A model generated the notes under the pieces. That model was not told where the DNA came from. It did no database searches and was given only the letters and a program-made list of their open reading frames with translations. A DNA stretch of 37,263 nt from a virus: positions 1 to 37,263 of IMG/VR virus record IMGVR_UViG_3300031746_000073. One strand, given 5' to 3'. The translations under genes were made by a program, and so were the position numbers. Each line of letters starts with the position of its first letter. Positions within the stretch are counted from its first letter, which is position 1. This document shows, in pieces, positions 1-37,263 of this stretch.

Positions 1-67
1 TTGACTAGCGGGCGTGGCCTACCGTGTGAAAAAAATTCCCAATGTGGAGAATCCCGTCTAAAAATAT

Positions 68-646
68 ATGCCAGCCAAGAAACCCGCCGGACTGATTGAA
101 CGACACGAAACTGCCGCAGAAGCTGCCGAGCGCGCGCAAAAAGAGACTGCGCTGCGCCCTCAGCGTTCGCTGCCGGTGGAAGCCCCAGCGCGGTTGGATG
201 GCCATCCTATAGCGCGGGCAACCTGGCGGCGGATGATGCGGCGCTGGAGCGAGCTGGAAGCCGTGATCGTGACCAGCCTGGACTGGGACATGCTGATCGA
301 TTACTGCATCCTTATGGAGCAGGTGGTCGAGCTGGACAAGATGCGCCGGTCAGCGTACCAGGTATGGGAGAAGCTGGATGAGGCCTTGGAAAAGCTAAGC
401 GAGGAAACGCCAGCTGAGGATCAGGTCAAGATGTGGATGAAGGTTGGCGCGGCGCTATCGGATGCAACGAAGCTGGACGGGCGTGTAGACCGCAAGCGTG
501 CATTGCTTCATCAATGGCGCCAGTCGCTCTATCTGACACCCCGATCTCGAGCAGGGACGGCGCCAACCAGAAAAGAGAAAGAGGAGCCTCCGGACGACAT
601 GGAGCAGCTCATGGATGATGTGACCAGTTACGTTAATGACCAATGA
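68..646 (+). CDS. terS: Terminase small subunit (putative, P27-like)
   Basis: The product (192 aa) is predicted to recognise the packaging start on phage DNA and hand it to the large subunit. It is charged and helical, with a basic N-terminal region and an acidic C-terminal tail (EEPPDDMEQLMDD). I identify it mainly by position: it directly precedes the large subunit with an ATGA stop/start overlap at 643-646, as in most tailed phages. The middle (residues 50-160) has the helix-rich look of P27-type small subunits, but no diagnostic motif is visible. The start has only a weak ribosome site (GGAG about 20 nt upstream). Confidence is good for the role, lower for the family. Confidence 0.7.
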   Translation: MPAKKPAGLIERHETAAEAAERAQKETALRPQRSLPVEAPARLDGHPIARATWRRMMRRWSELEAVIVTSLDWDMLIDYCILMEQVVELDKMRRSAYQVWEKLDEALEKLSEETPAEDQVKMWMKVGAALSDATKLDGRVDRKRALLHQWRQSLYLTPRSRAGTAPTRKEKEEPPDDMEQLMDDVTSYVNDQ

Positions 647-2289
647 AAGTTATTCGAGCAATCATTCTGGTTCTTATAGTTTGCATGGCGGTGGTCATGT
701 TCGATGAAGCGCGTGCAGTCCGGGCAGTGAAGTTCTATGAGAACCTGAGGCACACAAAGGGCAGGTTCTTCGGGCAGCCGTTCACGCCACTGCCCTGGCA
801 GGCTCAGATCGTGCGCGACGTGTACGGCACGGTCAACGAGCGCGGGGTGCGGCAATATAAATATGTCTACCTCGAGGTGCCCAAGAAGAACGGGAAAAGC
901 GAGATGGTCGCTGGTGCAGCGCTGTACCAGACGTTTGCAGATGGCGAGCGCAACGGAGAGGTGTATGGCTGCGCCGCGGATAAGCAGCAGGCCAGCATCG
1001 TATTCGATGTGGCTGTCGACATGATCGACCAGGTCCCGGCGCTGAAGAAGCGGGCCAGGCTGAACCTGAGCACCAAAAAGATCACAGACCGGAAAACGGG
1101 CACGTTCTATAAGGTGGTCAGCTCGGAGGCTTACTCGAAACACGGGTTGAACGTGAGCGCGTGCGTATTCGACGAGCTGCATGCCCAGCCCAACCGTGAC
1201 TTGTGGGACGTGATGACCTTCGGGGCTGGGGATGCCCGCGTGCAGCCGATCTGGTGGATCATCACTACGGCGGGGGATGACCCCGACCGCTTATCGATCT
1301 GCTGGGAGCAGCACGATTACGCCAAGCGGATCCTGGCCGGTGATATCATCGACCCGACCTGGTACCCGGTGATCTATGGCTACGACAAGACCGACCAGGA
1401 TGATGGGAACGACATTTACAACGAGGCCAACTGGTATAAGGCCAATCCATCTCTGGGGCATACCATCGAGATAGAGTCGGTGCGCGAGGCAGCTGAAAAG
1501 GCAAAGCAGAAGCCTGCCGACGAGCGACTTTTCCGCTGGCTGCGACTTAATCAGTGGATTACCACCAAACTGACCACGTGGCTGCCGCTGGATCTGTTCG
1601 ACGCCACGATCGGCGATTGGAATCGGGCCGACCTGCTGGACAAAGAATGCTACCTGGGCCTGGATCTCTCCAGCACCACCGACCTGACCGCCCTGGCAAC
1701 TATCTTTCCACCACAAGGAACACAGCTCGACTGGCGGGTATTCTGGGATTGCTTCATCCCAGCCGAAGCGATGGATGAGCGTATCAAGAAGGACCACGTG
1801 CCCTATGACCAATGGGCCCGCGCGGGCTGGATCACTCCCACCGAGGGCAACGTGGTGGATTACACCAAGATCAGGGATCGCATCCTGGAGATCAAAAAGT
1901 TCCACAAAGTTATCGAGGTATGCGCCGATCGGGCGTTTGCCACCATGCTGATCCAGGAGCTGGAAAAGGAAAATCTGACGTGCGTGGACATTCCCCAGAC
2001 GTTCATCAGCATGACCAATCCGCTCAATGAGACCGAGCGGCTGCTGCGCGAGCTCAAGATCACCCACGAGGCCAACCAGGTGGCGCGCTGGTGCTTCGGT
2101 AATGCCAGTATCGCCAAGAATGGTAATGCCCAGATCAAACTGGTGAAAGAGCATAAGGGAAAGAGTGTGGTCCGCACCCGCCGGATCGACCTGGTGAGCG
2201 CCTGGATCGATGCGATGGCGCGGGCGGTCAGTTATAAGGGTAATTTCGATTTGAGCGCAGCAATCCTGGATAAGGATTGGGGCCTATGA
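643..2289 (+). CDS. terL: Terminase large subunit
   Basis: This is the ATP-driven DNA packaging motor and headful/cos nuclease (548 aa, normal length for Terminase_1-type proteins). A Walker A-type motif, VPKKNGKS, lies at about residues 80-87 and a Walker B, CVFDELHA, at about 174-181. The C-terminal RNase H-like nuclease half shows acidic motifs (GLDLSSTTD near 330, CADRAF near 430, and an Asp-containing helix near the end). The first 18 residues are strongly hydrophobic, unlike the family; the family-like part begins at MFDEARAV, whose ATG is at 697. The 643 start is kept because it overlaps the terS stop, but 685 or 697 are real alternatives. Confidence 0.95.
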   Translation: MKVIRAIILVLIVCMAVVMFDEARAVRAVKFYENLRHTKGRFFGQPFTPLPWQAQIVRDVYGTVNERGVRQYKYVYLEVPKKNGKSEMVAGAALYQTFADGERNGEVYGCAADKQQASIVFDVAVDMIDQVPALKKRARLNLSTKKITDRKTGTFYKVVSSEAYSKHGLNVSACVFDELHAQPNRDLWDVMTFGAGDARVQPIWWIITTAGDDPDRLSICWEQHDYAKRILAGDIIDPTWYPVIYGYDKTDQDDGNDIYNEANWYKANPSLGHTIEIESVREAAEKAKQKPADERLFRWLRLNQWITTKLTTWLPLDLFDATIGDWNRADLLDKECYLGLDLSSTTDLTALATIFPPQGTQLDWRVFWDCFIPAEAMDERIKKDHVPYDQWARAGWITPTEGNVVDYTKIRDRILEIKKFHKVIEVCADRAFATMLIQELEKENLTCVDIPQTFISMTNPLNETERLLRELKITHEANQVARWCFGNASIAKNGNAQIKLVKEHKGKSVVRTRRIDLVSAWIDAMARAVSYKGNFDLSAAILDKDWGL

Positions 2290-2843
2290 TCAGAAAGATG
2301 TCAAAATTCAAGAATAAATATGCAGGGCGCCCGGCAGCGGTGCTGGGAGGCGGTCCAAGTCTGCCTGAGGATATGAAAAAGCTTCCGCAGGGCTGCCTAT
2401 TGATCGCGGTCAATTACCACGCGTTTTTCGTATGCACGCCAGATTTCATGGTCTATAACGATCAGCCTGAATCGAATCCGCTGCTATTGGCAGCAGTACA
2501 GGCGGCAAAAGCCGTAAGGGTCAGCCCGGAGCCGACTTCAGACATCGAGTTCGATGTGCCGGTATGGACCGGCTTCTACAGCTCCAATACGGCAGCCTGG
2601 TTTGCCCTCTGGATGGGCTGCGCCCCGGTCATCCTGTGTGGGATGGATTTGTATCAGGGCGAGAAAAAATATTTTCATTCATATCAGGAAGATGAGCCAT
2701 CATTTCATTACCCGCTTGACCAACACCTGCGGCCATGGATCGAAGACGGTAAGCATCTATTGCCCCATCCGGACCGCCTGAAAGCGATGTCAGGACCGCT
2801 GGTGAATATATTTGGCAAATATTATGAAAAAATTCCTGCGTAG
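2286..2843 (+). CDS. DUF115/Rossmann-like protein between terminase and portal
   Basis: The product is about 185 aa. It shows a glycine-rich strand-loop GGGPSL near residue 20, an N-Y-H motif after a beta strand (IAVNYH), an acidic D in VYNDQ, a Ser/Asn-Thr-Ala stretch (SSNTAAW) and CGMDLY. This pattern is that of DUF115 (MptE-like, structurally related to sialyltransferase/Rossmann folds). Phage versions sit in head modules without known activity. The ATG at 2286 overlaps the terL stop (ATGA), so it is preferred to the TTG at 2277. A nucleotide- or sugar-nucleotide-binding role is inference only. Its place between terL and portal is a common spot for extra genes. Confidence 0.6.
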   Translation: MIRKMSKFKNKYAGRPAAVLGGGPSLPEDMKKLPQGCLLIAVNYHAFFVCTPDFMVYNDQPESNPLLLAAVQAAKAVRVSPEPTSDIEFDVPVWTGFYSSNTAAWFALWMGCAPVILCGMDLYQGEKKYFHSYQEDEPSFHYPLDQHLRPWIEDGKHLLPHPDRLKAMSGPLVNIFGKYYEKIPA

Positions 2844-2997
2844 ATACATCGATGATGTGTTATTGCTGGCAGGCTGCGGATGCATCCTGATCGGGCTGGC
2901 GTTATGGAGCCCCATCGCTACCTGGATCGTGGCTGGTTTGATGTTGATCGGTTATGGCGTGTTGATCGGAAAGGTGAAGAGCAATGTTATTGAGTAG
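2824..2997 (+). CDS. Small two-helix membrane protein
   Basis: The 57-residue product has a short basic N terminus (MKKFLRRY) followed by two hydrophobic segments, about residues 10-28 and 32-50, and a short Lys-containing tail. It probably forms a helical hairpin in the inner membrane. The start is the ATG at 2824 inside the end of the previous gene, and the end overlaps the portal start (2984-2997), so it is translationally coupled on both sides. The function is not recognised. A holin-like role is possible but the genome has a better holin at 35277. Confidence 0.55.
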   Translation: MKKFLRRYIDDVLLLAGCGCILIGLALWSPIATWIVAGLMLIGYGVLIGKVKSNVIE

Positions 2998-4207
2998 CTT
3001 ATTCAGCACCAATCCCAAAATCAAGGAAGATCCGAACAGTCCCCGACCGGATTATGAACCATCATGGGGATATCGGACGATCTCGGGCGAGCAGGTATCC
3101 GTGGAGGCGTCCAAGGCCATCGCTACCGCCTATCGAGCGAAAAACATCATCTCCGATGACGTTGCCAAGATGCCATTCCAGCAGATCCGGCGCCAGAATG
3201 GGCGAATCGAGCAGGTCGAACCGGATGTCGTGACGCGCAACATGGCCTACCTGCTGCAAATCAGCCCGAATTTATGGGGATGGACGCCGTTTCAATTCAA
3301 AAAATCCGTGATCGAATGGCAGCTTTTCCACGGCAACGCCTACCTATGGAGCCCTATCCTGGGATCGCGGCAGATTCTGATCCTGCCAGCCAACCGGACT
3401 GTCCCGATGTTCGATCTGGATGGGAATCTGTGGTACCGGCATACGTTCAGTAACAACGAAGTCCGATATATTCCGGCTGTCGAGATCTTGCATTTGCTGA
3501 TCAACCCGGACGAGTCCGGATTCATTGGGCGCGGCGTGATCACGTACGCTCGTGAAACTTTCGGGCGGCGCATCGCGGCAGGAAAAACGCAAGGCAGGTT
3601 TTACTCCCAGGGATTCATGCCTGCGGCTTACATCCAGACTGCGGGCGAGGTGAATGCCGAGGCGCGCAAAAAGCTGCGCAATGAGTACGAGTCGCAGATG
3701 AGCGGCACGGAGAACGCCTACCGACTGGCGATTTTCGACCCCAAGATCACCAAATTCGAGCCGGTCAATATCCAACTCAAGGACGCCCAATTCCTGGAGT
3801 CCATTGATGCCAACGACCGGGATATCTGCAACTTCTTTGGCCTGTCCGAGCACATGCTGAACCGGGGAAAGGAAGCCTACAATTCGAACGAGCAGAAATA
3901 TATCGAATATCTCCAGGGCACGCTGGACGCCTACCTGGTGGCGTGGGAAGAAGCGGCTCGAATTCGCTGGCTATCGAGCGCCGAACAAAGCAACACCTAT
4001 TTCAAATTTGTGCGCGAGTCGCTACTGAGGATGGACAGCAAGGCGCGTGCGGACGCCATGGCTGTGCGCATCCAGAACGCGATAATGACGCCCAATGAGG
4101 CGCTCGAAAAAGAGGATATGAACGGTTATGAGGGCGGCGACGTGCATTATATCCCGGCAAATATGGTGAAAATTGGAGGCAACAATGGAATCAATCAAAC
4201 CCCATAG
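2984..4207 (+). CDS. Portal protein (HK97/phage_portal family)
   Basis: The portal forms the dodecameric ring at the head vertex through which DNA enters and to which connector and tail attach. The 407-residue length fits the HK97 portal family. Family-like features are the N-terminal stretch with a run of Ala-rich helix and MPFQQ, the W-x-L-x-HGNAYLW region near residue 115, an L-x-P-N/D segment, HLLINPD, and the C-terminal region with FFGLSEHML and IMTPNEALEKEDM, which resembles the conserved MTxNExR segment. It is flanked by terminase and protease, the standard order. The first codons overlap the preceding small membrane gene by 14 nt. Confidence 0.93.
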   Translation: MLLSSLFSTNPKIKEDPNSPRPDYEPSWGYRTISGEQVSVEASKAIATAYRAKNIISDDVAKMPFQQIRRQNGRIEQVEPDVVTRNMAYLLQISPNLWGWTPFQFKKSVIEWQLFHGNAYLWSPILGSRQILILPANRTVPMFDLDGNLWYRHTFSNNEVRYIPAVEILHLLINPDESGFIGRGVITYARETFGRRIAAGKTQGRFYSQGFMPAAYIQTAGEVNAEARKKLRNEYESQMSGTENAYRLAIFDPKITKFEPVNIQLKDAQFLESIDANDRDICNFFGLSEHMLNRGKEAYNSNEQKYIEYLQGTLDAYLVAWEEAARIRWLSSAEQSNTYFKFVRESLLRMDSKARADAMAVRIQNAIMTPNEALEKEDMNGYEGGDVHYIPANMVKIGGNNGINQTP

Positions 4208-5117
4208 GGGCGCTTATTTACTGGACGCATTCATGCGCACTCCCTGGGCGATCCTACCCTATAAGCTGGCCGTTCTGGGCGAGATCGTTGTCCGGCACGT
4301 GGCAGGCGAGGAGCTAGATCCAGAAGAGGTGCAGATGTGCATCCACGGCTCCAGGCGACCGGCGGACGCCATTGTGGGCAATATTGCCGTGCTGCCCCTA
4401 TTCGGGACCATTTTCCCTCGGGCCAACCTGATGACGAACACCTCCGGAGCCACCAGCGCCGAGATGTTTGGGAGGAAATTCGATGAGCTGGTGAAAGACC
4501 CTGAAATCGGGGCAATCGTGCTGGATGTGGATAGCCCAGGCGGAGAGGTGGCCGGTGTAGATGAGTTGTCACGCCAGATCTATGATGCGCGCGGGAAAAA
4601 GAAGATAGTAGCTGTGGCCAATCACACGATGGCATCGGCAGCGTATTGGATTGGAACGGCAGCGGAAGAAATTGTAGTAACCCCATCCGGTAAGGTGGGC
4701 TCAATTGGTGTTTGGGCAGCGCACGATGATGTCAGCGCAGCCCTGGAGATGGAAGGTGTCAAGCGCACCCTGATCAGCGCGGGGAAATATAAGGTCGAGG
4801 GTAATCCCTGGGAGCCATTGACCGAGGAGGCCAAGTCGGCAATCCAGGTAAACGTCAATGAATACTATGACGCGTTCATCAAGGCTGTAGCGCGCAACCG
4901 GGGCGTAAAAATCGACCAGGTGCGCGAAGGATTTGGGGAAGGGCGCATGGTAGGAGCCAAAACAGCAATTGCATCCGGAATGGCCGATCGAGTGGAGACG
5001 CTGAGCGAAACGATCAAGCGCCTGCGCCGATCGATCATCACCCTGAACAAGGAGCAGCAACAGCAAGCGGAAGACCTCCGCAAGAAGGTCCAAAATATCT
5101 TACGAAAGGAGCAATGA
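4185..5117 (+). CDS. Head maturation protease, S49/SppA type
   Basis: This 310-residue serine protease is predicted to process head proteins or scaffold during procapsid maturation. The S49 fold is visible: VLDVDSPGGEV (oxyanion-forming loop, near residues 112-122), MASAAYWI with the candidate nucleophile Ser151, KVGSIGVW, and SAGKYKVEGNPWEP with Lys201 or Lys203 as the general base expected for a Ser-Lys dyad. The C-terminal 45 residues are a charged coiled coil. The ATG at 4185 has a GGAGG ribosome site at 4175-4179; the upstream TTG at 4173 is rejected. It overlaps the portal gene by 23 nt. Confidence 0.9.
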   Translation: MESIKPHRGAYLLDAFMRTPWAILPYKLAVLGEIVVRHVAGEELDPEEVQMCIHGSRRPADAIVGNIAVLPLFGTIFPRANLMTNTSGATSAEMFGRKFDELVKDPEIGAIVLDVDSPGGEVAGVDELSRQIYDARGKKKIVAVANHTMASAAYWIGTAAEEIVVTPSGKVGSIGVWAAHDDVSAALEMEGVKRTLISAGKYKVEGNPWEPLTEEAKSAIQVNVNEYYDAFIKAVARNRGVKIDQVREGFGEGRMVGAKTAIASGMADRVETLSETIKRLRRSIITLNKEQQQQAEDLRKKVQNILRKEQ

Positions 5118-5118
5118 A

Positions 5119-5484
5119 ATGATCGACCTGAAACCCTATTTCGACGCAGTGAACACGACCGAAGCGGAAGTCCAACGCATTGCCAATGAAATCGATGTGC
5201 TATTCCGCGACGGGACGGAAGAAAGTAAGGCCAAGGCGCTGGAGATGAAACCTCAGCTCGACGCGGCCCAGGCCAAACACGCCGAGGCGGCGTCCCTGTA
5301 TGAATCCATGCAGAAGGCCAACCGCCCGAACGAAGTGGCCAAGAATTTCGTCCCGGTCTCTCCTGCTGCATCAGCCGAGTCGGCGGGCAGCCAGCCCACA
5401 GTAATCAAGCGCCAGGAATATGATCGGATGTCCCTGATCGATCGGGACCGGTTCATCAAATCCGGCGGCAAGCTCGAGGACTGA
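5119..5484 (+). CDS. Small coiled-coil protein, candidate scaffold
   Basis: The 121-residue product is helical and highly charged. Residues 1-75 look like a coiled coil (heptad-like Leu/Ala pattern through the KALEMKPQLDAAQAKHAEAA region), followed by a Ser/Ala/Pro-rich linker and a short basic-acidic tail. It lies exactly between the head protease and the coat protein, where phages encode scaffolding proteins. P22-type coats need a separate scaffold, and this is the only candidate. No sequence motif proves it; it could also be a protease-linked delta-domain equivalent. Confidence 0.5.
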   Translation: MIDLKPYFDAVNTTEAEVQRIANEIDVLFRDGTEESKAKALEMKPQLDAAQAKHAEAASLYESMQKANRPNEVAKNFVPVSPAASAESAGSQPTVIKRQEYDRMSLIDRDRFIKSGGKLED

Positions 5485-5524
5485 GCTCCTCTACAAAATC
5501 TATAAAGTTAGAACTTGAATCTGA

Positions 5525-5541
5525 AGGACTAAGGAGGTCCT
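5525..5541 (+). promoter_or_regulatory. Ribosome site in a small hairpin before the coat gene
   Basis: A 5-bp stem, AGGAC (5525-5529) with GTCCT (5537-5541), encloses the loop TAAGGAG, so the strong Shine-Dalgarno of the coat gene is presented in the loop. The ATG follows at 5545. The stem is short, so an effect on translation is only a possibility. Confidence 0.4.
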
Positions 5542-5544
5542 GCC

Positions 5545-6693
5545 ATGTCTAATTCCCTAACTAATCTCATTCCGACCATCTATGCTGCCCGGGATATCGT
5601 GCTGCGCGAGCTGACCGGTTTCATCCCAGCAGTAACCCTGGATGCCAACGCCGAGCAGGCGGCTAAGGATCAAACCATCCGCTGGCCGGTGGTTCCTGCG
5701 CTGGCCGGTGGAAATATCACCCCAGCAGCCACGGGGCCTGACCCGAGCGCCACCACGCAAGGTTCCGGCACGATGACCATCAGTAAATCGCGCTCGACCT
5801 CTTTTTTCTGGGAAGCCGAAGAGCAAAAGGGATTGGGCGGCCTGTACAGCATCATTCTGCGCGACCAGTTTGCCCAGGCAATGCGCACCTTGGTCAACGA
5901 GGTGGAAGCGGATCTGGCTGCGCTGTATATCTATGCCAGCCGCGCCTATGGCACCGCAGGCACAGCGCCGTTCGTCTCCGACCTGAGCGATCCTGCCCAG
6001 GTGCGCAAGATCCTGGCGGACAACGCTGCGCCGATGGACGATCTGCAACTGGTGATCGATACCACAGCCGGGGCGAAACTGCGCACCCTGGCGCAGCTTA
6101 CCAAAACCAACGAGGCTGGGAACGATTCGCTCCTGCGGCGCGGCACGCTCCTCGATCTGCATGGCTTTGCTGTCCGCGAGAGCGCGGGGGTGAAGACCCA
6201 CACCAAAGGCACCGCTGCGGCTTATGCGGTGGACCTGACCGCGGGATACGCTATCGGCTTGACCACCGTGCACATTGATACCGGCACCGGTACTATCCTG
6301 GCAGGCGATGTGGTGAACAATATCAAGACCGGCCGGGATACCAACAAATACATTTGTGCCACCGGATTTGCGGGTGATGGTGATGGCGATATCGTGCTAG
6401 CTGCGCCTGGCCTCAAGGTGGCCTGGGTCAATAATGACCTGGTGACCGTCGGCGCTAACTATACGGCGAACCTGGCGTTTGCGCGCGAAGCGATCGCGCT
6501 GCTGATGCGCGTGCCCGCCATGCCGGAAGGCGGCGATGCTGCTGACGATGTGACCGTGATCACTGACGAACGGACCGGGATCAGCTTCCAGGTGGCGATG
6601 TACCGCCAATACCGCCGGGTGGCGTTCGAAGTGGGCCTGGCCTGGGGTGTGAAGGCGATCAAGGCCAACGCCATCGCCATTTTGCTCGGCTAA
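5545..6693 (+). CDS. Major coat protein, P22 gp5-like family
   Basis: This is the shell-forming protein (382 aa) with the HK97 fold. The N terminus, MSNSLTNLIPTIYAARDIV, followed by ELTGFIPAV, is the hallmark of P22 coat-type proteins. Further family features are the ILRDQFAQAMRTLVNEVEADLAAL spine-helix region (about residues 107-130), YASRAYGTAG, and HGFAVRESAGV. An accessory beta-rich domain is visible at about 220-300 (TGTGTILAGDVV and CATGFAGDGDGDIV), equivalent in place to the inserted domain of such coats. It has its own strong ribosome site and a 60-bp spacer from the preceding gene. Confidence 0.92.
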   Translation: MSNSLTNLIPTIYAARDIVLRELTGFIPAVTLDANAEQAAKDQTIRWPVVPALAGGNITPAATGPDPSATTQGSGTMTISKSRSTSFFWEAEEQKGLGGLYSIILRDQFAQAMRTLVNEVEADLAALYIYASRAYGTAGTAPFVSDLSDPAQVRKILADNAAPMDDLQLVIDTTAGAKLRTLAQLTKTNEAGNDSLLRRGTLLDLHGFAVRESAGVKTHTKGTAAAYAVDLTAGYAIGLTTVHIDTGTGTILAGDVVNNIKTGRDTNKYICATGFAGDGDGDIVLAAPGLKVAWVNNDLVTVGANYTANLAFAREAIALLMRVPAMPEGGDAADDVTVITDERTGISFQVAMYRQYRRVAFEVGLAWGVKAIKANAIAILLG

Positions 6694-6724
6694 TACCGAG
6701 AGCATAGACCGAAACGGCGAGCAT

Positions 6725-6749
6725 CCGGGCGAGAGCTATTTTCGCCCGG
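6725..6749 (+). other. Perfect 8-bp stem-loop after the coat gene
   Basis: CCGGGCGA (6725-6732) pairs with TCGCCCGG (6742-6749) around a 9-nt loop. No T-run follows, so it is not a standard terminator. Placed in the 100-bp gap after the coat stop, it may protect the 3' end of coat mRNA or lower downstream expression. The rest of the gap shows nothing else. Confidence 0.55.
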
Positions 6750-6795
6750 TTGCTAAGGCCATCTAAAAACTTTATATCTTCGAAGGAAGGTGAAT

Positions 6796-7074
6796 ATGCA
6801 GATCTCCGGGCAGAAAGCCGTGACAACAGCAGGCACAGCGGAGCGATTGCATGCTGGATTGGATGTGCACCGGGCCGTGATGATCAAAGCTTTGCCGACC
6901 AATACAGGCACCATGTACGTGGGCCAGGTTGATGGCGATGTCGATAATAGCAATGGTATGCCTCTATCGGCTGGGGATTCTCTGATCTTCGCCAACGTCG
7001 ATAACCTGAATCAAATTTGGCTGAATGCCAGCGTGAATGGAGAAAAGGTAGCCTGGCTGCTCCTGACGGTGTGA
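6796..7074 (+). CDS. Small beta-rich head-associated protein
   Basis: The 92-residue product (from the ATG at 6796, with AAGGAAGG six bases upstream) has an all-beta pattern: KAVTTAGTAERL, then a strand with VMIKALPTNTGTMYVGQVDG, then GMPLSAGDSLIF and WLNASVNGEKVAWLLL. This arrangement (tag-like N terminus, N-T-G-x-x-Y-V-G, L-x-A-G-D/E) recurs in small proteins behind coat genes of many siphoviruses. A decoration or structural role is likely from position; no activity is known to me. Confidence 0.55.
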   Translation: MQISGQKAVTTAGTAERLHAGLDVHRAVMIKALPTNTGTMYVGQVDGDVDNSNGMPLSAGDSLIFANVDNLNQIWLNASVNGEKVAWLLLTV

Positions 7075-7127
7075 AACAATGGCTCTAATATTTAACCTAG
7101 TAAACAAGCGCCACAAGGAAGGCTGAC

Positions 7128-8792
7128 ATGCCGCTAACTCCAAAACTGAAATTATTGCTGCTGGCAGGCATGGCGATTGGGGGAAGCCCGAAGTATTTGC
7201 TGCGGGATGATTTCACCGACACCCTTGCCTCGGGGTCTGTGAACGGCACGCCGGCAGTGCCGGGGCCGGGGACGCGGGCGGTGGTGGATACGAACAGCAA
7301 AATATCATTATCCGGCGGATTGCTAAACTTTGCCACTGGTGCAGCGGTGTCCGATGGTCTATGGCTCAATTTGATGACCAGGACTGCCGGCAGAATACTC
7401 GTGGCGAAAATGAATATCGCCGATACAGCAGGCGCACCGGCCTTAGGTTGGGGCATTTTACAGTCGGGGGCAATTACTGACAGAATAGCACTCAACGCTC
7501 TGGTCGGACTCGTTATATTAAATGCTGCTACCGCATCATCACTTGTGTTGGGTTCTTACACTGCAAATGTATCCTACACAATTGCGGGTATTATGCGTTC
7601 GAGTGGAATTTGTTGGTTTATCAAAGGCGGCGTTTTTACTAATTGGACGCTTCTTGCAATTACAGATACTGGCTCTGCCAACTGTTATCCAGGTTCACAA
7701 GCCCGAAATATAACAACCATTAGCAACAACAATATACTCCGCGTCCCTGTAACCCTCTGGCTTCCCACGCCCCTCGCTTCAGACGGCATGACCAGCGCTA
7801 CCCTGACAGACGGTGCGGGTCATGCGGAGACAACTGGCATAGGTTCAGGCGGGGCAAATGTGCCCTGGGCAACGGCGGCGACGTGGGCGGTGGCGGGAGG
7901 GGTGGCGGCCAATACGCCGGTGCCGGGTGCGGAAGGCCTCACCAACGGCAATATGGAAACGGGCGATCCGCCCACAGGTTGGATTGCGCAAGCCGCTACT
8001 CTTGACGGCGTGGCTGATGAGCGCACGGGTGGGGCGGGGGTGCAATCCATTGATATCTTAGGCACCGGGGTTTATCCGAGTGCATATAAGGCAGCAGTCT
8101 TGCCAGTAGGTTTTATGAGGTTTTCGGGATGGGGGAAAAATATTGCGGGTAATGCAGGATTCTTTTCTCCTGCTCCTGGATTTAATGCTCCAGCAGTTGG
8201 AGATGTGGCATGGGTATCCAAAACGTTTACATTCTTGTACACGACAGCAAATCCATATATCCAATTATATTCTGGAACACTAGCAACACATGAAGCGCGC
8301 TTTGACGATATCTCGTGTAAACCGCTAACCTTTTCTGAGTTAGTGCGACCTCTGAATACTGTTTTTACGGCGGATGTAGTAGCGCAGGTGAAAGTCGCGG
8401 CATTTACCGCTTACACCCAAGCAGGTATGGCAGTGCGGCTCAATTCTTCTACCACACCGACAGCCGGAATCATCGCATATTTCGATGGTTGGGGCGACAT
8501 CAAGTGTTACGAGTTTTCCGGCTCGACCTGGACTCAACTGTTTACCGCCGCCAAAGCGTTTACAGCCAACGGCAGTTTGCAGCTAATCACGGACGGGGCA
8601 AATATCCGGCTGATCCATCTCACCTCCGCTGGCGCGGCAACCCTGATCGGCTCGACTGCGGCAGCTACGATTACAACCGGCGGATATCATGGACTTCTCA
8701 GCACAGACCCAGGAAACACATTGGACAACCTGGTGATCTATCCCCGCGGTACTGGCGGGGAGTACAGCATACTCGATCGATGGAGTAAATAA
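7128..8792 (+). CDS. Large lectin-like structural protein in the head module
   Basis: The 554-residue product is beta-rich, with three visible parts. Residues 1-20 are hydrophobic (LLLLAGMAIGG). Residues 22-230 look like a concanavalin A/LamG-type sandwich beginning YLLRDDFTDT. Residues about 265-397 (EGLTNGNME...GW through FDDISCKPL) resemble a carbohydrate-binding jelly-roll module of CBM4/9 type. Residues 398-554 form another LamG-like segment (FTADVVAQVKV, a repeated shape of the first). Such proteins attached near the coat genes could be head fibres that bind sugars on cells. AAGGAAGG precedes the start. Family assignment is from pattern only. Confidence 0.55.
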   Translation: MPLTPKLKLLLLAGMAIGGSPKYLLRDDFTDTLASGSVNGTPAVPGPGTRAVVDTNSKISLSGGLLNFATGAAVSDGLWLNLMTRTAGRILVAKMNIADTAGAPALGWGILQSGAITDRIALNALVGLVILNAATASSLVLGSYTANVSYTIAGIMRSSGICWFIKGGVFTNWTLLAITDTGSANCYPGSQARNITTISNNNILRVPVTLWLPTPLASDGMTSATLTDGAGHAETTGIGSGGANVPWATAATWAVAGGVAANTPVPGAEGLTNGNMETGDPPTGWIAQAATLDGVADERTGGAGVQSIDILGTGVYPSAYKAAVLPVGFMRFSGWGKNIAGNAGFFSPAPGFNAPAVGDVAWVSKTFTFLYTTANPYIQLYSGTLATHEARFDDISCKPLTFSELVRPLNTVFTADVVAQVKVAAFTAYTQAGMAVRLNSSTTPTAGIIAYFDGWGDIKCYEFSGSTWTQLFTAAKAFTANGSLQLITDGANIRLIHLTSAGAATLIGSTAAATITTGGYHGLLSTDPGNTLDNLVIYPRGTGGEYSILDRWSK

Positions 8793-8793
8793 A

Positions 8794-8979
8794 ATGAAAA
8801 ACAAAGACCTGATTGCGTTGTTATCTGAATTACCCCAAAATTTAGATGTGTATTTATATGATGATGACCGAGATGAACATATTAATGTCTCAGGTTGTGC
8901 AGTCAAAGATATCAAGGTCGATGAATACGATCCTAAAAAACCATTGACAACAGTGGTTTTAATAGAACGAGAGTATTAG
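8794..8979 (+). CDS. Small acidic protein of unknown function
   Basis: The 61-residue product begins MKNKDLIALLSELPQNLDVYLYDD and ends with a strand TTVVLIEREY. The helix followed by L-P-x-x-x-x-V-x-L-Y-D-D is a pattern seen in small phage proteins of unknown role. It is more AT-rich than its neighbours, starts one base after the preceding stop and is separated from the next gene by four bases. It may be a late addition (moron) to the head module. Confidence 0.55.
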   Translation: MKNKDLIALLSELPQNLDVYLYDDDRDEHINVSGCAVKDIKVDEYDPKKPLTTVVLIEREY

Positions 8980-8983
8980 TATC

Positions 8984-9376
8984 ATGGCAAAAGCATTTTG
9001 TGTTTCAGCGGTTTCTAACGGAGTACCGGACTTCTCAGGTCTACCCTGTTCGGGTAATGTGCTGCTTGCAATAACACCGAATCGGGCCTGGGGACTGTAT
9101 ATTGTCACGGGCACAGGCGGACAGTTGACGGCGATCAACGCGCTGCCGACCGTGTATGCTCTTTGCCTGGTAACGGCGGGAGGATCGCACTGGCCTGAAC
9201 TGGAAGATGTTATCTCGGCAGGTGTGCGGACGCGGTTCAATCAATGGCTGACAAATCGCGGTTATCCTACTATTCCGGCAGGCTGGACTTACCGGCAGAC
9301 CATAACGGCGGTTTGCGTGCGTTTGAATCCTAACCATCGAAACATTGAGGATAATGATGTGCTGGAGCTGGAGTAG
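8984..9376 (+). CDS. Hypothetical phage protein
   Basis: The 130-residue product is not recognised. It has a short N-terminal strand (KAFCVSAVSNG), a central helix-rich part (LEDVISAGVRTRFNQWLTNRGY), a Pro-Ala-Gly-Trp turn and a C-terminal strand, and contains three cysteines. The WLTNRGYP segment looks like a folded helical unit, so the reading frame is believable. It is packed tightly in the late operon between the lectin-like gene and the connector. Confidence 0.55.
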   Translation: MAKAFCVSAVSNGVPDFSGLPCSGNVLLAITPNRAWGLYIVTGTGGQLTAINALPTVYALCLVTAGGSHWPELEDVISAGVRTRFNQWLTNRGYPTIPAGWTYRQTITAVCVRLNPNHRNIEDNDVLELE

Positions 9377-9393
9377 CCAGCCAGGAGGATGAT

Positions 9394-9498
9394 ATGCCGC
9401 TCAAGAAAGGCTCGTCCCCAAAAACGATTAGTGCCAATACATTTGGCGATACTTTCCTAGTATTTATGGACGGACATTATGAGCATTCTACCAGCTAA
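9394..9498 (+). CDS. Short ORF with MPLKKGSSPKTIS start, probably truncated
   Basis: A 34-codon frame starts at ATG 9394 with an excellent AGGAGG site at 9383-9388 and stops at TAA 9496-9498, overlapping the next gene by 20 nt. Its first 16 residues match the well-known start of small phage and plasmid proteins that read M-P-L-K-x-G-x-S-x-x-x-I-S-x-N-I and usually continue for 50-70 residues with a Q-A-V-A-I-A-L motif. Here the rest diverges, so this looks like a remnant or a shortened version. Confidence 0.5.
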   Translation: MPLKKGSSPKTISANTFGDTFLVFMDGHYEHSTS

Positions 9499-10279
9499 TC
9501 AAGCGCAGTTGATCGCCTTCGTAATCCAGAATGCCAGCGGGGTTGAGATAACCGGACTGGGCAGTTCTTATACTCTGCAATTATCCAAGAACGGCGGCGC
9601 ATTTGCGGCCAGCACAGGCGTGAAGGCCGAGATCGGATCCGGCTGGTACACCTACGAGCTAACGGCAGGCGAGACCGATACTGCCGGTCCATTGGCGATC
9701 CAGGTAACCGCCGCGGGAGCCGATCCGCTCAACCTGCTCTATGAGATTCGCCCGTACAGCGCCGAAGAGCCAGCCGGGGCGACAATCCTGACGGCATCTG
9801 AAGCCGCCAACGTACTGCGATGCCTGACCACAGACACGCTGATGCTCCAGCTCTTGCCTCAGGTGGATGACTACATCCAGACCGCCACCGGTCGCGATTG
9901 GGCTGCGGATACCACCATCCATCCAATTGCCAAAGCCGCAGCGCAGATGCTGTTGACGATGTGGCACGAAAACCCGAGCATGATCGGCAATGTCGGCGCG
10001 CTGCCAGGCGGCTTATCCGCCTGCCTGACCCAGCTCGAGGCCATGGCGCAGTATTACTACACCTTCGAGGGTCTGGAAAGCTCGGGATATATCGGACTGA
10101 GAGGGATAAGGGAAGGTGATACCGTGGTCACGCTGATCGGTCGGGTCGGCGCGAGCGGCGATCAATCCGCCAAATTCGAGCACATCATCTCGGTGGATGG
10201 ATATATCCGGCAGACCTCGAGCGAGGATTTGTCGGAGAAATGGTTTACGGCCTACCTGAAACCGCCTCAGGAAATGTAA
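9479..10279 (+). CDS. Head-tail connector (gp6-like) fused to a beta domain
   Basis: This 266-residue protein appears to be a fusion. Residues 1-95 form a beta sandwich (TGLGSSYTLQLSKNGGAFA, GSGWYTYELTAGETDTAG) of the kind found in phage decoration and fibre proteins. Residues about 102-195 match the HK97 gp6-like connector: LTASEAANVLRC, LLPQVDDYIQTATGRDWA, and AKAAAQMLLTMWHENP. The last 65 residues are again beta-like. The connector ring would sit under the portal. The family usually has only the middle part (about 100 aa). It overlaps the next gene at a TAATG stop/start. Confidence 0.75.
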   Translation: MSILPANQAQLIAFVIQNASGVEITGLGSSYTLQLSKNGGAFAASTGVKAEIGSGWYTYELTAGETDTAGPLAIQVTAAGADPLNLLYEIRPYSAEEPAGATILTASEAANVLRCLTTDTLMLQLLPQVDDYIQTATGRDWAADTTIHPIAKAAAQMLLTMWHENPSMIGNVGALPGGLSACLTQLEAMAQYYYTFEGLESSGYIGLRGIREGDTVVTLIGRVGASGDQSAKFEHIISVDGYIRQTSSEDLSEKWFTAYLKPPQEM

Positions 10280-10623
10280 TGAGACTGGGATTGACAATCA
10301 CCAACCCTGGAGAGCTGCGCACCTCGATCACCCTGCAAAGGCGCTCGGTCGTGACCGGGACCGGCGGGTTTCAGACGCCCACCTGGTCCACGATTGCAAC
10401 CGTGTGGGCGAAGTGGGTGAACGTGCACGGCTCGGAGGCCTGGATTGCCCAGACGGCCCAGGCTGGCCAGGCGGCCACGGTCACCATCCGCTACCGGTCC
10501 GACGTGGATCTAACTTGCGCGGTATTTAAAGGCTCCGATCGATGGGAAATTATATCCATCGATAACATCCAGGAGCGCGGCGAATATTTAGAGCTGAAGG
10601 TTATTCGAAAGCGGGAGGGCTGA
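10279..10623 (+). CDS. Head closure protein (SPP1 gp16/HK97 gp7-like)
   Basis: The 114-residue product has the pattern of phage head-tail joining proteins: an N-terminal stretch ending in GELRTSITLQRR, a G-G-F-x-T-P-x-W loop, WAKWVNVHGSEAW and a helix rich in Ala/Gln, TVTIRYRSDV, then RWEIISIDNIQERGEYLELKV, close to the family's I-x-x-I-D-N-V-x-E-x-x-x-x-L-E-L-x-x-x-R. It would plug the connector after packaging. The ATG at 10279 shares bases with the previous stop; a longer reading from 10240 is not preferred. Confidence 0.82.
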   Translation: MRLGLTITNPGELRTSITLQRRSVVTGTGGFQTPTWSTIATVWAKWVNVHGSEAWIAQTAQAGQAATVTIRYRSDVDLTCAVFKGSDRWEIISIDNIQERGEYLELKVIRKREG

Positions 10624-11054
10624 TGGCGAAGGCGACATTGACACTGGAAGGGTTCGATGCATATCTGGAGGAGCTGTTAAAGGCTGGCCAGGATATCGAT
10701 TTAGTCGTCGAGCAGTGCCTGGACGCTGGCGCCGATGTGCTGGTGGCAGGCATGCAGACGCGTGCCCCGCATGGCCCGATCAAGCAGGCCGTGCGCAAGA
10801 CCGCCGTCATGGCGGACGGCAATAAGCGCTATTTATACCTGGGCATCCTGCGGGGCACGGATGCCGAGACCGCCCGCATCGCGGCGGTGTGGGAATTCGG
10901 CGGGCGTACTTCCCCCAGCCCGAAGAACCCCAAGCGGCACCCGCGCCCGGGTATCCATGCCAAACCCTACATCCGGCCCACGCTGCGCAACGACGCCAAA
11001 AAGGCCCGCGCCGCGATGGAAGTTATATTCCAGGAATGGCTGAAAAATGGCTGA
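10623..11054 (+). CDS. HK97 gp10-like neck/tail-completion protein
   Basis: The product (143 aa) fits the HK97-gp10 family: a helical N-terminal half (LEGFDAYLEELLKAG), DAGADVLVAGMQTRAPH, a strand with RYLYLGIL, AAVWEFGG, and a basic PKRHPRPGIHAKPYIRPTLRN segment followed by a C-terminal helix. The W-E-F/Y-G-G and P-x-x-x-P-x-L-R elements are characteristic. It starts at the last base of the preceding stop codon and overlaps the following gene by 8 nt. Confidence 0.85.
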   Translation: MAKATLTLEGFDAYLEELLKAGQDIDLVVEQCLDAGADVLVAGMQTRAPHGPIKQAVRKTAVMADGNKRYLYLGILRGTDAETARIAAVWEFGGRTSPSPKNPKRHPRPGIHAKPYIRPTLRNDAKKARAAMEVIFQEWLKNG

Positions 11055-11397
11055 TATCTGGGCGCTTACCCAAACCGCATTGGCCACGCTGAGCCTGCCT
11101 GTCAGCGCTGGAGAATATCTGGCGGATACGCCAGGCGGGGATTTGCCGGATACCTACCTGGTGCACACCGTTATTGATATCTCACCCGAGCAGCATGCCG
11201 ATGATGCGGAAACACTGCGCAACTGGCTGGTGCAGGTGAGTGTATATCGCCGGGCTGGCCTGTCGGGCCTGCCTGATGTGATCGGAGCGATGACGGGGGC
11301 CGGTTTTACGTTCGTAGCCGGGCGGCAGCTCGATTACGACATCGAGACCCGGCATTACGGGATCGCCTTCGATTTCGAATACTTGGAAGAATTGTAA
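11047..11397 (+). CDS. Tail terminator/completion protein
   Basis: The 116-residue product sits between the gp10-like and major tail genes, the place of tail terminators (gpU or gp17-like, DUF3168-type). Visible elements are an N-terminal helix, PDTYLVHTVID, a Gln/His/Asp-rich loop, NWLVQVSVYRRAG, and a C-terminal strand HYGIAFDFEYLEEL. The alternating strand with Y/F and the V-Q-V-S-V-Y pattern fit the family fold. Identification rests on gene order plus this pattern. Confidence 0.72.
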   Translation: MADIWALTQTALATLSLPVSAGEYLADTPGGDLPDTYLVHTVIDISPEQHADDAETLRNWLVQVSVYRRAGLSGLPDVIGAMTGAGFTFVAGRQLDYDIETRHYGIAFDFEYLEEL

Positions 11398-11410
11398 AAA
11401 GGAGCAAACT

Positions 11411-12325
11411 ATGGCAAACGATGGTGAGTATAAATCTAAAATCGGCCTCGACAGTCTGTACGTCGCCGAGGTCCTAGTCGACAGCGCAGCGACCTTTACG
11501 GCAGATACCCCAGCCTGGCTGGCGCCCGCTGCTGAAGCCAGCCAGGAACCGGCTACGTCATTCCAGATCCAGTATGCCGACGATCAGCCCTACGATGTCG
11601 CTACTGCGGAGGGTGAGTCCAAGATCGGTCTAAAAATCACCGGGCTGGACCTGGAGATGCTGGCACAGATCACCGGCAAGGTGTTCGACCCCACCACCGG
11701 GCGCATGTACGATAATGGCGGATCGGCGCCATTCATGGCCCTGGGTTTCCGCTCGTTGAAATCGAACGGCGGCTACCGGTATTACTGGTTCCTCAAGGGC
11801 AAGTTCGACATGCCCAAAGAGGCAATTGCTACCCTGGCCGACAAGCCGGATCCCAAGACCCTGGATCTCACTTACACGGCGATCCGCACAGTTCACAAAT
11901 GGAGCCTGGGCGGCGGCGTGACCGATTCGGTCAAGCGCGTGGTCGGCGATACCGACACCGATGCCTTCAGTGCCACCGGCTGGTTCACCCAGGTGCAGGT
12001 GCCGGGCGTAGCCACCCCGTCGGCGCTGGCTTTGTCGAGCAGCGTGCCCACGGATGGCGCCTCGAATATATCCATCACCGCCAACCAGACGCTGACCTTC
12101 AACAACGCTTTGCCGTCGGATGCGGTGAACCACGTGATGTTGATCCTTGCTTCCGATGCCTCGCAAATCGCGGGCACGGTCACCCTGGACGCCACGAAGA
12201 AGATCATCACCATCGATCCGACTTCCAGCCTGGCCAATTCCACGGCCTACATCATCACCTACGCCGTGACTGACATCTACGGCAGCAATCTTAAAGGCGC
12301 TGTGAATTTCACCACAGTAGCCTAA
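11411..12325 (+). CDS. Major tail protein with C-terminal Ig-like domain
   Basis: The tail-tube protein (304 aa). Residues 1-200 show the tube fold pattern (GLDSLYVAEVL, TSFQIQYADDQP, YRYYWFLKGKFDMPKEA, DLTYTAIRTVHKW). From about residue 202 there is an added Ig-like module of bacterial Big_5 type: PSALALSSSVPTDGASN, LTFNNAL, ITIDPTSSLANSTAYIITY and VTDIYGSN. Such optional Ig domains decorate siphovirus tails and may bind cells or sugars. The ribosome site AAGGAGC precedes the ATG. Confidence 0.88.
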   Translation: MANDGEYKSKIGLDSLYVAEVLVDSAATFTADTPAWLAPAAEASQEPATSFQIQYADDQPYDVATAEGESKIGLKITGLDLEMLAQITGKVFDPTTGRMYDNGGSAPFMALGFRSLKSNGGYRYYWFLKGKFDMPKEAIATLADKPDPKTLDLTYTAIRTVHKWSLGGGVTDSVKRVVGDTDTDAFSATGWFTQVQVPGVATPSALALSSSVPTDGASNISITANQTLTFNNALPSDAVNHVMLILASDASQIAGTVTLDATKKIITIDPTSSLANSTAYIITYAVTDIYGSNLKGAVNFTTVA

Positions 12326-12338
12326 TAATGCCGACCTG

Positions 12339-12364
12339 CAGGGGCGGCGCACGCGCCGCCCCTG
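12339..12364 (+). other. GC-rich hairpin between major tail and chaperone genes
   Basis: CAGGGGCGGCGC (12339-12350) and GCGCCGCCCCTG (12353-12364) are a perfect inverted repeat, a very stable stem of at least 11 bp in the mRNA. There is no T-run, so it is more likely an mRNA stability or attenuation element that keeps the highly expressed tube protein above the chaperone than a full terminator. Confidence 0.6.
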
Positions 12365-12380
12365 CCCCAGATGGAGAAAT

Positions 12381-12713
12381 ATGCCGAAGTCTACCCCGCT
12401 GAAGGTCACACTTTATGATCCCGAGACCAACGAGGTCATCCATGAATTCACGCAGATGTTCATTCCCTGGCGGATGTTCAAGGCCGCTATCCGCATCTCG
12501 AAGCAGCTAGGGAATGTCGATCTCAATGATCTGGCGAATCTGCCCGAGGAGCTCTACGACGAACTTACCGCGCTGATCTGTGAAATTTTCGGTCATCGCT
12601 TTACTCCCGAGGAGCTGGGTAATGGGGCCGAGTTTGGCGATATGATCCCGGTGATCAACCAGATCCTGGCCAAAGCCGGAGCTCTGGGAAACCCTACGAA
12701 GCCGGGGAATTAG
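12381..12713 (+). CDS. Tail assembly chaperone gpG
   Basis: The 110-residue product lies between the tube and tape measure genes, as lambda gpG does. It has VTLYDPETNEVIHEF and then a helical part with MFKAAIRISKQLG, DELTALICEIFGHRFTPEEL and a C-terminal helix, a pattern typical of Gram-positive-type tail chaperones. It would coat the tape measure protein during tail assembly. A G GGA AAC slippery site at 12686-12692 near its end allows a longer product (separate entry). Confidence 0.85.
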   Translation: MPKSTPLKVTLYDPETNEVIHEFTQMFIPWRMFKAAIRISKQLGNVDLNDLANLPEELYDELTALICEIFGHRFTPEELGNGAEFGDMIPVINQILAKAGALGNPTKPGN

Positions 12714-12916
12714 CCCCCCCGGCGGATGACGATCTTGTTTCGCAAGATTGGCTGGTAGATTTCGATCTGTCGTTGGTCAGGACCTTTGGCTGGAGCCTGC
12801 ATGATATCGATGAGACCGACGTGGAAAGCCTGTTGACCTTCGTGAGCGGCCTGACCGGCAAAAAGCCGGCGTTTGCGCGCAAACGGGGTTACTGCGATCA
12901 GGTAGATTGGTTATAA
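12381..12916 (+). CDS. Tail assembly chaperone gpGT, made by -1 frameshift
   Basis: Reading gpG to codon AAC (12690-12692) and then slipping back one base gives an open -1 frame of 74 codons from 12692 to the TAA at 12914-12916, two bases before the tape measure ATG at 12918. The fusion would be about 178 aa. The extension reads EAGELAPPADDDLV, then SQDWLVDFDLSLV, TFGWSLHDIDETDVESLL and a basic end, like the T domain that recruits tube protein. No start codon with a ribosome site opens this frame separately, which supports frameshifting. Confidence 0.8.
12686..12692 (+). promoter_or_regulatory. Slippery heptamer GGGAAAC for -1 frameshift
   Basis: In the gpG frame the codons are G GGA AAC, the X XXY YYZ arrangement used for -1 programmed frameshifting. 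It lies 18 nt upstream of the gpG stop at 12711 and directs translation into the open frame that ends at 12916. A C7 run at 12714-12720 lies just downstream; no strong pseudoknot was worked out. Confidence 0.8.
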
Positions 12917-12917
12917 G

Positions 12918-15653
12918 ATGCCAAGTGACTCCCGACTGAGCGCCCGTTTCGGCGCTGACACCACCGATTTCAAGAATAAGATCAATGCTCTCAACCGCGA
13001 GATGAAAGTGGTGGAGAGCGGTTTCCGCGCCTCCGCCTCGGCGCTTGGAGATTGGTCCGGCTCGGCCAGCGGGCTGGAGATGCGCATCGGAGCACTGAAC
13101 GATAAAATCGGCCTGCAGCAGCAGAAGGTAGACGCCCTGCGCGGCGAATACGAGCGCCTGGTGGAAGCGCACGGCGCCGATTCGGTGGCTGCGCAGAATG
13201 CAGAGATTGCCTACAACAAGGCGACTGAGATGCTCAACGAGATGCAGAGTGAGCTGGGCGAAACCCAGAGCGATCTGGAGAACTTGGGGGAGAGCGAGGA
13301 CGAAACGGGCAACCAGGCTGAGGAGATGGGGACGCAAACGGAGCAGGCTGGCAACAAACTCGCCGGTTTGAAAGCTGTCGCCGAAGGGGTAGCGGCAGGA
13401 CTCAAGGTGGCCGTGGCTGCCATAGCCGCGCTGGCCGCAGCGGCAGTAGGTGTAGGTGTGGCTGTCGCTAAGCTGGTGGTCGACTCGGCGCGCTACAGCG
13501 ATGAGCTGGTCGCTATGTCGGACAAGACCGGCATCGGAGTCGAGCGGCTGCAGGAGCTGTCGTATGTGGCCGACCAGGTGGGCGTAAGCACGGAAACGAT
13601 CACCGGATCGTTGACGAAGCTGACCAAATCAATGGGGGCTGTACAGACCGAGACGGAAAAAGCAAAAGAATCTTTACAGAATGTTGTACTCGGCGATACT
13701 GCATCTGCATTTGAAGGTCTGGGCATAAGCGTCCAAGATGTAGATAACAATTTACGTGATTCTAAAACTGTTTATCTGGAAACGATTGCAGCTCTGAAGG
13801 CGATCTCAGATCCTACTGAACGCGATGCGGCATCATTGGATATTTTCGGAAAACGTTTTAATGAAATAAACTCTAAAACCATGCCCGCATTCATCAAGAA
13901 TATGGATAAAGCGCGGGACCAAACAATCGAATATAACAGCAAACTATCCCTGATTGGAGATACTGCAGGCCCCACGACAGAAGCGTTTGCAAAACTAGGA
14001 GTCAGTGTCGTTGATTCATCTGGTCATCTACGCGATTCGGAGGCTGTATTCAATGATGCGATTACCGCGTTAGGCAAGATCCCCAATGAGGCCGAACGGG
14101 ATGCCCTGGCCATGCAGCTCTTCGGTAAATCGGCCATGGAGCTGAACCCGCTGATCAAAGCCGGCGCTCAGGAGATCGCCAATCTCAGCCAGGAGGCGCG
14201 GAACATGGGGGCCGTGGTCAGCGAGGATACTGTCCAGGGCCTGGCTGGATTCTCCGATACGCTGGACGGCATGAAGGCCGGCCTGAGGGGCACGCTGACC
14301 ACCCTGGCCGGTGAATTCCTGCCGGGCTTTCAAAACTTTGCCGATCAAGCCAAGGGCTATCTACAGCAATTTGGGCAGGTAGTGCGCAGCTCGGGCGGTG
14401 ATTTTGGAAAGATGGGCGAGGGGGTGGGCAGCCTGATCGGGCGGATGGTCAGCGACCTGGCCAAGCAAGCGCCCCAGCTCCTGCAGGGCGGTCTGGGCAT
14501 CATCAGGGGACTGCTGAATGCTATTATTGTAAGCCTGCCGCAGATCTTGCCCGCGATTACAGCTCTGCTGACTGCCCTGGTCGATTTCCTGGTAGAGAGT
14601 CTTCCCATCCTGGTAGGCGCCGCGCTTCAGATTATTACCACCCTGGCCAATGCCCTGATCCTGAATTTACCGATGATCCTGCAGGCCGGGCTGGAGATCG
14701 TGCTGGCGGTGATCCAGGGCCTGACTGAGGCGCTGCCGCAGTTGATCGAATCGGTAACCGAGATCATTCCACAGATCACGAAAGTTTTGATCGAGAACCT
14801 GCCTCTGCTCGTTACGTCCGCCATGCAGTTGATCCTGGCGATCATCATGGGTATAACTCAGGCGCTGCCGCAGCTGATCCAGGCTGTAGTGGATCTGATC
14901 CCGGTGGTAATCAATACACTGCTGGCCCAACTGCCACTTCTGATCACTGCTGCGGCTCAGTTGATCCTGGCCCTCATCGTGGGTCTGGCACAGGCTCTGC
15001 CTCAGCTCATCGATTACCTGCCTACCCTGATACAGACCATCATTGACACCTTACAGCAGAATGTGCCCCTTTTCATGGAAGCAGCCGTTTTACTTGTGGG
15101 GGCGCTGATTATCGGAATTGCGCAAGCGCTGCCTGGTTTGGGTGAGTCTGCGCTCGAGATCATAGATATATATGTTGCTACGATCATTAATAACATGGCG
15201 ACCATATTAGATGTTGGCAAGTCCATTATCGAGGGTGTCTGGCAGGGAATCAAAGATAATGCCGAGGAGTTCAAGAAGAATATCGAGGGATTTTTCAAGG
15301 GGATCGTGGATGGGGTAAAACACGCTTTAGGAATCGGGTCTCCGTCAAAGATCTTTGCTGAAATCGGCGTTTCTATGGCCCAGGGTATGACTGCCGGATG
15401 GGTCGAACAATTCGATAACGTCCGATCTCAAATCGTAGGCGCGGTGCAGGGTATGGCCAATGGCCTGGGCGGTCCGGATCTGGCGTTTTCCGTGGCTGGG
15501 ACCGGCGCATCCGGAGCCGGAGCGGGCGTGAACATCCTGGGGGATATCAACGTGTACGCCTCGCCCGGCATGGATGTGAATGCGCTGGCCCAGGCGGTGA
15601 TCGACAGGCTGGGCGATACGCTGAGCGTGGCGCGTTCGAAAGGACTGCGATGA
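12918..15653 (+). CDS. Tape measure protein
   Basis: The 911-residue protein sets tail length and lines the tube. An N-terminal part (RFGADTTDFKNKINALNREMKVVESGF) and coiled coil (about 40-150) are followed by an Ala/Val-rich hydrophobic segment (about 155-195), a pair of similar domains (FEGLGISV from residue 265 and FAKLGVSV from 357), and a run of roughly 39-residue hydrophobic repeats with LPQLI, LLITAAAQLILALI and QALPQLI (about 537-740). The C-terminal part has GIGSPSKIFAEIG, typical of these proteins. The first of the paired domains is visibly AT-richer than its surroundings. Confidence 0.95.
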   Translation: MPSDSRLSARFGADTTDFKNKINALNREMKVVESGFRASASALGDWSGSASGLEMRIGALNDKIGLQQQKVDALRGEYERLVEAHGADSVAAQNAEIAYNKATEMLNEMQSELGETQSDLENLGESEDETGNQAEEMGTQTEQAGNKLAGLKAVAEGVAAGLKVAVAAIAALAAAAVGVGVAVAKLVVDSARYSDELVAMSDKTGIGVERLQELSYVADQVGVSTETITGSLTKLTKSMGAVQTETEKAKESLQNVVLGDTASAFEGLGISVQDVDNNLRDSKTVYLETIAALKAISDPTERDAASLDIFGKRFNEINSKTMPAFIKNMDKARDQTIEYNSKLSLIGDTAGPTTEAFAKLGVSVVDSSGHLRDSEAVFNDAITALGKIPNEAERDALAMQLFGKSAMELNPLIKAGAQEIANLSQEARNMGAVVSEDTVQGLAGFSDTLDGMKAGLRGTLTTLAGEFLPGFQNFADQAKGYLQQFGQVVRSSGGDFGKMGEGVGSLIGRMVSDLAKQAPQLLQGGLGIIRGLLNAIIVSLPQILPAITALLTALVDFLVESLPILVGAALQIITTLANALILNLPMILQAGLEIVLAVIQGLTEALPQLIESVTEIIPQITKVLIENLPLLVTSAMQLILAIIMGITQALPQLIQAVVDLIPVVINTLLAQLPLLITAAAQLILALIVGLAQALPQLIDYLPTLIQTIIDTLQQNVPLFMEAAVLLVGALIIGIAQALPGLGESALEIIDIYVATIINNMATILDVGKSIIEGVWQGIKDNAEEFKKNIEGFFKGIVDGVKHALGIGSPSKIFAEIGVSMAQGMTAGWVEQFDNVRSQIVGAVQGMANGLGGPDLAFSVAGTGASGAGAGVNILGDINVYASPGMDVNALAQAVIDRLGDTLSVARSKGLR
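14530..15140 (+). repeat. Degenerate in-frame repeats in the tape measure gene
   Basis: Units of about 39 codons recur, each with an LPxLI/LPQLI element followed by a helical Leu/Ile/Ala stretch (for example around 14805, 14925 and 15060). Tape measure proteins carry such repeats, and changes in copy number would change tail length. Confidence 0.65.
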
Positions 15654-16489
15654 CCTATCGTCTATACCGTTTCGGATCGACCGTGCTGCCTGATTACAAT
15701 GAAGAGTCAGACGCCGGCCTGGCTGCATCGGGAAAATCGGCGCTGGACCTGCCCACCGGCGGAGCGCTAGACCTGTTTGGCGGCGAGCGCATCACGATAG
15801 GCTCCTCTCGACCGACCAAGGCCTGCACGCTGCATGCCGCCACCGAGGCTGCCCTGCTGACCAGCTTTATGGCGCTGCGGGCGCTGGTAGGAACGCGAGA
15901 ACAGCTCTACCGGATGCGCATTGCAGACGGGCTGCTGGAGTGGGTCTGGGCGCGCTTCGACAAGCTGACCGCCATGCGCAAGTACGGTGGGCGCTCGCGG
16001 TTCTTCCAGGATGTAAGCCTGGCGTTTACAATTTATTCGCCGGCCTGGTATGGCGCCCTGGAGCAGCACGAGCACAGGGTAGATGTGGGCATCCACGTGG
16101 ATGACCTGACCACGTGTCACGCTGAAAGCAACGGGCCCCCGGTGACCAGCCGGATCGTCATTGCCAATGATGGCAACGTCGATCAACGTGATGTAACCTT
16201 TACCATTACGTCCGTGCAGGGAGTAACCTCGGTAGTCGTGACCAACGTCTCTACTGGCCATATATGGTCATTTCCAGCAATCGCCGACGGGACTGCTCTG
16301 GTCGTAGATTGCGGTGAGATGAGCGTCGAGAATAATGGCGTGGATGCTTACGATGATTTTACGGCGCCTGCCAATCGGGAAGAATGGTTCCTGTTGCAGC
16401 CCGGGGCAAACATAGTAACCATCGAGCTGGATGGCGATGTCGATCTCAACGCCAATATCAACATTCAATTTTACGATGCTTTTGCATAG
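15650..16489 (+). CDS. Distal tail protein (Dit-like)
   Basis: The 279-residue product follows the tape measure gene with an ATGA overlap, the position of Dit. The N-terminal part includes LDLPTGGALDLFG and a helix-strand region ending RIADGLLEWVWARFD, consistent with a hub-forming domain. The C-terminal half (about residues 160-279) is beta-rich, with SRIVIANDGNVDQRDVTFTI and NIVTIELDGDVDLNANINIQF. A galectin-like C-terminal fold is usual for Dit proteins. It should connect the tube to the tip protein encoded two genes on. Confidence 0.75.
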   Translation: MTYRLYRFGSTVLPDYNEESDAGLAASGKSALDLPTGGALDLFGGERITIGSSRPTKACTLHAATEAALLTSFMALRALVGTREQLYRMRIADGLLEWVWARFDKLTAMRKYGGRSRFFQDVSLAFTIYSPAWYGALEQHEHRVDVGIHVDDLTTCHAESNGPPVTSRIVIANDGNVDQRDVTFTITSVQGVTSVVVTNVSTGHIWSFPAIADGTALVVDCGEMSVENNGVDAYDDFTAPANREEWFLLQPGANIVTIELDGDVDLNANINIQFYDAFA

Positions 16490-16498
16490 GAGATAGAC

Positions 16499-17317
16499 AT
16501 GGTTGAATATCTAGAAGCTTTATCCAATGATAGTGCTGATAAGAAATTCGAGGGGATTCTGGCCGATACGGGCGCTGCGAATGAATTCGTGGCCAGGGCT
16601 GGAATAAACTTGCGATCGCAACACAGCGAAAATGTCGCCGATGAGGTTGTATCCGTATCGAGCAGCTCAGGCGCGGGTCAGGCGATTGGCGCCACGAGCG
16701 ACGCGAAAGTGGATACAGATACTACCGGAACAATTTCCGGAAAATTGCGCGGAATAGTGAGTCGTCTAGTGGAAATGTTGGCGCGATTTCCGGCAGTTCT
16801 AGGCCAGACCACAAAATCCGGCAGTATGTCAGTTGTGATTGCGTCAGATCAGGAATCGTTTCCGGCGGCTGCCGTAGGGGACAACGTTGGAGTCAATGTG
16901 GTTACGGAAATTCGAGGCATGGACCGGCGCACGCAAAACGGCGATCCGGTGTGTGATCTGGGAGTCAATGTGACCAATCAACCGGTGGCAGCCGGGCCCG
17001 ATCTAAGCCGTTTCGATGACAACACCGCTGGAGCTGATCAGATTGTTACGGTTGGCGCCACTCATGTGCATCTGGGAGCGCTGCACGCGAACACCACGCA
17101 CGTGTTGATCTCCGTCGAGGATGCCGAGATTCGTTATCGCACCGACGGAACCGATCCGACCTCCACGGTCGGTCACCGGCTCGAGCCACGCAACTCTGTT
17201 GTATGGGTAAAAGCCCGCGCCGCCCGCGCCAGTTTCATCCGTGGATATACAGGTCTAAAGGATGCCACGCTGCACGTCTCGCAGCTTATTGAAGTAGCCA
17301 TTCTCACCAAAACATAG
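16499..17317 (+). CDS. Tail-associated structural protein, unknown fold
   Basis: The 272-residue product is placed between Dit and the tip protein. Residues about 60-95 contain the motif ATSDAKVDTDTTGTISGKLRGIV, which recurs in many phage structural proteins (D-x-D-x-x-G-T-x-S-G-K-L-R-G). A beta-rich C-terminal domain, ATHVHLGALHANTTHVLISVEDAEIRY and so on, resembles small decoration folds. An AGGAGA ribosome site overlaps the preceding stop. The exact role in the tail is not known. Confidence 0.65.
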   Translation: MVEYLEALSNDSADKKFEGILADTGAANEFVARAGINLRSQHSENVADEVVSVSSSSGAGQAIGATSDAKVDTDTTGTISGKLRGIVSRLVEMLARFPAVLGQTTKSGSMSVVIASDQESFPAAAVGDNVGVNVVTEIRGMDRRTQNGDPVCDLGVNVTNQPVAAGPDLSRFDDNTAGADQIVTVGATHVHLGALHANTTHVLISVEDAEIRYRTDGTDPTSTVGHRLEPRNSVVWVKARAARASFIRGYTGLKDATLHVSQLIEVAILTKT

Positions 17318-17327
17318 GAAAAACTAA

Positions 17328-20018
17328 ATGCGTTGGTGGCTGGATATCGAAGAACCTGACGGTACAAAAGCCGGACCTGGCCCACTGAGATCTGCAATCT
17401 CATTCGAGATTACCCGCCGGCTGGATGCGGCGGGTAAATTCACGGCTAAGGCCAGCCTGGCGGATGGACGCGCCGATATGGTACAGGCCAAGCGGCGAGC
17501 TCGCTGCCGGGGGCTGGTGAATGGGGCGTTAACCGACCTGGGAGCGGGGATCATCGACCAGATCGGGATCGACGATGATCTGAACCTGGATCTGTCGGGC
17601 GATGACCTGCTGCGCGAGCTGACATACCATCAGGTAGGACGGCTGACCATCGGCGATGAGGTGACGCCCGCCACTACCGGACCTGCTCAGATTGCGGCCT
17701 TTTTCCCCACTGGCTGGAGCCTGGATGTGGTGACTGGCTACGATGCTACCCAGAAGGCCATTTACCATGTCTTCGAAGGGGAGAGCTGCCTGGCGGCGCT
17801 GTGCAAGCTGGCGGATATCACCGGCGAGCATTTCCGGCTGGGAACGGGCCGGACGGTCGTCTGGATGCAGGACGATCGGCCTATATCGGGGGTGAGGGCC
17901 ATCCAGGGCGGTGATCCTATAGCCCTTGAATCGAATACCGGCGTAACATCGATCGTCGACATCCAGGAGGATCTGAACAGTTATGACTTCGGGGCCGGGC
18001 GCGTATACGCCTACGGGGTAGGTATTGGCGACGCCCGCATTTCTCTGGCGGACACCGTCATCGGAGTGTCCGGCTGGACAGTCGGCAGCGACAGCAAGGG
18101 CAGTTACCTCCAGCACACAGCCACGTGGAACGCGTACAGCATCGAGCGCTACATCTCATTCAAGGACATTTCAGACCCCAACACGCTGCTGGCAGTCACC
18201 TACGAGTGGATGGTGCGGCGCCTGGCGCTTGGGCGGGCCTATAAAATCTCGGTGGCCAAGCTGGACCGGGCGATAACGGTAGGCTCATCCATCCGGGTCG
18301 TTTATAAGCGCATCCTGGACGGGGTTACAGTGGTGGATATCGATACGGACCTGGTCGTGCTGGAAACCACCATGAAATTGGACGCTGACGGGCTGCGCAC
18401 GGTGGCGCTGAAGATAGCGACTACGGATGTATGGCCGGATAATGCGGCCAGCGCAGCCACCGGCAGTATGACGAATTCCCGCGATTATCAATCATACCCG
18501 CAGCCGACCCTGGGCATGTTTGCCCCGACTGCAAGGGGTGACATGATAGCTGCCGACGCCACACCGGAATGGTCGCGGGTTGCGCTGGGCGGCGGAGGCG
18601 GATCGGTTTTGACGCGCAATGCAGATGATCCGCTCTGGAGCGCCTATTACCTGGCTGGATTTACCGGGCATACCTACACGTTCCCGGATGCCTCAGGGAC
18701 TGTAGCGCTGCTAGAGGTGCCAAATGTGTTTACAGTAGGGCCTCAAACTATCCAGACCGGCGCGGATGGCAATCTTGGACTAATTGTGAGGGCCAACAGT
18801 GCTACACAATCGGCTCATTTACAGGAATGGCAAAATAGCTCTGGAACCCCTCTGGCTCTCATCGACGAAAATGGCAATCTGACGATACCCGACAACACTT
18901 ATTTCGTCCCGTCCGGAATCATATACAAGGAAAGTGACCGATTTATTCACAACTTCTATTATGGATATGGAATAACAACCGGGCATAACACATTTGTTGG
19001 AAAGAATGCCGGAAACTTCACCATGGGCAGCACGGCCACAGAATTGTTTCATGGCTCTTATAATACTGCGCTAGGCTATAATACGTTGCAAGCGATTACG
19101 TTAGGCAGCGGCAATGTCGCTGTGGGGGATGGTGCTCTCTCTGCCGATACTGAAGGGAGTAATAATATCGCAGTAGGTCATTCTGCTTTACTGGTGAATT
19201 CGGTAGGTATAGAAAATACTTCGCTAGGGGCAGTAGCGCTGGCTGACAACACCACTGGCCAGGGGAATACCGGAGTGGGATATGCCTCCCTGACCGATAG
19301 CGCCACCGGGCTTGACAACGTCGCTGTAGGAACCAGATCGTTATACAGCAATACCACAGGCTCCGAGAATGTGGCCCTGGGAGCTCTTGCCTTATATTAC
19401 ACAAAACCCACATCCAAAGCCATTTCCGGGTTTACAGATTATGGGGAAACCGTTCCCGGGACAATCAATGTGTTTTCAGTCGGGCATGGTTTACCTGCCG
19501 GAACCACCCCGAATATCCTCATATCAGGTTCTGTCCACTATAATGATATCTATACGGTCACGCGCATCGACAACAACCACTTCTACTGTACCGCCACCTG
19601 GGAAGGCAACGACGGGCCAGCCTGGTGGAGTAAAGTTGGAGAGGGCGATGGGAATATCGCCGTGGGAACGGACGCCGGTATGTCCATCACCAGAGGATCC
19701 TATAATATTTTCATAGGATATGACGCCGGGTTGAGCGAAAGCCAAAAAGTGGACGCAGTCGATTCGATGGCTCTAGGGAACGGCGTCTACACCGATGCTG
19801 ATCACCAGCTGGTAATTGGAAATACTTTAGTGGAATTCATCCGAGGCGAGGTCGGTGGCGGTGATCCCCAGCTCGGATTCTTGGGCGCGGCAGCAGTGGC
19901 CAGGCAGGCGCACGTAGCCAATCCGACCGGGGGCAGCACGGTCGACGCCGAAGCCAGATCGGCGATAAATTCAATACTGGCTACGCTGGAGAATTTTGGC
20001 TTCCATGAAACATCATAG
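17328..20018 (+). CDS. Tail-tip protein fused to adhesin-like receptor-binding fibre
   Basis: An 896-residue chimera. Residues 1-390 have the layout of siphovirus tip proteins (ReqiPepy6 gp37-like: WWLDIEEPDG, ISFEITRRLDAAGKFTA, LSGDDLLRELTY, VTYEWMVRRLALGRAYKI). Residues 390-560 are a fibre part with PLALIDENGNL. From residue 579 onward there are ten YadA/Hia-type head repeats (NTALGYNTL, NVAVGDGAL, NIAVGHSAL and so on), broken at about 692-775 by a beta module with VFSVGHGLPAGT and YNDIYTVTRIDNNHFYC. The end has GGSTVDAEARSAINSILA, a common phage fibre tail. It probably binds the host receptor as a trimer. Confidence 0.85.
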   Translation: MRWWLDIEEPDGTKAGPGPLRSAISFEITRRLDAAGKFTAKASLADGRADMVQAKRRARCRGLVNGALTDLGAGIIDQIGIDDDLNLDLSGDDLLRELTYHQVGRLTIGDEVTPATTGPAQIAAFFPTGWSLDVVTGYDATQKAIYHVFEGESCLAALCKLADITGEHFRLGTGRTVVWMQDDRPISGVRAIQGGDPIALESNTGVTSIVDIQEDLNSYDFGAGRVYAYGVGIGDARISLADTVIGVSGWTVGSDSKGSYLQHTATWNAYSIERYISFKDISDPNTLLAVTYEWMVRRLALGRAYKISVAKLDRAITVGSSIRVVYKRILDGVTVVDIDTDLVVLETTMKLDADGLRTVALKIATTDVWPDNAASAATGSMTNSRDYQSYPQPTLGMFAPTARGDMIAADATPEWSRVALGGGGGSVLTRNADDPLWSAYYLAGFTGHTYTFPDASGTVALLEVPNVFTVGPQTIQTGADGNLGLIVRANSATQSAHLQEWQNSSGTPLALIDENGNLTIPDNTYFVPSGIIYKESDRFIHNFYYGYGITTGHNTFVGKNAGNFTMGSTATELFHGSYNTALGYNTLQAITLGSGNVAVGDGALSADTEGSNNIAVGHSALLVNSVGIENTSLGAVALADNTTGQGNTGVGYASLTDSATGLDNVAVGTRSLYSNTTGSENVALGALALYYTKPTSKAISGFTDYGETVPGTINVFSVGHGLPAGTTPNILISGSVHYNDIYTVTRIDNNHFYCTATWEGNDGPAWWSKVGEGDGNIAVGTDAGMSITRGSYNIFIGYDAGLSESQKVDAVDSMALGNGVYTDADHQLVIGNTLVEFIRGEVGGGDPQLGFLGAAAVARQAHVANPTGGSTVDAEARSAINSILATLENFGFHETS
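19062..19790 (+). repeat. Adhesin-type head repeats in the fibre gene
   Basis: About ten units with consensus N-x-A-V/L-G-x-x-A/S-L are encoded here, the left-handed beta-roll repeat of trimeric autotransporter adhesins. An insertion module interrupts the series from about 19400 to 19650. Confidence 0.8.
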
Positions 20019-20036
20019 GTAGAAGGGATTACACAA

Positions 20037-20258
20037 ATGAGCGAACAGTCAATAGAAGTTATCCCGGATATACCCACACCTCCGGATCCGTGGGTGGCGA
20101 AGATGCGCGCCAGGCGGGCTAGTCTGGTAGCGGAGCAGGGGCAGGCGGTCGAGCAATTCAAGCTTGCCAATCAGCGTGTGACGGAACTGCAGGTGATTAT
20201 AGAGCGGACGGTGGGGGCGATTAAGGTTATTGACGAGTTACTGAAGCCACAGGTTTAA
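20037..20258 (+). CDS. Small coiled-coil protein at the end of the late operon
   Basis: The 73-residue product has a Pro-rich start (IPDIPTPPDPW) and then one long amphipathic helix (residues 20-70) with heptad-like hydrophobic spacing (LVAEQGQAVEQFKLANQRVTEL as separate pieces). Small helical proteins of this kind often follow fibre genes and may serve as fibre chaperone or accessory. It is the last plus-strand gene before two terminators. No family recognised. Confidence 0.6.
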   Translation: MSEQSIEVIPDIPTPPDPWVAKMRARRASLVAEQGQAVEQFKLANQRVTELQVIIERTVGAIKVIDELLKPQV

Positions 20259-20264
20259 AAGCAA

Positions 20265-20291
20265 AAGGATCCTGTCGCGAGCAGGATCCTT
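20265..20291 (+). terminator. Hairpin closing the late operon
   Basis: AAGGATCCTG (20265-20274) pairs perfectly with CAGGATCCTT (20282-20291) around a 7-nt loop, 7 bases after the last late-gene stop. The T-run is poor (TTCTATG), so it may act with the second hairpin at 20456 or mainly protect mRNA. Confidence 0.65.
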
Positions 20292-20292
20292 C

Positions 20293-20403
20293 TATGCGAG
20301 GAGATACCAATAAACCGGCCCACCTGGTGGGCGTTGCACCCTTTTCACGGGCATAGGTTCCCGCTTTCGGCCTTTCACGGTGGATGGGCTGTTGTGTCGC
20401 ATA
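20293..20403 (+). ncRNA. Possible structured RNA at the late-operon end
   Basis: The ends TATGCGA (20293-20299) and TCGCATA (20397-20403) can pair and close a 111-nt segment. Inside are the near-palindrome GCCCACC-T-GGTGGGC (20318-20332), several shorter stems of CCC/GGG and CCG/CGG type, and two similar blocks containing CCTTTTCACGG and CCTTTCACGG. No protein frame is convincing. No known RNA family is recognised. Strand and existence as an RNA are inference. Confidence 0.35.
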
Positions 20404-20455
20404 CAGATATTATAGCAAATAGATGGAGGAATGTAAAGATTTGTTGCAAAGAAAA

Positions 20456-20493
20456 CGCCCCATCAGGGGCGCTTTCTTTTCTTTCTTTTTTTT
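20456..20493 (+). terminator. Bidirectional intrinsic terminator
   Basis: Stem CGCCCC/GGGGCG with loop ATCA (20456-20471) is followed on the plus strand by a long T-rich run to 20493. Read on the minus strand it is followed by TTTTCTTT. It separates the plus-strand late operon from the minus-strand genes ending at 20545. Confidence 0.85.
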
Positions 20494-20544
20494 CATACCA
20501 TGTGTGACTGCGAACAGTTGGAGGCGGTTAGGGGTGGGCAGGGG

Positions 20545-20979
20545 TTACTTGCGGATTGTAAAGTTTTTAACTTCGGTCGAATCTCCATCTACCTCCACTC
20601 TCATGACATGGACAACCCAGCCTTTTCCTAGTGTCCGTCTTGCCTCTTGTACAACTTCCTGAATCGATGACCCGTGGCAAATATCCAGCGATGCACCCTG
20701 ATCGTTCCCAGCCCATCCGTAATAGTGGTTTTGGGTTTTAGGTCGTCCACCCTTGCGCCCGTTGGCGGCGCTGGAAGCAGCTTTGCGGGCGGAACGGGCG
20801 CTGCCCATCAGGCGGGCGGCTTCGCTGCGGGCATACTCAGTAATGTGATCCGGGCAGCGAATTACCAGGCTACCTTCTGGTTTGTCTTTGCGCTGCTCAA
20901 TCAGCCAACCGCTGGCGATTGCAGCTCCATACTCAGACTGTGTACCACATTTTGAGCAAATAACAATTGTTGCGTTCAT
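20545..20979 (-). CDS. Zinc-ribbon-like protein with GRKGGRPK motif, unknown
   Basis: The product (about 144 aa from MNATIVICSKCG) has a CSKCG knuckle near the N terminus, then IRCPDHITEYARSEAARL, suggesting a zinc-binding head, and a basic ANGRKGGRPK segment similar to an AT-hook, then a C-terminal part with QEVVQEARRTLGKGWVVHV. DNA binding is plausible. The start at 20979 has an AAGGATAAG ribosome site; a longer reading to 21006 is possible. It is co-transcribed with the gene at 21025-21369. Confidence 0.6.
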   Translation of the reverse strand: MNATIVICSKCGTQSEYGAAIASGWLIEQRKDKPEGSLVIRCPDHITEYARSEAARLMGSARSARKAASSAANGRKGGRPKTQNHYYGWAGNDQGASLDICHGSSIQEVVQEARRTLGKGWVVHVMRVEVDGDSTEVKNFTIRK

Positions 20980-21024
20980 CGTCTTATCCTTCTGCCGGTT
21001 AGCCACCGGCGGGGCGTGGGTTGA

Positions 21025-21369
21025 TTAGTTGGCTTCGCAATCGCCATAACAATAGGATTGGCATTTATCGCACCAGTCAAAACCGTGCTCTTCTGGTTCG
21101 TCGTCCTGGGCTAATATTGCATCGCGCCTTGCTTTGTCAGAGGCTTTTTGCATCTCTTGTAATGCGGTCCAAAACTCACTTACCGCATTGCGGATTGATT
21201 GCTCAGTGATGGGCTGTGAGTTTTTCCAGGCATACCACATCATCTGGTATACCTGCTTGCCAGTGGGCTTGTAAGTCAGGTAATCCGGGAAACTGGAATC
21301 CCAGGAAAACAATTCGTTCTCGGCTTTGGTAAAATTCATTTTGTAGTTGGTGGTCAGGTTGGTTGCCAT
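21025..21369 (-). CDS. Hypothetical protein with Cys-rich tail
   Basis: The 114-residue product is not recognised. It is mostly helical with many aromatic residues (YQMMWYAWKN, NAVSEFWTALQEMQ) and ends with an acidic stretch followed by DWCDKCQSYCYGDCE, four closely spaced cysteines that could bind metal. It is the first gene downstream of the consensus promoter at 21407-21435. Its isolation behind a strong promoter on the lysogeny side suggests expression in the prophage state. Confidence 0.6.
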   Translation of the reverse strand: MATNLTTNYKMNFTKAENELFSWDSSFPDYLTYKPTGKQVYQMMWYAWKNSQPITEQSIRNAVSEFWTALQEMQKASDKARRDAILAQDDEPEEHGFDWCDKCQSYCYGDCEAN

Positions 21370-21406
21370 TTGCTTCTGCCTTTCGTTTGTCTGTCTAACT
21401 ATCTAT

Positions 21407-21435
21407 ATTATATACCAAACGTTAGGTTTTGTCAA
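21407..21435 (-). promoter_or_regulatory. Consensus sigma70 promoter, minus strand
   Basis: On the minus strand TTGACA (21435-21430) and TATAAT (21412-21407) are both perfect and are 17 bp apart. The predicted start is near 21400, about 30 nt before the ATG at 21369. The spacer contains AACGTTAGGT (read on the plus strand, 21418-21427), which recurs at 21502-21511 and is a candidate operator. Confidence 0.85.
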
Positions 21436-21511
21436 GTAGCAATATCTCACACTTTTAAGGCCAATCCCATCCAGGATGGCTTGTGGTGGGGGAACTATCC
21501 CAACGTTAGGT
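21418..21511 (+). repeat. Pair of AACGTTAGGT direct repeats
   Basis: The 10-bp word AACGTTAGGT occurs at 21418-21427, inside the promoter spacer, and at 21502-21511, 84 bp away (whole turns of DNA helix, about 8). This spacing would suit a repressor that binds both sites with looping. The binding protein is unknown. Confidence 0.5.
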
Positions 21512-21888
21512 AATAAAATGGGTGTTTTGGAGTACAACCCTGGGGGGTAGTGCCTTATATAGGGGATGTACCCCCACCTGTAGGGCGAAATTGGCAATAA
21601 TCTCCCTAAACATCAGGTATCAACATGCCCGCAGTTTTATTTCTCTAGCCTGGGGCATCGTAGCGGGAGTTTGACGATCACAAAACAGGCCGTCTACAGG
21701 TGGGGGGTATTTTGGGTGCTTGGGGCATATTCTGCCAGTTTATACCCCCATAGGTTGGGGTGAAATCATGTGGGATAAATCCGCCAAAACTATTAAAAAT
21801 GGCATTATCGAGCCATTACTGTGCTTTATATAGGTTATGTCTTTACACGCACCGGGTTCAGGCGGCGTGTCTATATGTATAACAGCCA
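21436..21888. other. Gene-free segment beside the integrase
   Basis: No convincing gene is present over about 450 bp. It contains the second AACGTTAGGT copy, four occurrences of TACCCCC/GGGGGTA in alternating orientation (21542-21549, 21569-21576, 21702-21709, 21743-21750), a 13-bp inverted repeat CCCCCACCTGTAG (21571-21583) against 21694-21706, and the attP candidate at 21834-21883. It looks like a DNA site region for recombination or replication. Confidence 0.6.
21834..21883. other. Candidate attP, 50-bp imperfect palindrome
   Basis: GTTAT (21834-21838) and ACACGC (21845-21850) on the left mirror GCGTGT (21865-21870) and ATAAC (21879-21883) on the right, around a 14-bp core. Size and imperfect symmetry are those of large serine integrase attP sites. 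It lies 5 bp from the integrase stop codon. No att flanks from a host are available to prove it. Confidence 0.45.
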
Positions 21889-23415
21889 TCAAAATGGGAC
21901 AGAGAACACCGGAAGGGTAATACCTGGCGGGGAGGCGAAGGTGATCGAGCCGTGCGGCTCATGCTGGCGCTTGTCGGTACGGACGTAGCGGATCTCTTTG
22001 ATCAGGGTGCGCAGCATGAGCTGCTGGGCGCGGAAGTCGTCGCCGGCCAGGATGGTGGTCATGTTTTCGATTGCGGCGGCGACTTCGGCCAGGGTGACGG
22101 TTTCGGAGGGGGCGGCGAGGTGGCTTTCCAGGATGGCCAGGTCTTCGCTGGTACGGCGCTGCTGTTCTTCGAGGGCTACCAGGTCGGCGAGCAGGGCGGG
22201 GGAGTGGCCCATGTCGGCGATGGCGGATGTAATGCGCCGCACTCGCCCGGTCAGGTCGGCCAGGTCGTTCCGCTTGCGGTTGATGGCTGCACGGGTTTCG
22301 TCACTGGAGGCGGATAGCTGGCGGTTGGCCTCCTGGTAGACGGCAAATATTTTATTGGGGGTGAAGGTGTTGCGCACAGCGAGCAGGACGGCCTGATGCA
22401 GCCGGTCGCGGCCCACGGCCAGGTTGGGGCACGTGCGCAGCCCGGTGTGGTGATCGCAGTTGTAATAGTAGTAGTTGGGGGTGCCGTCCGTGCGGATGGT
22501 GGAATGCCCGTTGACGCCATAACCGCACAATCCGCAGCGCACCAGACCGGAAAGCAGGTAGGGGGAGGCTACGCGGCGCGGGTGGTAGGGCCCGTAGCGC
22601 TGCAGGCTGTCGCTTTCGATGGCCTGGACGATATCCCAGGTGGGTTTGTCGATGAGGGGCTGGCAGAAATCGTCGACGGTGAGGTCGCCAAAGGCCCAGC
22701 GTCCGATATAGATCGGGCTGCGCAGCATGCGACCGTAGGAATAGTGGCGCTGGTAGAGATGGACGGCGCGGTGGATCTCCATGTGGGAGGCCTGGCCAGC
22801 GCGCATCCGGAAGGCGAGCTGCACGAGGGGGGCGGTCTGTTCGTCGGGAACCAGGCGGGAGGCGATGTGGGGTGTGCCGTCGCGGCGCTTGCCCAGGTCG
22901 ACCGGCTCGCGGCGGTAGCCGGCGGGGAGCTGCTTAGCGGGGTAGCAGTGGTGGGCGGTGACGATATAGTACAGGCCGCGGCGGACGTTCCGTGACAAGT
23001 CGCGGGAGAAGGATGCATTCTTCCAGTTTACGACGGATTCGAGCAGGCGGCCGTTCAGGTCGTCCGGGATGGCGTCGGAGATGGAGTAGACGATGTAGCC
23101 GCGCCGCCGCAGATCGGCCAGGTAGAACTGACCGTCGTCGTAATCCCGAGCCAGGCGGGCGTACTCCCAGATCAGCACGCCAACTTCGGGCACTTTTCCA
23201 TCGAGGTAGGCGACCATTTCCAAGAACTGGTTACGGCCGGCGGTCCTGGTACCGGAGGCGGTATCTTTGAAGAGGTGGGTAAGGAGCAGGCCGTGGGCGC
23301 GGCAGTATTCGGCGAGCCTTTCTTCTTGCTGGGGAATGGACAGGTTCTGGGCGTCACCACCGCTGTCACGAAGATAGGCCACCAGGCGAGCGGAAGTGGA
23401 GAAGGGGGAGGTCAT
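21889..23415 (-). CDS. int: Large serine recombinase (integrase)
   Basis: A 508-residue site-specific recombinase for integration and, with a directionality factor, excision. The catalytic serine lies in YLRDS (Ser18), followed by DAQNLSIPQQ, typical of the resolvase domain (about 10-150, with WEYARLARD near 95). A recombinase domain follows (QLPAGYRREPVD, IYIGRW, KPTWDIV), then a zinc ribbon (CGLCGYG, NCDHH, TCPN) and a coiled coil (RAAINRKRNDLADL, ALEEQQRRTSEDL). The ATG at 23415 overlaps the upstream gene's stop (ATGA), so it is chosen over a longer reading to 23478. Confidence 0.95.
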   Translation of the reverse strand: MTSPFSTSARLVAYLRDSGGDAQNLSIPQQEERLAEYCRAHGLLLTHLFKDTASGTRTAGRNQFLEMVAYLDGKVPEVGVLIWEYARLARDYDDGQFYLADLRRRGYIVYSISDAIPDDLNGRLLESVVNWKNASFSRDLSRNVRRGLYYIVTAHHCYPAKQLPAGYRREPVDLGKRRDGTPHIASRLVPDEQTAPLVQLAFRMRAGQASHMEIHRAVHLYQRHYSYGRMLRSPIYIGRWAFGDLTVDDFCQPLIDKPTWDIVQAIESDSLQRYGPYHPRRVASPYLLSGLVRCGLCGYGVNGHSTIRTDGTPNYYYYNCDHHTGLRTCPNLAVGRDRLHQAVLLAVRNTFTPNKIFAVYQEANRQLSASSDETRAAINRKRNDLADLTGRVRRITSAIADMGHSPALLADLVALEEQQRRTSEDLAILESHLAAPSETVTLAEVAAAIENMTTILAGDDFRAQQLMLRTLIKEIRYVRTDKRQHEPHGSITFASPPGITLPVFSVPF

Positions 23416-23972
23416 GGGCAGGCGCAGCCTGGCGGTTTGTGACAGGTGTATTTCAAGGATATACAGGAATCGCCGCAAGGTTTGCTATTTGAACCGCAAT
23501 GTTTACAACAAGCTACTGATCCGCTGGTGGCCGTTGGATAAGGCGCCCGCGTGACTGTTGGTAATCGCGGCGATGTTGGAGCTTTTGTCGCCGTAGGCCA
23601 GCGCGTGACGGTTGGGATCTTAGTTTTGGTCGGCGTGAGTGTGATAGTCGGAGTCAAAGTCTCCGTAGGGGTTATTGTTGGCGTGGGTGTTATCGTAGGG
23701 GTTGGCGAAATGGTTGGTGTTGGAGTCAGGGAGGGAGTATAGGTGATGGTGGATGTGCTGGTCTTTGTGGGTGTTGCGGTAGGTAAAGGGGTAAGAGTGA
23801 TGGTTGGGGTCAGGGTGGGGGTTGGTGTAGGTTTCGGCTTGATAATCCCCAGCGCCTGGCCGGCGGCAACCACCGACACACAACAAACGAGCATCACCAC
23901 CACACAGCCACAGGCCGTCCATTTCTTGCGGCGTGGGCTGGATTTGCGCCAGAAGGCCTGTAAACGTTTCAT
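23412..23972 (-). CDS. Membrane-anchored Thr-Pro stalk protein with Cys-rich knob
   Basis: The 186-residue product has a basic N terminus (MKRLQAFWRKSSPRRKKW), one membrane segment (about residues 20-40, VVVMLVCCVSVVAAG), a long stalk of TPT-type repeats (about 48-150) and a C-terminal domain with eight to nine cysteines including KPCGDSCIS and HKPPGCAC, a motif I know from small secreted bacterial domains of unknown role. It should be displayed outside the cell. It sits between repressor and integrase in one minus-strand run, so it is probably made in lysogens. Start at 23993 is an alternative. Confidence 0.7.
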   Translation of the reverse strand: MKRLQAFWRKSSPRRKKWTACGCVVVMLVCCVSVVAAGQALGIIKPKPTPTPTLTPTITLTPLPTATPTKTSTSTITYTPSLTPTPTISPTPTITPTPTITPTETLTPTITLTPTKTKIPTVTRWPTATKAPTSPRLPTVTRAPYPTATSGSVACCKHCGSNSKPCGDSCISLKYTCHKPPGCACP

Positions 23973-23979
23973 GATCCCA

Positions 23980-24306
23980 TCACTCGTTCCCATTTCGCTG
24001 GATTATGAAGTCCATAAACTCTTCGATCATTTTCCTTTGATCGGGTGGTAAATCTGCGATGCGCTGATAACGGTTACTGGTTACATTGGTGGTAGGTTTT
24101 TTCTTTCCTGCGGCAATCAAAACCTCATCTTCATCAATGCCAAAAGCGCGAGCAATCCCTTGGCAGGTTTTGTAACCTGGTATTTTACCGTCATTTAATA
24201 TGCGACTTAAGTAGCCGGAATCAATATTGCCCTTTTTAGAAAGGTCGGCTGGTTTCCAGCCTTTATCATCTATCTTCTTATTCAACCAAGTGTGAAAATC
24301 TGTCAT
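23980..24306 (-). CDS. HTH repressor (XRE/Cro-CI type)
   Basis: About 108 aa from MTDFHTWLNKK. The helix-turn-helix is clear: KGWKPADLSKKGNIDSGYLSRILND, with DSGYLSRI as recognition helix, then PGYKTCQGIARAFGIDEDEVLIAAG. The short C-terminal part has DLPPDQRKMIEEFMDFI, a helix common in small phage-type repressors. There is no peptidase domain, so induction would not follow LexA-like self-cleavage. It is divergent from the RHH gene and faces the double operator at 24342-24413. The ORF is open to 24330 with an alternative ATG. Confidence 0.85.
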   Translation of the reverse strand: MTDFHTWLNKKIDDKGWKPADLSKKGNIDSGYLSRILNDGKIPGYKTCQGIARAFGIDEDEVLIAAGKKKPTTNVTSNRYQRIADLPPDQRKMIEEFMDFIIQRNGNE

Positions 24307-24341
24307 TTGATAGTATTTTATTACTACCATCGCTGAATTAG

Positions 24342-24358
24342 GTCAGTAATAAACTGAC
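24342..24358. promoter_or_regulatory. Operator 1, GTCAGTAATAAACTGAC
   Basis: A 17-bp palindrome (GTCAGT, 5-bp centre, ACTGAC) between the divergent repressor and RHH genes. It agrees with operator 2 at 14 of 17 positions. It lies upstream of the -35 of the plus-strand promoter and close to the expected start of the repressor transcript, so it may serve autoregulation. Confidence 0.7.
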
Positions 24359-24360
24359 TA

Positions 24361-24389
24361 TTGACAGCGATTGACACTTCTGCTATACT
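24361..24389 (+). promoter_or_regulatory. Sigma70 promoter for the early operon
   Basis: TTGACA (24361-24366) and TATACT (24384-24389) are separated by 17 bp. Transcription would start near 24395, inside operator 2, and run into the RHH gene and the accessory genes behind it. A second TTGACA at 24371 lies too close to the -10 to be used with it. Confidence 0.8.
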
Positions 24390-24396
24390 GTTTATT

Positions 24397-24413
24397 GTCA
24401 GTAAATAATTGAC
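24397..24413. promoter_or_regulatory. Operator 2, GTCAGTAAATAATTGAC
   Basis: Same half-sites as operator 1, with flanking TT and AA extending the symmetry (TTGTCA-N9-TGACAA, 24395-24415). It covers the predicted transcription start of the early promoter, so bound repressor would block it. Confidence 0.7.
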
Positions 24414-24430
24414 AAAAGACAGGAGAAAGT

Positions 24431-24670
24431 ATGGCGAGCGATGGTTTTACCACAGTACGAATTCGAAACAGCACGATTGAGCGGCTTCGCGTGATTGCCG
24501 AAAAGGGATACCGGTCGCTTGGCTCTCAGATCGATCTACTGGTGAACAATGAATATTTGCAGGTCGTTTCGGTCACCAAGTTGCCTTTTGCCGAGGCACA
24601 TGGGCAGGATATCCCGTTGGCGCTGGTGAAGCAATTGAACGAGCAGGATGTGACTGAGAGGCAGCCGTGA
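24431..24670 (+). CDS. Ribbon-helix-helix regulator
   Basis: The 79-residue product starts with FTTVRIRNSTIERLRVIAEKG and continues YRSLGSQIDLLVNNE: a strand and two helices as in Arc/MetJ proteins. The second part (residues 46-79) is an acidic tail of unknown role. Being first in the early operon and opposite the repressor, it occupies the place of a Cro-type or antirepressor gene. AGGAG precedes the ATG at a good distance. Confidence 0.75.
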   Translation: MASDGFTTVRIRNSTIERLRVIAEKGYRSLGSQIDLLVNNEYLQVVSVTKLPFAEAHGQDIPLALVKQLNEQDVTERQP

Positions 24671-24951
24671 GTGATCAGCAATCAGTCTGGACATTGACGG
24701 ATATCCAGCTACGGAATATTGCCGCGTGGGTGATCATCCGACACCGGTCGTTGAAAGCCCAGTTTGCGTGCAAACCTGAAATGTCGCACCTGGCCCAGGG
24801 TGAATCTGGGGAGGGCGGTCACGCGGGACTGCCCGTACAGGTTCATCCTGGGGCGGGCGTGACGACCCCGGCCGATTCTCCTTATCAGGCGCCAGCAGGG
24901 ATAACCTCCTTATCCCTGCTGGCCAGAACAACAACCGGCAACGCCGGTTAA
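24667..24951 (+). CDS. Small hypothetical protein, weakly supported
   Basis: The frame starts at GTG 24667 with a GTGA overlap to the RHH stop. Its first 35 residues (SVWTLTDIQLRNIAAWVIIRH) look like a real helical protein. The remaining 60 are low in structure, Gly/Pro/Thr-rich, and the last part is formed by two DNA hairpins (24891-24923 and 24933-24949). A true protein with an end altered by the hairpin insertion, or a shorter coding part, are both possible. Confidence 0.4.
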   Translation: MSDQQSVWTLTDIQLRNIAAWVIIRHRSLKAQFACKPEMSHLAQGESGEGGHAGLPVQVHPGAGVTTPADSPYQAPAGITSLSLLARTTTGNAG

Positions 24952-24995
24952 AACATCACACGCCCCCGATGCTTTGGCGGCGCGGAGGCGTGTGA
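24891..24995 (+). other. Three consecutive hairpins
   Basis: First, GCCAGCAGGGATAA (24891-24904) pairs with 24910-24923, a perfect 14-bp stem with a 5-nt loop. Second, AACCGGC (24933-24939) pairs with GCCGGTT (24943-24949). Third, TCACACGCC (24956-24964) pairs with GGCGTGTGA (24987-24995). None is followed by a T-run. They occupy the leader of the gene at 25009 and could be an RNA processing, antitermination or attenuation element. Confidence 0.65.
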
Positions 24996-25008
24996 AGAAA
25001 GATGATGT

Positions 25009-25290
25009 ATGGCCAATTCTACCACAAATTCAAAACGCCTTTGTTTCGTGGGACGCGTAGGCCCGGCCTTCAGCCTGGACGAGATCCCCGTCTCGCACGC
25101 CATCCTGGACCGCGCCAGCATACCCCGCCGGCTGCGGGGCGAAACCCTGACCCTGCCTGAGCGGATATCATATTTGATTAGCCTGCTGGAGGAAGCCCGC
25201 TCCAGGCCTGTCAAGCAGATCGTGGTAATCAGCAAGGGGGAATACGATGCCATGACTAAACGATATCAGGAAAACGAGGTAACGCCATGA
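25009..25290 (+). CDS. Hypothetical protein
   Basis: The 93-residue product is not recognised. A basic, Ser/Thr-rich start is followed by VGRVGPAFSLDEIPVSHAIL, a basic stretch IPRRLRGETLTLPERI and a helix YLISLLEEARSRP, then a strand KQIVVISKGEYDAM. It overlaps the next gene by 4 nt (ATGA) and heads a tightly coupled group reaching to 26531. Confidence 0.55.
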   Translation: MANSTTNSKRLCFVGRVGPAFSLDEIPVSHAILDRASIPRRLRGETLTLPERISYLISLLEEARSRPVKQIVVISKGEYDAMTKRYQENEVTP

Positions 25291-25646
25291 CCGGGGCAGC
25301 ATGCGGGATCGACACGGGCAGCTTATTGCCCGTTCTGGTGGCCATGTGCCTGGCGCTGCTTATTTTTGGCTTTGTCTATAACTGGCTCACTGAAAAGGCC
25401 GAGAAGACCGGCTTCATCAAAGGATATACCAGCCTGTTCGTAGTGGGTGGCGTAGCCGTCACCGTAGCAGCCACGGCAGTGGTGAGTTATGCCTTCGCCA
25501 TCATCACTGCCGTGGCGTTTATATTTTCCGGAACCCCGATGATCGTCGGCAGCATGATCCGGCACAAGCGCGAGGAGCTGCGCCAGCTCCAGCAGGCCAG
25601 AGAGGAAGCGCGCCATGGCAACTCCTCGGAAGAAGTGGCCGACTAA
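25287..25646 (+). CDS. Membrane protein with three hydrophobic segments
   Basis: The 119-residue product has hydrophobic stretches at about residues 12-32, 47-68 and 70-90, then a charged helical C terminus (RHKREELRQLQQAREEARH) probably in the cytoplasm. The function is unknown. Coupling to the lipoprotein gene further on suggests an envelope-acting group. Confidence 0.6.
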   Translation: MTGAACGIDTGSLLPVLVAMCLALLIFGFVYNWLTEKAEKTGFIKGYTSLFVVGGVAVTVAATAVVSYAFAIITAVAFIFSGTPMIVGSMIRHKREELRQLQQAREEARHGNSSEEVAD

Positions 25647-25836
25647 TTGTGAATACGCCCGCCTGGACTCGATTGCCCTGGCGGAGCAGGGCTACCGCAT
25701 CCTGGATGCCCTGCTGGACGAGTTGGACAACGCCCACCTGGTACGCCAGGTCGGACGCGCCATGAACAACCTGAAAGAAATCCGTTTTAAGTTGACCGTG
25801 TGTAAGGACGGCCAAAACAATGAGGAGACAAAATGA
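25615..25836 (+). CDS. Small helical hypothetical protein
   Basis: The 73-residue product has a basic start (MATPRKKWP) and two helices (LDSIALAEQGYRILDALLDELDN and VGRAMNNLKEIRFKL in pieces). It overlaps the membrane protein gene by 32 nt and the lipoprotein gene by 4 nt. Not recognised. Confidence 0.5.
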   Translation: MATPRKKWPTNCEYARLDSIALAEQGYRILDALLDELDNAHLVRQVGRAMNNLKEIRFKLTVCKDGQNNEETK

Positions 25837-26531
25837 AGACTCAAACCAACCCAATCCTTCGAACCGTTTTGATTTTCCTGCTTTTTGCCTTGCTGCTCTC
25901 GAGCTGCGCAGAAAAAAATGAGGGTGCGCAAGCCACCCTGCAGGCAGTTGCGAAAGCTGCCCAGGATGCCATCGAGGCACAATTGGCAGCCGGCATCGTG
26001 ATGTCGAGCCTGCCTCCCATCCTGGATGGAGAGGTATACGCCAGCCAGGTTGGCGCATCCCTATGGGCAATCGATAAGGCTATCCATGGCGCTCCCAACG
26101 CCAAGATTTACCTCCAGGAGGCCCAGAACATAGCGCTCTTCCTCTCCCCAGGCGCACGTGACGCCTCCGGAGCCAGCTATTGGTTCTGGGGCTTCATCGA
26201 CGTAAAAACCCGCTCTCTGATCGCCGTCGGCGACCAGCTCAAGCTGGGCGCCAACATCGTCAACTGCAGGACCATGTCAGACTTCATGAAAGCGGTCGAG
26301 GAAGCCGGGTTCAAGCGAGTGGAGCCGTCTACGGTGCCTACGCTGGTGGGTTTCCTGAAGATAGCAATCAAATACATGAGGCAGAATAGCACGGCAGCAA
26401 TGAATGGTGTAAGCAAACTCGGGACCTCGGTCATCGAGATCCTGGTGGTGCCAGCCGGCATGTTGACCCCTGGGAAGATTTACCCCTGGTGCCAGGAGAA
26501 TCCAGCCCGGTGCGATGGGATCAAGCAATAA
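25833..26531 (+). CDS. Phage-encoded lipoprotein, unknown function
   Basis: The 232-residue product has a lipoprotein signal: basic start, hydrophobic core (VLIFLLFALLL) and lipobox LSSC with Cys25 as acylation site. The mature part contains an Ala-rich helix (GAQATLQAVAKAAQDAIEAQ), a YWFWGF segment, and a C-terminal part with CRTMSDFM and PWCQENPARC, cysteines that might pair outside the cytoplasm. Lipoproteins in temperate phages often block superinfection, which is a reasonable guess here, not shown. No close family is recognised. Confidence 0.65.
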   Translation: MKTQTNPILRTVLIFLLFALLLSSCAEKNEGAQATLQAVAKAAQDAIEAQLAAGIVMSSLPPILDGEVYASQVGASLWAIDKAIHGAPNAKIYLQEAQNIALFLSPGARDASGASYWFWGFIDVKTRSLIAVGDQLKLGANIVNCRTMSDFMKAVEEAGFKRVEPSTVPTLVGFLKIAIKYMRQNSTAAMNGVSKLGTSVIEILVVPAGMLTPGKIYPWCQENPARCDGIKQ

Positions 26532-26537
26532 GAAATT

Positions 26538-26564
26538 ATCCTGTCTATCCTGTTCATCCCTGTT
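26538..26564 (+). repeat. Three 9-bp near-copies of ATCCTGTTC
   Basis: ATCCTGTCT, ATCCTGTTC and ATCCCTGTT follow each other directly in the gap between the lipoprotein gene and the next small gene, ending just before an AGGAGG ribosome site. Similar short repeats occur between genes in many bacteria; significance here is unclear. Confidence 0.5.
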
Positions 26565-26575
26565 AGGAGGTATCT

Positions 26576-26824
26576 ATGTTCGGACTCGGTTTCCGTCTAA
26601 AGGTGAAATTCTGGCAGCTCGCCATACGAGCATCGGTATTTATCCTTCGGGTTTCGGTCCTAATATTCTGCGGATCGAGGTGGTTGAAGAAAGCCATCGA
26701 GGCTCAGGCCGCCAAATCGGTGGGACTGATCGGAGGCGGAGCCATGCTGGTGGCTCGGGACGGCGAGATTATGAGCAGCTATCTGCAAACTATCGATGAT
26801 AAAACGGCCTTTGGGCCAAATTAA
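26576..26824 (+). CDS. Small basic membrane-associated protein
   Basis: The 82-residue product has a basic amphipathic N-terminal half with a hydrophobic stretch (LAIRASVFILRVSVLIFCG) followed by Arg/Lys and a Gly-rich segment (KSVGLIGGGAMLVARDG). AGGAGG at 26565-26570 supports the ATG. Function unknown; neighbours suggest the envelope group ends here. Confidence 0.55.
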   Translation: MFGLGFRLKVKFWQLAIRASVFILRVSVLIFCGSRWLKKAIEAQAAKSVGLIGGGAMLVARDGEIMSSYLQTIDDKTAFGPN

Positions 26825-26838
26825 AGAAAGGAGCTTAT

Positions 26839-27069
26839 ATGGCAAAGGGAGTCGTATTTCCTGCAATGAATGCCGAGGAGGAAGCAAAGCTGAAACGATT
26901 GCTAAAGACCATCGGCGAGTTCATGGGTGATGGAATCGAGACGGAAGCTGTAGTTGTCACGAAAGCGAACGTGCCGGATGACCGCGCGGATATGGTCACT
27001 GTCTTGAACAAGATAGCCTATGGACTGAAACGACCTGCCAAACCGGTACAACCTGGCAAGGTCGAATGA
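26839..27069 (+). CDS. Small hypothetical protein
   Basis: The 76-residue product has a helical start (MNAEEEAKLKRLLKTIGEFMGDGI), a strand EAVVVTKANV and a basic end (YGLKRPAKPVQPGK). AAAGGAGC precedes the ATG. Not recognised. Confidence 0.5.
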   Translation: MAKGVVFPAMNAEEEAKLKRLLKTIGEFMGDGIETEAVVVTKANVPDDRADMVTVLNKIAYGLKRPAKPVQPGKVE

Positions 27070-27076
27070 TCTCACC

Positions 27077-27112
27077 CCTGCCTGCAGGCGTATACCATCG
27101 CCTGCAGGCAGG
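27077..27112. other. 14-bp inverted repeat between small genes
   Basis: CCTGCCTGCAGGCG (27077-27090) and CGCCTGCAGGCAGG (27099-27112) form a perfect stem with an 8-nt loop TATACCAT. Each arm itself contains the palindrome CCTGCAGG. No T-run follows. It lies 12 bp before the next ATG and could be an RNA control hairpin or a protein-binding site. Confidence 0.6.
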
Positions 27113-27124
27113 CGGAGAAAACTA

Positions 27125-27511
27125 ATGAGTGACGAACCCGTCAAGAAATCCAAGCCTCGGAACCAGCCTCAGCCGGTAAAGAAACGCGGCCGGCCCAGAA
27201 AAGAGACCTTCGAGGTGCCGGCGCCTGAAGTTGATGCAGATAATCCGCCATCTTACGAGGGAGAATTACGCACATTAAAACAATTGGATATTATTGAATA
27301 TAACAGGCGTGCGGAAAGCGACTTCGTTTATATCGTCCGAAATTTATTGGCGGTCCATCCAGCCATGCGAGTACGTGAGGTATGCATCGAAACTGCTGCC
27401 AGGCTGGATTGTTCTATCCAAACCACCAAGAATTATTTATTGAAACACACTGCAAGTATTTCCGAATTTTCGATAGAAAAAGGCTGGGTTAGTGAGCGAA
27501 AAAAGAAATAA
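27125..27511 (+). CDS. AT-hook DNA-binding protein
   Basis: The 128-residue product has a basic N terminus with an AT-hook core (KKRGRPRKE, residues 19-27), an acidic linker, and a helical C-terminal domain (YIVRNLLAVHPAMRVREVCIETAARLD in two helices, then CSIQTTKNYLLKH) that looks like a helix-turn-helix. It is a candidate transcription or replication factor. It is followed by a small hairpin and an AT-rich gap. Confidence 0.6.
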   Translation: MSDEPVKKSKPRNQPQPVKKRGRPRKETFEVPAPEVDADNPPSYEGELRTLKQLDIIEYNRRAESDFVYIVRNLLAVHPAMRVREVCIETAARLDCSIQTTKNYLLKHTASISEFSIEKGWVSERKKK

Positions 27512-27611
27512 ATGAGCGCTATTCGAAGCGCCTTCTATTTAATAATAATTTATTTTTTTTTATTTTTATTTTGTTTTTGTTTTTGAGAAATATAAAATCC
27601 GGAAGGTTTCC
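27512..27611. other. AT-rich gap with weak terminator
   Basis: A short stem GCGCT/AGCGC (27516-27520 with 27527-27531) is followed by T-rich sequence, a possible weak terminator. The run 27532-27600 is almost all A and T, an exception in this genome, and could ease strand opening or be a binding region for the AT-hook protein. A TATAAA at about 27590 may be part of a promoter but lacks a clear -35. Confidence 0.4.
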
Positions 27612-27836
27612 ATGATCAGCGATGAAGAGCTGAAGAAAATTCAAAGATACTCTCAGAGGGCCATCGAGGATGGACGGAAGGGGATGGCTATAACGCTGGC
27701 CATGGATCCGGCGGTGATGTTTGCCATAGCCGGGGAGCTGCTAAGGTGGCGCAAAATGTCAAGAGCGATCGAGCAGTACACCGCGGTGGACGGAGGCAGC
27801 GAACGAACCACGGAGGCAGCACATGAGCGAGGGTGA
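27612..27836 (+). CDS. Small hypothetical protein
   Basis: The 74-residue product is helical (DEELKKIQRYSQRAIEDG, then ITLAMDPAVMFAIAGELLRWRKM). GGAAGG precedes the ATG. It overlaps the next gene by 14 nt. Not recognised. Confidence 0.55.
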   Translation: MISDEELKKIQRYSQRAIEDGRKGMAITLAMDPAVMFAIAGELLRWRKMSRAIEQYTAVDGGSERTTEAAHERG

Positions 27837-28377
27837 GATCGGGAGCCGGATCTATACCATCCGCTGGAACGATCTGGGCAAGTACCTGAAACGGGGGATG
27901 CAGGTGGTCAGCGTAATGCCCGGACCGGGAGCCGAAACGACCATGCTGGCTGTGCTGCCCAATGAGCTGGTCGCCGACCTGGAGAAGAACCGAAAGGTCA
28001 AGGGCAAGGGCAAGCCCAGCCTGAGGGCGATCCTGGTTGAGCTGGCCGGGTGGGCCTCGTTCAGGCCTGGGGACATACGGCGGGCGGTGCTGTCCGGAGG
28101 GCTGGGGATCGATGTGATCTGCGGGATCGACGGCATGTGGCGGCTGCAGATCTGGCGGGAGGGCGTCGAGCCATCCCTGAGGGAGTGGCAAACCGTGCTG
28201 AAGTCCTGGCCTTCACCGCTGCCGGAAGTGACCTATAAACATTTCGACCATAACCAGCGGAAGTACCTCCGCGGTGAATGGAAGGTGACCGATGAACAAA
28301 CAGATATACCTGGTATGCCTGCTGCCCAGGAGGGAACACTGGACAGCACTGACGAGCCCGCTTCTGCCAACGGATGA
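27823..28377 (+). CDS. Hypothetical protein
   Basis: The 184-residue product has a beta-rich first third (IGSRIYTIRWNDLG, GMQVVSVMPG, TTMLAVLP), a basic linker (KNRKVKGKGKP), a helix-containing middle with FRPGDIRRAVLSGGLG and an acidic disordered tail. It overlaps the following small gene by 86 nt, which is unusually long; its final 28 residues may be nonessential. Not recognised. Confidence 0.5.
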   Translation: MSEGEIGSRIYTIRWNDLGKYLKRGMQVVSVMPGPGAETTMLAVLPNELVADLEKNRKVKGKGKPSLRAILVELAGWASFRPGDIRRAVLSGGLGIDVICGIDGMWRLQIWREGVEPSLREWQTVLKSWPSPLPEVTYKHFDHNQRKYLRGEWKVTDEQTDIPGMPAAQEGTLDSTDEPASANG

Positions 28378-28501
28378 GATCGCCATATTTCGCAAGCGAC
28401 CGGGTGAAACGGCTAACCCTCGGCTGTATCGACATTACGATTATCTGCCAGGCCTGCGCTACCAGCGCCTGCTGCGCATCATCGGGCGGAGGGAGCTATG
28501 A
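28292..28501 (+). CDS. Small basic hypothetical protein
   Basis: The 69-residue product (MNKQIYLVCLLPRREHW...YQRLLRIIGRREL) is supported by a GGAAGGTG ribosome site before ATG 28292 and by its ATGA coupling to the next gene at 28498. It overlaps the previous gene by 86 nt in another frame; that one of the two ends differently is possible. Not recognised. Confidence 0.45.
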   Translation: MNKQIYLVCLLPRREHWTALTSPLLPTDEIAIFRKRPGETANPRLYRHYDYLPGLRYQRLLRIIGRREL

Positions 28502-28716
28502 CCAAATGCGCGTGGTGCGGATGCATGGTCGATGACCGCAAGGCGGATGTGGACGGCAATCACCTGAACTTTACCGACTGCATCGGGGCGCTGAAGAGCA
28601 AAGTCCAGGCGCTTACCCAGGAGCTGATCGACGAGCGGGTGATCACGGCCTCGCTGACCGATCGCCTGGAGATCTGCCGCATCTGCCCGCTGGCGGATGA
28701 AGAACCAAGTCAATAA
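28498..28716 (+). CDS. Small protein with CxxC pairs
   Basis: The 72-residue product begins MTKCAWCGCMVDD and ends EICRICPLADEE, with a helix between. The two CxxC pairs suggest a small zinc-binding protein. It lies 30 bp upstream of the parB-like gene and may belong to the same transcript. Not recognised. Confidence 0.5.
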   Translation: MTKCAWCGCMVDDRKADVDGNHLNFTDCIGALKSKVQALTQELIDERVITASLTDRLEICRICPLADEEPSQ

Positions 28717-28745
28717 ATTCATACATAGGAAATTGGAGAGATACA

Positions 28746-30056
28746 ATGGAAATCGAAGAAACAAAATTCGCAACGGAAATCATCACGATACCCATCGCAG
28801 AAATCAAATCCAACCCTCGCCAGCCGCGGAGCCTCTTCGATGCTGCCGAGATGGCCAGCCTGGTGGAGTCGGTCAAGCAGTATGGCATCCTCCAGCCGCT
28901 GATGGTCACGATAGCGGATGGTGGAATATATGTTCTAATCGCGGGAGAAAGGCGCCTGCGGGCGGCCAGGGAAGCAGGCCTGGAAGAAGTGCCGGCGGTG
29001 ATCTGCCCGGAGGCCTCCGAACGGGAGATGCTCGAGCTGGCGCTGATCGAGAACGTGCAGCGCACCGACCTGAACCCGCTGGAGAAGGCGCGTGCATACC
29101 AGCAGCTCATCGATGAATTCAGACTGACGCATGACGATATAGCCGGGCGGGTTGGCCAGCACCGCAGCACGGTAAGCAACACCCTGCGCCTGCTCAAGTT
29201 GCCGGATGGTATCCAGAAATCCCTGCTCAGCGGCTCGATCAGCGAGCGCCAGGCTGCGGCCTTGCTGGCGCTGTACGACCTGCCCCTACCGCTGCGCAAG
29301 CGCGCGGAGGAATACAACTACGATCCCAGCCTGAAACCTTCGAACGTCGAGGAGAAAGTCAGTCACGGGGCATCCTCCGATTACGTGCGGGACACCATCA
29401 GCCGCATGCTGCTGGCATTTGGAAAGCGGTTGATCTGGAACCCTAACACTGCCTTCGCCGTGCCACCGGAAATGCCCTCCTTATGTGCGGATTGCGGGAT
29501 GCTGATCTACCGCAGCGGTGATAACCTGTGCGGGGAGGAGTTGTGTTTCCAGGTGCGCCTGAACGCCTACAACCGCCAGCGCCTGCCGCTGCCGGAGCCG
29601 ACCCCCACACCGGCGCCGGCGCCCGCTCCACGAGTAAATGTGGAGATCAAGCATTTTAATACTGCTCCTTCAGAGCCGGAAGAAGAAGATATTGAGCCAG
29701 ACACGGAGATCCCCCCAACCAGGCCGGTCATGGGATACAGCACGGTCACCGAGCCGGAACCGGAATCTACGCCCATAGAGGCGCAAGATATGGCGGCTCC
29801 ACCTGCCCCCGCTGCGCCGGTCACCCTGGTTACGGCGCCCCCTCCCGCTGCACCCGACTGGGAGCACGCCACCCTGCTGGTCACCATCACCTATATGCCA
29901 GCCGATGGCAATCCGGACGGCCGGAACGTGTGGGTGGGTTTGCGCGCCAACAACAGCGCCCCGGCGATTCGCATGTGCCGGGAGAAAGAAACGCTGCTGC
30001 CCGGCTACCTGGCCGGTCTGCTGCTCGACATGGAAACCAAATTCAAGGAGACCTGA
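28746..30056 (+). CDS. ParB-like protein of a PRTRC-type cassette
   Basis: The 436-residue protein has a ParB N-terminal CTP/DNA-clamp domain (residues about 12-110): NPRQPRS, GILQPLMV, AGERRLRAAR and ENVQRTDLNPLEKA, then a helix-turn-helix (LTHDDIAGRVGQHRSTVSNTLRLLKLP). A Cys cluster (CADCG, LCGEELC; about 252-273) may bind zinc. After a Pro/Ala-rich linker the last 65 residues form a separate small domain (LLVTITYMP, NVWVGLRAN) that resembles PRTRC protein E in pattern. No ParA is present. It stands first in the coupled run with the ubiquitin-like genes, as the cassette name implies. Confidence 0.9.
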   Translation: MEIEETKFATEIITIPIAEIKSNPRQPRSLFDAAEMASLVESVKQYGILQPLMVTIADGGIYVLIAGERRLRAAREAGLEEVPAVICPEASEREMLELALIENVQRTDLNPLEKARAYQQLIDEFRLTHDDIAGRVGQHRSTVSNTLRLLKLPDGIQKSLLSGSISERQAAALLALYDLPLPLRKRAEEYNYDPSLKPSNVEEKVSHGASSDYVRDTISRMLLAFGKRLIWNPNTAFAVPPEMPSLCADCGMLIYRSGDNLCGEELCFQVRLNAYNRQRLPLPEPTPTPAPAPAPRVNVEIKHFNTAPSEPEEEDIEPDTEIPPTRPVMGYSTVTEPEPESTPIEAQDMAAPPAPAAPVTLVTAPPPAAPDWEHATLLVTITYMPADGNPDGRNVWVGLRANNSAPAIRMCREKETLLPGYLAGLLLDMETKFKET

Positions 30057-30057
30057 A

Positions 30058-30483
30058 ATGTACACAGTCACCATCGAAGGGCAAAAGATTCCGTTACCTG
30101 ACGAGATCGGATCGGATGATGCCAAAGTGCGCCAGGCCCTGGCGCCATACTTCCCGGATGCAGCCAATGCGCTGATCACCCGCACAGTGAAAGACGGCGA
30201 GACCACCATCAACGTGGTCAAGAAAGCGGGCACCAAGGGTTTACATGCAGGCCTGCAGATGCTCCAGGCCTGCACAGGCGGCAAGAACCCGGCAGTGGCG
30301 CTGTATGAGGAGATCAAAGCCAATCCAGAGCCGCTCAGCCCCGAGCAGCTCCTGGTGATGGACAGCCGCATCGAGCAGGCTCTGGACGAGGGCAAGAAGC
30401 AGCGGGATGCCGTGGCGCATGCCGCCAAGCGGCTGATCCGAGCCCGCCCCCAGCCTGCGGAGGCGGTCGTACAGGGATTTTGA
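30058..30483 (+). CDS. Ubiquitin-like protein (PRTRC_C-like) with C-terminal extension
   Basis: The 141-residue product has a beta-grasp-like first part: YTVTIEGQKIPLPD, then a helix DAKVRQALAPYFPDAANA and a strand INVVKKAGTKG ending at Gly61. PRTRC protein C (Prok_Ub) of about 65-70 aa normally ends in this G-T-K-G. Here 80 more residues follow, mostly helical (EPLSPEQLLVMDSRIEQAL and AVAHAAKRLIRARP). If Gly61 is the conjugating residue, the extension must be cleaved, a natural task for the JAB protein encoded downstream. The ATG is 1 bp after the parB stop. Confidence 0.75.
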   Translation: MYTVTIEGQKIPLPDEIGSDDAKVRQALAPYFPDAANALITRTVKDGETTINVVKKAGTKGLHAGLQMLQACTGGKNPAVALYEEIKANPEPLSPEQLLVMDSRIEQALDEGKKQRDAVAHAAKRLIRARPQPAEAVVQGF

Positions 30484-31406
30484 TGAAACTCACATTCGAT
30501 CAGGTCAGGCAGGAGCTGGACGGCCTGCGCCAGGTCAGTTACGTAGAGGCCGAGTCGCTCCTCGAGCGCGCCCAGGCGACCACCACCCACGCCTCGCTGG
30601 TGGCTGCATACGCCCCCCAACACCTGGGGGAAATCCGCGGCGTGAGCCTGCTCGAAGAGCCTGGGACGGATATGAACCCCCTGGAAGAGATTGTCTATAA
30701 TGTGCTATCCAGCCTGTTCCCCTGTAACGTCGATTCGCTGTTTCAGGAAATTCTGGACGGCGAGGCTGTACCCGGCCTGATCATCGATCCCGTGTTCAAT
30801 TTCAGCAGTGAAGAATTCGGCGATATGGTCATGGATCCGGAGAATTTCGGCAGCAGCGAATTGAGCAGCCTGCTGATCTTCGTGCGCTACCTGGGTCTCG
30901 TTATCGATGCGCCCTATTTCGAGCTGGCTGCTAAGTATTTCGGCTGGCCGGTGGATGCCCCGGAATGCTGCACGACCGCGGAGAGTATCGATACGGTAGA
31001 TATGCCACGTTTCTATGCCCTGCTCCAGGAGCACAGCCTGGACGAATTCATGCTGCCTTTCCAATGCAGCGCTCAGGAAACCGGCAATATCTTCCTGGAC
31101 TGGACGCTGGATGAAGCCTATAACGAATACATCCCTTACAGCATGGCATCCATCCGCGATCTGGTCCATGAATGGGAGTCGGCGCGGCCGCGGGTCGAGC
31201 AGATGAAGGCTGCCGCAGGACGGTTCCAAAAGGACCGCTGGATCGCTTCCAGGATTATCGAGCTGTGGGATCGATGCATCCGCTACAAAGATGGGCGAGT
31301 GCCGCGCACCCTGGTCGAGATGTGGGGCATTGATGCGGATGGGGATGTCGAGGTGGTAGCGGATGAATTCTACGGACCGGTAGGCGTGGAGGAAGCCGAT
31401 GATTGA
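30483..31406 (+). CDS. Acidic protein of the cassette, possible PRTRC_F equivalent
   Basis: The 307-residue product is acidic and helical, with VSLLEEPGTDMNPLEEIVYNVL, repeated Phe/Ser/Glu segments (FNFSSEEFGDMV), CCTTAESIDTVDMPRFYALL and a more basic C-terminal part (GRFQKDRWIASRIIELWDRC). I cannot match a motif with certainty. Size and position between Ubl and E2 genes fit PRTRC protein F, a conserved part of such cassettes with unknown role. Start and previous stop share a base (TGATG). Confidence 0.55.
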   Translation: MKLTFDQVRQELDGLRQVSYVEAESLLERAQATTTHASLVAAYAPQHLGEIRGVSLLEEPGTDMNPLEEIVYNVLSSLFPCNVDSLFQEILDGEAVPGLIIDPVFNFSSEEFGDMVMDPENFGSSELSSLLIFVRYLGLVIDAPYFELAAKYFGWPVDAPECCTTAESIDTVDMPRFYALLQEHSLDEFMLPFQCSAQETGNIFLDWTLDEAYNEYIPYSMASIRDLVHEWESARPRVEQMKAAAGRFQKDRWIASRIIELWDRCIRYKDGRVPRTLVEMWGIDADGDVEVVADEFYGPVGVEEADD

Positions 31407-32064
31407 ATACATCCCCTCACCACAGTTCAAGGCTCTCGCATCGTTGTTCTTCCTGGACAACGGTCATTACCTTTTCCGCTTCCTGGAGAATGGGAAAGAA
31501 GCCTCCAAGTTTGTCACATCCGTGGACGTGGCTGCTGCCTTCAGCATGAAAGAGATCGACACCGGCTGGCTGCCGGCGGGGATCGTGCGCTGCGGCCAGA
31601 ATGCAGCCGGGCCGTGGTTCGTTTACTCCACGCCTCCCCAGAAGGTAAAGATATCGCTGGATGCAGGCATCCGGATGGTGGTCCCGGCGCCCCGCCTGGC
31701 GCTGATCGGCAGCGGGAACGCGTATCGCATGGCAGCCATGCGTGAGAAGCACTTCCGGGCTGAAGCGCTTATCTATCACGCCCCATTCCCCAACATTTAC
31801 CCGGACGGGCGTATCTGCTGGGGAACCAACACCCCGCCCGAGGCCCTGCCCGAGAATGCACGGAAGGCCTGGGAGCTGTTCTTCGAGTCGCCCTTCAACG
31901 CCGATTTGACCGGCAATAAATCGAAGCTGCACTCGAACGACGTGCGGGATATGCTGCGCGAGCTGGAGCGGCGCCAGGCCAGGAGCTATCCCGCCGATGA
32001 TTTGCTCTCGATGAATAATGATGTCGAGGGACTGTTGAGAAAAGCGATCGGAGGTAACGCATGA
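31399..32064 (+). CDS. E2-like protein (PRTRC protein B/Prok-E2_D)
   Basis: The 221-residue product carries the signature of prokaryotic E2 family D: LIYHAPFPNIYPDGRICWGTN, i.e. an H-A-P-F-P-N turn followed by a G-R-I-C-W-G element with Cys140 as candidate thioester-forming residue. The earlier part is beta-rich with IRMVVPAPRLALIG, as in PRTRC_B. It overlaps both neighbours by 8 and 4 nt. Function: accept the Ubl from the ThiF protein and pass it to a target. Not tested in any such phage as far as I know. Confidence 0.8.
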   Translation: MIEYIPSPQFKALASLFFLDNGHYLFRFLENGKEASKFVTSVDVAAAFSMKEIDTGWLPAGIVRCGQNAAGPWFVYSTPPQKVKISLDAGIRMVVPAPRLALIGSGNAYRMAAMREKHFRAEALIYHAPFPNIYPDGRICWGTNTPPEALPENARKAWELFFESPFNADLTGNKSKLHSNDVRDMLRELERRQARSYPADDLLSMNNDVEGLLRKAIGGNA

Positions 32065-32732
32065 TCGTCAGTCATATTTTCGCCAAAACAACAGAGCTGG
32101 GTCCGATCTCGGAAGGCGATTTATATCAATATGTAGTCGCAGCGAATGGGGTCTTTTTACGGGCAGAGCGGCCAGGCTTGAAAGCCATGATCTGGGTGGC
32201 ATCGACCAGCGCGCCGATCCGAGGCCTGGTCGTGTTGACCTCCTACGTGCATCTGACCGAGAACCGGGTACCTGTGCGCATCACGGCGCGCATGGTCGAG
32301 ATGGCATATCACATGCAGGGACGCGAGATCCTGTTCTACCTGGAGCCGGTCCCGGTGCGTTGGATCGAGGCCGATACCCATACCGCTATGGTCAGCAGCC
32401 GGCCTGAAAATCCATGGCGCTTGCGAGTGCCCGAGCAGATTGCAACACCCGCCAGCGTCAAGCCGGTCAATCCCGGCGACGGGGCGGAGGCGCTGATCGA
32501 GCTGCATTCTCACCATGGCATGGGAGCGTTTTTTTCCAGCATGGACTCCCGCGATGAGACCGGGTTTCGAATTTATGCAGTCCTTGGGAATCTGGATTCA
32601 ACGCCGATGATCAACGTAAGGGTAGGCATCTATGGCAACTTCTGCGGTATCCCGGCTGACATGGTTTTCGAGCTGCCGGTGGGCCTGGTGGATGCTTATA
32701 TCTTAGGGAGCACTTATGGCGATGACCGTTGA
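32061..32732 (+). CDS. JAB/JAMM metallopeptidase (PRTRC protein A)
   Basis: A 223-residue protein with a clear zinc motif, IELHSHHGMGAFFSSMDSRDE: His149 and His151, then Ser159 and Asp162 as in H-x-H-x(7)-S-x2-D. The expected catalytic Glu should lie in the N-terminal half. The C-terminal part (RIYAVLGNLD, MINVRVGIYG) follows the JAB fold. JAMM peptidases cut after the terminal Gly of ubiquitin-like proteins, so this is the candidate for maturing the extended Ubl and for removing it from targets. Confidence 0.87.
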   Translation: MIVSHIFAKTTELGPISEGDLYQYVVAANGVFLRAERPGLKAMIWVASTSAPIRGLVVLTSYVHLTENRVPVRITARMVEMAYHMQGREILFYLEPVPVRWIEADTHTAMVSSRPENPWRLRVPEQIATPASVKPVNPGDGAEALIELHSHHGMGAFFSSMDSRDETGFRIYAVLGNLDSTPMINVRVGIYGNFCGIPADMVFELPVGLVDAYILGSTYGDDR

Positions 32733-33522
32733 TCTATCCTACTCCCAGGCCTGCAAGCTGCTGCTGCCGTCCTATGAGTCGGTCAACCTGAGCCTGGTCG
32801 GCTGCGGAGGGACCGGGTCATGGCTGGCGCCGTCGGTGGTGCGCGTGGGGCGATTGCTGCATGAGAAATTCCGGAAGCAGGTGCTGATCCACTTTATCGA
32901 TCCGGACGATATCGAGCCCAAGAACGTTTACCGGCAGAACTTCTGTGACGCCGAGGTGGGACGGAACAAAGCCGTTTCCCTGGCTTACCGCTACGGCCTG
33001 GCCTGGGGCATGGAGATCATGGCCATCCCCAAGCCGTTCGAAAAGGGCATGTTTCCCAGGGATATGGAAATGAACATCCTGATCGGATGCGTGGACCGGG
33101 CCAGCGGCAGGCGAGAGTTAGCGCAATACATATCTCATGGACCACGTCGATGGTGGCTGGACTGCGGGAATTTCAAAGCTGCTGGGCAGGTGCTGCTGGG
33201 CAGCGGGGATCATTTCCGAGAATCGGGCGAGCTGCCCGGGTACTGCTCCTGGCTGCCCAGCCCGTCGAAACAGCATCCCGAGCTGCTCCAGGAAGAGCCA
33301 TGGATCCCGGAGAGCGAGGCAGACCTATCCTGCGCCGACCTGGCGATGCGTGACAGCCAGTCCCTGGCGATCAACCAACGCGTGGCGGCGGAGGCCAGCG
33401 ACTACCTGGTGCGCATGCTGCTGACCAGGGATTTACAGAAGATGGCAACCTACATCGACCTGGCCAGTGGATCGAGCCGGTCGGTGTATATCACCAGGGA
33501 GAATGTGAAAATTGGAGGATGA
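32716..33522 (+). CDS. ThiF/E1-like adenylating protein of the cassette
   Basis: A 268-residue E1-like protein. The nucleotide loop is VGCGGTGSWL (residues 29-37), followed by IDPDDIEPKNVYRQNF (Asp62, Asn70, Arg73, Gln74) and GRNKA (Lys85). Asp127 in CVDRAS is the Mg-ATP residue. LDCGN and, near 206, DLSCADLAMRDSQSLAIN match the PRTRC ThiF pattern with a possible catalytic Cys206. It would adenylate the exposed C terminus of the Ubl. Overlap with the JAB gene is 17 nt, so it is one operon. Confidence 0.9.
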   Translation: MAMTVDLSYSQACKLLLPSYESVNLSLVGCGGTGSWLAPSVVRVGRLLHEKFRKQVLIHFIDPDDIEPKNVYRQNFCDAEVGRNKAVSLAYRYGLAWGMEIMAIPKPFEKGMFPRDMEMNILIGCVDRASGRRELAQYISHGPRRWWLDCGNFKAAGQVLLGSGDHFRESGELPGYCSWLPSPSKQHPELLQEEPWIPESEADLSCADLAMRDSQSLAINQRVAAEASDYLVRMLLTRDLQKMATYIDLASGSSRSVYITRENVKIGG

Positions 33523-33523
33523 G

Positions 33524-33748
33524 ATGGCAAAACTGATTGTAATCTATCAAGGCGAAGATGCTTGTACACAGTGTTTAGGATGGAAACGTGTTGCTGAAGA
33601 GTCTGGCGAATCATGGAAATATTGGGCAGAATTGCCAGCACCTTCTAATTTAGCGGTACAGTTAGGTGTAGTAAAGCCCGTTGAATGCCCGCGGTGCAGG
33701 GGAACCGGTATCGAGCCGAAATTAAATAGTGGAGGGCAAAATGCCTGA
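33524..33748 (+). CDS. Small DnaJ-type zinc-ribbon protein
   Basis: The 74-residue product has ACTQCLGW and ECPRCRGTG, two C-x-x-C-x-G knuckles like the DnaJ zinc domain but in a tiny protein. GGAGG (33514-33518) fixes the ATG at 33524; a start at 33512 is rejected. The sequence is AT-richer than the cassette before it. Role unknown. Confidence 0.6.
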   Translation: MAKLIVIYQGEDACTQCLGWKRVAEESGESWKYWAELPAPSNLAVQLGVVKPVECPRCRGTGIEPKLNSGGQNA

Positions 33749-33911
33749 GGCTTATGTTCGGATATTGACTGATGATGGGAAACGATATAAGGCTCTTATC
33801 GATTGGAAGAGAAGTAATCGTAGCTTCCGGACCGCTACGCAGGCTAAGGAGTATGCGGCTCGGTGGAAGGCTCGATACCGAAGGCTAAAAAAGTTGCAAA
33901 TGGGAGGATGA
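33741..33911 (+). CDS. Small basic hypothetical protein
   Basis: The 56-residue product (MPEAYVRILTDDGKRYKAL...ARYRRLKKLQMGG) is very basic in its second half and could bind nucleic acid. GGAGGG precedes the ATG at 33741. Not recognised. Confidence 0.5.
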   Translation: MPEAYVRILTDDGKRYKALIDWKRSNRSFRTATQAKEYAARWKARYRRLKKLQMGG

Positions 33912-33914
33912 AGC

Positions 33915-34496
33915 ATGACCATCACCACCGACTTACAACGCCAGCTCGTCAAATACATCGTCGAGCATTCCGGCCACGACGCCCACCGGCGCTACATCGG
34001 CCTTTCCGGGATCGGCGACTGCGAACAGGTAATTTATGACCGGTATATGTCAGGGACGCCGGCAACGGTCAACGAGCGCATGAAGACCGCCATCAGCTAC
34101 GACCTGGAGCAGGCGCTGATCGAGAAGCTGACCGCCCTGCGGCTGTATCGTCCGGGCGAAGAAATCAGCCGTCTGTATGGCCTGGTGCAAGGCCATACAG
34201 ACGGCTGGATCAGAAACGACCTGCTGGAGATCAAGACCATCGAGCGAGAAGAATGGTTTCCGGAAAGCCGCGTGCCGTTTCGGGTCTACATGCAGGTCCA
34301 GGCTTATCTCCATTACCTGAATACCCAATTTGCCCAAGTGATCTATCTGGCGCGTGACACTGGTGCGGTGCAGGTATATGGCATCCGCCGCGATGAGCGC
34401 CGAGGAGAAGAGATCGAAAGCAAACTGGTTCATCTAATGAGCGCTGTAATGACCATGAACCGCCCGGAGTGCACCTGTGGACGATGCAAAGAGTAA
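33915..34496 (+). CDS. PD-(D/E)XK nuclease, Cas4/AddB-like
   Basis: The 193-residue protein has the nuclease core HTDGWIRNDLLEIKTIE: His94, Asp96, then E-I-K with Glu105 and Lys107, and a QVQAYL motif (Gln127-Leu132). Cys36 (GIGDCEQ) in the N-terminal part and Cys186, Cys188 and Cys191 (ECTCGRC) at the end match the Fe-S cluster layout of Cas4 and AddB nucleases. It probably trims 5' ends during recombination or repair. No CRISPR system is present. Confidence 0.8.
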   Translation: MTITTDLQRQLVKYIVEHSGHDAHRRYIGLSGIGDCEQVIYDRYMSGTPATVNERMKTAISYDLEQALIEKLTALRLYRPGEEISRLYGLVQGHTDGWIRNDLLEIKTIEREEWFPESRVPFRVYMQVQAYLHYLNTQFAQVIYLARDTGAVQVYGIRRDERRGEEIESKLVHLMSAVMTMNRPECTCGRCKE

Positions 34497-34680
34497 TGTC
34501 AAATTCCAAGAAGTAGAAGATTCACTCTCGCGATTATTGACATTGTTAGGCGGTGATCGTGTGGTTCAGCTCGCTCAAAAGATAGATGATGTCATTGCCG
34601 ATACGCATTTTGGGAATGTGACCATCGTCATCACGGATGGGCGGGTGAGGCTGCTGAAAGCGGAGAAGAGTTATGAATAA
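34477..34680 (+). CDS. Small DUF2292-like protein
   Basis: The 67-residue product has a helix (VQLAQKIDDVIADTH) followed by FGNVTIVITDGRVRLLKAEKS, like the G-x-V-x-I-x-I-x-D-G-R-V core of DUF2292 (YezD) proteins. Function unknown. It starts at a GTG inside the end of the nuclease gene, and its stop overlaps the next start. Confidence 0.55.
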   Translation: MDDAKSNVKFQEVEDSLSRLLTLLGGDRVVQLAQKIDDVIADTHFGNVTIVITDGRVRLLKAEKSYE

Positions 34681-35152
34681 TCGATGGGCTGAGGAAGCAA
34701 ACTATTGGGATACGGTGGTGACGCCGGCGAAGAGCCAGGGCGAGATCACCGAATTGCTCCAGGATTTCGGCGCCGAAAGCACTATGATGGCCCAGGGTCA
34801 GGCGGATGGGCGTTATGCATGGCTGGTCCGCTTTCGCTGGCATGGGGCGAACTACCGGTTTTCTTTCACTCCGCTTCTGTGTCAATGGCCCAACAAACAA
34901 TCCAATTTTGCGGGCAAGCGCCGGGAACACAACGAACAAGCCCGATATCAGATGGGTAGAATTGCCTGTCATTTTATAAAAGCCATTCTAACGGCAGCCG
35001 AAGCGCAGCCAGGCGCGTTATTTGGCTTCATGGAGCTGCCCAGCGCAGCCACCCGATCGGGAATGCCTCCCGTGGCGTCTGAGCTGGATGTAGCTATGCT
35101 GCTCGAAGCTGCACCATTGTTCCAATTACCGGAAATAACAATAGACAGATAG
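34673..35152 (+). CDS. Hypothetical protein at the end of the early operon
   Basis: The 159-residue product shows alternating helix and strand parts: ITELLQDFGAES, YAWLVRFRWHGANYRFSF, then a helix YQMGRIACHFIKAILTAAEA, and a Pro/Leu-rich end. The order strand-strand followed by a long helix with a conserved-looking RFRWHG is like small phage proteins of unknown function. No specific assignment. Confidence 0.55.
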   Translation: MNNRWAEEANYWDTVVTPAKSQGEITELLQDFGAESTMMAQGQADGRYAWLVRFRWHGANYRFSFTPLLCQWPNKQSNFAGKRREHNEQARYQMGRIACHFIKAILTAAEAQPGALFGFMELPSAATRSGMPPVASELDVAMLLEAAPLFQLPEITIDR

Positions 35153-35180
35153 TTGCATTATCCTGGAAACGGCGTATAAT
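35153..35180 (+). promoter_or_regulatory. Probable late promoter
   Basis: TTGCAT (35153-35158) and a perfect TATAAT (35175-35180) are 16 bp apart. A transcript would start near 35187 and meet the terminator at 35211-35260 within 75 nt. This is the only promoter candidate seen upstream of holin, HNH and, across the likely circular junction, terminase. Confidence 0.75.
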
Positions 35181-35210
35181 TGAATCAGGCTCTAGACCAG
35201 CGGGTATCCG

Positions 35211-35260
35211 CCGGGGCCGCATTTTTGCCATTTATGGCAAGATGCGGCTCCGGTTTTTTT
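35211..35260 (+). terminator. Strong intrinsic terminator before the lysis genes
   Basis: CCGG (35211-35214) pairs with 35250-35253, GCCGCAT (35216-35222) with ATGCGGC (35242-35248), and TTGCCA with TGGCAA closes a small loop; TTTTTTT follows at 35254-35260. The holin ribosome site AAGGAGG (35265-35271) lies directly behind, so the hairpin controls late genes and ends any short transcript from the promoter just upstream. Confidence 0.85.
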
Positions 35261-35276
35261 GTTTAAGGAGGTTCTG

Positions 35277-35741
35277 ATGAAAAGTTCTTTGAAATTCCTG
35301 ATCCTATTCTGCTCGATAATGGTGCTGGCCTTTCTGCCCACCATCCCAGCCCAGGCAGCCAGCCCGGGCGCTCTCTCCCCTGAAACTTCCATATTCATCC
35401 AATCCCTTCTAACCCGCGGCGGGTGGCTGCTGCTGGTCATTGCACTTGATCTGGTGTTGGGTGTGACTGTGGCTCTTAAACAACATGTATTCAAATGGAG
35501 CAGGCTGGCAGATTTTCTAGCCAGTTACGGGCCAAAGATTATCGCCTGGCTGGGTCTGGAGTGCTTGGGTTTGCTGCCTTCCGATCTAAAAGTATTGGCG
35601 GGTGTCGGCGAAGCCCTGGGTATCGGTGCATACGCAGTCATAATATTGTCGGCTGCGGGGTCGGTACTGGGCCATGCGCGGGCATTGGGCATTCTCCCGG
35701 TTGGCTTACCGGGCGTCCAGCCCACGGATAAAGGCAAGTAG
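35277..35741 (+). CDS. Holin-like protein
   Basis: The 154-residue product has an N-terminal signal-like segment (LKFLILFCSIMVLAFL, with a possible cut after AQA), then hydrophobic helices at about 45-62 (WLLLVIALDLVLGV) and 105-130 (AYAVIILSAAGSVLGH), with a polar stretch SRLADFLASYGPKI between, typical of phage holins of the toxin-secretion/lysis type. It would permeabilise the inner membrane. AAGGAGG five bases before the ATG at 35277 fixes the start. Confidence 0.72.
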   Translation: MKSSLKFLILFCSIMVLAFLPTIPAQAASPGALSPETSIFIQSLLTRGGWLLLVIALDLVLGVTVALKQHVFKWSRLADFLASYGPKIIAWLGLECLGLLPSDLKVLAGVGEALGIGAYAVIILSAAGSVLGHARALGILPVGLPGVQPTDKGK

Positions 35742-35743
35742 CC

Positions 35744-36121
35744 ATGCCGCCCGGCTCAAGCGCGGTTCAATCTCAACTCAACAGCCTGGGGGAACGCATG
35801 GAGAAAAACTTCGATGAGGTAAAGGTCATGATGAACGGCTTTGACTCGCGTGTGCGCGAGATAGAAAAGAGCGAGGCCGGATGTCGGGCTTTGATATCCG
35901 AACGCATAGATGCGGCATGGAATAAGTTAGACGAACACACCACCACTCTGAAAGAAATCAATGAAATCGTGACCAAACAGGTTCTTCTCGTAACCCAACT
36001 GATTGAATCACAAAGGCAGCTCAAGGATATCTTGAAGTGGGTGCTGAGTATTATTACTGCGGTCATTGTGGTGATAGTTATCGGCCTGGCCACCGGGCAG
36101 GCAACGGTGATATTTCGATAA
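35744..36121 (+). CDS. XhlA-like protein, coiled coil plus membrane anchor
   Basis: The 125-residue product has a charged coiled coil (about residues 10-95; REIEKSEAGCRALISERID) and a C-terminal membrane segment (LSIITAVIVVIVIGLATG). This is the layout of XhlA/hemolysin-like lysis helpers that act with holins. A spanin-like role is less likely as the anchor is C-terminal. It directly follows the holin gene. Confidence 0.65.
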   Translation: MPPGSSAVQSQLNSLGERMEKNFDEVKVMMNGFDSRVREIEKSEAGCRALISERIDAAWNKLDEHTTTLKEINEIVTKQVLLVTQLIESQRQLKDILKWVLSIITAVIVVIVIGLATGQATVIFR

Positions 36122-36471
36122 TGCCTACTTCAGCATTACGTCCCTGTTCATATCCTGGATGCAACAACCTGGTCCGATCTGGCAGGTGCGATGCGCATCC
36201 GATTGAGTCTGTGGATCAACATAACCCTGAGCATCAACGCTTGTACAACACAGCCAGGTGGAAACGATTACGCAGGCTGCAATTGAGTCAATATCCCTGG
36301 TGCGCACAGTGTTTGCGTGCCAACATCTATACCCCAGCTACGGATGTGGATCATGAGCAGCCTCACAGAGGCGACCCCGTCAGGTTCTACACTGGCAAAT
36401 TGCAATCATTATGTCATACCTGCCATAGCAGCAAAACTGCGGTAGAGGTATTGAATAAAAGGGTTCATTAG
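36121..36471 (+). CDS. HNH endonuclease next to terminase
   Basis: The 116-residue product has zinc-binding CSYPGC and RCDAH in front, YNTARWKRLR, PWCAQC, then DVDHEQPHRGD and LQSLCHTCHSSKT: the HNH fold with ordered zinc cysteines. HNH proteins next to terminase aid DNA packaging in many siphoviruses (HK97 gp74 type). The ATG at 36121 shares bases with the preceding stop; the longer frame from 36037 is rejected. Confidence 0.88.
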   Translation: MPTSALRPCSYPGCNNLVRSGRCDAHPIESVDQHNPEHQRLYNTARWKRLRRLQLSQYPWCAQCLRANIYTPATDVDHEQPHRGDPVRFYTGKLQSLCHTCHSSKTAVEVLNKRVH

Positions 36472-37212
36472 ATGGCTTATTGCGCTTGTTGTGGTGAATG
36501 GTTCATTCCTAATAAGGGACATCCATATCAGAAGTTTTGTAGTCGAAAACACAGCCAGCAATTCTACCATAAGAAAGAAAACGAAAGACGAACGCAAAAG
36601 AGGAGAGAAAAATTACAACTTTGCCTATTTTGTAGAACGTTATTTTCGCCATCTAAGGAACATCTAAGGTATTGCTCTGATATGTGTAGTTCTATAGCGC
36701 ATGTCCTGAATCTTCAAGAGCAACGTAAAGCAGCAATAGTAATTGAAGGAAAAGGCCAGATAAGAAATTGCAAATATTGTGGTCGTGAATTCAATACTAA
36801 AACATCAGGTAGATCCAAATTTGATACAGAGCGATGTTATTTTCTTTTTACTTACAGGCATGAAGAACCTCAGGAGAGAATGAAGGTTTGTGAATACTGT
36901 GGGAAGGAATTTACCACTAGAATATCGAACTCAAGGGCATGTCCGAAACACGTTAAACGAATACATCAGATAGCCCGTCGTATAAGAGAAAGAAATGTTA
37001 TTCATGAACCCTACTCAAGATTTGCGATTTATCAACGCGATCAATTTACTTGTCATATATGTGAGAAGCCATTGAACATGGATGCAGTTGTCCCTCAATG
37101 GGATAGTCCGACCATTGATCATGTTGTGGCGTTGGTGAATGGTGGCAGTGATACGCCGAGCAATGTAAAGGCAGCACATTTCTTGTGCAATTCAATCAAG
37201 AGTAACAAATAA
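36472..37212 (+). CDS. HNH endonuclease with several zinc knuckles
   Basis: The 246-residue product contains CACCGEWF, CLFCRTLF, CKYCGREF and CEYCGKEF, four related C-x-x-C modules, and an HNH domain (about 180-246) with YQRDQFTCHICEKPL, IDHVVALVNGG and NVKAAHFLCNSIKSNK. Its coding is markedly more AT-rich than the late genes, suggesting later entry, perhaps as a homing-type nuclease. It begins right after the first HNH stop and is the last gene before the window end. Confidence 0.82.
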   Translation: MAYCACCGEWFIPNKGHPYQKFCSRKHSQQFYHKKENERRTQKRREKLQLCLFCRTLFSPSKEHLRYCSDMCSSIAHVLNLQEQRKAAIVIEGKGQIRNCKYCGREFNTKTSGRSKFDTERCYFLFTYRHEEPQERMKVCEYCGKEFTTRISNSRACPKHVKRIHQIARRIRERNVIHEPYSRFAIYQRDQFTCHICEKPLNMDAVVPQWDSPTIDHVVALVNGGSDTPSNVKAAHFLCNSIKSNK

Positions 37213-37263
37213 TGAAACTATTAGATAGGCTATCAATAATGTTTGCAACTTTCGAATGACTAG
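37213..37263. other. End segment, probable packaging-site region with bases 1-67
   Basis: No gene. TGACTAG occurs at 2-8 and again at 37257-37263. If the ends are joined, the two copies form a tandem and the 118-bp gap between HNH and terS would be the natural place for a cos or pac site. This is inference from gene order. Confidence 0.35.

Follow-up and report, generated by a model that had tools for sequence, protein, structure and literature searches.

Gene content and phage context of the cassette

The window, meaning the whole 37,263-nt stretch of viral DNA analysed here (IMG/VR record IMGVR_UViG_3300031746_000073, positions 1 to 37,263), carries at 28746-33522 a single overlapping operon in the order ParB / ubiquitin-like protein (Ubl) / X / E2 / JAB / E1. 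Adjacent genes overlap or almost abut, as in the TGATG at 30481-30485 that sets the start of X over the Ubl stop. The genes and features are as follows:

28746..30056, + strand: ParB-like protein, 436 aa (PF02195, 1.5e-26; PF17762, HTH_ParB, 2.7e-24; TIGR00180, 1.6e-45)
29859..30044, + strand: E-position domain, ParB C-terminus, residues 372-433 (profile over 47 proteins)
30058-30483, + strand: predicted Ubl precursor ORF, 141 residues, core plus helical tail
30058..30240, + strand: Ubl core, residues 1-61, beta-grasp, ending AGTKG (profile match to PRTRC_C; structure model)
30229..30240, + strand: GTKG, residues 58-61, predicted mature C-terminus and cleavage site (relatives terminate exactly there)
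30241..30483, + strand: helical tail domain, residues 62-141, ending GF (split and fused forms; helices in the model)
30483..31406, + strand: X, all-helical protein at the PRTRC_F position, motif TGNxxLD (ATG overlaps the Ubl stop)
31399..32064, + strand: E2-like enzyme, Prok-E2_D, catalytic Cys140 at codon 31816-31818 (PF14460, 3.7e-25; TIGR03737 PRTRC_B, 9.2e-17)
32061..32732, + strand: JAB/JAMM metalloprotease (TIGR03735 PRTRC_A, 3.1e-15; E89, H149-S-H151-x7-S159-x2-D162)
32716..33522, + strand: E1-like ThiF-fold adenylyltransferase, GCGGTGS loop (TIGR03736 PRTRC_ThiF, 5.2e-38; PF00899, ThiF, 4e-10)

Every cassette feature named in an earlier, sequence-only reading of this DNA was found in place. 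The same reading had put the cassette among the early genes of a temperate phage, and this was borne out: genes for terminase, portal, capsid, tape measure and serine integrase in the window identified a tailed, temperate phage, and the cassette occupies the early/replication region, adjoining a RecE/Cas4-like nuclease gene, rather than a cargo site.

The E2 motif APFPNIYPDGRICWG holds Cys140, and P129, N132, C140 and G142 were invariant among 34 relatives. In the JAB protease, Glu89 is accompanied by HSHHGMGAFFSSMD (HxHx7SxxD), with E89, H149, H151, S159 and D162 invariant among 31 relatives, and in the E1 the GxGGTG loop, R73, K85, D127 and C206 (the latter within LSCA) were invariant among 32. 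The earlier assignment had been made to depend on catalytic residues being retained in alignments, as they are in all three families; their invariance over 31-34 diverse relatives indicates that these features are not due to chance. It also bears on the notion that the cassette is degenerate cargo without a present function, to which its patchy spread could point (X was present in 11/400 and 11/386 genomes of two phyla). With all catalytic residues invariant over deep divergence and the gene order retained in dozens of lineages, this notion is disfavoured and hardly credible. Judged from its sequence, the phage encodes a complete and apparently working Ubl conjugation kit consisting of a Ubl, two transfer enzymes (E1 and E2) and a protease. 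Relatives of the E1 in the PDB included UBA6, UBA5, ThiF and BubCD; PDB sequence searches with the E2, JAB, Ubl and X profiles returned no significant relatives. The model of X was all-helical (pLDDT 85, pTM 0.78), and X had no family match in profile searches and no solved-fold match in Foldseek.

Relation to PRTRC systems

PRTRC systems (NCBIfam TIGR03734-TIGR03742; plasmids of Burkholderiales and others) run in the order ParB, E-position, Ubl, small protein, F-position, E2, JAB, E1, and the window cassette shares the order Ubl - helical/F - E2 - JAB - E1. By sequence comparison four of its proteins have PRTRC homologues: PRTRC C for the Ubl, B for the E2, A for the JAB and ThiF for the E1. 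In contrast to the canonical PRTRC_C Ubl, which terminates at GTKG, the window Ubl continues into an 80-residue tail, and the E-position domain of the window is fused to ParB. PRTRC systems have long been annotated, but to our knowledge no function has been established for them.

The sequence-only reading had described a full PRTRC cassette. Searches with the PRTRC A-F, ParB and ThiF models upheld an E1-E2-JAB-Ubl cassette of the PRTRC type accompanied by ParB, but not canonical membership. The matches to PRTRC_ThiF, A and B were strongly significant and all fell below the NCBIfam cut-offs (130.8 vs 144.75, 56.2 vs 101.8 and 61.2 vs 131.45 bits, respectively), and in the record, possibly a partial one, the PRTRC_D, E and F models found no match. 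The ParB scored 87.8 bits against TIGR03734 PRTRC_parB, for which the cut-off is 278.6, and fitted generic ParB better. The PRTRC_C model gave no direct match to the window Ubl and weak matches in 7 of 27 family members, and profile-profile comparison of the Ubl core with PRTRC_C returned a probability of 97.7 (E 9e-12). The equations of the E-position domain with PRTRC_E, of X with PRTRC_F and of the tail with the small PRTRC ORF were rejected, as hhalign gave no homology. In the E1 tree, canonical PRTRC plasmids formed a clade separate from that of the window cassette, which lay in a sister clade. Taken together, the scores below cut-off, the sister-clade position, the lack of detectable E/F homology and the absence of PRTRC_D mean that the cassette is PRTRC-like (Iyer operon type 6d) and not canonical PRTRC.

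Operon type 6d (Iyer, Burroughs, Aravind 2006; PMC1779556) is described, in a section of that paper, as a small Ubl with a C-terminal Gly, a mostly helical protein, an E2 with a conserved Cys, a JAB with an extra N-terminal domain and an E1; the window cassette has these components, and its Ubl bears the extra tail. The same section contains no phage-borne member, fused helical tail, tandem Ubls of this operon type or E-position protein.

Dozens of viral contigs carry the cassette, as do prophages of Anaerolineaceae and plasmids of cyanobacteria; a viral-contig scan with the E2 alone gave no match. Among isolated phages, Burkholderia phage BgVeeders33 (OK665841) carries the whole canonical PRTRC set of C, E, F, B and A plus a ThiF; the first five, annotated as hypothetical proteins, score above the PRTRC cut-offs. 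Unlike the window cassette, it belongs to the canonical PRTRC clade and lacks the ParB fusion. Our literature search turned up no paper that dealt with phage PRTRC systems or that connected PRTRC with the clamp. In several literature matches, "PRTRC" proved to be the name of a plasmid or promoter (pRtr..., PRtrc).

The Ubl as a predicted precursor and its putative protease

The GTKG motif noted earlier in the Ubl-like protein is present, with the refinement that it is internal and followed by 80 residues. The Ubl model (pLDDT 86) superimposed residues 1-61 on ubiquitin 2-76, with G61 on ubiquitin G76; ubiquitin headed the structural matches only in a second-look aligner, with a middling Z of ~5, and Foldseek with the whole precursor returned nothing significant. 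Relatives displayed a series of Ubl forms: a bare end at GTKG, a short peptide extension, the 80-residue helical domain, or further Ubl copies, as in the tandem proteins of Bacillus phage KLEB27-3 (four), Vibrio phage D69 (three) and Anaerolineae L097 (two). In other cassettes the helical tail is a separate gene, and it ends in GF in 40/46 lineages.

At least one residue followed KG in 51 of the 56 lineages, and all 51 had a JAMM-intact JAB in the cassette. The Ubl stopped exactly at KG in the remaining 5/56, which included the sole two JAB-less cassettes; the association (Fisher p ~ 0.0065, calculated by hand) counts these two related cassettes separately. A Ubl that is made as a predicted precursor is a new observation, and the architecture suggests that JAB cuts it after G61.

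The trimmed Ubl with its C-terminal glycine, together with the ThiF fold of the E1, would also suit a sulfur carrier of the ThiS/MoaD/Urm1 kind in place of protein conjugation. This we regard as improbable, given the full E2 with its invariant Cys, the absence of rhodanese or cofactor genes from the cassette, and a Ubl terminus with a single KG rather than GG.

A modular protein upstream of the Ubl

The window ParB contains the CTPase-type motifs of the ParB_N/Srx fold, GERRLRAA and ENVQRTDLNPLE, in addition to the ParB HTH. Both CTP-binding motifs of the ParB/Noc CTPases, GxRRxxA and ENxQR, are represented (GERRLRA and ENVQRTDLNPLE), and the protein is a predicted CTPase. ParB family proteins form CTP-dependent sliding clamps.

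The E-position protein, encoded upstream of the Ubl, appeared modular: a small conserved domain is fused to ParB, or is free with a terminal QLSLF-type motif. In relatives the domain was free-standing or fused to DUF3102 proteins instead of ParB. QL[S/D]LF is the established bacterial clamp-binding consensus (PMC9690074, PMC12309361). QxxLF occurred in 13/15 non-ParB proteins with the E-position domain (C-terminal in 10) compared to 20/1837 background genes (p ~ 7e-17, for a motif spotted before it was tested and in lineages related by descent), and the terminal motif recurred in 9/13 further E-position proteins found later. ParB fusion and the terminal motif were mutually exclusive, with terminal QxxLF in 0/17 ParB-type lineages; neither QL[S/D]LF nor QxxLF is present in the window's own cassette. 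About one third of lineages, mostly phage cassettes, had neither ParB nor the terminal motif at this position. The modular E-position protein, with ParB fusion versus putative clamp motif, is a new observation. The link between ParB and the system proposed in the sequence-only reading gains support, as the C-terminal domain of ParB occurs in relatives without ParB and with a clamp-binding motif.

ParB might instead be the main player, in segregation or plasmid-like prophage upkeep, with the Ubl system reversibly modifying it as a switch. The gene run opens with ParB, which carries the E-position domain as a fusion, and canonical PRTRC likewise begins with ParB. However, no ParA was found among the window proteins scanned, PRTRC_D was missing, no canonical parS was found in the window within 3 mismatches, the serine integrase suggests chromosomal integration, and many relatives have ParB replaced. 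Such a partition role is quite unlikely.

The surroundings of the cassette also bear on a role in defence or counter-defence, in which it would tag proteins of competing phages or of the host, whether structural or effector, shielding the lysogen or blocking host immunity, with the ParB association incidental. Related bacterial Ubl systems act against phages (PMC10097602), as does Bil, another Ubl system, cited in PMC13373217, and prophage and plasmid locations are typical of defence genes. The Bub, Bil and CBASS Cap2 systems share a related E1 fold (BubCD 5e-5; PADLOC E1-E2 1e-8) and conjugation machinery with a protease. Unlike the Cap2 E1-E2 fusion, the window E1 and E2 are separate genes, the E2 belongs to family D, and the cassette is associated with ParB and genes of replication, not with immune regulators. 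Among PADLOC system models, matches were confined to the common E1 fold and a single Ubl-like entry, "Type III-C specific". In other elements the neighbours were dnaN (near the cassette in at least 9 lineages), dnaX (in 5) and SSB rather than defence genes, and the phage cassette itself lies outside any cargo site. Defence is an unlikely reading.

Proposed mechanism and implications

We lean towards a phage-encoded Ubl conjugation system that is tethered to DNA or the replisome and tags proteins there. The Ubl would be translated as a precursor, and JAB cleavage after GTKG (G61) would free the 80-residue tail and expose the C-terminal glycine. As family chemistry and the invariant residues suggest, E1 would adenylate this glycine and hand the Ubl via Cys206 to E2 Cys140; E2 would conjugate it onto target lysines, and JAB may also strip it off. 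The E-position domain would bring the machinery to DNA, through the ParB fusion here and, in relatives, through QxxLF docking on the DnaN clamp, whose gene adjoins the cassette in several lineages. Since such a tether would act at DNA, and with PCNA-coupled ubiquitination as the analogy, likely substrates would be proteins at replicating or ParB-coated phage DNA: those of the replisome, the clamp, those acting in recombination, or ParB.

More tentatively, PRTRC-like systems at large may be clamp-directed protein-modification machines of mobile elements, in which an adaptor anchors Ubl conjugation, to ParB in these phages and to the sliding clamp elsewhere, proteins at the replicating element DNA are tagged, and poly-Ubl precursors are matured by the JAMM protease. 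The likeness to eukaryotic ubiquitin, in precursor fusions, poly-Ubl and clamp recruitment through a short terminal peptide as in PCNA-coupled ubiquitination, is one of analogy only: no E3 or proteasome was recognised here, and the recruitment parts are non-homologous. If true, such a clamp-directed system would be a prokaryotic parallel to PCNA-coupled ubiquitination. The clamp motif, exclusive with ParB fusion, provides a concrete hypothesis for the site of action of the PRTRC relatives, the DNA clamps of plasmids and phages. As Ubls occur naturally in bare, shortly extended, domain-fused and tandem forms, the protease step is open to direct study, and the compact viral cassette, with one Ubl, E1, E2 and protease, would make a convenient minimal model of ubiquitination.

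The phage and its cassette

The window, an entire IMG/VR record of 37,263 bases, opens with genes for the small and large terminase subunits, portal, head protease and major capsid protein, followed by a tape measure and a spike. A likely lysogeny module, comprising a large serine recombinase and a Cro/C1-type HTH repressor, occupies the minus strand at 21889-24330. The structural genes together with this minus-strand serine integrase and HTH repressor identified a temperate tailed phage, whose host is probably a member of the Anaerolineaceae because its capsid family is shared with the Anaerolineaceae contig L047. As the sequence-only reading had proposed, ParB, a ubiquitin-like protein (Ubl), E2, the JAMM protein (JAB) and E1 are encoded in a single run:

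28746-33522, plus strand: ParB, Ubl, X (the protein in the PRTRC_F position), E2, JAB and E1; six genes, overlapping or touching

Directly 3′ of the cassette lie genes for a small zinc-ribbon protein and a RecE/Cas4-like nuclease, the latter containing a perfect 18-nt inverted repeat with a 6-nt loop (34166-34207). Another perfect inverted repeat, of 14 nt (CCTGCCTGCAGGCG/CGCCTGCAGGCAGG, 27077-27112), stands directly ahead of gene 27125 and is a possible operator, terminator or ParB site.

A sister branch of the PRTRC systems

E2 matched Prok-E2_D (3.7e-25), E1 matched ThiF (4e-10), and ParB matched ParB_N and HTH_ParB. The proposal of a full PRTRC cassette, after the plasmid systems of NCBIfam TIGR03734-TIGR03742, stood in part: E1, JAB and E2 matched PRTRC_ThiF (5e-38), PRTRC_A (3e-15) and PRTRC_B (9e-17), but all under the curated cut-offs, and PRTRC_D, PRTRC_E and PRTRC_F were not found in the window record. 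The proteins in the E position (directly upstream of Ubl) and F position had no detectable homology to PRTRC_E and PRTRC_F. The window Ubl had no match in Pfam or NCBIfam; its core family aligned with PRTRC_C in profile-profile comparison (97.7%, E 9e-12), and 7 of 27 family members weakly matched TIGR03738. Ubl residues 1-87 (30058-30318) also matched the PADLOC model C3a152, "Type III-C specific" (2.1e-16), which suggests that a relative lies somewhere beside a type III-C CRISPR locus. No family was found for X in any family search, and its confident, all-helical model (pLDDT 85, pTM 0.78) had no match among solved structures; X genes are tandem, two per cassette, in loci L035, L036, L037 and L119.

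The E1 tree grouped canonical PRTRC plasmids with phage BgVeeders33 in one clade (100/100) and placed the window in a separate clade of 56 rows (96/95). We filed the cassette as a PRTRC-like sister branch of operon type 6d (PMC1779556), rather than as strict PRTRC.

The catalytic residues read from the sequence held up in alignments of diverse relatives (31-34 per enzyme), where E2 P129, N132, C140 and G142, the JAMM residues E89, H149, H151, S159 and D162 of JAB, and the GxGGTG loop, R73, K85, D127 and C206 of E1 were invariant. This invariance argues for an active, selection-maintained system.

The Ubl as a probable precursor

Across Ubl relatives a KG motif, usually AGTKG, closes the beta-grasp part. 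The Ubl ORF stops exactly at KG in some cassettes, with the helical tail domain as the next gene; Ubl and tail are fused in others, including the window, and a short peptide follows KG in still others. Tandem Ubl units occur in three cassettes, with four in L006 (Bacillus phage KLEB27-3, 667-1416), three in L004 (Vibrio phage D69, 2388-3179) and two in L097 (Anaerolineae); each L006 and L004 unit closes with GVKG or GTKG. Canonical PRTRC_C proteins end at GTKG or extend a few residues beyond.

The Ubl would need trimming in 51 of 56 lineages, every one of which carries an intact JAMM protein; JAB is missing from just two lineages, both among the five that need none. The L018 and L032 cassettes have no detectable JAB, and their Ubl ORFs end at PKG and therefore need no trimming. 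The PRTRC_C of L109 (Pelobacter propionicus plasmid pPRO1) ends GTKA, not GTKG, in a cassette without PRTRC_A. In an AlphaFold2 model of the full-length Ubl, the beta-grasp domain is followed by a low-confidence linker that contains GTKG and then by the helical tail; a structural aligner ranked ubiquitin first, at a middling Z of ~5, placing residue 61 opposite ubiquitin 76. Given the Ubl end forms, the JAMM co-occurrence and this alignment, the predicted cut after G61 is well supported.

The end of the tail itself is constrained, with GF in 40 of 46 lineages and a conserved PxGF-type C-terminus (window 30466-30483). Small unannotated ORFs between PRTRC_C and F in canonical PRTRC cassettes (L103, L104, L113) end alike (IPSPDMVPPCF, LPDIELPIVF), although profiles revealed no homology between these ORFs and the tail.

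The E position and a possible link to the sliding clamp

ParB family proteins form CTP-dependent clamps, and the window ParB retains the motifs GERRLRA and ENVQR. The gene preceding Ubl carries a domain of ~62 residues, which in the window forms the ParB C-terminus behind a Pro/Ala/Glu-rich linker. In other phages its fusion partner is a DUF3102 protein or a large protein whose tail is rich in lysine. Cyanobacteria, Chloroflexota and Acidobacteriota encode the domain as a free-standing protein. The free proteins end in QISLF, QLTLF, QLSLF, QMALF, QMGLF and similar; QLSLF-type endings are the established clamp-binding consensus (PMC9690074, PMC12309361).

The motif was terminal in 0 of 17 ParB-type lineages and present in 13 of 15 non-ParB proteins with the domain (10 C-terminal), compared with 20 of 1837 other genes. 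Because the pattern was seen first and tested afterwards, we checked 13 further upstream proteins from additional genomes: the motif was terminal in nine, 24 residues from the end in one, internal in one and missing from two. Related, weaker canonical PRTRC_E ends (e.g. DDLQLF, DLASLL) were left out of these counts. Neither ParB nor a terminal clamp motif was present in about one third of lineages; most of these are phages whose E-position protein is acidic or rich in lysine.

At least nine lineages have a sliding-clamp gene close to the cassette and five have dnaX there, and dnaN is upstream of canonical PRTRC_E on two plasmids. In cyanobacterial loci L079-L095 and L107, element-borne dnaN and dnaX adjoin the cassette, and several other neighbour genes likewise end in QLSLF-type motifs.

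Distribution and proposed function

Among isolated phages, divergent cassettes are carried by Burkholderia BgVeeders33, Salmonella Arash, Vibrio D69 and Bacillus KLEB27-3; BgVeeders33 has a canonical PRTRC set, with all five proteins tested exceeding the cut-off. Profile scans recovered 38 viral and 57 genome contigs, the latter mostly from Anaerolineaceae and cyanobacteria. A related E1 is encoded on 375 plasmids. At least 15 viral contigs or prophages have terminase or portal genes beside the cassette; the complete Leptolinea sp. HRD-7 genome contains one of them. The X profile matched 11 of 400 genomes in one phylum and 11 of 386 in another.

Defence, partition control, sulfur transfer and degenerate cargo were considered as rival explanations. 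The best-supported account is a DNA-recruited Ubl conjugation system, in which JAB would mature the Ubl, recruitment to DNA would proceed via ParB in the window and via the sliding clamp in relatives, and the putative targets would be proteins on replicating element DNA.

Follow-up and report, generated by a model that had tools for sequence, protein, structure and literature searches.

In eukaryotic ubiquitin-ribosomal fusions, an unrelated small protein lies in frame after ubiquitin and is released after the terminal glycine. Precursors of ubiquitin-like proteins (Ubls) that are processed by JAMM proteases are known as well. The pro-ubiquitin of the archaeon Caldiarchaeum subterraneum has a 9-residue extension, for which cutting by a JAMM protease (Rpn11/JAMM) was demonstrated; before the cut, the protein is refractory to E1 (PMC5654768). 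In the bacterial BilABCD system, which comprises a Ubl, E1, E2 and JAB/JAMM peptidase, BilA is processed by BilC before conjugation (PMC11354881). The PRTRC system (TIGR03734-TIGR03738) corresponds to operon type 6d of Iyer et al. 2006, who predicted that the JAB protein of such operons processes and removes the Ubl (PMC1779556). PRTRC-type bacterial Ubl operons have thus been predicted since 2006; no experiments that treat them as ubiquitin systems came up in our full-text literature search.

We analyzed a viral DNA stretch of 37,263 nucleotides (IMG/VR record IMGVR_UViG_3300031746_000073, positions 1 to 37,263; the window), in which a Ubl gene of the PRTRC type continues past its glycine into a second small protein, here called T. 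The locus resembles operon type 6d in its gene order (ParB, (E), C, F, B, A, ThiF), in the C-terminal glycine of the Ubl and in its E2 of family D, JAB and E1-like ThiF. However, in the description of Iyer et al. the Ubl is small and stands alone, with neither a fused nor a separate T (PMC1779556), whereas the window lacks an E-position gene between ParB and the Ubl and the carrier is a tailed phage. Residues past the C-terminal glycine, a nearby JAMM gene, E1 and E2 are shared with the Caldiarchaeum system; there, the extension is a short propeptide, whereas here it is an 80-residue protein for which we infer a cut. The window operon has the same set of components as BilABCD, although BilA has two Ubl domains, its E1 differs in architecture and T is absent. 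As far as the searched literature shows, the Ubl-T family and its history of fused and split forms are new.

The PRTRC-type operon of the window

The features discussed below are listed with position, strand and description.

28746..30056, + strand: ParB-like partition protein, 436 aa (PF02195, PF17762; TIGR03734 E 5.8e-25)
30058-30483, + strand: Ubl-T precursor gene, an uninterrupted reading frame (141 codons and stop)
30058..30240, + strand: Ubl domain of PRTRC C type, residues 1-61 (hhalign, AlphaFold, VIA-align)
30229..30240, + strand: GTKG codons, residues 58-61, with invariant G61; predicted cut after Gly61, between 30240 and 30241
30241..30480, + strand: T, 80-residue helical protein with an NPA motif and C-terminal Gly-Phe (family fused or separate in relatives; AlphaFold)
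30475..30480, + strand: C-terminal Gly-Phe of T, kept in relatives
30483..31406, + strand: largely helical F-position protein of 307 aa, located after Ubl/T and before E2, its place in canonical PRTRC operons
31399..32064, + strand: PRTRC B, E2-like, catalytic Cys140 (PF14460 E 3.7e-25; TIGR03737 E 9e-17)
32061..32732, + strand: PRTRC A, JAB/JAMM metalloprotease, E89/H149/H151/S159/D162 (TIGR03735 E 3e-15; PF14464 E 5e-5)
32716..33522, + strand: PRTRC ThiF, E1-like adenylating enzyme, Cys206 and GCGGTG loop (TIGR03736 E 5e-38; PF00899)

The ATG of the precursor gene is preceded by AAGGAG and lies 1 nt past the ParB stop, and its TGA shares bases with the ATG of the next gene (TGATG). The initial annotation had described a Ubl with an 80-residue helical tail after the GTKG glycine and a JAB gene in the same operon, and each of these points was borne out: the frame encodes 141 aa with GTKG at residues 58-61 and 80 residues following, tail helices were predicted at residues 65-71, 78-88 and 95-128, and PRTRC A at 32061-32732 has its JAMM residues intact. 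Annotated PRTRC plasmids, e.g., Robbsia p3, show the order ParB, E, C, F, B, A and ThiF; the window follows the PRTRC order (ParB, Ubl, F-position, B, A and ThiF) with a separate E absent. ParB, A, B and ThiF of the window all matched PRTRC models (E 3e-15 to 5e-38) with scores below the equivalog cut-offs, and the F-position protein gave no family match, its NCBIfam search being empty. Judged by sequence, the window cluster is a divergent branch of the PRTRC systems. The C-terminal ~68 residues of ParB (window 29850-30053) are similar to the C-terminal portion of the protein at the E position in another locus, L004 (E 2e-7, single comparison). A ParB-E fusion in the window is possible and would explain the missing separate E gene.

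Residues 1-61 matched the canonical tail-less PRTRC C in a profile-profile comparison (hhalign, Prob 96, E 3.5e-9), and G61 was aligned to the C-terminal Gly. The curated models TIGR03738 and PF14454 gave no match to the window protein at E 0.1; among 44 fused homologues, they matched five (best 4e-8) and three, respectively. AlphaFold predicted a beta-grasp arrangement of elements (E2-6 E9-13 H21-28 E39-45 E48-54) with pLDDT 89-96 over residues 1-50. In VIA-align, the best rows placed model residues 1-59 on ubiquitin 2-75 with Z 5.4 over 57 residues at 2.8 A, and rows for GB1 and protein L were tied. As this Z is middling, the identity as a PRTRC C Ubl rests on the profile match. Foldseek yielded no significant match of the precursor structure in the PDB.

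Terminase, portal, major head, tape measure and serine-integrase-like genes are located at window positions 1-23478, indicating that the operon sits in a tailed phage, which is probably temperate. No near relative of the window was found among phage records. The nearest relatives of its E1 include Anaerolineaceae and other Chloroflexota MAG contigs as well as viral contigs; therefore, the host is probably chloroflexotan. One identical 51,102-base contig occurred twice in our collection, once as a virus record (L003) and once inside a Desulforudis MAG (L017), and care is therefore called for when hosts are assigned to such elements from MAG bins.

Tail protein T and the join at Gly61

Relatives were gathered via the E1 gene; the window protein alone, used as the query against phage records and viral contigs, found nothing. 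Tailed homologues were present in 43 aligned loci at 19-59% identity across the whole protein, indicating that the tail is not a chance read-through. G61 was the sole invariant column in the 44 fused homologues, and K55, G58 and K60 were nearly invariant. Across 97 non-redundant tailed Ubls, P1 was Gly in all 97, P2 was Lys in 96 and P4 was Gly in 91, while P1' was variable (A, N, S, G, T, L and others). The Ubl-T join therewith looks like a cut site. In the AlphaFold model, G61 lies in a linker between two confident domains, and residues 61-70 had a mean pLDDT of 66, the lowest inside the model. The pTM of 0.48 beside a mean pLDDT of 88.9 suggests that the Ubl and T domains have no fixed arrangement. 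G61 is thus predicted to lie in a flexible linker; a Gly61 buried in a continuous fold, which the initial annotation had named as a result that would speak against its reading, was not seen.

The tail profile matched 92 loci, with T fused to the Ubl in 63 and present as a separate ORF in 29. Counted as non-redundant loci, T was fused in 49; in 23, it was encoded separately, immediately after the Ubl gene. Relative to the Ubl stop, the start of the separate gene ranges from 35 nt upstream to 5 nt downstream, often with ATGA. On the E1 tree, the state of T, fused or separate, switched at least nine times. In Pseudanabaena, the Ubl stops two variable residues past GTKG, and the T gene starts in an overlapping ATGA at all loci looked at; because this clade is nested among fused systems, the arrangement is a fission of a fused gene with both halves kept. 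T is therefore a conserved protein of its own, joined to the Ubl in some lineages and separate in others. In one locus of Pseudanabaena biceps (L065:3291-4834), the Ubl and the T gene are separated by ~1.3 kb that contains a transposase-like ORF, and the start of the T gene is broken; a second locus of this genome (L071) has an intact Ubl/T pair. A programmed -1 frameshift joining the Ubl and T in Pseudanabaena was considered and rejected: T is in the -1 frame, but there is no conserved slippery heptamer. Internal initiation of T at Met68 was dropped because Met68 is not conserved in the fused relatives.

Modeled alone, T formed three helices (AlphaFold, pLDDT 88.7, pTM 0.65). It matched no family in Pfam or NCBIfam, and Foldseek found no significant match for it among solved structures; VIA-align reached Z up to 4.8 on long helices, which is the level of common arrangements. 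The C-terminal end is the most conserved feature of T. Gly-Phe ends the protein in 45 of the 49 fused forms, and among the 23 separate T proteins the last residue is Phe in every case, preceded by Gly in 22. It is conceivable that the hydrophobic C-terminal end of T binds a partner in the way that SSB or clamp-binding tails do.

Co-occurrence of Ubl extensions with the JAB gene

Among the first-sample loci whose Ubl runs on for >20 residues beyond the Gly, 99 had a JAMM-type JAB and one lacked it (L001, a cut copy of the window); of those with 1-20 residues, 14 had JAB and none lacked it. Loci without any residue after the Gly were divided into 9 with and 17 without JAB; in these 17, a search of both strands found no JAMM motif in any ORF of the locus, and the ORFs for E2 and E1 are immediate neighbors. 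A second scan, which was seeded from JAB-less relatives and in which a few contigs repeat those of the first sample, gave 29 extended loci with JAB and 0 without, and 3 unextended loci with JAB and 35 without. Merging both into 161 non-redundant loci (E1 <95% identical), we counted 113 extended loci with JAB and 0 without, and 11 unextended loci with JAB and 37 without. In all 37 JAB-less systems, the Ubl terminates exactly at the Gly position. The comparison with homologues, which the initial annotation had suggested as a check, thus spoke for its reading: the tail is present in relatives, and none of the 113 extended homologues lacks JAB, against 37 of the 48 unextended ones. Its premise that PRTRC C normally ends at GTKG was right for many plasmid systems only, as extended forms are common (97 of the 161 loci have >20 residues past the Gly). 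Records of 131-137 aa annotated as 'PRTRC system protein C' exist in Xanthomonas and Dyella.

A naive Fisher test of the association gives P 6e-27, a value that is too strong because related loci are counted. On the E1 tree, JAB changed approximately three times and the extension 11 times, and independent-pair sign tests were not significant because JAB changed so rarely. On the JAB-less branches, 3.5 extension changes were expected at the rate of the JAB branches and 0 were seen (P ~0.05). The tree-corrected support is therefore modest, and with JAB lost or gained only approximately three times, comparison alone does not prove the link. The window itself has both the residues past the terminal Gly and the JAMM gene. 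The JAB active-site residues E89, H149, H151, S159 and D162 were present in 124 of 124 JAB proteins, and E2 C140 and E1 C206 were each present in 161 of 161, suggesting that the whole pathway is kept. As JAB also stands beside Ubls that already end at the Gly (11 non-redundant loci), its conserved role may be deconjugation.

The T position is occupied in tail-less systems as well. An ORF of 42-95 aa, often in ATGA overlap with the Ubl, was found there in 38 of the 40 tail-less systems examined, JAB-less phages included. Examples are L010:2371-2589 (Robbsia, unannotated), L256:1828-2052 and L251:1227-1442, with others in L145-L244; these ORFs are often unannotated or labeled 'hypothetical' (Sulfuricystis, Photobacterium). 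Phe is the last residue in 22 of the 38, and 19 of the 38 fit P.{0,4}[FILVMP]$, compared with 99 of 1296 background ORFs, the pattern having been picked after the data were seen. Homology between the small downstream proteins of the JAB-less systems and T was not found by hhalign (Prob 0.3); position and hydrophobic C-terminus agree. We regard a small protein at the T position as a lead toward a wider pattern across tail-less systems.

Proposed processing of the precursor, alternative explanations and other tails

From the comparative evidence above and the parallels with the archaeal pro-ubiquitin, BilA and the prediction of Iyer et al., we consider it probable that the Ubl-T precursor is cut after Gly61 by the operon JAB and that T then acts in trans. 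The gene would yield a two-protein precursor, in which the JAB metalloprotease would cleave the peptide bond after Gly61 and release a 61-residue Ubl with an ...AGTKG end. The E1-like ThiF would then adenylate and load the freed Ubl, and the E2-like PRTRC B would pass it to target lysines, from which the same JAB could also remove it. T (residues 62-141) would be freed as a small helical protein and a normal operon component that works in trans. We infer JAB as the protease, the need of the cut for activation, the conjugation itself and the role of T from these comparisons. Maturation by cleavage, with JAB as the candidate, was also the reading put forward in the initial annotation, and it is favored by the absence of extended homologues without JAB and by the 23 loci with a separate T.

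The initial annotation had offered, in addition, a permanent fusion with the Ubl as a fixed part; the Ubl would then never be conjugated and would work with T as one molecule. The Ubl-T fusion is indeed common and old, a 57-row clade being nearly all fused. However, the same tail is a gene of its own in the 23 loci, in many of which the Ubl ends at the Gly or 2 residues past it, and the linker is predicted to be flexible. Moreover, were the fusion permanent, the retention of GxKG at the junction and of the E1, E2 and JAB catalytic residues would be left unexplained, and we therefore regard a permanent fusion as improbable. SUMO and NEDD8 precursors are the model for another explanation, i.e., that JAB cuts after Gly61 and T is a functionless propeptide that keeps the Ubl inactive until the cut. 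Unrelated tails follow the same Ubl in several other lineages, as expected if any tail would do, and the archaeal propeptide sets a precedent (PMC5654768); nevertheless, the separate T keeps its motif and Gly-Phe end, yet cannot mask the Ubl in cis, making a disposable tail just as improbable. Least probable, in our view, is that the precursor is cut by another host or phage protease instead of the operon JAB: host genomes do carry further proteases, but all extensions that we observed came with a JAB gene in their cluster.

The initial annotation had likened such a precursor to ubiquitin-ribosomal fusions. Both join a Ubl to an unrelated small partner that in other cases is produced alone, as T is in the 23 loci, and release after the terminal Gly is predicted here as well. 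T differs in having no ribosomal match, the proposed protease is a JAMM of the same operon, and no descent is claimed for T. With slightly less than even confidence, we propose that the locus represents a viral and prokaryotic counterpart of these fusions: a Ubl-T family, repeatedly fused and split, in which JAMM release would provide modifier and T in equal amounts. T would then be an undescribed core component of PRTRC, and a small protein with a hydrophobic end would occupy the same place even in JAB-less systems. The fusion offers a direct and cheap assay of the predicted pathway, with precursor, JAB and zinc, followed by E1, and the natural fused, split and tandem forms reveal which parts are separable. 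Any reconstitution would have to include the small, mostly unannotated protein beside the Ubl. Tailed phages, probably of Chloroflexota-type hosts, carry a whole E1-E2-Ubl-JAB cluster.

Tandem Ubls also occur, and the GxKG motif is retained at every inner end. One locus has three Ubl copies (L014) and another two copies followed by T (L095). In the Bacillus phage vB_BauM_KLEB27-3, gp199 (L173:931-1638, - strand), annotated as a hypothetical protein, consists of four near-identical tandem Ubls of the PRTRC C type. Prok_Ub matched it in four stretches (E 5e-27); its copies are joined as KAGVKG|M, and it closes with the 7-residue end MPRIVVK. Like the window locus, gp199 has a PRTRC-C-type Ubl, GxKG at the joins and PRTRC_A-like JAB and ThiF genes downstream; in contrast, its tail consists of further Ubl copies and the short end, resembling polyubiquitin and not T. 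In Burkholderia-type viral contigs (L147, L151, L152, L155-L157, L165-L169 and L172), the tail is variable right after GTKG and has a constant C-terminal part (..CPLLDEEVAFINALHARYC..), such that a variable insert lies between two constant halves among close relatives.
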